This document shows positions 1 through 64,000 of a stretch of 64,000 nt of DNA, piece after piece. Source of the DNA: Coptis chinensis. Its lineage: Eukaryota; Streptophyta; Magnoliopsida; Ranunculales; Ranunculaceae. Position 1 is the stretch's first letter. Each line of letters begins with the position of its first letter. The DNA lies in assembly GCA_015680905.1 (NCBI GenBank), contig CM027379.1, forward strand, positions 101,421,001-101,485,000, read 5' to 3'. The position numbers were made by a program, and so were the translations under genes. The notes under the pieces are model-generated. The model was not told where the DNA came from. It did not search any database and saw only the letters and a list, made by a program, of their open reading frames with translations.

Positions 1-539
1 TATAAAAAGAATCAAACCATTCCTCGCAAGTCATAAGTGCTAACAGTATAGCTTGAACAATTTTCCACTCAGTTATTGTGGAAGTAGGGTGGCTAAAGAT
101 TAACATGGGAGGTGCTGTTTGCTATGCAACTGTCGGCAGCACTGAAAACGGATGAACGCAACGAATGACGTTGTATGATTGAACCTGCAAATATCTAGTA
201 CTGTTTTTCCTTCAATCTAAGACAGATTCAGCAGGTTCAATATGACTGTATGCCTTGTGCATGATTGTAGACCTTTTTTGTCTATTGCCGTTCTTGAACT
301 TGTGTCATATCACATGATTCTACTATGACTTTAAGGTCGGTCCTTATTTGGAATGATGGAGGTAATGGAACCAAGGCAAGGCCCCATTTCTTGGATGAGT
401 TTATTTAACTAAAAACGGAGTTGAAAATTCCCAGTTTCTACAAAACCAGCAGTAGGATTGGATGATCCTAAATGCTTGGTTACGAACAACATAGAGAAGG
501 AACAGCTTTTATTTTTTCTTTTGCGGAACAAATAGAAAA

Positions 540-616
540 GGTCTCACTGGGGTAATGGGATTCAAACTGGCTTCAGAGTCCAGACTCCAGAGTGCTAACC
601 ACTACACCATGAAATC
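540..616 (-). pseudogene. tRNA-Gln-like relic
   Basis: Read on the minus strand, this 77-nt stretch begins with a good A box (TGGTGTAGTGGTTAGCAC) in the form seen in plant tRNA-Gln. A CTG anticodon in a CT-CTG-AA loop follows, then a B-box-like TTTGAATCC. The 3' end GTGAGACC could pair with the 5' end GATTTCA with one mismatch. A short duplication of TCTGGA lengthens the anticodon arm, and the T stem does not pair properly. It is therefore most likely a decayed tRNA gene or a tRNA-derived fragment, not a working tRNA. The family assignment rests on remembered plant tRNA-Gln sequence. Confidence 0.45.
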
Positions 617-1394
617 TTTGATATAAAGAAAAAACAACACATCACTTACCGAATCATTGTATGATTTTAAGTATGATTAGAGATCTGCGCCTAAGTAAAT
701 GAAAGCTTCAAGAGCCTCTGTAGATTCCGAGCAAATAAATGTGTCAATATGAAAGCTGTGGGCAACACTGGTATTGTATAAGTGTATAACCGATGCTGTC
801 AAAGTCGTGATAAAATTAGCACAGCCCAAAATTAACAATGAAAAAACATTATTGCAACGAATATACATCAATGCTTCGTTAGCACTCACAAAAACCGACT
901 GAATAGAACATTGCCTTGTTCATGACTTTCTGTAGATCCTCTGGAGACTTGTTTTAGCGTCCAACCAGCAAAAGTGTTGCTCCCCGCGCATTAAGATCAC
1001 TGTCCTTTAAAAGTCAAGTGGCAGTGTTAAATAACCTCACTTACTATCACCAGCTAGTGGACCCATCACCCACCCCTACCTCCCATTATGAACTCCAATT
1101 CATCCTTAAGTCAAGGGAGGTGCTAGAAGTAAGATTATACAAATTTTCATTCAAGCAAAGTAGAATTTAATAACAAGTTAGAAACATCTAGATTGGAAGC
1201 ATGCTAGTCTAACCTTACTCCAAATTCTGTGGGTATGTATACGCCCACAACCTACTTTTAGTAAAACTATTTCAGCCTTAGATCCATTATATGTCAACTT
1301 TCCACAGTTAAAAGAGTTGCAACATCAAAATCCTGATCTAACAAAAAGTGATACTATGCGCTATTACAAGAACCAGGGAACACAAGCCTCATTC
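617..1394. other. Intergenic, nothing recognised
   Basis: AT-rich sequence between the tRNA-like relic and the last exon of the minus-strand gene at 1395. I see no convincing coding exon, terminal repeat or RNA gene. Part of it next to 1395 is probably 3' UTR. Confidence 0.4.
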
Positions 1395-3622
1395 CTAAAC
1401 AGAAGCTTCATCCAGTCGCAGGTACCACCAGGCTGCAGTGTGTACCATGGCCAGTTCAAGTATGGATGCTCCTACTATGTACAGAAAATTTAAAAAGATT
1501 TCATGGTGAAAAAAATTCATCACTAAGGACATAAGCTAAATAATATTTATCTACCTGACATCAGGTGTTTGTATATGCCATTATGCCTAACAAATGATAT
1601 GCCGGTTGTTTTAAGTTTGCTCGGGCTTTCCTAGTTCCAATTAATGGCAATAGAAAGAGAAACATATTAGGTCTGCATTGCAAAAAGTAAAAGTACCACT
1701 TGAGGCATGAAGGTCCATCTTGAATCCTTTAGTATCTTTGACGATTGACAAGGAAGGTCTTTCTTAATGTCATCCAATGCCAAAGGTTGTCCTTCTGCAA
1801 GTAGAAACAGTCCACATGAATCTTTTGGAAAAACTCTTCTTTTCTAGACAAGCAAAATCCTATTAAAAAGGGTGAAGAGAACAAAGCATTATAAGAGTGG
1901 AACAAGATTTTTAAATATTAAATTATAAAGCATGGACATGTGAACACACAATGGATGGCCAAGAATGTTTGAATAAGGAAACCGGTAGCCTTGAAACAAG
2001 AGAGTTTTCAGAAACCTAAAGGACTAATCATGAATACAAGTACTGGACAGAGGACATCACTTCGTATGAAATGATATCCATACCGTGCTATACTTTGGAG
2101 AAAACTTTAGGCAAAGATATCTATTAGGAAATGCATATCTTCTGTGTCAAGTACATTTCTCATACAACCATCCAAACTATATCATATCAACCAAAATGCA
2201 TATTAGATCATGAACCCTTCCATTTAATTATGTGCACAGGATAAAAAATAAGGATATCTACATATCACAATTATATACTCGGAAATAAAGCACAGGTACC
2301 TGGTAAGAAGTGCTGCGCACTATGTGCAGTCATAAAAGATATAGTTCTCGATCATAGCATTGAACATTTGAACCTTGCAAACAGAAAATTCTGATTATTG
2401 CATTAGTGAAGAAAAGGACAAAATGATGAAATGGCATATACCTCAACTAGCAGTAATTTTTACAATGTTTGTAGAGCGCAGAGTTTCTTTTGCGTCCTTC
2501 AAAACATGCTACATTTTTTTGACTAAAAGTACTGGGGCCAATAAACTATCAGGTCTCTTTCAAAGTAAATAAACCTGAACGAACTGAAACGTATACCAAC
2601 GTGGCATCATCAACAGGTTCTTCCTCTGTAGCACATATAACCTCTTCTTTATCAGAGCTTTCACCACCAATATTACCCTGTAAGACATAGTTGCAACCGC
2701 AGAAAAATTTAGTCCCATTTACTAATTTGAAAATAAGTACAAGTTTCAAAAGAAGAACTACACCTCAATACATCTAGGACAAAAGAAAACCTGCAAAGAT
2801 AAACAAACTTCCAACTGAAAAGGGGGAAACAACCCAAAAAAGAAAGGATCAGAATTAACCCCTCTTTGCTTCAAAACGTTACTGAAGAAAAGACAGAGTA
2901 AAGTCCATCATACTAGTCACCTCACGTGAAGCAACCACAGATGTCCATGGAGGAAACACGGGATTGGTTACTTTCCATTTTTCAAAGACGGCAGTTGCAC
3001 TAACGTAAAAGCCACTTTGCCCCATGTTTACTTGGTATAAAACCTGCATAGGCTTGAATAAACAAAACCAAGAAAAAAAGATTCTAGCTTATACCAAAAG
3101 AAACAAAAAGTGACAATAACAATAATAATAATAGTATTATTATTATTATTATTAATCCACCACCATTATAACTCGCAGAAAAGAGAACAAAAATGTCGCA
3201 ATGATAAACCTTACGTTGTAGGTGGGTTTCCACAAGGATGTAACCTTAGAGTGCTGGTTAAAACAGTTCTTGTACATTATTAATTATTTTATCCAAGGAG
3301 TTATCGTTACTATATGGTCACGAATAAACACAAGAATATATGAGATCTATAAAGTAAGACATAAAAAATGAGTATACCACTATAAGAAATGAAGCATTTG
3401 TTGATACAAGAGGATGACATCAATCTTGTAAGATGATATTAACTTTAGTTTATTGACAGACAAGAGAGATCCAGTGACCTAATTTATTGTGTGATACAGG
3501 AAACACGAATGTGGAAACCTGCTCCCACTTTGAGTCAAGAAATAGATAAATCGACACATTCCTTGCTGTAAATTGCTGGCCTAAAACTGATCTCCTCCAA
3601 GACAACTCCAATCCACTGGAGG
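1395..3622 (-). CDS. Unrecognised multi-exon gene (partial model)
   Basis: Five consecutive minus-strand blocks join in frame with GT-AG borders: 3622-3519, 3253-3215, 3043-2921, 2790-2764 and 2677-2575. They encode motifs such as LELSWRRSVLGQQFTARN, VLYQVNMGQSGFYVSA, VFFCPRCIE (a CxxC pair) and NIGGESSDKEEV. Two more probable exons lie downstream: about 1794-1697 (QPLALDDIKKDLPCQ) and a terminal one at 1474-1395 ending ILELAMVHTAAWWYLRLD and a TAG stop. The phase between 2575 and 1794 is unresolved: candidate exons at about 2400-2520, 2290-2370 and 2040-2110 contain stops in the required frame. The 5' end is not found and should lie between 3622 and 4503. I do not recognise the family. The gene may be intact with missed exons, or decaying. 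Confidence 0.45.
3119..3154. repeat. AAT/ATT microsatellite, palindromic
   Basis: A run of (AAT)n turns directly into (ATT)n, giving a self-complementary trinucleotide microsatellite inside an intron of the minus-strand gene. Confidence 0.85.
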
Positions 3623-4503
3623 CTGGTGGCGGGCAATTACTCCTTTAGTAGTGAGGAGCTAGATGGATAGATATCGATTTGCATAGAATCCACACAACTA
3701 AGCCTGGGGGCAGTTTCACTGACTCAATTGATGTTACATATATCATCATTTATCAAACAATCAAGATAATTATGTCTCAATGTATTACTGTTTCCGAAGC
3801 AAGTTCATATAGTGTTGATCGGCGGCGATGAGGCAGATCAACCGGTTTAATTTGCTTCACTAGTGGTTATTCATTTTTGGGAGAGCATTCAACAAAAACG
3901 CTGGGATGAAACTATATACATTAACATCCTTAAATTTTCAGAGGTCTTAAGCTAGATAATACAAACTTGCTGAAACATCAGTTTTTGGGAAACTCGATGC
4001 ATACAAAAGTCTATCATATATGTGTACCCTTAACAGCTATTACATACTTATTGGCAAAAGACTATCTAACTCCTGTTTTCAGGTGTCTTAGCCTCTAAAA
4101 GGTTATCTAGAATGATGGTCAACATGAAAGTTAAAATCTGACATTCAGGCACTTTTCAAGTGGATTCTTATACTTGTAACTCCAATACTCCATCATATCA
4201 TACATGTTACCAAATGCACACAACTTGTTTAGCATCCATATTGGCCTAGCTATGCTGCTCAAGGTACAAGCAGCCAAGCTTTACTCAAACATATACCAAA
4301 ATAACAGGACATTTTGTTGATACTACAATCACTAGGACACAGAATTTGTTAATGTAACAAAGTTGCAGAGAAGAAGAAAAAGAGTCATGGAAGAACCTTA
4401 TAGAAACGTAAAAAAAGAAGAAGATATGTTGAAAATTTTACACTTTACATTGATGTGTACCGATTGCCTTCGTATCTAATGTAACAAGTCCTGCATTTGT
4501 TCC
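3623..4503. other. Intergenic or unresolved 5' part of the upstream gene
   Basis: It lies between the stop of the FHA gene and the first recognised exon of the minus-strand gene. The part next to 4504 is expected to be FHA 3' UTR. Further 5' exons of the unrecognised gene may be here, but I could not define any with consistent frame and splice sites. Confidence 0.35.
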
Positions 4504-5431
4504 TCATCCATCATCGTCCACATAATCCTCCTCTTCCTCTTCTTCATCCCCATTGTAATCTTCTTCAACTTCTTCCTCATTGACAATGAAACCACCTAAA
4601 GTATCATCTTCATCATTGTTGTCTTCATATTCATTACCACGTACAATTTTGTTTGGCTCCAATTTTATGCTAGTTCCTACATCCCCAAGAGACTTGATAA
4701 AGTCCTTGGATCTAGTTGTGTATTTAAGTTTTTTTCCTTTTCTCAGGTTTGAAATTACCCCCTTCTCATCTTCACTCTCACCCGTCCATTCCTCATCATC
4801 AGCAACTTTATCTTTCTTCTTTCTACTTGCACGCTTCTTACCTCTTGACCTCTTTCCTTCAGTATCTTCATCGGTTTCACTATCCACTCTCGATTCCTCG
4901 AGGAACCACTCCCAGTCCTTGATAGCACGAATCTTTGTTTTTGGGTAGTCATCAAATTCATGACCCATTGACAAAAGGCCAAATTCTGCATTGCACAAAT
5001 AGCAAGTGATAATAAACTCAAAGGGAATATCGTTCTACTCATTTAGATACAGTTAAAGTCTAAATAAAAAACAAACCTTTAATAGGATCAATATCCCCTT
5101 CCTCCTTTTCTTCTCCTTCCCCAATTTTCTTCAATTTGAACAAAATTGGGTGTTTAGCAGAAACACAAAACCCATCACCAATTCCCATTTCCCCTTTCTC
5201 AGACATCCTAAAAACTATAGTTTCACTTTCACCATCACTATTTCCAAATACCCACACAGGGTTTTTACCCAACACTTCAAATTGAACACTAGGTTTGTTA
5301 TTTTTGTCTTTTTGAAGGTTAAATAAGATGTGACGACGAGAAACGGTTCGGTCGGATAAATTTCTTCCGAACACTGTTTTTGAATTGGTGTTAATGGAGA
5401 TTTTGGAGCCATCTTCGCTTTCGATTTCCAT
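4504..5431 (-). CDS. FHA-domain nuclear protein
   Basis: Two exons, 5431-5077 and 4985-4504, flank a 91-bp GT-AG intron and give 278 residues. An FHA phosphothreonine-binding fold occupies roughly residues 1-105, with the signature FGRN (21-24) followed by SRRH (31-34), the Gly-Arg and Ser-x-x-His elements of the family. The second half is highly charged: a conserved-looking FGLLSMGHEFDDYPK just after the splice, basic RGKKRASRKKK stretches that could be a nuclear signal, and a long acidic tail ending in Glu/Asp runs. The start is the ATG at 5431; in-frame sequence continues three codons upstream without an ATG. Plant proteins of this layout are annotated only as SMAD/FHA domain proteins, so the FHA assignment is firm but the phosphoprotein partner is unknown. 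Confidence 0.9.
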
Positions 5432-6250
5432 TAATTTCAAGAACTGAAAAGAGTTAAGACTGAAGCGCTACAAATTATTTGAATATTGGTGTGTATATGT
5501 AGCTCTGAAATCACAAGATATACCCTTGTAATTTTATTAATTGACATTGAGGTAAAGTGGTTTGGTACTTTGGTAAGACTAAAGCAGTTCAAATAGGTTT
5601 GCGGAGGTAATTAATCGGTTAATCCAGTGATTTAATCGGTTTATATTATTATATATAAATATTATAATTATACTTTAAAATATATAATAAAAACAATAAC
5701 ATTAAGTCCAATAAATAAGAAATATTTTCACTATCCAAATATATATATATATATATATATTAGTAAAACACAAGTTATTAATATTACTAGTATTTTGCTA
5801 AGCAGTGGGGGCGCGAGCGGAGAGGGAGAGGGAGGAGTGGAGATTTAGAATGAGTGGAAATGGAAAGGAAGAAGGAGAGGAACGAAGAGAAAGAACAGAA
5901 AAGATGAGGACAGAAAGACAGAAACCAACCAACTTGGTTTTGTCCACATAACCCCTCTTTTGTCAAGATCGTTCGCTTCGCTCACTCAAATATATCTCAT
6001 ATACATTCAAATATTCAATTCAAAATAAAGGAAAAACAAAGCAATTCACGAGTAAAAAACACACATGAATTGCATTTTGTTCGTGGTCTTTTTCCTTGAA
6101 CCCTATGGAGTCAGACTTTATCCATGGATCTATCCATCCCCCTAAACCATAGCCCACCAGAGGATACCTCACTTTCTTCTTGCTCAAAATAGCAAAACCT
6201 CTCTCTCCATGTCAAAAGTCAGAACCTCCATATGATGCAGTGAAGGTGAA
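5432..6250. other. FHA gene upstream region with AT and GA-rich tracts
   Basis: The stretch holds the FHA 5' flank, an (AT)n microsatellite at about 5739-5761 and a purine-rich GA tract at about 5816-5915. No gene is recognised. The GA tract is unusual in strand bias but carries no reading frame worth calling. Confidence 0.5.
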
Positions 6251-6420
6251 CTTGCTTAGTTGAAAGATCCCATGGATCATGTTTGTATATATCCAGTAAT
6301 TAGCTCGATAGGTAGAGATCGATGTTGAATCTTCCTCTTTAAATAGAAACCAACAAGTTCCTCGTCGGTTTGATGAAACCGGAAAACAGGAAGCATAATT
6401 TCATCTACCTTATCAAAGTC
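6251..6420 (-). pseudogene. NAC transcription factor fragment
   Basis: Minus-strand translation shows the start of a NAC DNA-binding domain: [19 protein letters not shown], then [19 protein letters not shown] (NAC subdomain A). The next conserved block, [12 protein letters not shown], is present but in a different frame. About 5 nt are missing between the two at about 6293-6302, where intact NAC proteins have a Lys-Gln pair. Homology ends soon after the second block, and no subdomains C-E or transcription activation region follow. The deviations VFRFHQ (usually GFRFHP) also indicate relaxed constraint. The subfamily resembles FEZ-like NACs, from memory. This is a truncated, frameshifted relic. 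Confidence 0.8.
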
Positions 6421-8121
6421 AACAAATTCCCAACTTGCAAAATCCCGTAAAATAATCTCCTCACCCAATCATGTACAAACATCACAACACTTATCATCCC
6501 TAGTCCCCGACTCCTTTTTAGTACCCACCTCATTTCTCCTCTCCCAATTCTCAAATTAAGAAAAAAAAAAAAAAAAAATGATGCTACCAGAAATCCAAGT
6601 CCACCGTCCCTTCTTATCCACACCAACTTTCTTCCCAGACTCACAAAACCCATCCCCAAACTTCGATTATGTTATTTTTTTACAATTATAAGTTGTGATT
6701 CCGATAATATCGACAAGGCTTTTTTCTAATTCGTCCAGCGAATATATCGCTAAATGAGTAATAACTGAGAAACCGGTCAAAAAATTATGGCTCCAGCACC
6801 GATACACAATTAATCACTAATTAATCCCCGATTAATTACGATTTTAACTCCTTAGGGTAAGAGCACCTCCACCTAATCATTTTTTAAATTTATTGAGGTG
6901 CTCTTACCAATTCATTTTTAGTTTTTATTGTTTATTCATTTTGAAATTCGATAACTTATTGGAAGACTTTTTACGGATTTTTTTTATAAAATTGAAGATT
7001 TTTGTGACTATGGAATTGATTGAGTATTTGGAGATTTGGGCTGAAATCCTGGACGGGCTTTAAAACTTAAAAGAATGATCTGATCAAATAACTCCTACGA
7101 CTCGAGGACCAAAATCCTAAGACGCGGCGTACCAATATTTTCAGAAAAATGCACAACCACATTGAAGGCATGATGGTTGTGGCCTAGTGACTGTGACATG
7201 TACGTCAATACTGCAGGAGTGCAGGCGTACTGAACCTCTCACTTGGTTTTATTCATGCTTCAAAACTAAGGAAACCGCGAATGATAATCTGATTTTGACT
7301 ACTACGAAGAACCGAGGAAGGGCAAGTCTTTAAGTTGTACCCCAACTGGGCCTCACTCTCATCGTATTCATTTTAGAATAGGAGTATAGGACCATGCATA
7401 TACAACCACCGAGTTTTGACCCTATTAAACCTACCCGTTGATGATGATGTGAGCTCACAATACCATCAATATTCGTTCATATGATGGAGACTTTTCTAAT
7501 TTTCTTTGTTGGTGATTGGTACTACTAGAGTTTAATTTTGATCATTTTGCTAGAGAAATTCAGGTTAAAAGTGAGCTTTAATTGAGGGTCTTGGACTGCT
7601 GGTAGATTGTCCCACCACCAAATTCACCTTAGAGGATGATGCAAACTGAATTGCAGTACTAATCTCCAGAGATTGACTTGAAATTTGGGTATTTCAGGAG
7701 TTTGATCAACTGATATGAAGCCTGAAACTAATACTTCGCAATTATTGTTCATTACAGATTACTAGAGAAGAAAAACAAATTAAGGTGTTTGCTTTTGCTT
7801 TTCTAATTATCACTTATCAGTCAACAATTTTCCTGCCATACTCTTCAAATTGTGTGTCAAACATATGCACTGACTTCTACTTTGTGTTTTTGTAAATTTA
7901 GATAGACCCCAGTGGAAAGTTCATGGGACAATTTTTTACACGCGGTACAGATGGTTATTGCGATTTTACATAATATTTTTTTTTTTTTTTGGTTTAGAAG
8001 AGTTCGCAATGGGGAGGGCTGGGAGGCTCATGAACTAGGTCAATGGGCTCTAAAGTATGCTGCTATTAGTTTTCTTCCTCTTTGGAATGGTGTAAATTTT
8101 TTCAGCAAATTTTCTGTGAGT
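6421..8121. other. Intergenic, mostly unassigned
   Basis: No gene is recognised. It contains a poly-T/A run near 6560-6578, the short perfect hairpin at 6856-6908 and a poly-T run at about 7977-7990. Coding potential is weak on both strands. Confidence 0.4.
6856..6908. repeat. Perfect 14-bp inverted repeat
   Basis: GGTAAGAGCACCTC at 6856-6869 is matched exactly by GAGGTGCTCTTACC at 6895-6908, with a 25-nt AT-rich loop. The AGAGCA-type ends resemble those of short PIF/Harbinger MITEs in this window, but no clear target duplication is visible. It is probably an internally deleted MITE. Confidence 0.7.
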
Positions 8122-8722
8122 TGAACTTTTGAATTTCTATGATAAAAAACAAGGTGGTCTAACTTTTAAGACCAGTCAAATAATAACATACAATTTTTGT
8201 TATAAAAAACCATACTAACCAAGAGGTCGAGTTATATTATCGCAATACAGTGTTTTATTACTGTTTTTTCTCAAAAATATTTGTTTTCCAAAATTTAAAA
8301 CGGTGCATAATTTTCTCATTTATCTTCTCTATCTTTGTCACCATTAAACCTTGTGGTGGTAGCTTTTAATACCGGTGCACTTTTTCCCCAGATACACCAT
8401 TGGCATTTATTCTTTGACTGTAAACTTTCAAAACTCAGGGTCTATAGAAAAAAGGTCTTTAGCTGGTGAGGCATTGATTGAAACCTACACGTGGGATTTG
8501 GTATCTTAGTGAAAGGGATTAGCAGAAACTTGCAGCATGAGTGAGAACTTATCAACTGCACAAAATCAAAATATAAAAAATTGTGAATTTATGCTCCTTG
8601 AGTTGGTCTTACCAGGCTCTCTCTAGTTAGTTTGGTTTTCAATAATAAAAATTGTAGATTATCATTTGACTGGTCCTAAAAATTAAACCACTTGGTTTTT
8701 TGTCATAGAAATTTGAAAGTTC
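8122..8722. mobile_element. Foldback-type element with long terminal inverted repeats
   Basis: About 83 bp at the left (8122-8205, starting TGAACTTTTGAATTTCTATG) is matched in inverted orientation by the right end (about 8640-8722), at roughly 80% identity by eye. The central 430 bp has no reading frame. The long, imperfect arms suggest a Mutator-like or foldback MITE. I could not find a convincing target duplication, so the superfamily is open. Confidence 0.6.
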
Positions 8723-9254
8723 CACCCATAGATAATTTCCCGAAATTGTTTGGTTTCGGCTTAATACAGTAATAATAAGAGATTGTTACTTTCGTATTTC
8801 AATTTTCATAATGTTAAGGGTGTGGATGTCATTTGATAATGATTGATGATAGCCGTCGGATATAATTCACAAGACCATGACATTTGTCCTAGATGATTTG
8901 AATTCTAATGTTGTCTTTACCAAAATCACCGGATATTTATGTAATTATACCTATAAAATGACATTAAAGTATTTTCATTTGTCTTGACCAAAAACATCAC
9001 GGTCAAACTCAATTGACTTGAATGTGTTGTGGTCTTGGTTGAGGGAGAGGGGGGTAAAGCTAATTGGCTTAAATTCGGGAGGGGGGTAAACTTGTAGATA
9101 AAAGACTTGGGAGGGTAAAACTAATTGGCCTAAGTTACGGGGGTAAAGTTAGGCTAAGTCCAATGGTTTGGTGCAGCAAAACACCAAACTACAATAGCAC
9201 AGTGGATACAGTTAGTGGGATAGCGAAATCAAACCCAATGGTTTATTTTTTCAG

Positions 9255-9396
9255 CCGCCAGTGACAATCGCGTGCAGCCCAAAATATTAAATATCGTTAT
9301 TTGTTTCCAACAATAATATTGACTTTTGTTATCCGCCATCAGCAGTGGCGGGCAAGAAATAAAAAAACCAATTTTTTTATACGCCACTCCCACAGG
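9255..9396. repeat. Left subterminal CGCCA/TGGCG motifs
   Basis: Three copies of a motif with GCCGCCAGTG, CGCCATCAGCAGTGGCG or CGCCACTCCCACAGGCG character lie within 250 bp of the left end. At least two can fold into small hairpins. They are possible transposase-binding subterminal repeats, by analogy with other DNA transposons. Confidence 0.6.
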
Positions 9397-9640
9397 CGTG
9401 TAGTTATTTATCTCCCCATTTTACCCTTTCAAAAAAAAAACATCCAGAACACCAAAAAAAAATCACTCTCACTCTCACTGTTCAACACCACGAAACTCTG
9501 AAGCAAAATGTTGATACTTCCATGAAAGTTTTGCTGTATTGGTGGGTGACAACATCATAAAAACATAAGTTCATCGGTTCGAGGGGGTAATCTTTGCTAT
9601 GATTAAGGAAGAACACTAAACTCAATTTGAAGTTTATTTT

Positions 9641-10099
9641 TCAGGCTCTTCCATCCCACTCTTTGTAAAACTCTTCCAAGAACTCCTCCATAAACTTGTG
9701 CCTCTTCTCAGCTCTTCTTTGGTCAGCCTGAAATTGCCATAATACCAAAACAAGATATTAAGTAAAGGAAAATATGGTTTCTATTAGATCTTTTTGCTGT
9801 CTTACTACACTCTGTTAAAGAACTGTGTTATAGAGCAGATTTATAGAGGTGAACATGTTGCACTGTTTGCACATAACAATAAAGAAGTAGTCAGTCAGGA
9901 ATAGTGGGTTGTGCTTAAAGCTTCACCTTTGTCTTCATTAAATCCTTAAGCTTGAGAAGCTTTTCATGAAAATGATTCAGTGTGGTTTGCTCATCTTTCT
10001 TAATATATTCTTCCTTCGATATATCTAATCGGGGCTCTATCTTAGGGTCATGAAGTACTCTGTTCCTACTTCCACCAAAAGTAAAGAAACGGACAATTC
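9641..10099 (-). pseudogene. Captured C-terminal fragment of an HD phosphohydrolase gene
   Basis: Two minus-strand exons are preserved with their splice signals: 10099-9927, encoding FGGSRNRVLHDPKIEPR and TTLNHFHEKLLKLKDLMKTK, and 9727-9641, encoding RRAEKRHKFMEEFLEEFYKE and a TGA stop. The 199-bp intron has a GTGAAG donor and a TTTCAG acceptor, and the phase is kept. An upstream acceptor (GATTCAG) precedes the first exon, so part of another intron was also taken. The sequence matches the C-terminal helical part of the YedJ-like HD-domain phosphohydrolases (HFxxKLLKL... pattern); the metal-binding HD region is absent. It lies wholly inside the Harbinger-type element, so it is a transduplicated fragment and not a working enzyme. 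Confidence 0.75.
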
Positions 10100-10229
10100 C
10101 TGAATCAAGTATAGTAATATTGTGAATGAACAGAAATACAACTAAATCAAAAAAAATTAAAATGGTAGGATAGAATGGTAATTGCATAAATTAAGTTATT
10201 AAAAAAACAAAAAAATAGAGAATTAAATG

Positions 10230-10400
10230 CTAACCGCCAGTGGGAGTGGCGGGTGGAAATATTTATTGAATTCTAAACGCCAGTGGGAGTGGCGTGTAAA
10301 GTTATTTCAAAATGAAAATAAATTTCTAACCGCCACTGGCTATATGGCGTAGAGTTATTTGGATTTTTTTGGCTGGCCGCCACTGGCTATGGCGTACAGA
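10230..10400. repeat. Right subterminal CGCCA/TGGCG motifs
   Basis: Four copies of the same motif: CCGCCAGTGGGAGTGGCGG, CGCCAGTGGGAGTGGCG, CCGCCACTGGCTATATGGCG and CCGCCACTGGCTATGGCG. Each is an almost perfect short palindrome and they are spaced 40-60 bp apart. They mirror the left subterminal copies. Confidence 0.7.
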
Positions 10401-10541
10401 GCATACGCTATCGCATTAAAAGTGACTGCATAAATAGAGAAATTTATAAAGATAGCGTTGACGGTATAACGTTTTAATGTACCATTGGATCACATTTTAC
10501 GCGAAATTTGGTGTTTTGCCGCACCATTGGACTTAGCCTTA

Positions 10542-11637
10542 GAATACTGTTAAAAGGAAAAAGGGCAGTACAGTCTTTTTACATGCATTGACTAAAAATA
10601 TAACAATCAAGCATGATTGACTTGGATGTGGTGTGGTCTTGGGGGATAAACCCGGGGAGGATAAAGCTAGAAAAACTGTTCAAATTTTCACCGATGTGCA
10701 TTCTCCACGATTTTTTGTTTGGTAAAATTCTCCACCATCCAGTTGGTGATAATCTTTAGCTAATACTATTATGACATGTAATTATCGGAAAAAAAAGGTG
10801 ATTTAATTGGGCACTCATCAAATTGTATTGGGCAACCTCCAGCCCAAGTCCGACAACTAAGTCCAACAACAATAGCCCAATACACCTCACACGGCCACAC
10901 CCTCAATTCATAGCGACTACTATTTTTTTTCAAACATTTTTAGCCGGTATCATCTCTCTCGCGATACTGAACCAAAAAAACAAAAAAAACAAAACTTCGA
11001 GTTTTCTGTTGTGTTCATACTTCGAGTGTTAAGTTGTGAATCAACAATGGGAATTGAAGTTGGCGACTTCATCCAATTCGAGTCGGGTCTCGTTTGAGTA
11101 TATATTCAAACTTGGTTGGGTTGATTAAACTTGATTGGGGTGGAAAATTGGGTTGATTAAACTTGATGATTTCAAACTTGGTATTTTTTTGGAATTTGGG
11201 TGGAAGATTGGGTTGATTAAACTTGAGTTCGAGTTTGCCAAAGTTTGATGAAGTCGTTTCGAGTTTGGGTTGATTAAGTGAAAGTTGATTTTTAAAATGA
11301 ACATCGTGACAAATAAACATAATTTTTTAAGTCCAAACGACCCAGCCATGTCACCCAAAAAAGTCCCCAAACGACCCCGCCATGTTAATCTGGAGATTGC
11401 CCAAACGACCCCGCCATATTGTATAGCTAAAAACTCGAGAGCTCTGTCTCAAACGACATGCACATACCGCTTGAGTGTATACTCAAACGACATGATGAGA
11501 CCGTTTGAGTGTATACTCAAACGACCCGAGAATTTTGTTATGGCAAGACCGATTGGATTAGTTGTTGGGCCTGGACTTTGATAACAAACTTGTAATATGA
11601 CAAATTTGTAATATATATATATATATATATATATATA
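10542..11637. repeat. Intergenic region rich in short direct and inverted repeats
   Basis: Between the Harbinger-type element and the Helitron. The line 11101-11240 holds GGGTTGATTAAACTTGA three times, and 11333-11420 holds AAACGACCCNGCCAT three times. Three palindromes of the type GTTTGAGTGTATACTCAAAC occur at about 11093, 11470 and 11502. An (AT)n microsatellite (about 11610-11637) ends at the Helitron. No gene is seen. Confidence 0.6.
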
Positions 11638-11994
11638 CTAGCTTTCGAACCCGTCCTACGAACGGGTGTCGTTATATTAAATTATTTTAAAAAATATTAG
11701 CAACTATTCATAGCTATGAGATATGGAAATTATATTAATCAATTGTTTAAATTTCTTGCACCACTTTCTATCAAAAGAAAGCACCAAATCTTGGTAAAAC
11801 CCATCGATTTATTTTTGTTGTTATGTTTAATAATAAAAGTTTGATTAAAATTTTGTGAGAATGCTCAATGTGGCGAAGATGATATTGAAGCTACTTAAAT
11901 AGTAAGGCATTCCCAATTATAATAAAGTAATTATAATAAGCACTACTTAAAATGCAAAACTATACTTGTCGAGATATTATATTCTCCCTATATA

Positions 11995-13480
11995 TAATAC
12001 AACTATGTTTCAAGGTTAGTTTAATGCATTTGCATCAAGTTTCTAATTTTACGTTAATTATTCTTTGAGGCTAGTTCAATGTATGTAGTTGGATCTAGTT
12101 TCTGATTTTCCATTAATTATTCTTTGAGGTTAATTCAATGTAGTTGTATCAAGATTTTGATTTCCCGTTAATTATTATTTGAGGTTAGTTTAGTGCAGTT
12201 GCACCAAGTTTACGATTTCCCGTTAGTTATTCATTAAAGTTAATTCAGTGCAGTTCCATCTAGTTTTCAATATTTCGTTAATTACTCATTGAGATTAGTT
12301 AATTGCATTTGCATCAAGGTTCCAATTTTCCATTAATTACTCTTTGAGGTTAGTTTAATACATCTCCATCCAGTTTCTGATTTTCCGTTAATTATTTTTC
12401 GAAGTTAGTTCGCATCTAGCTTCCAATCAATTTCCGAATATTTATGCTTTGAGGGTAGTTCGATGTAGTTACATTCGGTTTCTAATTTCTAGTTAACTAT
12501 TCTTTAAGGTTATTTCAATGCATTTGCATCCAGTTTATGATTTTTCGTTAAATATTCATCAAGGATATTGCATCTAATTTATGATTTCCCGGTATGCTAG
12601 TTAATATATGATTTTAGTTTAATGCAGTTACATCCAGTTTTCGATTTTTCGTTAATTATTCTTTGAGGTTAGTTCAATGCAGTTGCATCCAATTTATGAT
12701 TTTCCATTAATTATTTTTTTAGGTTAGTTTAATGCATTTGCAGCAAGTTTTCGATTTACCGTTAATTATTTTTTGAAGTTTGTTCAATGCAGTTGCATCT
12801 AATTTATGATTTTCCGTTAATTATTCACTGAGGTTAGTTCAGTGCATTTGCATCCATTTTTTTATATTTCTATATTCGTTAATTAGTCTTTAGATTAGTT
12901 CATTACATTTGCATCAAATTTTCGATTTTTCATTAATAACTCTTTGAGGTTAATTCAATACATCTGCATCTAGTTTATGATTTATGATTATTTATGCTTT
13001 AAGGTTTTAATTAGTTCGATGCAATTTCATTCGGTTTCTTATTTCCCATTAACTATTCTTTGAGGTTATTTTAATGCATTTGCATGTAGTTTCTGATTTC
13101 CCGTCAATTATTCTATGAGGTTATTCAATGTAGTTGCATTTGGTTTTTGATTTCCTGTTAATTATATTTTGAGGTTAGTTTAATGCATTTGCATCCAGTT
13201 TCTGATTCATCGTTAATTATTATTTGAGATTTGTTTGATGCATTTTTGCATACCATTAAATATTTTTCAAGGATTTGCATCCAATTTCTAATTTCCCATT
13301 AGTTATTCTCTGACGTTAGTTTAATACAGTTGCATCTAGTTTCCGATTTATAGTTAATTACTTTTTGAGTTTAGTTTATTGCATTTGCATAAAGTTTTCG
13401 ATTTTCCGTTAATTACTCTTTGAGCTCAGTTCAATGTATTTGAATCCAGTTTTCGATTTCTTTTTAATTATCCAATGTGG
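11995..13480. repeat. About 56-bp tandem array, block 1
   Basis: Diverged tandem copies of a unit that contains TTAATTATTCTTTGAGG, TTAGTTCAATGCA, TTTGCATCCAGTTTC and TGATTTCCCG. I estimate about 25 copies. Nearly every unit carries the octamer-like ATTTGCAT, often as TGCATTTGCAT. Units follow one another without spacers. Confidence 0.85.
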
Positions 13481-13989
13481 TGTGTAATACAAACTTTCTA
13501 CTTATCCATCTGTAGTGTCATTGCAAACATGACATAAAAATAAATTATGCTTGATTTACTATATTGGATCATCAAAGATTATCCAGTTCCCGATTTTCTG
13601 TTAATTATTCTTTAAATTATATACCTGACTCACTATGTGGGATCTTCAAAGATTATCTATGAACGGGTCCTGTCATATTAATTATCCTGTAAAATATATG
13701 CATAACTATTATATACATATATTATATTGCTCACTCATCCAAATTTCTTATAACATGAAAACCTCAATGTACTCTCTATAAAAAAAAAAAAAATAATTCA
13801 CCATTGATAAAACCCTTCAACTTCATTTGTTGTTTAATAATAGAAGTTTGATTGAAGTTTTGTGAAATTGTCTAATAAGATGAAGTTCATATTAAAGCTA
13901 CTTGAATAGCAATGTGTTCCTAATTATACGAAAAAAGATAAGATAAACACCGTTTTAAATGTAAAACTATACTTATTAAGACATTCCCA

Positions 13990-14790
13990 CAACATATAAC
14001 ACAACTATATTTTGAGGTTAGTTCAATGCATTTGCATCCAGTTTATGATTTTCTGTTATTTATTTTTTGAGGTTAGTTCAATGTTGCATCCAGTTTCTGA
14101 TTTATTGTTAATTATTCTTTGCTGTAGTTTAATACATTTGCATCCAATTTCCAATTTCATGATAATTATTCTTCGAGCTCAGTTCAATAATGTATTTGCA
14201 TCCAGTTTTCGATTTTCCGTTAATCATTTTTTGAGATTAGTTTAATACATTTGCATCCGGCCAATTTCTGATTTCTCGTTTATTATTCGATGAGGTTGTA
14301 TTTGCATCTAGTTTCTGATTTCCCGTTGATTATTGTTTGAGGTTAGTTCAATGAATTTGCATCCAATTTCCGATTTTTCGTTAATTATTTTTTGAGGTTA
14401 GTTTAATACATTTGCATCAAATTTATGTTTTGAAATTAGTTCAATGTAGTTGCATCCGGTTTCCGATTTCTCGTTAATTATTTGTAAAGATTAGTTTCAC
14501 GCATTTGCATCCTGTTTCCAATTTATAGTTATTTTTTTTAGGTTAGTTCAATACAGTTGCATCCAGTTTTCGATTTCCTAGTAATTTAATCTCTGAGGGT
14601 TAGTTCAATGCATTTGCATCCAGTTTCCGATTTTTCGAAAATTATTTGTTGGTGTTAGTTTGTTGTATTTGCATTCAAGTTTTGATTTCCCGTTAATTAT
14701 TATTTGAGGTTAGTTTAATGCAGTTGTATCAATATTTTGATTGCCTATTAATTAATTTGTAAGATTAGTTTATTAGTTTAATGCTTGCAT
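13990..14790. repeat. About 56-bp tandem array, block 2
   Basis: The same repeat unit resumes, roughly 14 copies, after an insert (about 13640-13990) that is a diverged copy of the Helitron 3'-end-proximal sequence at 11650-11995. Block 1 plus its end sequence and block 2 plus its end sequence are thus two diverged versions of one module. Confidence 0.8.
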
Positions 14791-14918
14791 GTGCATCCAA
14801 TCTTTAAAAGTCTCATATTTTTTTTGGAATTATCCCAAGTGTTTAGCAAATATTGGAGATTCTGTGAAGGCTCAAAAAATAGAGACAAGAGGGTATAGCT
14901 ATAATATATATCTAAGGA
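14526..14918. repeat. Internal copy of the Helitron 5' terminal region
   Basis: About 390 bp that is nearly identical to 15423-15812, including the segment CTTGCATGTGCATCCAATC and the terminal ...TATATCTAAGGA. Similarity stops exactly at 14918, at the same base that forms the outer TC end at 15812. Here the next base on the minus strand is C and not A. Confidence 0.85.
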
Positions 14919-15422
14919 GTAACTAAATCAATAGTTATATAATTTATTTAAGCCAACGTCCGTTTTAATTGAATCTCGTTATTCCGCTAAAATTGGAAAT
15001 TATAAAATTCATAAATTTAATTAGAATATGTCGTTATTATTGTGGCCTATGGTTTTTGAAATCCTTAACTATGACTAAATTTTGCACCTCAAATTGATTC
15101 AACTTTATTTATTAGGCCCATATATATAGTGCATACAATACAATTTTATTTGTTTTTTGTGTACACTAGTACTTATTTTATGATTAGTTTATTTTTTTTT
15201 TCCTTTTTTCCCAGTCACATGTGTGGTTAACAAATGCATAAAGTAAATGTTTAAGCAACTCAATTCATTTTTTCATTTGTTCTTTCGTAGTTTCATTATC
15301 ATTTTATAGAAAAAAACTTTGTTATGTTAAACTTCACCTGAGATTAGTGTGGAAACTATTCTTTGTGACATAAAGATTTTAGAAAAATCGTTTTTGGTTG
15401 AAAATATTACTTTTTGCAATTT

Positions 15423-15812
15423 AGTTATTTTTTTTAGGTTAGTTCAATAGTTGCATCTAGTTTTTGATTTTCTGGTAATTTAATCTCTGAGGGTTAGTTC
15501 AATGCATTTGCACCTAGTTTCTGATTTCTCGACAATTATTTGTTGGTGTTAGTTTGATGTATTTGCATTCAAGTTTTGATTTTCCGTTAATTATTTTTTG
15601 AGGTTAGTTTAATGCAGTTGTATCAATATTTTGATTGCATATTAATTAATTTGTAAGATTAGTTTATTAGTTTAATGCTTGCATGTGCATCCAATCTTTA
15701 AAAGTCTCATATTTTTTTTGGAATTATCCCAAGTGTTTAGCAAATATTGGAGATTCTGTGAAGGCTCAAAAAATAGAGACAAGAGAGTATAACTATAATA
15801 TATATCTAAGGA
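15423..15812. repeat. Outer copy of the Helitron 5' terminal region
   Basis: Direct repeat partner of 14526-14918. It forms the outer 5' end of the Helitron on the minus strand and includes four or five further tandem units. Confidence 0.85.
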
Positions 15813-17412
15813 TATATATGGAGGGGTTGCCCAATCCAATTTTACGAGTGCCCGATACATAACCCAAAAAATAACTTACTACTTGACCATGTCATCGAAT
15901 CAGAGTGGTGGGATCCAAGAAGGAAACCAATAATTGATCGAAACGGAAATATCAACTAGAGGTATGATTACTCAACTGTCCAGCACGAATATACACAACA
16001 GATTCCGACACAGTATTAGCAGAAACTGCCCAAAAATCCCGGAGAAGTACTGATACTTTGGAGGAACAAACTTGGGTTTTACAAGAGCGAGTTGAAGTAA
16101 GCATCAAGTAATCAACTTGTCGAAGTAGAAGTATCAAACAATCATGACTAATTTGGACCGTTGAGAAAACATTGACCATTCCACTCCACATCCAGAGTTT
16201 GCACAGTACACACATCGATCTACCATGTTCATGAGGACATGAACGCGCGTATAGCACGCAATTAATCTCTTAATTGCTCAACAGTATTCCCCTGCTTCCA
16301 AAGTCAAATGGGGCATAGGTTAACGCATTTGACATTAAAGGAATCTTGGGATCACCGGTCCCATACTCGGGAAGAACTTTTTTTTACATTTTAATAAGCA
16401 GGAACAAGTTGGCAGTTGGGCGACCATAAAGTAATGATAGTTTAAGAGATGGCCGGTACAGCGTCTTGGTCTTGGTTTTAAATTTGTGATGGTTGGGGAT
16501 TGGTTTTCTATATCAAAGTAGAACGTGGCTGCCATGAATGCATTTGCTTATTCTCCCTTGAGACTGCAGCTTATACCTGCTTGTTACGTTCTTGCTTGAT
16601 CATGAACTTTGGATGCATTTTTTAGTGCATGTTAATACATTGGATGCATTGAATAGTAAGTGTTAGATGCAAATATACGTACACATGTAATTGTCCAACG
16701 TATCCATCTCCTTTAGTAGGAGCAAATCTTGTGGTCACCATGCCTTATCTAATTAGGCATAACGGTATATCCAAACAATAAAATGGTCCCCAGGACCAGT
16801 TAATGCAATATTTTGAAGTCTAAAAGTACATTTATTAATGGATATAGACACTGCGCCTACAAAATTATGGAGGAGCAAGATCAAGCAACTTGGAGGAAAA
16901 ATATATTGTCATTGGTGAATTGATCCAAGTTGTTTTATTTTATGAATGATGTATTGAGGTGGATTCTTAGCATGCATAATAGTTTTAAGGCACACAAGGT
17001 CAAGCTAAACTTCAGACATAGTAATATCCTAATTATTGAGGTGGATTCTACTTTCTAGTTGTACTCACGAATTTGCATCTATCAAGCACAAAAGGCTTAA
17101 ATCTTCGTCGTGATGATTTTTATAAAGACCATTCATACATAAGATCACGAAAGTCCAAGTGGTTGGTGTGTAATGCTAATTAGTTCGTCAATTACATTAT
17201 ATTGATGAGGAAAGTTCGGTTCAGTCAAGGAAGAAAATTGAAGATCGAAAGCTTTTGGCCCCAGGTTTCATTTTAAAAATTAACATGTGTCTTTCGGTTC
17301 TCAAACCCAGTACTTTCCATCTCATAATAATTCGTAGAAAATATATTCACTAAATGTGATACATTGTAAACAAATCTTTCCAAATATGTTGAGAGTGCAC
17401 TTTTTATTATTA
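15813..17412. other. Intergenic, nothing recognised
   Basis: AT-rich, with only scattered short frames. No conserved protein motif, RNA gene or terminal repeat could be assigned. Confidence 0.4.
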
Positions 17413-17869
17413 GAGCAAGTCTAATGGGAAGCTATATGGGTTGCTAAAGGCGAATATAACACCCCAACCACAAAAATATCATTCTAAAAGAGCTGCTAAA
17501 AAGGGTCTTAAATTTGGAAGCTAAAGACGAATATAACACCCCAACCACAAAAATGTCATTCTAAAAGAGCTGCTAAAAAGGGTTTTAAATTTGGAAGGAG
17601 TCAAAAACCCAGTCAAAATTAAGATCTTTGCTAGCAGTTGTTATAATAAATTCAGGAGACGGACATAGTTTCTGCCGTCCGTCTAAAAAAATTTCAAAAA
17701 ATAATAGACGGACGCCTGAAACTATGCCCTCGTATCATTTAACACTTTAAAACAGAAAACGCGATTGGATTGATTTTTTAATTTTGGAGAGCCAAATTTG
17801 ACCGGGCAAGCTAAAAAGCCTGTTTGGTACTTAGGTGACACTTTTAGCAGCCCAACATTGGAATTGCTC
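17413..17869. mobile_element. Harbinger-like MITE with internal duplication
   Basis: The left end GAGCAAGTCTAATGGG and the right end CCAACATTGGAATTGCTC are imperfect inverted repeats. They are flanked by a TTA direct repeat (17410-17412 and 17870-17872). The element is 457 bp. A 77-bp segment is tandemly duplicated inside (17443-17519 and 17520-17596). A GACGGAC/GTCCGTC inverted pair lies in the centre. The same central motifs recur at 28352-28940. Confidence 0.8.
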
Positions 17870-18142
17870 TTAGATAGTGGTCATTTGAGGGTAATTTAGT
17901 AAACGATGCAATTAACGAGTGAGAAAATACAGTACATTCAGACCGTATATACGGGACCCGCGCAACAATTTATTATCCTTTTCCCTTCCAATCACATCTC
18001 TACAACAACCAATCTTCGTTCCTCTCTCTCTCACACACACACACATATATATATATATAATAATTGCGGCGTAAGAATCGGTCTCTTTCTTACGAAGTTT
18101 GTCTAACACCATTCTCCATCTTTCTCCCATTTTAAAACTTTA

Positions 18143-21100
18143 ATGAAGAATAATAACTTGTTACCCGCATCACTGGTTTCTAATTTACAGGAAGTGTTAA
18201 TTAATAGAAAGGCTAGTAATGATAATGAAGAAACTACTACTACTTGTACTACTACAAATGATGTTACTGTTGATTCTACCAAACCGGTTGTTTTAGTTAC
18301 TAATGGTGATGGTATTGATGCTACCGGACTTACTGTTCTTGTTCAGGCATTGGTTGGACTTGGGCTTTTTAATGTTCATGTTTGCGCTCCTCAATCGTGG
18401 GTTTGCTTTCCTCCTTTTTTTTTTTTTTTTTTTTTTTTTTAGTAATTTGGGTTTTGAGTTGGGCATTGATTTGATGTAGGGATCGATCGGTTTCGGGTCA
18501 CTCGATGACCCCTTTCGAGACGCTTATGGTTAGTCCTGTTGAGATTAGTGGTGCAACTGCTTATGAGGTTTCCGGTATGTTTTCATTTTCTTGTATATTG
18601 TGAATATGTGGGTGGTGCACTTTTGAAAAAGTTAATTACTTTGAATGGTTTATCTTTTATCAGGGACTCCTGCGGATTGTGTGTCTTTAGCTTTATCCGG
18701 TGCATTGTTTTCGTGGTCAAAGCCTGCATTGGTATGTTTTACACATTCATATGATGCATACTGTTTGTAGGTAGACATGTATCCATTATGGGAGATGAGA
18801 TTAATGTGTTTTTATATCAGGTCATTAGTGGAATCAATAGGGGCTCCGGCTGTGGACTTCAAATGTAAGTGGTATCTTATACTATGCTAGCATGGTTTCT
18901 ACATTCAAAAGTTTATCGCTGGTTTAAACTGAACCTACAAAAACATTGATCATCACGTCTTTGATTTGTGGGAAGTTTTCCTGTCTGAAACCTCCAGATC
19001 AAACTCTGGATTATTTGGGAACTTATCACAACTAATTAATGCCACAATGGTTATTGTGTGAGAAAGTTTTAGGTGTGGGTGTTTGATGGCTTATCGAATG
19101 AAGGCATGTGGTATAGTGGGCGTTGAAACATTATTTGAAATGTTTGGAATTGCGGCATTAGGGCATCTCCAGCAGAGCACTAATGTGTCTCGGTATCTTT
19201 TTGTTTAAGGGAGCAATGGAAAAAAATCTTCCTTTGCATTCCCTATATAGCTCTCTAGTTATTCATCTTAAGAGGTGATTTCAACAGACTTGACGTGTAA
19301 CAGAAAGGTTTGTCCTGAACGAAGAGTTATCATTACACCTACTAGTCAGACTCTTGGAGATTGGACATTATTGTCACTAAAACCAGAATCTCCTGCGAGT
19401 AAGGTGTGTGGGTCAGAAGCATATGATTTCAAGGTCCTTGCTAGAGTATTGTCCTTCGTATTATTGAACTCCCTCGACCCACCCTTTAAAATTCTGACGT
19501 TGCCCTTTAGTTTGAAGGGTTTGCATTATGTCATTTTCCACTCTCGTTGGTTCTGCTATGATGTTATCTTTGGGCATATGGTGTTAGATTTTAGGGATTG
19601 CAATTGAAAAAATAGCTTGGAACATTTCATATTTTGTTGGTATTAGTGGAATATAAACTCTGTTTGGTTTCCTACCCTATATGGTATTGATATAGTGGCT
19701 TGACTGGTTGAGAGCATAATGGAGTGGTAAACAGACGTAAATTTTTTTGAGATTTTTTTAGGCATATTGTTAAGGATGCTGAAGGTCTGGACAAGTTTAG
19801 AGGAGTCCTAAGGGTATTGAAGGTCTGGGCACGTGGATACATGTGAATATTGAACGAATCTGAAATACTAGAGTTAGAGAAAACTATAAAATTTTTTTTT
19901 TGGTGTTACTGGATTTAATTCATGGCGAGTGTCTAGTAATTAGCAGGTAGTGCCAAAGGACAAGTGATTCTATATAAGTTGTGTATATAAAGAGGACTTA
20001 CAAGGATTATAGTATTCACGAGCAATGAGTAGTGTAATATGCAAGTTACTGAGTAGGTTTAGTAATTGCCTTGTTCTTTTTTCTTTTCTGCACGTCTTAA
20101 ATTGTATAACTGATTTTAAATTGTTCTTATCTTTTACTACCACACATTTCTTTTTCCTGGTTTAGGGACTAATTTTACTTTCTTATTCTAAAATGTTCCA
20201 GGTTTTACTCTGGAACAGCTGCTGGAGCTAGAGAGGCTTTAATATGTGGTGTACCATCTTTTTCAATATCATTGAATTGGTTTGTAAAATCTATCTGTTA
20301 CTTTTGTCATCTTGTTGTTCTCTTATTATCTCTTTTTTATTTTTGTTAAGGCATTTCAATTCTATGTAGGAAGAAGAATGAAAGCCATGAAAGTGATTTT
20401 AAGGATGCAGTGGATGTCTGCTTACCATTGATACAAGCAGCTATAGGAGATATAGAGAAGGGAGTTTTCCCCAAAAGTTGTTCGATAAATATTGAAATAC
20501 CCACTTCTCCTCTAAAAAACAAGGTATGTACTTGTGTTTTGGGTTTGACTTTACTTAAAAATCAAATTATGTGAAAATGGGGTCATGACGTGTGAACGTC
20601 ATCACCCATAGCGATGAGTTTGTGTCTGGTTAAGGACTGGTTTGTGGAATTGTTATGATTCGGCACTTGAGCAATCATATTCTTAATACTACTGAGTGAA
20701 AATGATGCCAATTTATTACAGTAGTACTATGAGTTGCGACTGATTTTTCTGAGTTTCACATATTATATTATAGGTTTTGTTCAATGTTGGCGATGTTTGT
20801 TTTTAAAGTCCTTTCTTTCAGTCTTTCAGTACTTTAGTGCTGATATGATATTATCTTGTACTTTCACATGTCGGTAAGAATCTGAAATATTTCATAGTCT
20901 GTGATGCCTGTTTAGACGAACTTGAATATTTACTTTTGTAGACTTCCAAAGTAAATAAGTGGAGCAACTTTGTTTGGCTATGCCGTTCATAGCTTACTTT
21001 CAGAAAGTCTAGATGTACTTTCTGAAAAAGCTAACAGAAATTAGGTCTCTTTATCTGCCTTTTTGTACGTTCTGAAGAATAATGTATTTCTCTCGATTTC

Positions 21101-22880
21101 GTTATTTTCTTCCAGCAAATCTGTGGTGTCGTTATGGCTTTTGTTTTAGGGTGGTTGGTGAATTGATTTGTGGTTTTAGAGGGTGTAGGCGGTGAGCTGT
21201 GTGGTTTCAGTGATGGTGGTTTTATACATGTAGGTCTTGATTGCTTTGGTAGTGAAAAGTATCTGTTGATGAAAAATTAAATACTCTCGATGTGAGACTT
21301 ATCTATTTTATAGTTTGGAAACCTAATTTCCCAGGTATGACCTGAGGCTGCGTAATATGATTATAATACATACTGTTCTCAACAATGATTTTAAAGTTAT
21401 TTGTTTGCCTACCACAAGTGGTCTTAACCCCAGCCGTGACTACATGATATTGATTTCAAAGCTCTTAGTTGTGATGATGTACTTTCATCAAGAATATCAT
21501 CTTAATAACAGTCGGAGAAGTTACAACCTCAATTAATTGTGAAATTGGGAAAATAAACCATCTGAAGTGTCCAAAAAAAAAACTATCAAACTTTACTCAC
21601 ATTAAATTTTTTTATATGAATGATCTGGCGTTGATCTTCATTTAACATCTAAAAGAATATTAGCATATTAGAGATGGTCGTGTGGGATAAGATTTTGTGC
21701 AAATAATATGTCTATTCATATGTACTTACCAATTTCCTTGCTGATAAGAACATCCTTATTATGGTGCCTAATCCTACAACACTATGAATGCAAGAGAAAT
21801 TGGCAAACACCTTTTTATTATCTCTTTTTCAATCTTACGGTTCAAGCAAGTGCCAAGCAACCTATTTTTATTGAGTCATGTGGTTAAAATTAATTTGTAT
21901 ACAATTTTATACTCCCTATTTTGATTTTTAGTTGATGTGGAAGCATCACATTCTATCTTCCAGTTACATGGTTTTTATTCAATAATATGCTATATCCGTT
22001 TTCTTTTAGGGTTTTAAAGTTACAAGGAAGAGTCTATGGAGGTCTCCTCCATGCTGGCAAGCTGTAGCAGCAAATCGACACACCCCCGGTGGGAATTTCA
22101 TGTCCAATCAACAAAGCCTTGGTATCCAGCTTGCTCAGCTCAGCCGAGACGCTTCGGCTGCTGTAAGTATTTTCCAGTTACGCATTGAAAACATTATTTC
22201 TTTGTGTTGACATTGATGATGATTTATATTTTGTTCCCTGAAAAGTTACTTTCCTTTTTCCTTTCAGGGTGCAGCACGCCGCTTAAACACCCAGAAGAAG
22301 AATGTGGAAATAGAATCAGTTGGGGCTGCAGGGAAATCCGATCAACGCGTAAAAAAGTACTTCCGTTTAGAGGTGAGTGAATTATGTGCTACTAAAAGTT
22401 CAAATACTTCATAACCAGTCATGGATGCCAATGCAGTTTCAGGTGCTCCCCACCCCCTCCCCCAAATTGTTCCAATACATTTCTTACATTTTTTATTATT
22501 ATTCCTAGATAGACACTGGTTACCTTGTTTAAGACAGACCGGTGAACATTAGGTTATTTACTTGACTACTTGAAGGATAAACCAAAAAGGAGTACTAGAA
22601 GAAAGAATACTATCATTAAAAGTGCGTGGTTCTTTGATTGCAGTTCCTGGACAAGGAGCAAGAAGATATGGATGAGGATCTAGATTTCAGAGCGCTTGAA
22701 AATGAATTTGTATGTGGCATTTCTTTCTCAAAAGAGTTCCCTCAAACTTAATTTTTCAGTGGCTAATATGTGCACCTCATTGTTCAACAGGTTTCAGTAA
22801 CCCCGTTGTCTCTTTCTCCAAGCGATGATTTAGAGTCTGCATCAAGTTGGATTGCTGCTACTATTTCTAAAGATGATTAA
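18143..22880 (+). CDS. SurE-like 5'/3'-nucleotidase (survival protein SurE family)
   Basis: Ten exons: 18143-18396, 18480-18574, 18664-18731, 18821-18864, 20202-20279, 20370-20523, 22010-22162, 22268-22372, 22644-22709 and 22791-22880. All junctions keep frame with GT-AG borders, giving 368 residues. SurE proteins are metal-dependent nucleotidases acting on nucleoside monophosphates. Visible family motifs are VLVTNGDGIDATGL (residues 51-64), DRSVSGHSMTP, SGTPADCVSLAL, VISGINRGSGCG and FYSGTAAGAREALICGVPS. The usual metal-binding pair in TNDDGI reads TNGDGI here; I recall this form in some plant members. The C-terminal 130 residues form a plant-type extension ending acidic and Ser-rich. Introns 4 and 6 are each over 1.3 kb, and intron 1 contains a long poly-T run. 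Confidence 0.93.
18415..18440. repeat. Poly-T run in SurE intron 1
   Basis: A T homopolymer of about 26 nt lies between the donor at 18397 and the acceptor before 18480. It can serve as the polypyrimidine tract and is likely to vary in length between individuals. Confidence 0.9.
18865..20201. other. Long SurE intron 4
   Basis: At 1.34 kb this is far longer than its neighbours. It contains a MITE-like terminus, TTAGGGCATCTCCAGCAGAGC near 19160, without a matching partner end that I can see, so it may be a truncated insertion. No coding exon is supported. Confidence 0.5.
20524..22009. other. Long SurE intron 6
   Basis: 1.49-kb intron with no recognised gene. I see no clear terminal inverted repeats explaining its length. 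Confidence 0.5.
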
Positions 22881-23819
22881 AAAGTCCCAAGATTGATGCA
22901 ACCTGTAGTTGGTGTAAATTTTGGTGGTGGTAATTCTTGTTCAAGTTACAAATTAGTTGCGCTTAGTGATTCTGATTTGGATTTTGTTCCCGCAAATTTT
23001 TCCTCAAAAGTTAGTTTCTTGTGTATTTTGTGGAGCGCATGCTTCCTTGTAACTTAATTTAGGCATGCTATCCAATGCCCTTTCAATCTTCATCTCATTT
23101 ACAGAATCTGTCGTCCCTTTGAAACAAACAGGTTTTCTGTTCTCTTAGGTTGAGTTGGTTTGTGTTGTAATGTTCATTTACTGACAAACGTATTCGTTTC
23201 CTTTTTTGGGTTGAGTTGGTTTGCTTGTTGTAATTGTTGTTCTGCATTGTACTTGAACCTGGATGCAGTTGAATCTCTAGTAAAATAGATGGATATAGTT
23301 GAATGAATTTCTTTCACTTTTTGGTCGGTACTTGTTTCTTGATAATAACATTGATAATAAAGTAACACGCCATTTATGCTTCCCCTGCCCCTTATAGATG
23401 ATCGCGTCTTTACTTAGGGGTTTGCTATTCTCTGCATTGTTTACTGCTTTTACCAACAAGAGTCGCTCAATATCTAAGCAGCTTTTGCACAATCACTGAT
23501 GACCTTCTGGTCGAAAATATTGTGGTGAGAGGATGAGAGTTCCATACTAAAAACACTTAAACAAATGAGTTGCCATGATTTGCATTCCCGATCGGTTTTC
23601 AGAAGCAAAAGAAGGATGAAAGTTGAGTATCTTCTTCTCAGTTCTCATCACACTGGGTGGGCCGTGGGCATTCTCAATTGCAGCCCAGTAAGCCCAATAG
23701 AATCAAACAAAGGAAGCTCCCCAATTGGTCCACCATCATCACTTTAAAAAAAAAAAACTCGTTTCTCTTTAAAAGAAAAGTTTCAATTCTCATAAAATCC
23801 GAAATCAATAATAAAAAAA
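22881..23819. other. SurE 3' flank and YIP-gene 5' flank
   Basis: 3' UTR and intergenic DNA after the SurE stop, then the leader of the YIP1-family gene. The 23730-23819 part is A-rich just before the ATG. No further gene is seen. Confidence 0.5.
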
Positions 23820-24563
23820 ATGTCAAAAAAAGAATTCAACGTACCGCCGGTGATTTTCCCATCGGGAGGAAACCCAAACATAAACATACCCAGCCAGCGT
23901 CGTCAGCCAATCAGACCACCTTTCAACCCAAACCAGAATCTCCCATTCATGTCATTCGACATGGGATCTTCAACAATCCCATCCACGTCATTCTCAACAC
24001 CTCTTTTCAACACTCAATCCTCACCCGGTATTGGTAATTTCGAAGAAGAATTACCTTTACTAGAAGAACTTGGTATTAACACACGTCAAATCTGGAAAAA
24101 AACTGTATCTATTTTAAACCCATTTAAAATCAGTCCTAATCTACATGAAGATGCTGATTTGTCAGGTCCTTTTATTTTTTTAATGACATTTGGTTTGTTT
24201 CAATTGTTAGCTGGGAAACTACACTTTGGGATTATATTAGGTTGGGTTACGGTCGCCTCCTTGTTTCTATATGTTGTTTTTAATATGTTAGCTGGAAGGA
24301 ATGGGAATTTGGATGTGTATCGTTGTTTGAGTTTGATTGGTTATTGTATGTTACCTATGGTCATCTTTTCGGCTTTGTCCTTGTTTTTACCACAAGGGGG
24401 TGTGGTGGTTTTTGGATTGGCTGCGCTTTTTGTGATTTGGTCGACCAGGGTTTGTACTAGGCTTTTGGTGGAGTTGGCTTCTTGTGGCGATGAACATCGA
24501 GGTTTGATTGCTTATGCCTGTTGTTTGATTTACATGTTGTTTTCGTTGTTGGTTATATTTTGA
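23820..24563 (+). CDS. YIP1-family membrane protein (YIPF5/YIP5-like)
   Basis: A single exon of 247 residues starting at the ATG at 23820. YIP1-family proteins are multi-pass membrane proteins of the ER-Golgi that interact with Rab GTPases in vesicle traffic. The N-terminal 75 residues are hydrophilic and Pro/Asn/Ser-rich. They are followed by the conserved ELPLLEELGINTRQIWKKT and LNPFK blocks. DADLSGPFIFLMTFGLFQLL opens the first membrane segment, and about five hydrophobic segments fill residues 125-247. LAGRNGNLDVYRCLSLIGYC is the typical central loop plus helix of the family. The protein ends in a membrane segment. A full-length intronless gene is normal for plant members. The family is certain; the numbered paralogue is not. 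Confidence 0.92.
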   Translation: MSKKEFNVPPVIFPSGGNPNINIPSQRRQPIRPPFNPNQNLPFMSFDMGSSTIPSTSFSTPLFNTQSSPGIGNFEEELPLLEELGINTRQIWKKTVSILNPFKISPNLHEDADLSGPFIFLMTFGLFQLLAGKLHFGIILGWVTVASLFLYVVFNMLAGRNGNLDVYRCLSLIGYCMLPMVIFSALSLFLPQGGVVVFGLAALFVIWSTRVCTRLLVELASCGDEHRGLIAYACCLIYMLFSLLVIF

Positions 24564-27500
24564 AGAGTGGAGGGTTGGTTGTAGTTTTTCTTGTTAAGTT
24601 TCTGCTTTGTATAATGACCTACTTGACTGAGGTTTTATATGGAATTGTTAATGATATTTAGGCTCAAATCTTTTATGGTTATAATCATTTGTTGTTATTG
24701 CATTTATGTTTTCTGTTTTGATTAGTAATGTCGTTTGTTCATGTCAAAAAAGAAAAAAGAAAATCCTATAACTTGTGAATCAATATACGCTAGAAGTTTA
24801 ATAATATACGTTCATGAAAGAATAATACAAGAAAACTAAATATTCACGCAAGACCCCTTGTATCTTGGTTTTGGTTTTGGTTTTCCTTTAGCGGAAACCA
24901 CAGGAAGGAGCCACTTTAACATTTTATAGTACATGGTCATCCCTACCTTCTTTATCGTGTTTCTGAAAGTTTGAAGTATGTCCAAGGATTGGTCTTCTAA
25001 CCTTTTCTGGTACGGAAACTCTAAATGAGGCTTTGAGAGTTATTGGACTCGTTTATACTAAACAAGGTGAGATGTGGATACAACTTAACACTTTATTGCA
25101 ACTGACCAAACGAAAAACATAAGTACTGGCGTGGCTGATCCTTCTTATTAGGAGCATGTGGTGTGGGTTTTCAAGCTATATGGCATCATCTTCAAAATGG
25201 TTAGTTGTATATGACAACATCTTTCCTCTGGTTGGAACTTTAAAGCCGTAGGTTTGAGAGTTGAGACAAGAGTAATTGCTTTAGCACCTCTTCTTGTTGG
25301 TATTGTGTTTTATTGAAGCAAACAGTTTAGGTGTTTCCTTTTGTTGAATTGAGTTTAGATAATTGGGGGTTAAATTCTCCAGCATGCAGATGCATTGCTT
25401 ACCAGATTTTGCTTTTACCTTTAGCTCCAGTTTAGGTTCCCAATACGATGTCTCTTCTATTTTTTTGTCATCTAGTGCCATTGTTTACCTAATGCGGAAG
25501 TTAGGGAAATCACGATCTAGGCATAGCCTTTTCAGGCTGGTCACTGGTATACTCTGGTTGGTCTGGTCTATCTTGCGTGGAGAGAGTTATTTATCTCATT
25601 TTGTATGTGCTAATAGTGCCAGATAACTTTCTCAAGGATGGTGTGGTTGTCTTGCAAGATACAAGTGTAGCGCCTAGAGGGCTAAGGAGGTGTGAGATTC
25701 CAGATATGAAATATCAGCAATATCAAATTTTGGGTATATTAGTGGTGTGAGATAGGCTTTGAAATCAACTTTCGCTGCAAAATCTATTTATGGGAGTTTT
25801 GTGGTCAATTGGATAGAAGATGATAGTGGCTCTTGGAACCTAAATTTGGGGTGGAATGTAGCATTTCCATTGTGGAGGACTTAAGGTTGAATTGGAGGGT
25901 CTGGTATAATTCCTTTGAGTGGTAAGTTGAAGTTCAGATGGAAAAGGTCTGGGTCTTTGCTCTACGTTCATAGTTGTTTATATGTTGTGTCATAGAATTT
26001 TATGGCGAATAAATGTGTAACAAGTATGCAAACCGTGCTACACATCGGTTTTCTTAAGTCTCACCCGTCCCTCTAGATCGATAGTTAGTATGGTTTTTTT
26101 GGATTATAATTGTAAATCGTAATTGTAATTATATAGGAAAGACTCATCTATTTATTTTTTTAAAACAAAATGGGAGATAATTATGTTATTTAAGTGATAT
26201 TAGGGAGGTTATTTTAAATTATCAAAATGGGGGTAATTATTTAATTTAAGTGACATTAGATAGGTGTTTCTAAATTATTAATACAAAAAGGACCTTATTC
26301 AAATTATATTAATAAAAGTGGGGTTTATTCTAAATTTAGTGAGAGATAAATTTAATGAGGGAGGTGTTTCTAAATTATGTAAATAAGGAGATCTAAATTA
26401 GCCTACTCGATAGTGGGGAGGGGTTCCTTAAAACCCGGCTATCATATAGTGTAGAGATTTAAGAAGTGTTGCTAACTTACTACATCAGCTCAATGTCCTG
26501 TGCCTAGGGAAGCAAGGGTATATTTCTTTTAATGATGTGGAGTGCAAAGAAATAGGTGAAATAGATTATGCCTTTTGAGGTCGGGACATTGGATTAGTCT
26601 CATCTTTCACAATCTGGAGGAGGTAGTACGTGGGAGATTTCTTCGAAGTTCAAACTGCGTTTTACAGAATTTAGTTGGAAAGCTATTGCTGGATCTTTAA
26701 CAAGTTTCCACATTGATGGGAATTGTCGAAGCTTTAGATTGATATACCTTCCGTCAATCTGTAGAAAGAAAGGTGCTAGCCCATGTTTTGAACTGGGATT
26801 GTATTTTACAGCTAAGTCGATAGTATTGGGGCCAGTATAAAGTATTGTGTATGCTATTTGAGTATCTCCGTAGTTTAATTCTCTTTTGGCAATAAGTTGT
26901 AGTTGAATTAAGCAATAATAAACTATTTATAAACTTAAGAAACTATTGTAGTGTATATGTGATTACTCTCCTATATCTAGTTTCCTTGACAAATTGTAAG
27001 GAGCTGATTTCATTGACAAACTTATCACCCGTATGAGTAGTTTGAATCTCATGCTTCTTGTCTTGACTTCAGACTTCGAGTTTCAGACTCCTCTTTCATT
27101 GTTCTGAACATTTCAAAAAGTTATCCCGTCAGATCCCAGACCACTTTTTTATATAGGTTGAAAGATTTTGGAAGGATGAGCTCGGCACCGAAGTTATTAT
27201 ATAAGGTTGAAGTCTTGAAGATCATACTGCCAGTTATATGATGTCAGTTATATGTAGTATACCCGTTCATATCTGCCATCTGCTATCGGATGATGTGTGG
27301 AGTTCAAGTCTTAGTGCAAGGTATATGATCAGCAATGGTTCTATTTTCAGCAGTTTAGTACCCCCTGTATGCATGCACTAAGTGCTACATATATTCGGAT
27401 AAGAGATTCTATGTTGAACTTACTGTCAAAACTCGCAAGTCATTGAATTTCATTGTTGCTGGAGTCAGTAAAATTGGTAATAGTTGCGAGAGGTTCTTTT

Positions 27501-28351
27501 TGCAGAAAATTCTGTAGAAATGGATACAGTTCGTTGTTGTTTCGTTCTAACCTGATTTATTTTTCACACATTAGTGTTAGGTTTTCTTCAATGTGGCAAT
27601 TGCATAGGGGCACAGCCTGGGCATTGGGGTGGGTCTTTAGGGGTCGTATCAGCAGCTGGGTTGCTATTGCTACTGACTGTGCTAGCAACTTGAACGATCT
27701 CCGTTCATTGTTGTTTACTATAGTGAGTTACCAAGACAACTTCTAATGATGTTGGTTACTTTAGTTCAATATTGAGAAAAGTGAAGAACAAGATTTAGTT
27801 CTAAATTGCTACTGGTTTATTGATTTAATTATGAGTTGTTGCTGATTAAGAAAAAAAACACACAAATGAACTGAAGAAATTAGCACGCTTTAAAATAAGT
27901 TGTAAATGTATCTTATTATAAATTTATAATCAAACACACAAATTTGCTTCCTAGATTGAAGGAACCGAAGTGCTAATGGTACGAATTATGAAGCCTGTAC
28001 GGGGATAGCTCAGAGGAGGCATTATCGGAACACCCAAATGCCCCTGAACTTGGAGATGGAAGTCATGGAACGCACTTTGAATAAAATTTACTAGTTTATG
28101 AATAAAATGAGTGAAGTGAATCAGAATCGATAAAGGCAATATAAATACTTTTCTTGGGGGCATAGGATGCTAACCGCACTTGACTTTCGCCTTTCTCTAG
28201 TTGGCTGGCTCGGAACCGCTGGATTGGGTTAGACCGTTAGAATGTGAGATAGATAGATTAGATGTATATGCGATTGGACCACCAGCAAATCAAGAACTAT
28301 CTTCTTAGTTAAGCCTGCTGTTTGCTTTGCCATTGAAGAACAACTTTGGGT
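24564..28351. other. Long intergenic region without a supported gene
   Basis: About 3.8 kb of AT-rich sequence. Short frames such as 24980-26000 and 27453-27746 have no motif I recognise; parts could be old retroelement relics, but I cannot show it. A degenerate block at about 26110-26420 repeats phrases of the GTGATATTAGGGAGG and GGTGTTTCTAAATTAT kind three or four times. Confidence 0.35.
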
Positions 28352-28867
28352 GTTAACGAGTAAACTCTACAACCATATACTTACAGTTTTGGGAGACAGA
28401 CGGCACAATTTCTCCCGTTTGTTGGTAGAAACTGTGTCATCTGTCCCCGTTTTAATTAAACAGACGGCAGACTTAGCAGACAGACATCAGAGTTTTTGCT
28501 GTCCGTCTCTCGAATTTAACAACTGCTAAAAAGTGCCAATTGAAATGGGTTTTTGAGTTTGGCATGTCCAACGAAATGGGTTTTTGAGTTTGGCATGCCA
28601 AATTTGGCTGTTAACGAGTAAACTCTACAACCATATACTTACAGTTTTGGGAGACATACGACACAATTTCTACCGTTTGTTGGTAGAACCGTGGTCGTCA
28701 TCCCGATTTTAATTAAACGCAGACTTATTTAGCGGATAGACGCGTCGAGTTTTTTTTTGTCCATCTCTCGAATTTAACAGCTGTTAAAAAGTGCCAATTG
28801 AAATGGGTTTTTGAGTTTGGCATGCCCAAAGAAATGGGTTTTTGAGTTTGGCATGCCAAATTTGGCT
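28352..28867. repeat. 258-bp tandem duplication related to the 17413 MITE
   Basis: Two head-to-tail copies (28352-28609 and 28610-28867) start GTTAACGAGTAAACTCTAC and end GGCATGCCAAATTTGGCT. They share the GACGGAC/GTCCGTC motifs and the right-end sequence of the MITE at 17413-17869. The element continues to about 28936, where it reads CAATTGGACTGCTCT, a MITE-like end. No matching left end was found, so the copy is truncated or rearranged. Confidence 0.75.
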
Positions 28868-28969
28868 GGACATGCTAAAAGAGCTAAAAATAAAATCCTA
28901 TGGCACCTTTTAGCACCCCCTCAATTGGACTGCTCTAAAGTAGCAAGTTCCACATTTTAGCGCCAAAAC

Positions 28970-29160
28970 TTTCCCTTCTCCTTCTTGGCCAAATAGACAG
29001 CAAATCCAATAGAATCCGCTTGAGCTAGCAGTGGAAAAGTCCCTGCCATTGGCATCATCGGAAGAGTCCACACCTCCAAGGCAAAAGGGCAATGCAAGAA
29101 CAGATGGGCGATGTTCTCCTCAAGCATGTTGCGCATTGTACAAGTGGGAGAGATAATAGT
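28970..29160 (-). pseudogene. LINE reverse-transcriptase zinc-knuckle relic
   Basis: Minus-strand translation gives MLEENIAHLFLHCPFALEVW, preceded by a Cys-containing stretch. This fits the zf-RVT motif (C..C...E...HLF..C.FA..VW) at the C-terminal end of plant LINE polymerases. Only this fragment is left; neither the polymerase core nor the endonuclease is seen nearby. Confidence 0.55.
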
Positions 29161-29263
29161 ACCTCTATGGATAACGGGTGCACATCTTTAATAATTCGAT
29201 ACTATCAATTCAGAAAGGGGAATTTAATAATGTTGCGCATTCTTCAAGTGAAAGGGGTTTTTG

Positions 29264-29268
29264 GTACT
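29264..29268. repeat. Target site duplication GTACT (left)
   Basis: GTACT abuts the left LTR and is repeated directly after the right LTR at 41881-41885, showing one insertion event by an LTR retrotransposon. Confidence 0.9.
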
Positions 29269-29797
29269 TGTAAAGGTGTGTTGTAGCTTTCCTTTACAAA
29301 CAGTCGATGGGGGACTGGAAAAGGTTTTTGGATGGACCGAGTTCGTCTTGAGAGCGAACTGCCTACGTATCTTACTCTTGGTTTTTGTGGGGGAGAGTAG
29401 AATCAAGTCTGGCGTAGTTCATAGGAGAGGTATTTATAGATATTGAGAGTGTATCCTTGCCCATCGTGTAAAGGGTATCCCAAACGAGGGGTGGAGATCA
29501 GGGTAACATGTGAGAACTGTCCTCATAGGTCTGTTGTAATGATGTGGAGTGTCAGTCTGTATAAATAGCTTGCGGCCGTGACCAGTAGCTGACGGCCAAG
29601 ATATGTGCAAGTACACCTTTAGTCATGATTGCTTCTGGAAGGGGTATCTGAGTCACTTTCCTAGCGGTTCGGCGTGATATCTTGCGACACTATGCGTATC
29701 GTTCTATTAGCTCATGGATGCGACCTGGATCCATAGGTCGATGTGTCATTTCCACCATGTTATGCGCGTGCTGGATAGAGAATATCACTCCCCTACA
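29269..29797 (-). repeat. 3' LTR
   Basis: On the minus strand it starts TGTAGGGGAG and ends ACACCTTTACA, the canonical TG...CA form. It pairs with 41348-41880. Differences by eye include substitutions and small indels spread along the length, which argues for a long time since insertion. Confidence 0.92.
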
Positions 29798-29812
29798 TAG
29801 CCCCCTCTCAGT
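29798..29812 (-). other. Candidate polypurine tract
   Basis: Directly next to the 3' LTR the minus strand reads GAGAGGGGGCTA. A purine run in this position primes plus-strand DNA synthesis in LTR elements. Confidence 0.6.
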
Positions 29813-30299
29813 AGGTTGTGAAAACGATCTGCTGAGAGAGATCGGTCGCGCGCGTGGAGCATGCTAGAGGTGGAAATTTCCAACGATCTGTGAGGAGGCT
29901 CATGTTAACCATGTGAGTGGTGGGTGCAAACGCGTTTGACGCGTGTTGAAGACGTGGCGGGATCTGGCGATTCTGCGAGAGAGAAAACGCGTCGCCCCAT
30001 TTTTTGGGATGTGAAAAGACGGGGCGGTTGGTTGGAAGTCGTGGGCGACTAGGGTCGGGTGTAATCATGATGCCTTGGAAACTGGAGGGGCGGTTGCTCA
30101 AAAATTTCGCTGGCTCTTTTGAAACTTCATTTGGCTGCTTCGTCTGGTAGAAACTACTTCATTACCGCATCATCTTTCAGGTTAGTTCTCTGCCATTGTT
30201 GAACTTCTACTTCTTGTTTCGTGCTTTGCCTCGGTTCTAGAGTTGTTAGGATACCCTGTTAGTTACTAGTAGCTAGACCTGTTAGGGTTAGAAGAAAAA

Positions 30300-32605
30300 T
30301 GTCTGACTCCGATGACACTCGATCTAATGAGGTCCGCGGAAGTTTATCTTGGTTTGGGATGATGAAGATGATGAGAAAGATGAAGTCCGGTGTGGGGTGG
30401 TTGGTTGAGGGTAATGATGAAGATGAGGCGGTTGAGGGGTTAGTAGTGAGGAAGATCGCGGCTCGATCTGCGTTTTATACCGCTGAAGCTAGCACTTCGT
30501 GTCATTTGTGAGAGGTCGTCTTCGAGCCGGGCCGCCTAGTATCGCGGGACGAGACATGCTTTGAGGCGTTCCCATATCTGAGAGAGAAATATGGGATAAC
30601 CGTAAGCGGTCTGGAGATCCATGAGTCTGACCAGAACGCTCTGGTCTATAGCGATAGGTACACCCCACCAAATCATGGGGTGATCATCTGTGAGGGGCAG
30701 CTGAGGGCGTTCATGACGATACCGTTCTCCAAGCTGGTCTGTGAGTTCCTGAACCGCTGTGGCAAGGCGCCTGTTCAGTTTGTGGGTAACACGTGGCGAT
30801 TGTTCAAGGTTTTTGACTTATTGAACGCCAGCGGTGAGTACCGAATAGAGGTCGCTGATGTTATCGAGCACTACCTCTTAAAGCGATTTTGGTCACTGAA
30901 CTTTAGCTTGCAAACTCGAGCTATGCTGTCGAGCGTTCTGGACGGTAAGAGTAACGAGTCGTGGGATAAACGACCACTGCTGCTTGTCGGAAACTACTGT
31001 GCTAGCGGGTTCAGTGTGGACAATAAGATATGCGACTTTACTGGTGGGTACCAGTACGTTGTCTGATAATATCAAACTTGCTTTGGTTGATGTTATACTG
31101 AAACTGTTGTTTCATTGTCTGTGCAGATATCCACTTGGAAAAGGGGTCGAGCCGACAGGTGATCAAGAAGTTCGCTAGGCTGACACGAGCTGAGAAACGA
31201 GCCAAGCTACCGGAAGTTGCTCATTTCTTTGAAGAACGTGGAGGACCTGCAATTAGGGAGAGAAGGCAAGTGCAAAAAACCAGAGCGCGGGATAAGGTGA
31301 GCAGGATGACGTCGAAAAGACCTGTGATGGAGAAGCGTAGGAGTGATCTGGTTACGAGGGAAGATAGGAACCGCGGTCGTACTGGGGTGAAGCGATCCGC
31401 TGGAGGTGCTAGGGCCTCTGGGTCTGGAGCGGGGAAGGGCCGAGAGGACGCTCCATTCGATGTGGAGGACGTTCTCTTCGAAGTCCCGGAGTCTCGACCT
31501 ATAAAGGTTGCGAGGGTGGCTGAGACCGCACTGGGGGGTGGTGAGGTGCAAACTGGGGGAAGGGCGGCTCGCAACTCGAGGGCGAGACCGATGCCCGACT
31601 TCAGCGTCCTAGGTGAGGACGCCCCGGAGGTTGCCCCGGAGGTCGCTCAGGGTTGTTGGAGATCCCTCTGGCAAGATGAAGGGAAAGGTTGGTGCGAGAG
31701 AGACTGGTAAGGGGCACTCCAATACTGGAAAAGACGAGCTGGAGCGCAACCTGATGTACATAGATAAGGTGACTGGGAAGAAGCGCTATGTGAGGAGGTC
31801 GGACTGCAGCTACAAGTCCGCCCCCATAGTTGCTTGTTTGCTGGGAGGGTATGACCCTGGACGGTGATAGGAAGGACTTAGATGCCAAGGAGCTGGAGTC
31901 GAATATGAGGGGGATGGATAAAGCGATGTGTCTGGTAAGTCGCCTTTGCGCTCAACTTGACTGTGTTATCGTGTTACATGCTGTTGTTTGATAATAATGT
32001 GATATGTCAGGCGAAGTTGTCGCGGTGATTCTTGGGTACCGAAGTTGAAGACGGCCGCCGGATCGGCCGACCGAGAAGGCGGAGGTTGAGTCGCCGGAGG
32101 GACGAAATTGCCGAATCGAAGCCGCGCAACAGCAATTTGAAAGCCGAACCGGATCGCTATTGAGGCCCCTCACCACCGCCACGACTCGAGAAGACCTATG
32201 CAGTGAATGAGTCGATCGGGTTGAAACATGAGGTGGAGGCATTAAGGGGCCAGCTAGTCGCGGCGAACACCTATGTTGAACGATGTAAGACTTCCACCCT
32301 GCAAGCGAAAGAGGCCTATCTCACCATCCGTGCTGAAGTGGAGGAACTAGAGAAGAAGCTGGACGACCTGTAGGAGGAGCGGAACGCCGAACCGGAGAAC
32401 TCGGGCGCGAATCGCACGAAGATGTTGGCACTATTCCTGCAGTCGTGCCTTCTCCCCTTACTGGTGTGGTGAGTGAGCAGCTTCAGGGGTCTGGCGAGCT
32501 CAACGTGGCTGCTGTTAAGGTAGTTGTGGTGTCTTCTAGTGATCCGAACTCTGCCTCCATGTTGAATGTCGCTCTTGGAGAAGATCTTGATGATATTGTC
32601 TAGGA
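30300..32605 (+). pseudogene. Antisense ORF of the retrotransposon, copy 1 (gypsy-type 'Transposase_28'-like)
   Basis: Opposite in strand to pol. It starts at the ATG at 30300 (MSDSDDTRSNEVRGS). A frame break near 30510 leads into VFEPGRLVSRDETCF and then PFSKLVCEFLNRCGKAPVQF and NTWRLFKVFDLL, which resemble the plant 'putative gypsy type transposon' domain (Pfam Transposase_28). Introns with good borders and conserved phase lie at 31044-31126 and 31935-32010. A basic region follows, then GKKRYVRRSDCSYKSAPIV, then a degenerate coiled-coil-like region to about 32600. Its function in Tat elements is unknown. Frame breaks near 30510, 31650 and beyond make it a relic. Confidence 0.7.
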
Positions 32606-33094
32606 AGTTTTGTTGTTTGTGTTTGTAATGGGCCTCTGGCCGTAAACAATAGAGTTGGTTTCCTGGGTTTACCTGGGCCGCTCGTTTTTCTGCTTTTCCA
32701 TTGACTATGATAACTAGTGACTAACTGTGTTGGATTTCCTGAGTATTCTCAGCAGCATGGTTAGTCTGTGAATTAGGGCGTCCTTGATGTCGTCAGGTCG
32801 TTTCTTTTATGAATGTGAATCTTGTTGCCTTTTCTTTCTATACTTAGTCTTGTGTATGATATGAATGTTTGCATTTGTAAGCATATGCATGCTGTCGTGA
32901 TTTAAACGGTGCAGGTCGCACGTCTCTATGAGGACGCCCGAGGCGTTACGTACTGGCAATGCCTTTGAAGCTATAGTGCGTGCATGGCACGTGTCGGAAT
33001 GTGGGCGGTCGGGAGGTATGAAATGATGGTCGCGGGTTCATCGGGCGTTTGGTGTCTCGATGCCATAATGGTGTGCCTTGGGAAGAGACGTTTC

Positions 33095-34300
33095 GTGGGT
33101 ATAAATATGACTGGTCGTGGGAGAGCAACGACATTTGCTATTCTTGTTCTTCCTGCTGCGGCTGCTTATCTTCCTTCTTGCTTTTGTTTCGCTTTCCTTT
33201 CCCGTTTACTCAGGTACGTTTCTCTTTTCTTCTTTTAGATCATGAAGACGGTTCTCGGCCGCTCTAACGGCTTTCTTTTGTTTTACGTGGTTCAAACTTC
33301 TCTTATGGCTCGGTGCTTTCCGTACGTTAGGGGGGAAGGAAGTTTAAGAGAGAGAGTTCCCCTCTGCTGATGGAGGAGATGGAGTTCCGTCCTCATGTGC
33401 ATGGAGACCGTGGCAAAAGAAAAGCTGTGGCGTCGGGGGTCAAGAAGAGCAAGCGATCCCGAAGATCAGGTCGCTCGACTGGCGGCATTGTATTCAGGTC
33501 GCCTCAGCGGGCATAAGGTACCCATCGGGCTGCTGGTGAGAGTTCGCTCCCTCATGTCGGGGACGTGGGGGAGCGAATTCTACTACGTGGGGAAAACGGG
33601 GAAGAAGCGTGCTGTAAAGCGTTCTGATTGCAGCTTCCACTCAGCACCCATAGTGACTAGTCTTCTGAAGGGGATTGTGTTAGACGGGGACAAAGCTGAG
33701 GTCGAGGATGAAGATATGGAGATGCTGCTGGGAACCATGGACATGGCTAGTTGTTTGGTGAGTGTCTATCCGTCAGCTTTGCTGCTTTGTTTCTTAAGTG
33801 ATTCTGACTATGATTTTGTACTCGTAGTTTCGGGTTTGGGGTGTGATAAGTCAAGAACGCCGCGGCAACGCGTCGATATCGATGTCAACTCCCCGAAGTC
33901 GAAATGGGATGTTCGCGAAATGTGTATGGGGTCGACAAGAGGAAGTTGGATCGCGATGATGGCGGAAGCACCCGTCTTCTTGATGAGAACGCTTAAACCG
34001 GTCAGCCGCAATGGTCGAGCTGCAAATGGAGGTAGCGGAAGTCACTGAGTACGCTAAGCGATGTCAGGGGGTTACTCACAAAGCTCAAAGTGCGTATACC
34101 ACGACCCTACCAAAGAAAGTATGCCAAATTTGGGACGAGAAGTATTGTCGACTAAAAAAGGCGACGGGCTCAAGGGATCGGTATCTTGGCGTTGTTCTCA
34201 TGGTTACGCGAGACACGTTCCATCGACCATCACTGCTCCTCAGGACAAACATGTGGTCGCGGCTCCGTGATGGTGATTTCTCTTCTTTGTCTTGGTAAGA
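33095..34300 (+). pseudogene. Antisense ORF module, diverged copy 2
   Basis: This repeats the second half of copy 1. GKKRAVKRSDCSFHSAPIV corresponds to GKKRYVRRSDCSYKSAPIV of copy 1, and both are followed by a similar leucine/acidic stretch ending CLV at a splice donor. Its intron is 33758-33827. A TATAAATA box lies at about 33101 on the same strand. The 3' parts also correspond (GATTTCCTGAGTATTCTCAGC at about 32729 against GATTTTCTGAGTAAACCCAGC at about 34474). The copies are strongly diverged, so the duplication is old or came by recombination between related elements. Frames are broken. Confidence 0.65.
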
Positions 34301-34699
34301 AACTGGGTTCATTTTGTAGTTATTATGTCTGTTCTTTGCCCCTACGAGGGTTAAACATTAGAGCTGTGTTTTCAAGCTTGCCTGAGCAGTTCGCCTTTGT
34401 TGATACAGAGAACTGGTGTCCACGAAAGTGGCAGTTCGTTAATTTTTCTCCCTTTGTTCACTGGTCCGATCTGGATTTTCTGAGTAAACCCAGCAGATCG
34501 GTGGGTTAGAACTGATTATCTGAAACTGGTCGTGTGGCTTCGTGGTAAATGTATGCTTAATGTTATCTTTTGCTTGACTGCTTGTAGCTATTATTCTGTT
34601 TATGGGGCTTGTTTCTGAGATGTACTCTCGTAAAGCGTTATGTTTGTGAGTATTGCTCGGGAGAGCGATCTGGGAGATGTAAGTGTCCAATTAGTTTAG

Positions 34700-35500
34700 A
34701 CTTAGGGGGTTCATGACCCTACAAATTTCTGAGGGCGTGTTGCTCGTTGAGAGCGTTCTCGCGGAGTTGGTCCTAGGGGTATAGGTCCTCAACTTAGCGA
34801 GACTCGGAAAGGCGATGAGCCTGTAAACTCTTGAGAGCGTATGTAGCCCCTGAGGGCGTTATGCTCTTGAGACCGTTCTTGCGTAGTTGATCCTAGGAGT
34901 ATAGGTCCTCAACTAGCGAGACTCGGAGAGGCGATGAGCCTGTAAGCTCCTGAGAGCATTCTGCTCGCTGAGAGCGTATGTAGCCCCTGAGGGCGTTATG
35001 CTCCTGAGAGCGTTCTCGTGTAGTTGATCCTAGGAGTATAGGTCCTCAACTAGCGAGACTCAGAGAGGCGATGAGCCTGTAAGCTCCTGAGAGCGTTTTG
35101 CTCGCTAAGAGCGTATGTAGCCCCTGAGGGCGTTATGCTCCTGAGAGCATTCTCGCGTAGTTGATCCTAGGAGTATAGGTCCTCAACTAGCGAGACTCGG
35201 AGAGGCGATGAGCCTGTAAGCTCCTGAGAGCGTTCTGCTCGCTGAGAGCGTATGTAGCCCCTGAGGGCGTTATGCTCCTGAGAGCATTCTTGCGTAGTTG
35301 ATCCTAGGAGTATAGGTCCTCAACTAGCGAGACTCGGAGAGGCGATGAGCTTGTAAGCTCCCCGAGAGCTCGCTCGCCACCGGAGGCGTATGTAGCCCCT
35401 GAGGGCGTTATGCTCCGGAGAGCGTTCTCGCGTAGTTGATCCTGGGAGTATAGGTCCTCAACTAGCGAGACTCGGAGAGGCTACTAGAGATGTTGTTGTC
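34700..35500. repeat. 137-bp tandem repeat in the retrotransposon 3' region
   Basis: About six head-to-tail copies containing AGTTGATCCTAGGAGTATAG, TCCTCAACTAGCGAGACTCG and TAGCCCCTGAGGGCGTTATG. Spacing between successive anchor positions is 120, 136, 137, 137 and 137 bp, and the later copies are nearly identical. Shorter GAGAGCGTT motifs recur inside each unit. The array lies between integrase and the antisense ORF. Confidence 0.9.
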
Positions 35501-35783
35501 GCGGGTAATGATGGTGCCATACTACCGCGAGTGGCTTGGCTTGGAGATGAGAGTAAATGCCGTATCTTATAATAACAAACTTAAGTAACCTATACTTGAA
35601 TTTTTAGCAAATGGAAACATGAATTACACAACATAATGATACTAACGATAAAACTTCTTTAACAAGTACGTGTTCCAAGGTTGTGGCAATAACTTCCCCT
35701 CGTGTGTTTTAATCCAGTACGCTCCAATGCCAACGACGCGTTCCACTATGTAAGGGCCTTCCCATGTTAGTGCTAGTTTAGAG

Positions 35784-36640
35784 TCATCTTGAGTTTTTTT
35801 TCAAAACTAGATCCCCAGGTTGAAAAGATCGAGGATGTACTCGTTTGTTGTAGGACCGCTTTAGGATCTGTTGGTAAGATGCTACTCTGATAGCTGCTAG
35901 GTCACGCCGTTCTTCCAGCCAGATCGACCCCGAAGCTAATCGAGTCATTATGCCCCGATTCGACAAGTTCGGATCGAGTTGTCGGATTGTCATTTCGGTG
36001 GGGATGGCGACTACGTGCCATAACATAAGGAGAATGGTGATTCGCTTTGTCTTTGGAGGCGAAGTGCGGTGAGCCCATAGGATGTTCTCGAGCTGGTTTG
36101 GCCATTGGCTTTTGTTATTTTCAATCTTTTTCTTCAAATTCTCTAAAATGGCTTTTTATTGTCGGCCTCACTGTCCATTGCTTTGAGCCGCTCTGGGGGA
36201 GTGGAGAATGCATGAACGATCTTCCACTTGGCTAGGAACTCTCTGACTGTTTTGCCCTTGAACTAGGAACCATTGTCCATCACCAGTGTGTGTGGTAAGC
36301 CAAATCTGGTGATGATATGAGTCCAAATAAGATTCCTGACATGTGACTCTTTGACGTGTGCCAACGGAACTGCTTCGACCCACTTAGTGAAATAATCTGT
36401 GGTAGCCAAGACAAAGCGGAAGCCGGTGCTCTTCTGAGGGATGAATGGTCCCATAATGTCCATGCCCCACATGTGGAACGGCCAAGGGCTCGTGATGATG
36501 TTGATCGGTTTCGCGGTCGGGTGAATGATGTTGTGCCCAAATGTTTGACATTTGATACACTTGAGGACATATATTTTGGCATCGATCTGCATACGGGGCC
36601 AGAAGTATCCTTGGGAGATCACTTTATGGGCCAATGAGCG
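35784..36640 (-). pseudogene. Integrase region of pol
   Basis: Minus-strand blocks include CIKCQTFGHN (half of the HHCC zinc finger), MWGMDIMGPF (first catalytic Asp) and LVMDNGS (second Asp). After a frame change come WAHRTSPPKTK and FQPGDLVLKK, typical of the gypsy integrase C-terminal region. Frame breaks lie near 36140-36270. The element is a relic and the domain is described only to place it. Confidence 0.85.
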
Positions 36641-37190
36641 ACCTCCAACATGGTTTCCACACTCTCCTTCATGAATCTCAGTAAAAATTAACTGACCTTG
36701 TTCTGGACTAATGCATCTCAGATGAGGTCCCTAAGCGGATTTGTGAAATAACCTATCATTTACCAAACAATAGCTACGTGCCTGGTGCGGAACCTTCCGG
36801 CCTTGAATGCGCTCATCCGGGAGTACCGCGTCTTTGGATGTCTTGTATAATAGGCTGCATCCATGTTTGACTCATCTGATATCCAGAGAGTGGGCATAGG
36901 TTGCTGATCTCTAAGACATGGTCCGCTTGGTAAGCTGGTCGGTCGACCACTTCAATGGTCATTGTCTAGGGCACGGATTCGGATTGTCCGAGTGGCGAGT
37001 GCACGCTTAAGCTATCTGGCGTGGCGGTTTCGCCACGCAAAAATGGTGTAATCTTGTAGCTCTGGCGAAAGAAGGAAGTAAATCATTAACAACTTGAAGG
37101 TACTTGGAAAGGTTACCTTCGTGGGTAGTGTACTCTTTTTGCGATCCGGCGAACAACCGGTTCGCGAGTCACTAAAGATTTGGAGCTCCT

Positions 37191-37530
37191 TTACACCGAA
37201 ATGGATTCTTTGAACGTAACCCCATTATTAATGCCTCGTGACTCGCCGTTGTTGGAGGTCGCGAAGTCTATCGCGAACGCTTCTCTACCATAGCTCCTTC
37301 GGGGGGATACTAAAAGCGATTCGACACTATCGCCTCTCCCGGGTTCTTTGGAACCATCTACGTAGGGACGGATCGTTTTATGTTTGCTTTTTATGGTAGC
37401 GACCTCGTTTTCGACTCCCAATTGGGGTCGTCGACTGGAAAATCTGCGAGGAAATTTGCGATGACCTGGCCTTTCTGAGACGTGCGGGGGACGAATTCCA
37501 TGTGGTGCTCGCCCAATTCTTCGGCCCATA
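37191..37530 (-). pseudogene. Second (archaeal-type) RNase H region
   Basis: YVDGSKEPGRGDSV and FAIDFATSNN match the first catalytic block and the F-x-A-TNNEAEY block of the additional RNase H found in Tat-lineage elements. The Glu-containing part is altered (GES), and the frame is broken near 37400. Confidence 0.65.
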
Positions 37531-38785
37531 TCGCCATCCTAGTAGTCTTATTCTCCTTGTGAAGGATCCGCTTCAATGGAAGGTCGCTAAGTACTTTGAT
37601 TGGATGAGCTTGGAAGTAAGGTCTGAATTTTCTTGCCGAGTATAATAAAGCAAGCACTGCTCTTTCAACGTGGGAATAATTCTTCTCGGCTGGCGTGAGC
37701 GTCTTACTTGTGAAGTAGATCGGCTTTTCTGAATTGTTTTCCTCTTTGAAGAGAACCGAACTGATGGCGAAGTCTGATACTGCCAGATAGAGCCCCAGTG
37801 TTTTTCCGTTTGTTGGTTTGGCTAAGACGGGAGGCGTTGTGAGGTATTCCTTGAGAGTGGAGAATGCTTGGTGACATTGATCGTTCCATGAGAACTGCTT
37901 GCCTTTTTTCAAGATCTGTAGGAACGGTCGGCACTTGTCTGACGCTCTCGATATGAATCGGTTGAGTCGGTGACCATGCCCGGCGGTTTTGTATCTGTTT
38001 CTTTGTTTGTGGGTCGGGCATGTCTAAGAACGCCCGAATTTGGTCTGGATTTGCTTCGATATCTCGCTGTGAGACCTGATATCCTAAGAATTTTCCGGAG
38101 GATGCTCCAAAGAGGCATTTCTCTGGGTTTAGCTTCATTCTAGTTCAGCGTAATCTAGAGAACGCTTGCTCAAGGTGGGTGAGGTGGTCGCCTGCTTTTT
38201 TGCTTTTGACGACCATGTCGTCTATGTAGACCTCCATAGTGTCGCCTAACATGTCCTGGAACATGTCAGTTACCAGTCGTTGATAAGTCGCCCCGGCATT
38301 CTTGAGTCCGAACAGGAGAACATTGTAGCAATAAATTCCTTGCTCAGTGATGAATGAGGTCTTCTCCTGATCTTCCTCAGCGAGTGGTATTTGGTTGTAC
38401 CCACTGTATGCATCCATAAATGATAACAGCTCGTGCCCACAAGTCTGGTTGACTAGTCGGTCGATTCTAGGTAGTGGGAAGTTGTCTTTAGGTGTTTCTT
38501 GGTTGATGTTGGTGAAGTCGACGACAGCGGATCGGTATCCGTTCTTCGAATCGCCACGATGTTTGCTACCCAATCTGGGTAATCGACCTTCCGTATGAAA
38601 CCGACTTGCTTGAGTTTATCGACCTCATCGTTCACTGCTTTTTGAAAACGTAATAACAATCTTCTAGGTCGTTGTCGAACTGGTTTGGCACCAGGGTTGA
38701 TGTTTAACCTATGGCATGCAACGCTAGGATCTATACCAGGTACGTCGATATACGACCAAGCGAACCCATCTTTATTCATGGACAA
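37391..38785 (-). pseudogene. Reverse transcriptase and RNase H region of pol
   Basis: The N-terminal RT block (INPGAKPVRQRPRR, KLKQVGFIRKVDYPDW) is followed after a frameshift near 38550 by FPLPRIDRLV, SFMDAYSGYNQIPL, FGLKNAGATYQR and the catalytic YIDDMVVKS. A stop interrupts near 38150. The connection and RNase H follow, with FSWNDQCHQAFSTLK, LYLAVSDFAISSVL and YFTSKTLTPAEKNY. Family and order are clear, but the coding sequence is interrupted several times. Confidence 0.9.
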
Positions 38786-39390
38786 AAAGTTTACAAGATG
38801 AGCTTTAAGTGTGGGGTCGAGGTTAGCCCCGACATAGACGAGTTTAGGGTCGTCTTCGTCCCGTGATTCACTTGTCGCCTTTCTTCTTCGGTCTTTGAGA
38901 CTTGTCGCTTTGAGTGCCCTCTGGAGGATTGCACTTTGTAGATGTTGTGCTAGTCTGGTGAGTGGCTGTAGTAGCTGTAGGAGCTGGAGCGTCTTCTGTG
39001 GTTACAACAACAGAGTCAGAAGTGACCGCGGGCGTGACAACGAAGGTTGGAATGGTTTTTCGCAAAAGAAGATCGTGATATGATATTTGGGGGCGATCTC
39101 TTGGCTCCGTTTACGCGGGATGCTCTTTACTGGGGCGACCTCTAGGATCTGTAATGCGGGGACACCTGCTGCCCTAGTGTAGCTCGGGGTCTGGGCTGGT
39201 AAGAGGAGGTTCTTGTTGGAGCTCCCAGTGTTTTGCTTTGGGACGTTGGTTCTGACCTCGGCCACTAAGTCTTTGGCCATTGTATAGCTGGTGGGCTCGT
39301 TTCTAACGCTGATGGGAGATTCGGTGGTCTTGTTCGCTGCGATGATCTGGTTACAATGATAGGCCTCGAGTTGGTTGCTCCGAAGCTCCA

Positions 39391-40200
39391 TCATTCCTCT
39401 TGGGCGGGAAAATGGATCACCGATGCTGGAAGGAAATCGCCTTTTGCATTGATGGATTCATCGCCGTCCCCTAAAATAGCGTTGTAGGGCGACTTGGTAT
39501 CGAGGACGCTAAAGCGCGTGTTGAAGTTTCGACCTTGTCTTCGGGGAGCCCATCGAGATCGGGAGTATGATGTCTCCCATTGGGTCGGCCCTGGAACCAT
39601 TGAATCCAAAGAGAGGCGCGATCGGGTCTATGAAGACCGATTTTGGGAGGTTCATCTCTTGGATGGTATGGTAGAATAAAATATCGCACGAGCTGCCAGG
39701 ATCTATCAAAACTTGCTTGACGGTCCAGTCGCTGATTTTGACGTGGACCACGAGTGCGTCGTTGTGCGGGAGGCAAACCTTGTTGAGGTCGGCCTCCGAG
39801 AAGGTGATATCTCTTGACCTGTGTCCTGAACTGCGTGGTGCGGGTGCGGCTTGCGAAGAAATGTTGTAAACTTCATGAAGGGCGCCAACGCGCCTTCTCT
39901 TTTCTCTAGATGTGGAAACAGAATCATCTTGAAGTGTGATCATGTGAATGGTTCTGTCGTATTCCCGACCTGTTGACGGTTGGCGACGATCTTGACGAGA
40001 GCGGTCTCGGGGACGTCCTCTGCTGTGAGAGCGACCTTGGGACCTCTGATCGTTACGTCGAGGTGGGGATCTACTTCGTACTCTGCGGGTTATGAGCTTG
40101 TGGTGCAGGTTGTCGTCGGGTATGTTGGTGTATTGCTTGATGTGTCCGGCTTCTATGAGATCCTGCAAGTAATGCTTGAGCCCCCAGCATACATCGGTCT
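39391..40200 (-). pseudogene. Aspartic protease region
   Basis: The active-site block reads VLIDPGSSCDILFYHTI (Asp-Pro-Gly in place of Asp-Thr-Gly, which I recall in other plant gypsy elements). The C-terminal block SPYNAILGDG is in another frame, so the protease is broken at about 39510-39600. An Arg/Ser-rich linker precedes the domain. Confidence 0.8.
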
Positions 40201-41262
40201 CATGGCACCTAGCTCGGTGGAAGGGCAGTAGGGTTGGTCGGGGCGATCTGCCGGTTGTCTGATCTCAGGTCGGTAGTAGGCAGCTCGTTTGATCTTCTCT
40301 AGTATGTAACTAGGAGATCTGGTGAGTACGGCGAATTCTCGGTCATTGCTCGCTTTGAGTTTGGAGGGCTGCCCTTGTTGTCGGGGTCGTTTCTTAGAGG
40401 ATGATGATACATCGTAAACTTCTCCTTCTTCTACTTCTTCTTCATCTTGGTTCTGATTTTTCAAACCTTCTTGTAACTTGATGTACCTGTCAACTCGAGC
40501 GCATTCCGCCAACGTTCGGGCGGTTCTTCTTTCGGGAGCGATCCGGTGGAGTGCCGTGGTCATGCGGCGGGCGTTTGTGAAATCCACCGCGGCGAATGAC
40601 TCTTTGAGGCCACTCTCCATGTCTAATAGTTCGATTTTGAACCGACTTAAGAAGGAGCGGAAGGTTTTCTCCTTGCCGAGTACAAGCTGAAAGAGTGAAT
40701 TGAGATCGCCCTTCTTGCGTCTGTTATGGACGTATTGGCTTGCGAACAGGTCGGTGAGCTGCTCGAAGTTTTTTATCGAGTCGGCCTCGAGGGAGAAGAA
40801 CCAGTCGAGTGGGCCATCTTTTAGACTAGCGGGAAATAGTCTGCAATGAAGGTGGTCGAACTCTGGTGCACTGTAGAGTGTTAGACTTTGAACATACCGA
40901 GCTATATGCTGGCCTGGGCATGTACGAACATCGTACATTGGGAACCGTGGTTGGACGAAATCTTGAGGAGAAATCTTGCAGAGTAGCTCAGCAGCAAATG
41001 GAGATGCGCGGTAGGTTTTTAGCATCTTTTGCACTATCTGGGTGGAGTTTTTCTTTACCGCATTTTTGTCGAGCCTTTGGCTTAGCTCGTTGATCTGTTG
41101 ACTGACGTTGATGACGTTGTCTTCTGCGGTGGCACCTAGTGGGTTATGTGTATCCACTTGTGCACGTAGTGTGACGTTTTCCTGCCTGAGCTGAGCTATT
41201 TGCTCGTTTACCGTCCCTAGTTGTCCTGCTAACATGTGGAGTTGAGCTTCGAGGCTTGCCAT
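40153..41262 (-). CDS. Gag-like protein of the Tat element
   Basis: An open frame of 369 codons from the ATG at 41262. Residues 1-75 are a coiled coil (QLGTVNEQIAQLRQENVTLR). The retrotransposon gag capsid domain follows, with FASQYVHNRRKKGDL and FRSFLSRFKIELLDME. An acidic stretch and a basic tail come next. A zinc-knuckle-like segment continues in another frame after about 40200, so gag is cut off from protease by a one-base shift. It acts as a nucleocapsid shell in family members. It is the only long open frame left in this copy. Confidence 0.85.
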   Translation of the reverse strand: MASLEAQLHMLAGQLGTVNEQIAQLRQENVTLRAQVDTHNPLGATAEDNVINVSQQINELSQRLDKNAVKKNSTQIVQKMLKTYRASPFAAELLCKISPQDFVQPRFPMYDVRTCPGQHIARYVQSLTLYSAPEFDHLHCRLFPASLKDGPLDWFFSLEADSIKNFEQLTDLFASQYVHNRRKKGDLNSLFQLVLGKEKTFRSFLSRFKIELLDMESGLKESFAAVDFTNARRMTTALHRIAPERRTARTLAECARVDRYIKLQEGLKNQNQDEEEVEEGEVYDVSSSSKKRPRQQGQPSKLKASNDREFAVLTRSPSYILEKIKRAAYYRPEIRQPADRPDQPYCPSTELGAMRPMYAGGSSITCRIS

Positions 41263-41330
41263 GCTTCGTGGGCTTGAGAGTTTTGGTTACTGATTTGTTT
41301 GGAAGTGGTTTGGTTTCTCAAGTAATCGAG

Positions 41331-41347
41331 ACCACAGACGACGCCAA
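41331..41347 (-). other. Candidate primer binding site
   Basis: Immediately inside the 5' LTR the minus strand reads TTGGCGTCGTCTGTGG. TGG at this position is the complement of the CCA end of a tRNA primer. I do not assign the tRNA. Confidence 0.65.
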
Positions 41348-41880
41348 TGTAAAGGTGTGTTGTAGCTTTCCCTTACAAATAGTCGATGGGGGACTGGAAA
41401 AGGTTTTTGGATGGACCGAGTTCGTCTTGAGAGCAAACTGCCACGCATCTTACTCTTGGTTTTTGTGGGGGAGAGTAGAATCAGGTCTGGCGTAGTTCAT
41501 AGGAGAGGTATTTATAGATATTGAGAGTATATCCTTGCCCACCACGTGTAAAGGGTATCCCAAACGAGGGGTAGAGATCAGGGTAACATGTGAGAACCTG
41601 CCCTCATAGTAGTGGCTGTAATGATGTGGAGTGTCACCTGCGTATAAGTAGCTTGGGCCGTGACTAGTAGTTGACGGCCAAGATATGTGCAAGTACACCT
41701 TTAGTCATGATTGTTTCTGGAAGGGGTATCTGAGTCACTTTCCTAGCTAGATTCAAGCGGATACCGCGACATGCCCTCAGATCGTTCTATTAGCTCATGG
41801 ATGCGACCTGGATCCATAGGTCGATGTGTCATTTCCACCATATTATGCGCGTGCTGGATAGAGAATATCACTCCCCTACA
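41348..41880 (-). repeat. 5' LTR
   Basis: 533 bp with TG...CA ends, partner of 29269-29797. It is followed by the target duplication GTACT at 41881-41885. Confidence 0.92.
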
Positions 41881-41885
41881 GTACT

Positions 41886-43138
41886 GGATACACAAAGGAG
41901 GAGGTACTCATTTAGAGACTTGGTGCTGAATCAGAAGAGTTGGTTGACTGTTGTTATCTTTGAGTTGGAAGGGTGTCTCTGTTTTGTTTCTTTAGTTTTG
42001 CTGTGTGAGGATCTCACACACAACTTGTAATATTTGTGCTATGCACTTTCTATCAATAAAGCCTACTTATCAATAAAAAATCTGGAAGATGTATCATATT
42101 TGATGTGAATCAGAAAATTAGTGAGGGTGCAGCATAGTCCCATGCGCTAAGTAGCTGAGCACCAATAATCTCTTTGTAGTTTTCGTGAATTTTCTCTCCA
42201 ATTTTACGAAGATTAGTAATAATTCCTCCCTTCCTGGTCATGTTTGGGCGTTTGGCCACATGAAATTCTTGCCTGCGGTTGAATTTAGTTAAGTAAAAGG
42301 TTCAGGCCATTGGAGTATTTGGATGCTTTTTTTGTGGGTAACCATACCACTGCTCCACGTTATAACTAGGATTTCTTTGCTTACAACAAAATAATTTTTT
42401 CTGAAAACTAGCCCTAACATTACATTCACAACAAATAAGTGTGAGTTGATATATATTTATCTAACCAAAGGTTCAACCAAGTTTTCACGGTACTGGAGAA
42501 TGAGACTGGAGGTTAGGAAAGAAATCTCCCTAAGAAACAATTAATGAACTTCGGAAATGGATTCGCCTATCACTCTATCAGTATAAAAACACTCTGTACT
42601 GAAAGGCGACCAACAACATTGAGTGCTTGCCAAATTCCTTTTTCCATTTTGTTGTCCAGAAAGTGGCCATGCTTGGTGCTTTCCGATATATCAATTCATA
42701 AGAAAACTGGCCACAGTCATCAGCCTAGCAAACACCATATTGATTATTCTTATTATAAAAGTGATTTTTTGGGGTGATTCGTGTTTTGAAGAAACTATAG
42801 TTTATGGAAGGCAATTCTTGGGTTAAGTAATTGAGCCATGGAGATCTCTTAAAAAGCCTAATGTTATTGGCATGTTTTCAACCTATTTGCTCATTAGATA
42901 TGGGATTTATAGTACATTAACTAAATTGGAATATTATTAATCTTTTGAAAGTGTTGTTGATTGCAAATCAACATTTATAATAATTACCAAAAAAAACTCA
43001 ACATTTATAATAACTGACATAATGAAAAAAAAATTGTTTATAAACAAAAATCTATTCTACATTGTAATGACGTCACAAAACGAAGTCAAACCCTTCGCAC
43101 GCTTTTACTTGGATTTTTGGTTTTGTTTGATAAACTAA
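41886..43138. other. Intergenic, nothing firm
   Basis: Directly after the retrotransposon there is an ATCAATAAAGCC... polyadenylation-like stretch at about 42050-42080 on the plus strand, possibly the tail of the sequence the element landed in. No gene is recognised. Confidence 0.4.
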
Positions 43139-43470
43139 GGGTCTGTTTGTTAAATTTTAACTAATGGAAAGGAAAGGAAATAAGTGGTCCACTATGGAAA
43201 GGAAAGGAATGGAATGGAATGGAAACAGTTTTAAAATTGTGTCTGTTTGGTAAACTGTGGAAAGGAAAGTAAATTGTGCCTGTTTTTTTTCTTTCCTTTC
43301 CTTTCCCTAAAATGGACTCAAAACCATTTCCATTTTTCTAGTTTTGTTTCCGCACGGAAAGCATCCTTTCCTTTCCATGGGCAAACAAACAACAAAAAAA
43401 CTATGGAAAAGGTGGACCACACCTCTTTTCCTTTCCTTTCCCTAACATTTCCTCCAGCCCAAACAGACCC
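43139..43470. mobile_element. Tourist-like MITE upstream of the bL34m gene
   Basis: It begins GGGTCTGTTTG and ends CAAACAGACCC, with a TAA direct repeat on both sides (43136-43138 and 43471-43473). These are hallmarks of Tourist-type (PIF/Harbinger) MITEs. The interior is rich in GGAAA and TTTCC runs in inverted orientation, so the whole 332 bp can fold back. Confidence 0.88.
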
Positions 43471-43485
43471 TAATTGTGGTATGGA

Positions 43486-43504
43486 CACGTGGCATAACCA
43501 CGTG
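43486..43504. promoter_or_regulatory. Inverted pair of G-boxes
   Basis: CACGTGGCATAACCACGTG is a perfect inverted repeat of two G-box cores (CACGTG), about 130 bp before the bL34m ATG. G-boxes bind bHLH and bZIP factors. Confidence 0.7.
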
Positions 43505-43580
43505 CTCAAAACTAGTAATTATAAAGTCCCAAAGTTAAAAAAGTACAACTACATCTTCTTCACTTATAAAAAAAAAAACA

Positions 43581-43589
43581 TTAGGGTTT
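43581..43589. promoter_or_regulatory. Telo-box
   Basis: TTAGGGTTT, the complement of AAACCCTAA, lies about 45 bp before the ATG. This motif is typical of plant ribosomal-protein and translation-gene promoters, in agreement with the gene that follows. A TTATAAA-like sequence lies just upstream at about 43564. Confidence 0.75.
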
Positions 43590-43631
43590 TAAATCAACAC
43601 AAAAAAAAAAGAGAGCTCTGTTCTAAAAAAA

Positions 43632-46600
43632 ATGTCTTCAAAAACCCTAGGTCGAACCGGTCTTTCACTATTCAATCGATTCTTAAACCGAAATTCTACT
43701 CACAATCTCATTTCTCAAACTTCCGAAATATCTCCAAATCTTTTCCCCACTCTTTCCAAGTTTCAACCAAACAACAAAAACGATGAATCCGTGAAAAGAT
43801 CAGACATTGACCTGTTTTTGCACCCGAGTGGCTTTCCTTCACTCCCATTCTTCTTACCAGAAGGTAATACTATTTCACTTTTATTACATTTGTTTCAATT
43901 AGAAAAATGGAAAAATGGCTTTTTCTTTTGTTTTTCTTTTTTACTTTAAGGTGCATATTCTAAGAATGGTTTGGACATCTTAAGGAAGCTTTTAGATGGA
44001 GGGTCCAAAATCCAACCGGGGAAAAAGATTATAAATTAGTTTGCGTTGTATAATACTATAATAGGCTGGCTTTCAAAGTGAAATGCATCCCTTTTCTTTG
44101 GGGCTGATCCACTGAATTAGTTCAAGGCAGAGTACTCCCTAGTTGATTACCGGTGAGTGGAAAACCAGCCTCCTGTGAAGACAATGTCTTAAGTACATAA
44201 GTAGGAACAAAGTATGTTTGGAATATGGTGTCATTTGCAATCGTGTGGGGGATATGGTTGGGGCGTAACAGACACCAATTTGAAGGCAAAGCAATGCATT
44301 TCCATAAGGTCATTGTAACAACGAAGGGCCTTCTTTGGTTTTGATGAAAAGTATTGTGGATTTCAGAAGCATTTTTACTGAACACCTTGTGCGAGATAGG
44401 GTGAATATGTGTGTAGAGACTATTGATTGGTAGCTTGTGCAGCAGTTCTTGAGGACGATTTTCCTTGTTGTACTTGTATGTTTTCTCGACCTACCTATTG
44501 ATTTATTTCAAATGAATATTAACAATTTACCGGAAAAAGAAAACTTGAGAAAAGGCATAGGCAAGGATAGATAATCATAAGCTTCTCGGTTCGAAATTGC
44601 CTCAAAATACTTGGAGGCTCTATCATAGCTCTTACAAAGGCACAAAGCTTAGCCAAATTTTGAGGATTGAGAGATGTTACCCCTTAACACTATGATTGTG
44701 GATTTTCCCAATATGGCAATATCCAGTTTGCTTTTTACCCATGTAATCCCAATATCCTTCTCGAGTTCTTGCGCAAGAGATTTTTTTATCCAGATCCTAA
44801 TTAGAAGTCCTAGCATAAAGAAAATAACCTTGCTCTTTGGACACTAGGTTAGAGATCTAGACGTTTAATGCTAGCGTTTTGAGATGATCTATTGAATATC
44901 ATACAGACTATGGAGGTTTGCACATATTAAAAGAATCTTAATTAGTTGTTCATTATCGAGTTTTCTCTGTATTATTGTTATGCTACCCTTTTGGCAATAA
45001 GTATCCCACTTCTTCTTTATTCATTTTCTTAGCAATCAAGAACACAGTAGTCTAGAAAGTTGAAACATTGAGTTAGGGATCTTCCTTCTCATGCTAGATG
45101 CTTTTATGTTGGAGATTGTTACCGGAAAAAGGGAAATTAATTGATTTATATGTTACTGAGCAAAAAGGAAGAAAAGGAAAAAGCATTCTGCCGTGCAAAA
45201 AAAAAGTAGAAAGTAAACTCTATTGTCCTTGCTGATTGGGCCTGACTTTAGAATGTCTTTCGCAGATTGGGCTTTAGGTATGATGGTCATAAATTTAATC
45301 AGGTAGTGATCTCTAAACAAGTCCACCACCCTCAAGAAGTCTATCCTAATGACCACCCAGGTCCTTTGAATAGAAGAAATTTTGTACTTTCTTGATGATC
45401 TCCCAATTTTCTTCTTAAATGACCTCTCCAACCATTCCTTGAATGAAATTGAGGCGTAATGCCTGAAAATTGGCTTGATTTGCAATCGGAAAGCTCACAG
45501 TTTACAGATCTAAAAGGAGCTGTCTCAGTGATTGTGGGATCTGCTTTTGAAGATTATAGTTATGTCTATGGATGAACTGATTTTACCATCAGAATTGCTC
45601 ATCATGCTATTTTCATCAAATGCCTTCCCAACTTTCATAAGACTGGAGAGTTTTGCCTTTTTTTGCAATTCGCTCGGACAGAATAGACTTCTATTGCTGC
45701 AAACTAACTTCTTCTCCACCCTGTAGAAGATAACCATGTTTTTGATAAAACTTATTACCTCCTTACTCAGGTCCTTTGGACTCCATATTTCTCATGTTTG
45801 CAATATTAGTGGTGGTATCAGTTCATTTCTTTCTGACATTCCTTCTATTCATCTTGCAAGATGCTTGCACATTCTGTTGTTCTGCTGTCCACAGAGCTTT
45901 CCTTTTATACACCTTGGAAGATTGTCACAAGTTTCAACCTTGTCTGTTTTCTAATGTTCAAACTAAAAAGAGTCATTACTAGAGTGTTCCTTTCCCCCAA
46001 GAGCATGGTCTGGAACATCCTAAGTATCAGCGATATACGACCAACACTCCAACAGTCAAACAACGTTTTAGGCTTTTATCTCTTTTTTAATATGGTCAGG
46101 CTAAATGTCAAATATATCGCCAATGTATATCATTTTTAGTAGAACTCGGGAACCTATTATATGCCAGGATATGGACATCTTGCACTGTTGTACAATGATG
46201 GTAAAAATGAAAAATCCGAGTCTGTTATTTTGTTTGGTTCCAGGAAAATGCTCTTCATTTTCATTCCATGGGTATTCAGCATTCACCTCTTTGTCAAATC
46301 GAATTCAGTCAACTAAAATAGTTCACATATAAAATATAAAATTAAAAAGTCAGTGACACATGCACACTACAAGTCTTAAAGAGTATTTATGCTGTTGTGA
46401 AGTTAGATTTTGTGGATCTATTTGAGTTATTTTGATTCAATTGCATGTTGCTTCACATCTCCTTGTTCTCCTCGAGGCATCCAATTTATATAATAATGTA
46501 TATTCTTTCATACAGGAGATGATTCTTCATTAAGTAATACGATGCTCTTACTTCCCAAACGAACATATCAACCTAGCACCATCAAGCGTAAAAGGACCCA

Positions 46601-46814
46601 TGGTTTCTTGGCTCGGTATCTCATTCTCATTCTCTCTCTCTCTCTGCCACACATGCACACAGACATTCGCATGCATCGACACGCTTGCATGTCTGGAATG
46701 TGATTAAATTTATATTTTACATTTACTGTTTCTGCATTCAGGAAAGCCACCAAGGGAGGACGAAGAGTCATTGCTCGGAGAGTCGCCAAAGGTCGAGCTA
46801 GAATCACATGGTGA
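43632..46814 (+). CDS. Mitochondrial large-subunit ribosomal protein bL34m
   Basis: Three exons, 43632-43863, 46516-46615 and 46742-46814, join in frame with GT-AG borders to 134 residues. The last 45 residues are a complete bL34: LLPKRTYQPSTIKRKRTHGF, then LARKATKGGRRVIARRVAKG and the end RARITW. The N-terminal 85 residues start MSSKTLGRTGLSLFNRFLNR, rich in Arg/Ser/Leu without acids, as expected of a mitochondrial presequence. bL34 is a small basic protein bound to 23S-type rRNA in the large subunit. Intron 1 is 2.65 kb, unusually long for such a small gene. The start is the ATG at 43632, about 45 bp after a telo-box. Plastid location is possible but less likely. Confidence 0.9.
43864..46515. 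other. Long intron 1 of bL34m
   Basis: 2.65 kb with no recognised coding exon, transposon ends or RNA gene. Short frames on both strands have no family motif. It may contain decayed insertions. Confidence 0.5.
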
Positions 46815-47696
46815 GAGCTGTCTCTGAATGTCAAAGTTAGCCTATACTGGTATTTTGTTCAACACTTAACAGTTCATGGGGTTAGTGAGAGCAACGGATA
46901 AGGCATCCTGTATTCTTTCTAGTGTTTGTGGTGGAAGGCTCTGAAACCTTTCTCTACTCAAATCGTAAAGCTTTGCTCCTCGTATTGAACTCTTTCATCT
47001 GTTTATTTTTAGGAACTTGTTTGCACTAAAATGTAGTTGCACTATCAAACTCGGACTGTCCAGATATTTGAGCGAGACCTCCTTCTAGTTTGGTGATTTT
47101 GATATTTAGTTGCAGTAACCAAATAATTCAAGGTCAATTGCTGCAGGCTGCTGTCAATCTTTAATCAATTCGAGTTGGGTTGGGTTTGATCCAAACTGAA
47201 TATAACAAAATGACTAGTGTCGCTCGTTGGGCTTGGTTTGGGCGACACGGCCTTTTTTAGTTTAATAATTAGAGCACGTATAAGCCCATAGCAACAGTCG
47301 ACCTCTAAAAGCGAACCAAACCTTTATTTGGCAGGTCGATATGTCAGAGATTGATAATATCAAATAGCAATTTTAACAGAAATAGAAAACCAAACCATAA
47401 TGGATATAGTTTTATACAACTCTAATGTAAATACACTAGAGCTGCCTTCCAGGTATAACGCCATCCATAGGGGGGAAGAGAATGGATAAACTACCACTAG
47501 ACGTCATGACGGCGTATGCAAATCCTCTAATCCCTTGTTGTCTTCCATGCAAATCAAGAATAGGGCCATATTCTCCAGGACCAACTCCGATGTTTTTCTC
47601 AGTTACTTCAACTGCGAATCTGGAAGGCTCCAAATCTATTTTGGAGAGCAAAACGAAAATGACAAAGATCACATTTAAGGCTTTGTAAATAAGTCC
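46815..47696. other. bL34m 3' flank and intergenic
   Basis: 3' UTR followed by AT-rich sequence. No conserved motif is seen. Confidence 0.4.
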
Positions 47697-48600
47697 ATGT
47701 TTCTTTCATTGATGATGAACACCAGAAGGAGTCTCTTATTGGTGTCTGCAATGGCCTATTGCCTGTCGACTCATTTTTCCGATCCCATAACAAACCCTGT
47801 GCCCATTCACATAATACCTAAAGACCCCAGATTTTCGAAAACCTATCATGTGGAAAATCTATTATGTGGTTTTGGTTATGATGATTTTAAACATGAATTC
47901 AAGGTGGTGGTGTTTCTTTTTTATACGACTGCTAATGATGATATGCACGAACCCATGAATGAGATGCAAGTTTGTACACTATGAGGCAGCAATACATGGA
48001 GAAGAAAGCTTGGTAATGTCCCACGCACGCTCATCGATGCCTGCGAACCAACTTCTAATGTACTCGTCAATGGGTCTCTTCATTGGATCGCCTGTGATAA
48101 AAATTCATCTGGTTATTACATACTCATTGTGTCGTTTCGCTTGGGGTCTGAAGATTTTGGAGTTATCCGAACACCTGAATCTGTTGGGGTGAATCTAGAT
48201 GTGCTTGGTGGCTTGGTGGTTGGGCACCAAGAATTTGCGATTGGGGTGCTCTAAGAGTGTGTTTGCTTGGTGGACTCATCGCGTCTAGACTTTTTCGATG
48301 TATGGCTTCTGAAGAATGACAAAGGAAAGGAGTCTTGGCTTAAGTAGTTTTCCATTCGAAATGAACTTATACGCGGAATTTGGGACAACGTATCAGTAAT
48401 GCCTGTAAAATATCTTAAGAACAGGGAGATTTTGCTACAGCTTGGTCACAAATTGGTTGGTTTTCACCTGGAAAGACATGCATGTAAGTTTTATGAATTT
48501 ACTGAAGTTAAGGATGGCTCACCGTATTACTTAGCACTTCCATTTGTGGGCAATCTTATTTCCGTCAAATATATCTGTGGAATGGACAATTTGGCCTGAG
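47697..48600 (+). pseudogene. F-box protein relic (FBA associated domain)
   Basis: The reading across this region follows an F-box-associated domain: SLIGVCNGLL, a frameshift, DPITNP and GFGYDDFKHEFKVVVF, then after an in-frame TGA GSNTWRRKLGNVPRT, VLVNGSLHWIACDKNSSGYY, ILIVSFRLGSEDFGVI, another stop, CLVDSSRLDFFDVWLLK, a third stop, then HLERHACKFYEFTE. The motif order (GFGYD..., W RR..., VNG LHWIA..., DVWLLK...) is that of plant F-box/FBA proteins. The F-box itself is missing at the 5' side. One frameshift and three stops make it non-functional. Confidence 0.8.
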
Positions 48601-49136
48601 AAATCTTTAAGTAGAAATTGCGCATGCGGGTGAAACAGATGATCATAAAAGTTATCCTATTCCCTTGCTATCAATAGTCAATAGGTTGGGCATTATTGTA
48701 ACGGAAAAATTTCATTTATTTATGCAATTTGTTTCAGAGGGCTATTATCGGAAGGGTTCAATTTGGTTTTAATCAGAGATTTCTTGAATATGTTCAATCA
48801 CACAATGAATTCTAGTTGTATGACTTCCAGAATTTAAGCTGTGTCTGTGTCTGTGGGGCATATACCCATATGCCCACATGTGACAAGTAGCAGGTTCCTG
48901 GAAATGATTAAGAAGCTTCTACTTATTAAACGACTCTCATAACATGCTGCGCAACCCAGAACTAAATTGTTCTTGTTTGCAATAGATGTTCTGGCCAGCA
49001 GTAGATGTTTGTCTACCATTCGAACCAAAAGCAGTGTTTCATCCAAAGAATGAACTGAGGAATGAATATGCTTTTCCTATTGTTCTTAATTTGCCAATGA
49101 TATGATGATGTTTCATTTCAGAGAAATCTCTGAAAT
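48601..49136. other. Intergenic
   Basis: Sequence between the F-box relic and the solo LTR. No gene is recognised. Confidence 0.4.
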
Positions 49137-49141
49137 GGCCG

Positions 49142-49762
49142 TGTAAAAGGGTGTTTAGGTTTTTCTTTAGATGCAATGAAAAGAGGAGAATGGGTTGAGG
49201 TTTTTTAGAGAGACCGAGTTTGCTGATGAGCGAGCTGCTTACGTATTTTCTTTTGGTTTTTTCAGGGGAGAAAAGAATTAGGTCTCACGTAGTTCAAGTA
49301 GGTGGTATTTATATGCCTAAGGGAGTGTTGATCTTTGTGACACGTGTACCCTCTTGTACATATGTAGGGTGGAGATTGTGAATGTGTGTTGGGCTGGTTT
49401 TAGTAGGAGTCGTGGGCTGATTGGAAGTTGGTGCGGTAGTCCCTATTTCCCGGTGGTGGAAAGTACAAGTAAGATTTTTGTAATGATTACACCTGGTGGT
49501 GTTTTTACATGAGGCGTTCTGTCTCCAGCCGTTTATTCGTCTTGAGATATCCTTGAACGAGCTTAAGTGTACCACCTACATGAAGGGAGCTGCTCACAGA
49601 TCGGTCTCGGAGGTCGATGTCCCGAAGTTTTTTATGCTTGTGGCGATGCAATATTCCTTAATGAGGATATTGCTCCCGATCGGTCTTGGAGGTCGATGTC
49701 CTGAGTTCGCTTATGCTTCGCGCGTGCGCAATATTCCTTAATGAGGATATTGTTCCCCTACA
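49142..49762. mobile_element. Solo LTR
   Basis: It starts TGTAAAAGGGTG and ends GTTCCCCTACA (TG...CA), with a 5-bp direct repeat GGCCG at 49137-49141 and 49763-49767. Both ends resemble those of the LTRs of the 29269-41880 element, and phrases such as GACCGAGTTTG, CTTACGTATTTTCTTTTGG and GGGGAGAAAAGAATTAGG are shared. It is a related family. No internal region remains, which points to LTR-LTR recombination. GATCGGTCT(C/T)GGAGGTCGATGTCC occurs twice inside. Confidence 0.85.
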
Positions 49763-50021
49763 GGCCGGTCTTTCTTTCTTAGAAATTTAGAATCAACAAA
49801 ACCGGGCTTTCTTAGGAAAAACACAAATATCCAAACTGCAAATTTGATTAACATGAAGCAGATGCTGTTTTCAACTAATTTGGGTTGGGCTGGGCTTTCT
49901 TCATACAACTAAAGCCCGTTGGGGTTGGTTTGGACCTTGATGTAAGTTTCTTACTTAGCTTTATTGGTCGACATTCTCAGAACAAGCCCATAGCATTGAT
50001 TCAAAATCAGATCACAGAGGG

Positions 50022-50895
50022 CACACAACTAGGGGTGTCTTTTTGCCGAATTTCCAATTTTTCCCGAAATTGGTTTGGCTCTAGGTGTAGTTTTTATGGG
50101 CCGATTTTCCGATTTCCGAAAATTCCAAAAAAAAATTGGATCGGATTTGGATATTATTCTAAAATCCGATCCATTCCGAAATTTCCGATATTATTGCCAA
50201 TTTATTCCGAAAATATATACTTCTCTCACTATCCACTTGATTAGATCTCGACCGTTCATTCATTTTCTAGTTTTTTATTTCCAAAAACAAAACGAAAACA
50301 TAACCTAGCAAAAAAAATGTCATTGAGTCATATAATGACTTCTAGACCAATCCAAAAGCCAAATTCCAATAGATAGAATATTATGTAAAGCTACTTAGAG
50401 TCCAAGACCATAATCCATTATTTATGCAGACACTTCACGGTTCAATTTCCACACATGAAAAAAGATTGAAACATTACAAATACCCGCACGGAATGCACGC
50501 AATGCTTGCTATTGGTGGGCCGCGGAGTTCTTTTTCTCGCTTTTTATTGGATCACTTGTTTAAATGAAAATGAGTTTTTACCAAGAAAAGTCAAGATCGC
50601 GTATTGTTGTTGGTATATTGGTGTTGTGGACGTGGTTTTTCTCCCTACAAATGATTAACATTAGTATGATATTCTAAAAATAATTGAAAGTAAAGAGATC
50701 TTTGAAAATTTACCAAGTATTCCAAAATTTCCGAGTTATTCCGAAATTTATGAAAGTTTCGAAATTGGAAATATATTTTGAATCCGAAAAAAAATTGGAT
50801 CGGATTTGACTAGCATATTAAGTTCCGAAAAAAAATTTGGAAAAATTCCGAAAGAGGTTAATCCGATCCGATCCCAAATAACCCCTACACACAAC
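50022..50895. mobile_element. hAT-like non-autonomous element with target duplication
   Basis: The element (50030-50887, 858 bp) starts TAGGGGTG and ends ACCCCTA. It is flanked by the 8-bp direct repeat CACACAAC (50022-50029 and 50888-50895), as for hAT transposons. The interior carries repeated TTCCGAAATT and GGATCGGATTTG motifs in both orientations near the two ends. No transposase frame is present. Confidence 0.88.
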
Positions 50896-51063
50896 TCACA
50901 AGTCCTTCTCATGGGAGATTCGTATTATCCAAAAAATCAATAGAATCCAAAATGACGAAAAAACATGATATCTTTTATCATCCCAATTATATCAATCGAG
51001 GACAAAAGTGGTCCCTTGTGCAGTGCACACTGTTGGATAACAAAAATATCTGCTCGAAGTTGA

Positions 51064-51081
51064 GAAGTTTCTAGAAAGTTT
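51064..51081. promoter_or_regulatory. Heat shock element, three perfect units
   Basis: GAAGTTTCTAGAAAGTTT holds GAA, TTC and GAA at exact 2-nt spacing, followed by TTT in the next position. This is the binding pattern of Hsf trimers, about 230 bp before the Hsf start codon. Confidence 0.8.
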
Positions 51082-51138
51082 TGAAAGAAAGAAATGGAAA
51101 GTAGGGACAGACTCACAGACTGATGACCATATGGTCTA

Positions 51139-51146
51139 GAACTTTC
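51139..51146. promoter_or_regulatory. Heat shock element, two units
   Basis: GAACTTTC gives GAA and TTC with 2-nt spacing, 14 bp before a TATAAA at 51160-51165. Confidence 0.6.
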
Positions 51147-51159
51147 ACTACACTTGACA

Positions 51160-51165
51160 TATAAA
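51160..51165 (+). promoter_or_regulatory. TATA box of the Hsf gene
   Basis: TATAAA, about 135 bp before the start codon and downstream of two heat shock elements. Transcription would begin near 51190. Confidence 0.65.
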
Positions 51166-51298
51166 CTCTCAAACCACATTCAAACGTACATCAATTCAAC
51201 AAACCTTACTCGATCTCTTTCAATCGATTCTCTTGTTCACTAAATCTTCCTCTGATCTCTTTATGATTCTATCACCAAGTAAAAGAAGAAAAAAAGAA

Positions 51299-52977
51299 AT
51301 GGAAAACAACAAAGTTAAAGAAGAGGAAGTTATAGTAGTTATGGATGATATTGGTGATATTGATAGCACTACTACTAGCTTTCCTTCTTCAGCAGTTGCA
51401 CTATGTCCACAACCAGTTGAAGGATTGCATGATATGGGACCTCCACCATTTCTAACAAAAACATTTGAAATGGTTGAAGATCCAATAACTGATTCTATTG
51501 TTTCTTGGAGCACGGCAAGGAATAGTTTCATTGTGTGGGATTTACATAAGCTTTCTAGCAGTCTTCTTCCGAGATATTTCAAGCATGGGAACTTTTCCAG
51601 CTTCGTAAGGCAGCTTAACACTTACGTAAGTATCCATTTCTTTCAAGCATTCTGTCTTTTCTTAGTTTTGGGTTTTGTTGAAAATTGATTTTATCATGAT
51701 ACCAGTTTTAAATATGTTTGGTGAGTTTGTTAATGGGTGCTCACAGAACATAAGTGTAAAAAGTCCACATTTAAAGTAAATTTCTAATCTGCTCCAAATC
51801 CTCCAATGTACTTTGATATTTTGAACTTTGAACTGCAATTTTAAGAGAATTGACGGAAGGTGAGTGCAGGTTGAGAAGATGGAGTGAATAGGTGCGTGTG
51901 AGAATACAATGGGACAGAAACACAGACAGAATAAACCACAATCTTCGTTTTCAAAATTAAAATGGCTAATGGTCATACTTTCATACATCTTAGTTCTCAA
52001 ACTATTTACATTGTTCATACATTTTCCAACACAACAGTAAGGCAGATTATATTTATTTTGTTATTTCTCCGCAAAGGATATTAGATACTTCAATTATCTA
52101 TTCTTCTTCTTTTATTTTTTTTCATTTACTTGTCACTTGAATGTACTGATTGTTGATGTTACGATGATATCAGGGTTTTAGGAAGGTTGATCCGGATCGA
52201 TGGGAGTTTGCAAATGAAGGGTTTCTGGGAGGGCAGAAACATTTGTTAAAGAATATTAAGAGGAGAAGACATGTATCACACAATATGCAACAAGGAGGAG
52301 ACACTTGTCTGGAATTGGGACAATATGGATTGGAAGGAGAAATGAATAGACTTAGAAGGGACCGGAACACACTGATGTCAGAGATTGTGAAGCTCAAACA
52401 GCAACAACATGGTTCTCGTGAACAACTAGTCGCCATTGATGAACGATTGCAAGTTACTGAGAGGAAGCAGCAACAAATGATGGTTTTCTTGGGCAGAGCT
52501 CTCAAGAACCCAGCTTTTCTTCAGCAACTAGTTCATAGGAATGAGCAGATAAAAGAATTACACGGTATTGAAACTGGGAGGAAACGGAGGTTGCCCGCCA
52601 GTCATGGTGCAGAGAACTTGCTATTCGAAGCCATAGATACTACCCCCTTCGATAACTACACAAATCAGACAGAACCAGAGGTGGTGACAGTTGATTCAGA
52701 GATAGAGACTTTATTCTCCTCTTCTATTGATGAGGAACTGAGCAATGCTTTTCACGATCAGAAGGTCCATGGAACAAATGATCTGGACTCAGGTTCTGCT
52801 ACAGATATAATGTGGGAGAACTTACTAAATGATCACGTTATCGCTTCTAATGTAGAGGATATCCTAGGGGAGGAATCAGAAGTTGAGGTGGAAGATTTGG
52901 TTGCAAAGTTTCCTGATTGGCGAGACTATGTCGATGATGTATTGAGTCAGATGGGAGAACCAAGGTCAAATACATGA
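51299..52977 (+). CDS. Class A heat stress transcription factor (HsfA2/A6/A7-like)
   Basis: Two exons, 51299-51625 and 52174-52977, split the DNA-binding domain at the position typical of plant Hsfs, giving 376 residues. The domain spans about residues 48-141, with [35 protein letters not shown] and [14 protein letters not shown] heptad-repeat HR-A/B region (about 160-225) has the longer class A spacing, and [17 protein letters not shown] follows. GRKRRL (244-249) is a likely nuclear signal. The acidic, aromatic patch [10 protein letters not shown] (320-329) is an AHA activation motif. The tail ends [13 protein letters not shown], possibly an export signal. The ATG at 51299 has a stronger context than an in-frame ATG at 51263. 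Two heat shock elements upstream suggest heat induction. The exact subclass needs a tree. Confidence 0.92.
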
Positions 52978-53317
52978 AGAAACACATTACTGATATTGGC
53001 ATGTTTGAGATTACTCTTTCTTCTGGCTTGATGTTGCATTTCTATCTTTGCCATTTGTAGTCGGTATGATTATCAAACTACAGTCTGTTGAGTCTGTTAT
53101 GATGTTATAGATGATGATGGAAAGTGTTATTTACTTGTATGGTTTGTAGTCAGTCAGGGATACCTAGTATACCAAGGAAGGATTTGAGATGAAGAGGGGC
53201 CAGCGTAGACTATTCATATCTTTCCTGGTTTCATGGTAACTCTGTGCAGTTCTATGTTTCCCATATATGTGTGAGTATGGTTTTAATGAAGTTGCATTAT
53301 CTTTATACTCTCAGGCC
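52978..53317. other. Hsf 3' flank
   Basis: 3' UTR and intergenic DNA up to a hairpin element. A stretch at 53160-53230 shows weak similarity to 53590-53640. Confidence 0.45.
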
Positions 53318-53528
53318 TTCTCTTAAACGGATTATCCGTTAACGGACATGGTGTCTTGGACAGCTTATTTAGTGTCTTGAACCGTTTATATAGTGTCTTG
53401 AACAACTTTTTCATTTACGCTTATTACATGGTTGTGGGCAAGACACTAAATAAGCTGTTCAAGACACTAAATAGCTGCGTCAAGACACTATATAACATGT
53501 CCATAAACGGATAATCCGTTTAAGAGAA
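53318..53528. mobile_element. Hairpin MITE with GTGTCTTG repeats
   Basis: The arms at 53318-53350 (TTCTCTTAAACGGATTATCC...) and 53496-53528 are inverted copies with one or two mismatches. Inside, GTGTCTTGAAC-type units on the left are mirrored by GTTCAAGACAC units on the right, so almost the whole 211 bp is one foldback. No clear target duplication was identified. Confidence 0.75.
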
Positions 53529-54796
53529 TTCCTGTATCTTTATAACTATGAGAGTATTATTTGTTGTTCTTTTCTGTACTAAAGACTTCCTTGTATGCCA
53601 GGCGTTAGAAGATGTGGAGGGACCAGCACAGATGATTCTATTTTTCGCGCCTACACACACTGGTTATGTAGTTTGGTTCTTTGTTCACTTTCAAAATTAT
53701 CTTGCCTAATGAAAATTAGAATTCTTCAAAACTGTTATCAGTCTAAAAGATACATGGCTTCTTGCAGGGTACTGTTCCTAGACAGAACAGCCAACCTTGG
53801 GACGAGCAACTTCACTTGATAAGCTCTACAATTCAAGATAAAGTTGTAAGTCAGACCATAATTACTCAGTACTTCCCCTACAGAAGTAAAACAATCTTCC
53901 ATTCATATAGCGGTGGCTTGATATTCAAATGGTATATTGTACTAACGGTGGTTCTTTTCTCATTCTATCCAAGTTCCAGGTTCTTTGTCTCAGTCAAATG
54001 GTATATTCTGATCTAGCTAGTTTGATTTCTTATTCCAGGTACGCAGTTTTTTAAATGCTGCTGTGGTTCGATTTCTTGTTAGTATTGCTCAGCTTAGAGA
54101 TCTGCAGGAAAGGCTTCTTATATGTTCTACATAATAAGAAAAAAGTAGCTTATTTGAACTAGATCTATGCAAACTTTGATACATCCACACCCATTAACAG
54201 ATCAAAACTGAAGTGGAAAAAAATGAAAATCATATCAACAATGTTTATATCTCGTTTGAATTGGCTCATCGCCAATTACATAAAGCGATAACGCTCACCC
54301 AAATCAGTCCTCTTGGCATAGATCTTTATAGTGTAACCCTATTGATGTTGCCCTCCCTTAGATGGACCGACTAACAAAAAACCAAATTGATTGGCTAAAG
54401 TTTAGCTACATACATCTGAAACTTTACGAAATTCCCCATTTGTTGTTCTATAAAAATATATTAGGTGCGGAATAAGAAAGGCTGACGGTGAAAAGAATAC
54501 TTGTGCAAACTAAAGCAATAACCAGTGCAGTCTCTGGCCAAATCTCACCAAAGTAGGCTACTTAATGTAATTTGGCCCGGTGTGGTAGTAAGGCACATGT
54601 TGTGAAACTCCACAGGCGAGGGAATACAAAAATAAAATAGGAAGAAAAAAAACATAGACAGAGAAATGCAGACGCAACAAATGCCGGATTAACTAATTAA
54701 AACCTTTGTCAAAGGACGTGTTTGGGTTCGGTGATTACATAGTTTAGTGCCAGTGTTAAGCTAAATAACTTCCGTGATTTATTTTTACAGAGTGAA
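53529..54796. other. Intergenic between the Hsf and NPR1-like genes
   Basis: No supported gene. The last 100-200 bp before 54797 is probably NPR1-like 3' UTR. The two genes converge here. Confidence 0.45.
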
Positions 54797-57645
54797 TTAA
54801 TTCCCAGTTCTTGCAACTCGCATGCATGTTGACGATGATGAAGCTGGTGACATAGCAGCAGACCTATCAATGTCCTCCTTGTCCTCACTAAATGCTTGTG
54901 CAAAGCTTTCCTGTAGTTCCATGTACCTCTGTTTCTTCGTCAGACGCTCGTCAGCGTTGTCATTGTCAAGATTAGCAAGCTCTGACAGGTCATCTGCATC
55001 CATAATCTTGTCGAGTACCTCTGAGCAACGAGGGAAAAACCTTTTTCCAAGCTCAACTATCAGTCAACACAAAACATAGACAATTAGCTCCATTCAGAGC
55101 GACCTGATTATGTGCTATAAAGCCTATAATTAACCATGATGTCATGATGCAGAGCGGGAAAAAAGAACAGCAAAAGTAGTGCAGATTAACAAACATAGTT
55201 ACCAGTTCTGGAAAGTGCCCTCATTCTATTTAGATATTCCTCTTCATTCTTGAAAGGTGACTCATTTAATTCTACCGATGTGTTCTGCCGACTAGGAGAA
55301 TTCTTTGGATTGACAACTACGGGAAACTCAAGAGTGCCATCCACTTGTGCAATGTCCATAGCAACTTTTGCTTCCATTGGGAATAAAAGCCTTGCTATGG
55401 TAACTGAACACAAAATTACATCAGACAATGTAAATTTTTAGTCACAGATGATGCCGCAGGTTATAACAAAATAAGAATTTTAGTCACAGTTTGATGCTAG
55501 ATTATCAAGGACAGACCATTTTTGAAATCAAACTGATCATCTTTTTCTTCCAATATCTTCCTTGCAACCATTACAAAGAGATCGTACAACTACAAGAAAC
55601 AGAGTATGACCAAAACAAAACACAAAATATTTGCACATAATGGGTTGGTGACGATACATCTCCAAATCCCCAACTTACTCTTTGGCTTAAAACAATACTT
55701 CTGGTTATTCATCATATCCTGAAGACACTGGAAAATTTCTATTCAAAATTAGCATGGTACAGACCTCCAAAAGTAGTTCTCCCTTACAAGAATGGATGAA
55801 TTGGCGCTTCAATAGGGACTGACATACAACGAAGTTTTTACTCAAAAAGAAATATTTCTCAAACCAGGTAGATGATAATCTTGCTATGTATAATGTTTTT
55901 TTGATTGTTCAGTATCAAGGTAAATAGGAACTTTTCGCAGTTAGCCATGGATGTTTTTGACACAAGACAATGATTGCTGTTCAATTGCATATCTATAGAG
56001 CTTGAATGCTGTGATGTGCCGGAAATAAGATCATTCAGGATTTCTATCATCAAATTATATAGGGATATATGCGTTGGACACTCACCTCTATTTTCAAGGT
56101 ACAACAAACTCATACGCAGATCATCACCAGCCATTGCACGAGAAGTTGATGCTTCCCCCAATAGTAAGTCTCTCCCTTCTGCTTGTTCCAATATTTCTAT
56201 GCATAACCTATCCTTTGGAGTTGCCTCTCCTTCTTCAGTAGACCTAAAATAATCCACAAATCTGGTGAGCCTCTTTGAGATTTGAAGTGCTGTTCTTCCA
56301 TCTGATGTTAAAGCAGATGGTTGAGCCCCTTTTGTAAGAAGAGATACTATAATCTTGGGTTCTTTCCTCATTGCAGCAACATGCAGTACGGCATAACCCC
56401 TTGCATTCCTAAGATTAACATCAGCAAGCCCAAACTCAAGAAGCTTGGTGGTAGTTTTTACATCACAATATGCTATAGCGTAGTGCAGAGCATATGCATC
56501 GTCAAGAGTAGAACGACCTTCTTTCAGTAACAACCCTACTAATTCAACATCATCCGATTCCAGAGCCCTATGTAATCTCCTCACATGTTTATCTGGAAAA
56601 ACGTTGCTTCCAGGCACAGAGAACTCCACTTCCGAACGCAAATCCATAATCGGTTTCACAATGTCAGGGGACAATGCCTTCTCAAGCGTTGTGGTATCCA
56701 TATCAGATTTGACAGTGATATCAATGCATTTTGCGAACAACCTCTCACAAGCTTTGTCACACATTAAGGCAGCAACAGATAGTACTGCTAGTATATCATC
56801 TGCTGGCACCTGGTCAAGAATTCCCAGAAGGCGTCCCTGCACAGTGGACGATAACAAGTATTGTTTAGTGGTTTTAAAGCTGAAACCAAGTTCAAAATGA
56901 GAACCTAAACTTCTAGGCTAGAAATGACAATATAGTAGTGAGTTTGGAATATGCAATTGGTAGGTTGTTTTGGCTAAATGAAGCATGCCTAAAAGTAGAA
57001 CCTAGTGCAAAATACCCTATACAATCTTTAGCAAAATTTAATTGTGAAGGCTACAATAAATTTGATAGTACGAACATACTAAAACCTAGTGCAGAACAAG
57101 TACATGGTAACACTACTAACCTCATATAGTGCAACAAGTTCTGGAATTTGGAAGATGAAAGAAGCATACAACACCTCCAACATAGAATCAACAGCAGGTC
57201 TACACCCAATATGTGAGCACTCATCATCAACACAAACACAAACAGTGTAAGGCAAAGGTTTAACTTTTCCACCATACAAATAACCCAAAATCCCAACTAA
57301 TGAATCGTACCCAACTTTATAGTCTTTCACCAAATCCTTCAATTGAAAGACCACCTCATCTCTTGCTTCAGAAAACAAGCTCTTAAAAAATAGACTTCTA
57401 GCTGAAAGAATGCAACGGTGAATAGGTAGCTGTTGGGACTCGTTCACTATGATTTTGGCATCACTGTAGAAAGTGAAGTCATCTTCAGATTGGAAAATGG
57501 TTTCCAAGTTTTGTGAAAGACGGTTTAGAGATGTTAGCTGGCTGAGTTCTGGTTGTTGAAGGTGTTCTGGAGACGTGAGAGTTTCTGTGTTGCAAACACA
57601 ACATGTGCTGCTGAGTGCACTGTTGATGTCACTAGAATTATTCAT
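54797..57645 (-). CDS. NPR1-like BTB/ankyrin salicylate-signalling protein
   Basis: Four exons, 57645-57121, 56836-56086, 55403-55203 and 55056-54797, all GT-AG and in phase, give 578 residues, the usual NPR family length and exon structure. The BTB/POZ domain spans about residues 50-170 (FYSDAKIIVNESQQLPIHRC). A C2HC zinc site CVDDECSHIGC lies at 138-148, followed by AVDSMLEVLYASFIFQIPEL. Ankyrin repeats follow (AYALHYAIAYCDV, NARGYAVLHVAAMRKEPKI, DGRTALQISKRLT). The salicylate-binding-core motif LENRV spans the exon 2/3 junction, then LFPMEAKVAMDIA, VELNESP, VELGKRFFPRCSEVLDKIMD and a C-terminal helix. Family members are nuclear/cytoplasmic co-regulators that bind TGA bZIP factors. The clade (NPR1 or NPR3/4) is not settled by eye. 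Confidence 0.93.
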
Positions 57646-60600
57646 AAAACTAGGAAAGAGAAGAGAGACAAGAAGGGAGTTTGGCTATTAGATTGAGATT
57701 CTATTTCTATTTGTAGAAGAAGATAACACTTGAGTTTAGTTTTATCTTCAAGCAAGAACTGGGTAGGCAAAAAGCAGCCAATGTGAAGGTAATGGTTTGG
57801 GAAAAGACAAAATCACTTTGATTTAAGAAAGTGACAAAAGAGGACCTGATCCAATGTTGTTGATTGTCAATTTAACTATTTTAAGAAGTGAAATAAATAT
57901 GGCTTTTAAACCAAAAGAGGCAAAAAAAAAGGTAGGATTGTATGGAACATTCATATGCTTTGTTTGAGGATTGCTAGGGTCCTGCCCCTCTATGAAAGGG
58001 ACCATCGTTACCACTTGTTCACCTATTCTTAAAATTGAAGTGTTTAACATCGTTTGTTGAGAAAAAAGTAATGGGTTGACTCACGTCCCAACCAGCACCC
58101 ACCACTAGCCATGGCTCCGGCTGCTGCTGCTGCTGGAATCCGTTCAAACAAGTCATTATTTTTTATATCAAAAAACACAAGATTCCACACATCCAATATT
58201 TTTTATTTGATATTACAATATTTATAATTTTTGCATCAAACTAAGATTTCAAGTTTAAGATGTAAATCATCTAGAAAAATAGCCAATAATTGACCCAAAA
58301 AATTTATTGCTCCCCATTACTGAGTTTACAGCCAATTGAACTACAATAATTGATAGTTGGTGGTGTGTAGATCGAGGGAGAAAAATGAGAAACATCAACA
58401 AATAATAAAAACAAAAGACAAGAAAGACATTTAGTAACGATGTTGTGGACGATACTAGCTGGTAGTGCTACTGGACGGTGGCCGTTGGGTGGTGCAGGCT
58501 GTTTAGAGAAAAGATGTGACTCAATTTTGAGTTTAACTTGGTCACTATTTTTTGTCTTTTGTTTATTGGGGTATGATGAAAGGGCAGGATACTAGCAATT
58601 TATAGTATAGTAAAAACAAAAATACAGCAAGTAAATAAACTATAACAGGTGAGTGTAATTGATCGTGCTAAAATATAAGTTTTTTTGTGCTGCCGAGAGT
58701 GCCAGCAATCAGCTCACCGAAACTTAGAAAAGGCTGACTAAAGTACGAGACCATGTGACTAGAATGAACCGAATCTAGTGATATTTTTGGTGCAAATTGT
58801 CGTTTTGTTTGGGAAGGTGCTTATTCGACAAAAACAAAATTGTCTTTTTGTTGGCAGGCAAGAGGCCAGTATGCTCACAGGCACGACATCTGTTCAAGAA
58901 AAATCAACAAAACATTAAAATATCGAAACAGTCTCTCTCTCTCCCAGATCTCGCCATCCGAATTTCCTATTAGATTTGGAAACCAAATAAATCTACTCAA
59001 AAGTTAAAATTGAAATGAGTCCCTGTTTTAATTCACAAACGATCGTTGTCTGAAATTGGGAGTCCATGGTTGCATAATTATAGTTCAACCAATTGTTTCG
59101 TAATGCTATTTGTAATTAGATATTTATTTTTGTGCTCAAATGTTTTTTCCTGTTGTGCTAAGCCGCCACCAATCACCCAATTATTAGACCATGTGGTTTC
59201 CAGTATATGCAAAAATAATATCATTACATCTTTTAGTACTGCATTTATAGGTGATATGATAGAAGTTATGTGCTACGTATGTTGCTTCAATTGTTTTCCT
59301 GAATACTTGAATGACTTTTGTAATTTTGTTCCATATCCACATATAATTCCAAATGCAAGTCAGCACAAAGTTTGAGCACAAGGGTGTTGACAGTGGATCT
59401 CTAAGTGAGGAGTCGAGTGAGGAATTGTTTCTCAGTTATCTTCTGACCAATGAAAATGATTGCTCTTGTAAATCTGGTCAGAATCATTAGGTAAAGAGGA
59501 AGAGAGAGAAAGGAGAGGGAACGTGGGTAAAACTGTAAAGACAGGAGAGCAGAGAGAGAGAGACTGTTTTGGTATTTTATTGTTTTGTTGATTTTTTTTG
59601 GACAGGTGTCATACCTGTGAGCAACTGTGGAGCTCAGAGATGGAGCAAAATATTTCTCGAAAAACACCTATTAAGTTTGATATATATATATAGCACCTAT
59701 TAGGGCCACTTGTTTGCCAAATTTTACTATATTAAAAAAATATAGAGTACAAGGAATAGTGATTTGGTGTCACGTGTCTGTCACAGGAGCATTTTCGTCA
59801 TTTCTGTCACTTAACAAAACTTTTCAACAACTCTTTCTCTCTCTAATTCGGACATAATCAAGCATCAAACCAATTGGAAACCCAAACGTGTTCTCAGCAA
59901 GCTTTTCAAGGGATATCCAGTTCTATCATTGTTTTCGAAGGTAAGTTTGGTTTTTATAATTTGGGCATTGCGTCGTAAGCTTAAATTTGAAGATAAGTTG
60001 AGATTTTAATTTGTTTTTGATGAATTTTATTGAAATTTATGTTGTTCTGTTATATAACGTTGTTAAGTATTTGATTTATTGCATTTTCAGTATAGGTTTG
60101 TTGTAATATTTGTGTAAATTATATTTCTGGTTTGATTCAGGTGGTGAGTTTCCTGTAGAATGGTTGAAGAATGGGATAATAAGAAATTAGTCAACAGATA
60201 TTTCTCTGTATTTTCTTCTTCGTCCTCTTGCGTTAATTGATGTTCTATCATTTTGTGATTCATTACAGTTAGTACGGTCTATGGTCAGTTCTCACCACTT
60301 TGCTTTGTATTAGTGATCAGTAGTGAGCAAGTTGCTTTGTACTTTGACAATCTACATTAAGGTACTTTGTAGTTTATATAAGTACTTTTTTTTAGGCTTT
60401 GAGCTAAAATCAATGTCAAATATACTACGCAATTAGATTATCTTTGGTTTGCAACTTTTAGTAAATGGAAAGAATTTAAGAACGTAGATTACTCATAAGA
60501 AACATATGGTGTAATTAACCAACTCGGCAATTCCGACGACCTGCGTTGGATGAAGTACTTTATGCAACTCAGTGTCATTGCAACTAAAGTATGCATGCCA

Positions 60601-61251
60601 ATATGCCACACACAAATAGAATATAAAATACAATTGAGCGTTAAATCACCTCTTTGCCCCCATTTAGTCTTCTCTTCATAGCCACAAGTCCACAACTAAT
60701 AGCATGTTGCCTCCTTTACGAGAGTTGTAGAATTAGTGCCTTGAGAAAGTTCACCTTCTTCCATGAGTGTTGAAGTCAGGTAAATTCCAGTAGCAGTTTA
60801 ATATTCCGATTGATTAACCAAGTCCATTTAGCTTACTGGTGTTCCATCATGGTGTCATCACAATGTTTCGGTGATATATGCAGAAATATCTGAGAGGTGA
60901 GTGACGAGATTTTGACCTTTGGCACCAAGAACCAATTCAAGGTTGTTGCATTGCTATTGGGTTAAATTTTGGCGGGGAGACAAAAAGTTTGTTTTCTTAT
61001 CGAATTTGGGTTTTCTAAAAACATATTTTTCCGGAAACCATCAGAGTATTTTGTACTAGAAAACCATTGTGTCACATTGGAGATGAATTTATCTTAGGTA
61101 TTTAGGCGTCAATCAGAATATTTGCTAGGATTAGTTTTTTGTGCAGCTTACTACATGAAATTGGCCACTATATGTTTCGGTTTTCCAGTATTTACAGATC
61201 TCATACAGCGGATATTAGTATGAGATAAGTAAACAACATGATAGTATAAAT
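57646..61251. other. NPR1-like 5' flank and long intergenic region
   Basis: A TTGACT W-box core lies at 58076, about 430 bp before the NPR1-like ATG, next to ACGTGAGTCAA on the opposite strand. Further on are a GCT run near 58117-58133, CT-rich tracts at about 58930 and 59500-59560 and a short TA repeat at 59683. At 59880-59945 a possible untranslated first exon ends in a good donor (GAAG/GTAAGT), but no coding continuation was found. Confidence 0.4.
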
Positions 61252-61449
61252 GACTATCTACACTCTACTTATAAATGCGATTTTATTTCCGCTACAAAGA
61301 AGCTTCTGTTTGTTAATAGATATCTTGTGTGGCTATGTGCATTAAGAAAGGACTATCTACACTCTACTTATAAATGCGATTTTATTTCCGCTACAAAGAA
61401 GCTTCTGTTTATTAATAGATATCTTGTGTGGCTATGTGCATTAAGAAAT
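61252..61449. repeat. 99-bp recent tandem duplication
   Basis: Two adjacent copies, 61252-61350 and 61351-61449, beginning GACTATCTACACTCTAC, differ at about two bases (for example GTTTGTTAATAG against GTTTATTAATAG). The near identity implies a recent event. There is no coding content. Confidence 0.92.
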
Positions 61450-61849
61450 ACTATAGTGAATATTTATTATGAAAGAATTATGTGTTCATTGTATAGTTAT
61501 AATGTAATCTATTATTGTTTACAAGTTTTCTGCCCCCTTTTTCTTATAGATGCAATTTATTAATGGAGTTATCTTACGATTTGTTATCTACTTGATATGT
61601 AAATTCAATAATTATAAGTACCTCAGCGTTGCTTCTTCTCGTGTTATTGTCCTTCTCAACTTTCTACCTGTGTAAGTTTTCCTATGGTTCCTAAAAAAGT
61701 CAATATGAGTTGATTTACCACTTAAAAGTTTGGGAACTTAAGTTGCTATTAGTCAACTATTATGAGAATTCATTATGCTTTGTCCTTGCTATTTTTCTTG
61801 ATTGTTAGATCAATTTGTGATGCATTCACTACTAAAGGAAGGGTTTTTT

Positions 61850-62480
61850 GTGTCACTTAAAAAGTGACACAAGAAGTCACTTGTGTCACTTTTGAAACTA
61901 ATTCTGAAGTGACCTATAAGCCCCCGACACATAAAGTTCTACCAAAAGTGACACAAAAGCCTTACTAAATGTGTCACTTTTTGTTAATAAAAGTGACACT
62001 TAAGAATAGCCTCTTGTGTCACTTTTAAGAACGAGTGTCACAGTGCTTGTCAAAAGTGACACTAGTTGTATCAGTTTTGGACCAAAAGTGACACATTAAG
62101 TATACTAGTTGTGTCACTTTTAGACCAGAGTGAGACATAAGTACGTCAAAAGTGACACATTAAGTATACTAGTTGTGTCACTTTTAGACCAAAGTGAGAC
62201 ATAAGTACGTCAAAAGTGACACATTAAGTATACTAGTTGTGTCACTTTTGGACCAGAGTGAGATATAAGTACGTCAAAAGTGACACATTAAGTATACTAG
62301 TTGTGTCACTTTTGGACTAGAGTGAGACACAAGTACGTCAAAAGCGACACAAAAGCCCCTTACTTCTTGTGTCACTTTTGGGAATCAACTCTATGTAACT
62401 CATATGAAAAAGAAAGCGACACATAAGAGTGGTAAGTTGTGTCACTTTTAATAGATATTATGTCACTTTTTCCAAAAGCG
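61850..62480. repeat. CACTA subterminal repeats, including a 64-bp tandem unit
   Basis: AAAGTGACAC and its inverse occur some twenty times. Between 62087 and 62342 they are organised in about four copies of a 64-bp unit (ACACATTAAGTATACTAG then GTGTCACTTTT...GTACGTC) with exact 64-bp spacing. Such motifs bind the TNPA-type protein in En/Spm. Confidence 0.85.
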
Positions 62481-63093
62481 TTACAAATGAAAATAATTTT
62501 TTTTAAAAACTTTTTCTCATTTTTGTATTCGATCGTATTCATTTCTCAACCTGCATCCTATATGTCATAACCAAAATCTCATTAACCTACTTTATGACAG
62601 AAACAACATCTACATACATTTATCAAAACATTACAACCAAAATCACTTTAACCTGCTTTATGATATGGAAACAAAATCCACTCGAGAAGAAAGAAACAAC
62701 ATTCAAAACAATTAACTTCTATTGATTTCATCGATCAAACCAAGTACTTATCATCTACTTTGACTCCCAACAAAATAAGTCATTCCAATACCAAAAAAAA
62801 AAAAAACTACATAGCGCCAATACTATCCTAGCAATATCTTAGCTTGTTGTGTGCACTTCCAACACCAAAAAACCTAGCTGCCATCTACTCATCTGTTAAT
62901 CAATCCATGCACCTGCATCATATCATGAAGTCGTCATTCCACTATGACTAGTATATAAAATTAAAAAGCAAGTGAATCAAGAAGAATATATTGTACAAGT
63001 AAGAAAAAAAAAATCGATAAGAAAAGTATATATACATAAAGAAAAGGAAAATATGGAAGCCCACTTACCCAAATTAACTACTCAGATAAATTG

Positions 63094-63570
63094 TTAGATA
63101 AAGTCGATGAATTCAAGACAAAGTTCATCTATTTCAGTGGTGTAACTCTTCTTGCTAGAGAACTCCAATACCTGTTTGACGATAATATATTATAAATATT
63201 ATGAAAATGAATAATGCAGGCAATGAATTGCCTACCATATCTACACATGCACCAATTTATAAGCTAGCTAAGACTATATGAAAACTAATGCTACTTTACA
63301 GTCACCTTCTTTTTGAGTGGTGTACCAAGATCCTCTACTAAATCTCGCATAAAAGTGCAATACATAATATCCGCATACATACAATCCCCCCTTGTTGTTG
63401 TGGGCACTATACATAATTAATACTTGCATTAACACATACACAAATTGGAAGATACTTTGTATTGTATTCCAAATAAACTAAGCTTACTGTCACATAGTTC
63501 CAATTTTGAATAGCATTTTGCAGCTTCAGAGAACATGTTGTATCCTAAGTCTTTTGTTACATGTGGGGCA
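63094..63570 (-). CDS. Possible Ulp1-like (C48) peptidase C-terminus, partial
   Basis: Three minus-strand exons fit together in phase: from about 63570 to 63488 (ECAPHVTKDLGYNMFSEAAK), 63406-63306 (PTTTRGDCMYADIMYCTF, then MRDLVEDLGTPLKKK) and 63171-63094 (VLEFSSKKSYTTEIDEL... and TAA). GDCMYADIMYC resembles the Q...DCG.Y.C block around the catalytic Cys of Ulp1-type peptidases, which CACTA elements often carry, but the usual Gln is not present. The upstream exon border is not found: an in-frame stop lies just before it. Identity is tentative and the gene may be decayed. Confidence 0.4.
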
Positions 63571-63665
63571 CATTCAAATTGGTTAAGGTATTATGTTTAA
63601 TAATATTAATGTCAATACATTGACATTGATCAACAACTTCATGTTCATATAGCAATAGCTAGCTA

Positions 63666-63689
63666 CAAAAAAAAAAAAAAAAAAAAAAA
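63666..63689. repeat. Poly-A run
   Basis: A homopolymer of about 24 A between intergenic stretches of the CACTA interior. Confidence 0.85.
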
Positions 63690-64000
63690 TCAAATTATTC
63701 AACTAAAAGATGGTTGGAGCTGTAAAGCAAAGAGAACTTCACAGGCACCAATGGATAAACATGCCAAACAACAATATGATTGATTGAACAAGAACATAAT
63801 TAGCAATACCAGAAAAGTAAAGTCAAGAAGCTGTTGGGTTGCTCCCGAACTTCGTAAACAAAAGGCCTCCAAGATGTGAATGCAAGTTCAGTATTAAAAT
63901 TAAGCAAAAAATGAAATACAATGAAACATACAGTAGACGGCTCATAATAAGATTCAGTTTTACCAAATTGCATTTAACTATTTAAGCAATAAGTCACAAG

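Follow-up and report, generated by a model that had tools for sequence, protein, structure and literature searches.

A non-autonomous PIF/Harbinger-type element of Coptis chinensis enclosing an unspliced fragment of a host HD-domain gene

Transposons that enclose pieces of host genes raise the question of how the foreign sequence came to lie between the transposon ends, and whether it serves any purpose there. One such case is a 1387-bp element at positions 9152-10538 of the window, the whole 64,000-nucleotide stretch of Coptis chinensis DNA analysed here (C3:101421001-101485000 of a 936-Mb assembly of 116 contigs, which was used for all genome searches). The original prediction, made from the letters of the window, described a non-autonomous PIF/Harbinger-type transposon that had taken up part of a host gene at the DNA level. 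The comparison with the genome supports this interpretation as essentially right in nearly every point, with the borders of the fragment corrected and the statement about its rarity softened. The element is best understood as a Pack-PIF, in which the interior of a PIF/Harbinger transposon was replaced by a genomic piece of the HD gene, probably through incomplete repair fill, the exons most likely being carried as passengers; a probability of roughly 0.87 is assigned to this reading. The features are collected in Table 1.

Table 1. Coordinates of the element, of the captured fragment and of the related B3-domain sequences (window positions unless a locus or contig is named).
Feature	Position	Strand	Remark
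Left target-site duplication, TTA	9149..9151		
Left arm of Harbinger element, 340 bp	9152..9491	+	starts with 16-bp terminal inverted repeat
Captured host HD-domain gene fragment, 648 bp	9492..10139	-	gene sense on minus; 94% to L012:4758-5392 = C1:3057757-3058391
Gene sequence 3' of stop codon (3' UTR region)	9492..9640	-	alignment and gene model
Exon 7, 87 nt, TGA stop	9641..9727	-	gene model
Intron 6, kept	9728..9926	-	GT-AG ends intact
Exon 6, 173 nt	9927..10099	-	gene model
Intron 5, 3' part with acceptor site	10100..10139	-	
AAATA at joint, 5 nt	10135..10139		found in both the host gene and the right arm (as in L031)
Right arm, 399 bp	10140..10538	+	closes with inverted copy of 16-bp terminal repeat
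Right target-site duplication, TTA	10539..10541		
B3 parent gene	L042 = C6:24821936-24825375		three GT-AG introns
Intronless B3 copies	L013:555-1301 (C9); L043:417-1208; L044:7012-6234; L045:4288-5124		

The element starts with GGCTAAGTCCAATGGT and ends with the exact inverted copy of this sequence. Its inverted arms agree at 100% over 17 nt and at 95% over 20 nt, and the perfect 16-bp terminal repeat, with TTA on both sides, corresponds to the exact inverted ends and duplication that had been claimed. Both arms are related to the ends of much longer elements: over positions 1-328, the left arm shares 94.9% identity with the left end of the long relative L029, and the right arm is 92-94% identical to the right ends of the long relatives L031, L032 and L033. 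The arms contain six GCCACT/AGTGGC motifs, against about 0.3 expected per element from base composition, and these may represent candidate transposase binding sites. Left arm, captured piece and right arm (340 bp, 648 bp and 399 bp) fill all 1387 bp and thus leave no space for a transposase; together with arms common to a Plant_tran-bearing relative, this agrees with the predicted non-autonomous PIF/Harbinger nature of the element. A search of positions 8000-12000 returned no Rfam match. Outside the TTA duplication, the element is bracketed by a pair of direct repeats of 84 bp with 75% similarity (8955-9038 and 10559-10642). Elsewhere in the window, an ORF with a Yip1 domain lies at 23796-24563 (+), a retrotransposon gag ORF at 40153-41286 (-), inside a G+C-rich stretch at 30-42 kb, and two adjacent ORFs at 55859-57684 (-) match BTB, and ankyrin repeats with NPR1_like_C, which marks an NPR1-like defence regulator gene.

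The sequence between the arms comes from a host gene on C1. Element positions 341-987 match the parental segment at 94% through exons and introns (E 7.9e-285), and the same breakpoints recur in three copies, which confirms the captured fragment as real and far beyond chance. The parent gene, on the minus strand near C1:3057757, has seven exons, introns that are all GT-AG, and a product of 225 aa (L012:7166-4904) with a Pfam HD domain (PF01966, residues 30-135, 5.7e-10), in agreement with the proposed host HD gene as source. Only exons 6 and 7 were captured, that is, the coding part after the HD domain, and the catalytic HD region is absent; the piece also includes 149 bp of parent sequence downstream of the stop. 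The two exons, the intervening intron, the part of the preceding intron, the splice sites and the stop codon that had been predicted were all found. The predicted span of 9641-10180 is corrected to 9492-10139, as positions 10140-10180 belong to the transposon arm and the gene sequence at 9492-9640 had been overlooked. The word "spliced" in the title of that prediction does not apply, since the fragment is unspliced. Its introns are retained and can be aligned with those of the parent, which upholds capture at the DNA level and rejects a retrocopy origin of the HD piece. A gene running beyond the element ends is likewise rejected: the fragment stays inside the ends, the parent lies elsewhere and the arms are transposon sequence. 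Between the window copy and the parent, 30 of 634 aligned sites differ, with 7/260 in the exons, 5/190 in intron 6 and 0/39 in the part of intron 5, so that the intron homology proposed as a check is present; the part downstream of the stop shows 18 differences in 145 sites, many of them clustered in a single short patch of altered sequence.

Used as a query against the genome, the parental piece hit four loci, the parent and three transposons, with 4 of 4 candidates scored. The element as query gave at least 57 matches from 40 scored of 764 candidate places, so the copy number of the family is a lower bound. Among these, whole-element matches are the window copy on C3 (1387 bp), C2:80841121-80842501 (94%) and C1:25490755-25492101 (90%); apart from these three and the parent, the matches cover parts of one or both arms. 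Short elements free of the insert also occur (L023-L025, 670-675 bp), and the suggested search for copies with and without the insert thus recovered both kinds. Each of the three HD-carrying copies has its own TTA on both sides and different flanks, showing that the element was mobile after capture, and the breakpoints are identical in all three. This points to a single DNA-level capture followed by transposition, and independent captures are rejected. The C2 copy differs from the parent at 19/635 sites (exons 8/260, intron 6 5/190) and the C1 copy at 21/621 (exons 2/246, intron 6 12/190). Differences between copies over the captured sites range from 4.3 to 5.7% in a roughly star-like pattern. 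All three copies depart from the parent at one codon, with ATA for CTA (I for L). This change may predate the spread of the copies or belong to the later history of the parent, and so only supports what the breakpoints show. With typical plant substitution rates, the capture may date to about one to a few million years ago, a rough age because the parent is under constraint.

The family to which the element belongs includes long relatives of 8.9-10.0 kb that have both arms in common with it. Both ends were found for members on C7 (9348 bp), C9 (9504 bp), C1 (9012 bp) and C8 (C8:80548854-80558852, 9999 bp), and a member at C3:95584552-95593411 (8860 bp, the L018/L054 element) combines both arms and flanking TTA with a Plant_tran domain. 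A 3-bp target duplication, TTA or TAA and equal on both sides, is present in 16/16 elements with both ends found, a count of 15 separate insertions (L013 and L030 being one) that covers two-ended loci. ORFs of L031, L032 and L033 resemble PIF transposase. Among these transposase-like ORFs, Pfam was applied to those of L032 (PF04827 Plant_tran, 2.7e-90; PF13359, 1.7e-13), a PIF-type DDE transposase, and L054 (PF04827, 2.6e-46). In a search for a SANT/Myb second ORF, another ORF of L031 matched only PF14303 (NAM-associated), at 27.9 bits with a cut-off of 27.7, and Pfam returned nothing for two further candidates in L031 and L033. In L033, L043 and L054 the transposase reading frame is broken. 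By its target duplication, the common arms and repeats and the transposase of its relative, the window element belongs to the PIF/Harbinger superfamily. L013 and L030 (C9:73679072 and C9:70966923) represent one insertion duplicated with its flanks, one copy being about 2.9 kb longer inside. Sequence of the plant mobile domain (PMD, PF10536) lies between the left end and the transposase in long relatives (L029:2570-3124, L054:4495-5364 and L032:5775-6260, the L032 piece being below the Pfam cut-off) and is presumably Ty3/gypsy-derived (PMC8616336). At L047:9452-9515, the right-terminal 64 bp of a further long element occur in tandem twice, giving two right ends.

The element has the features of a Pack-PIF: it is non-autonomous, encloses a host gene fragment whose parent lies elsewhere, and has moved since capture. 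How the fragment entered can be approached through its two joints. At the left joint (9491/9492), the window tracks L029 up to GTTCAACACCAC and then the parent from GAAACTCTG, with 0 nt in common. At the right joint, the parent sequence GAACAGAAATA runs into the arm AAATACAACTAAATC, and AAATA is common with L031; the common run with L032 is 8 nt, of which 5 nt is the safer figure because the next base of the window is that of L031, not of L032. Random joints between the same two regions share at least 5 nt in 0.9% of 200,000 draws, and a run of this kind at one of two joints has a chance of about 2%. In the preferred reading, incomplete repair would have followed the breakage or excision of a 9-10 kb relative. 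Some 340 bp in from one end, synthesis would have switched from the element to the HD gene, used about 648 bp of it as template and returned to the element via the short common A-rich sequence, some 400 bp before the other end. The product, having kept both arms, would then have been moved in trans by the transposase of the family to at least three sites. The element is probably an internal-deletion derivative in which host DNA serves as filler, as expected of interrupted gap repair with template switching. The left joint shows no common nucleotide, and template switching is thus supported at one of two joints only.

The best-surviving alternative is a fusion of neighbours, in which two family members flanked the HD gene piece, lost their inner ends and were mobilized whole by their outer ends. 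This model is favoured for Pack-TYPE elements, including Pack-PIFs (PMC8903248), and it would fit a gene piece flanked exactly by arms with 0 nt common at the left joint. The one parent locus found shows no trace of the family beside it in this assembly: within the 9.9 kb fetched (4.5 kb on each side), no family terminal repeat was found with up to 3 errors, the same scan places the parent copy outside any TIR element, and no arm match is convincing, the best being A-rich with E 0.001. Neighbour fusion is accordingly considered unlikely. Still less probable is an ordinary nested insertion or segmental duplication of the HD piece into a pre-existing short element, unconnected with repair. The insert-free L023-L025 show that such elements exist, and their right arms start at nearly the same point. 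More generally, on the coordinates of L015 the right arm starts within 1073-1109 (37 nt) in seven other short elements (L013, L021, L023-L027) and at 1082-1084 in the three HD copies, a series that gives no tally of independent breaks because short elements may descend from each other. Left arms vary more, with alignments that end between 99 and 340. Against a nested insertion, no duplication is seen by eye at either joint, and the left arm of the HD copies reaches 340, matching L029, whereas L023-L025 align only to 309-311.

Whichever way it was acquired, the captured sequence is most likely a passenger, which is the default view. The window and C2 copies keep an intact frame, splice sites and stop codon; in the C1 copy, a 14-bp deletion in exon 7 breaks the frame. 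Values of pN/pS are 0.024/0.042 (7 changes) for the window copy, 0.024/0.063 (8) for C2 and 0.005/0.022 (2) for C1; amino-acid-changing differences make up 5/7, 5/8 and 1/2, respectively, at a rate below the silent rate in all three. These values may indicate the direction of constraint, in numbers too small to test and with a possible contribution from change in the parent. That the exons form a functional mini-gene, or have been selected to regulate the parent by way of antisense or small RNA, is highly improbable: it would agree with the intact copies, with pN below pS, with the contrast between exons (2/246) and intron 6 (12/190) in C1 and with the small-RNA crosstalk that has been associated with gene fragments inside maize transposons (Muyle 2021, cited in PMC8616336), but the changes are few, the C1 frame is lost and the HD domain lies outside the captured piece.

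A second host gene is represented in the same family. In L013 (C9, 1442 bp, TAA), 754 bp match the B3-domain gene L042 exon by exon at 98-100%, and the reading frame matches PF02362 B3 (8.2e-16). The 24-mers that span exact removals of the L042 introns are present for 3/3 introns in L013 and L043, for 2/3 in L045 and for 1/3 in L044; L044 and L045 show small changes near the unmatched intron junctions. Since all three introns are missing at exact borders in L013 and L043, the B3 copy is RNA-derived. L043 is part of a 10.0-kb element on C8, with which L044 and L045, where only the left end was found, align over 4.5-5 kb. Partial B3 matches occur in L046 and L047 (77-78%) and in L049 (96%), and no match to the B3 insert was found in L029, L032 or the L018/L054 element. 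No poly-A is visible at the insert. By eye, a short imperfect repeat (AACATGTTTT-like) lies at both sides of the insert in L043 and L045, and its 3' end there lies in similar host sequence. The insert may have arisen as an ordinary retrocopy inserted into a long element, or by RNA-templated fill. The piece in L013 extends about 21-35 nt deeper into the host gene than that in L043, for which a single insertion is no simple explanation. It is conceivable, though rather doubtful, that this Harbinger family fills broken copies from any template, both genomic DNA (the HD gene) and RNA or cDNA (the B3 gene); if true, a single transposon family would preserve a record of how its breaks were repaired from DNA as well as RNA templates. 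The literature searched offered no example of a PIF/Harbinger element with an intronless gene copy, which does not prove absence. A human MER20 transposon with the retrogene ARF6 inside has been described (PMC8277862), and the same survey of animal Pack-TIRs discarded intronless copies, so that its filter may have hidden cases of this kind.

Gene capture by Harbinger elements, which the original prediction called rarer, is less rare than suggested, as Pack-PIFs have been catalogued in maize (Gisby and Catoni 2022, PMC8903248). The maize elements resemble the present one in their PIF-type terminal repeats, mostly TTA/TAA duplications and non-autonomous nature, and also in an internal fragment near-identical to a host gene, several copies and fragment-free sister elements. 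Zm-Pack-PIF cluster 18 has captures of 163 and 58 bp in 72 copies (PMC8903248), compared with 648 bp in three copies here. Unlike the maize cases as presented in that source, the Coptis element holds two exons with the whole intervening intron, and its parent locus is without sign of neighbour fusion. Animal Pack-TIRs (Tan et al. 2021, PMC8277862) are alike in having filler in a TIR transposon, a genomic donor and multiple copies by later transposition. They are attributed to gap filling or template switching, with a short common sequence at the joint (median 2 bp, against 5 nt at one joint here); the present case is a plant PIF/Harbinger element, and neither Harbinger nor PIF is named in the main text of that paper. 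In the MtPH elements of Medicago (PMC2213677), short members are also internal-deletion derivatives of long ones, for which abortive gap repair was invoked; host gene filler was not found in that account, which has 0 occurrences of "captur-" words and of "host gene". For the pick-up of host genes by DNA transposons, neighbour fusion (PMC8903248) competes as a model with repair involving template switching (PMC8277862). Here, a single assembly contains the donor gene, the long relatives, the two joints and three daughter copies, which allows a base-by-base comparison of the models, and the intronless sister case in the same family lets one ask whether RNA can serve as filler. Gene capture of the Pack-PIF type is already known; what is new is a well-resolved case in which donor, relatives and joints can be read directly.
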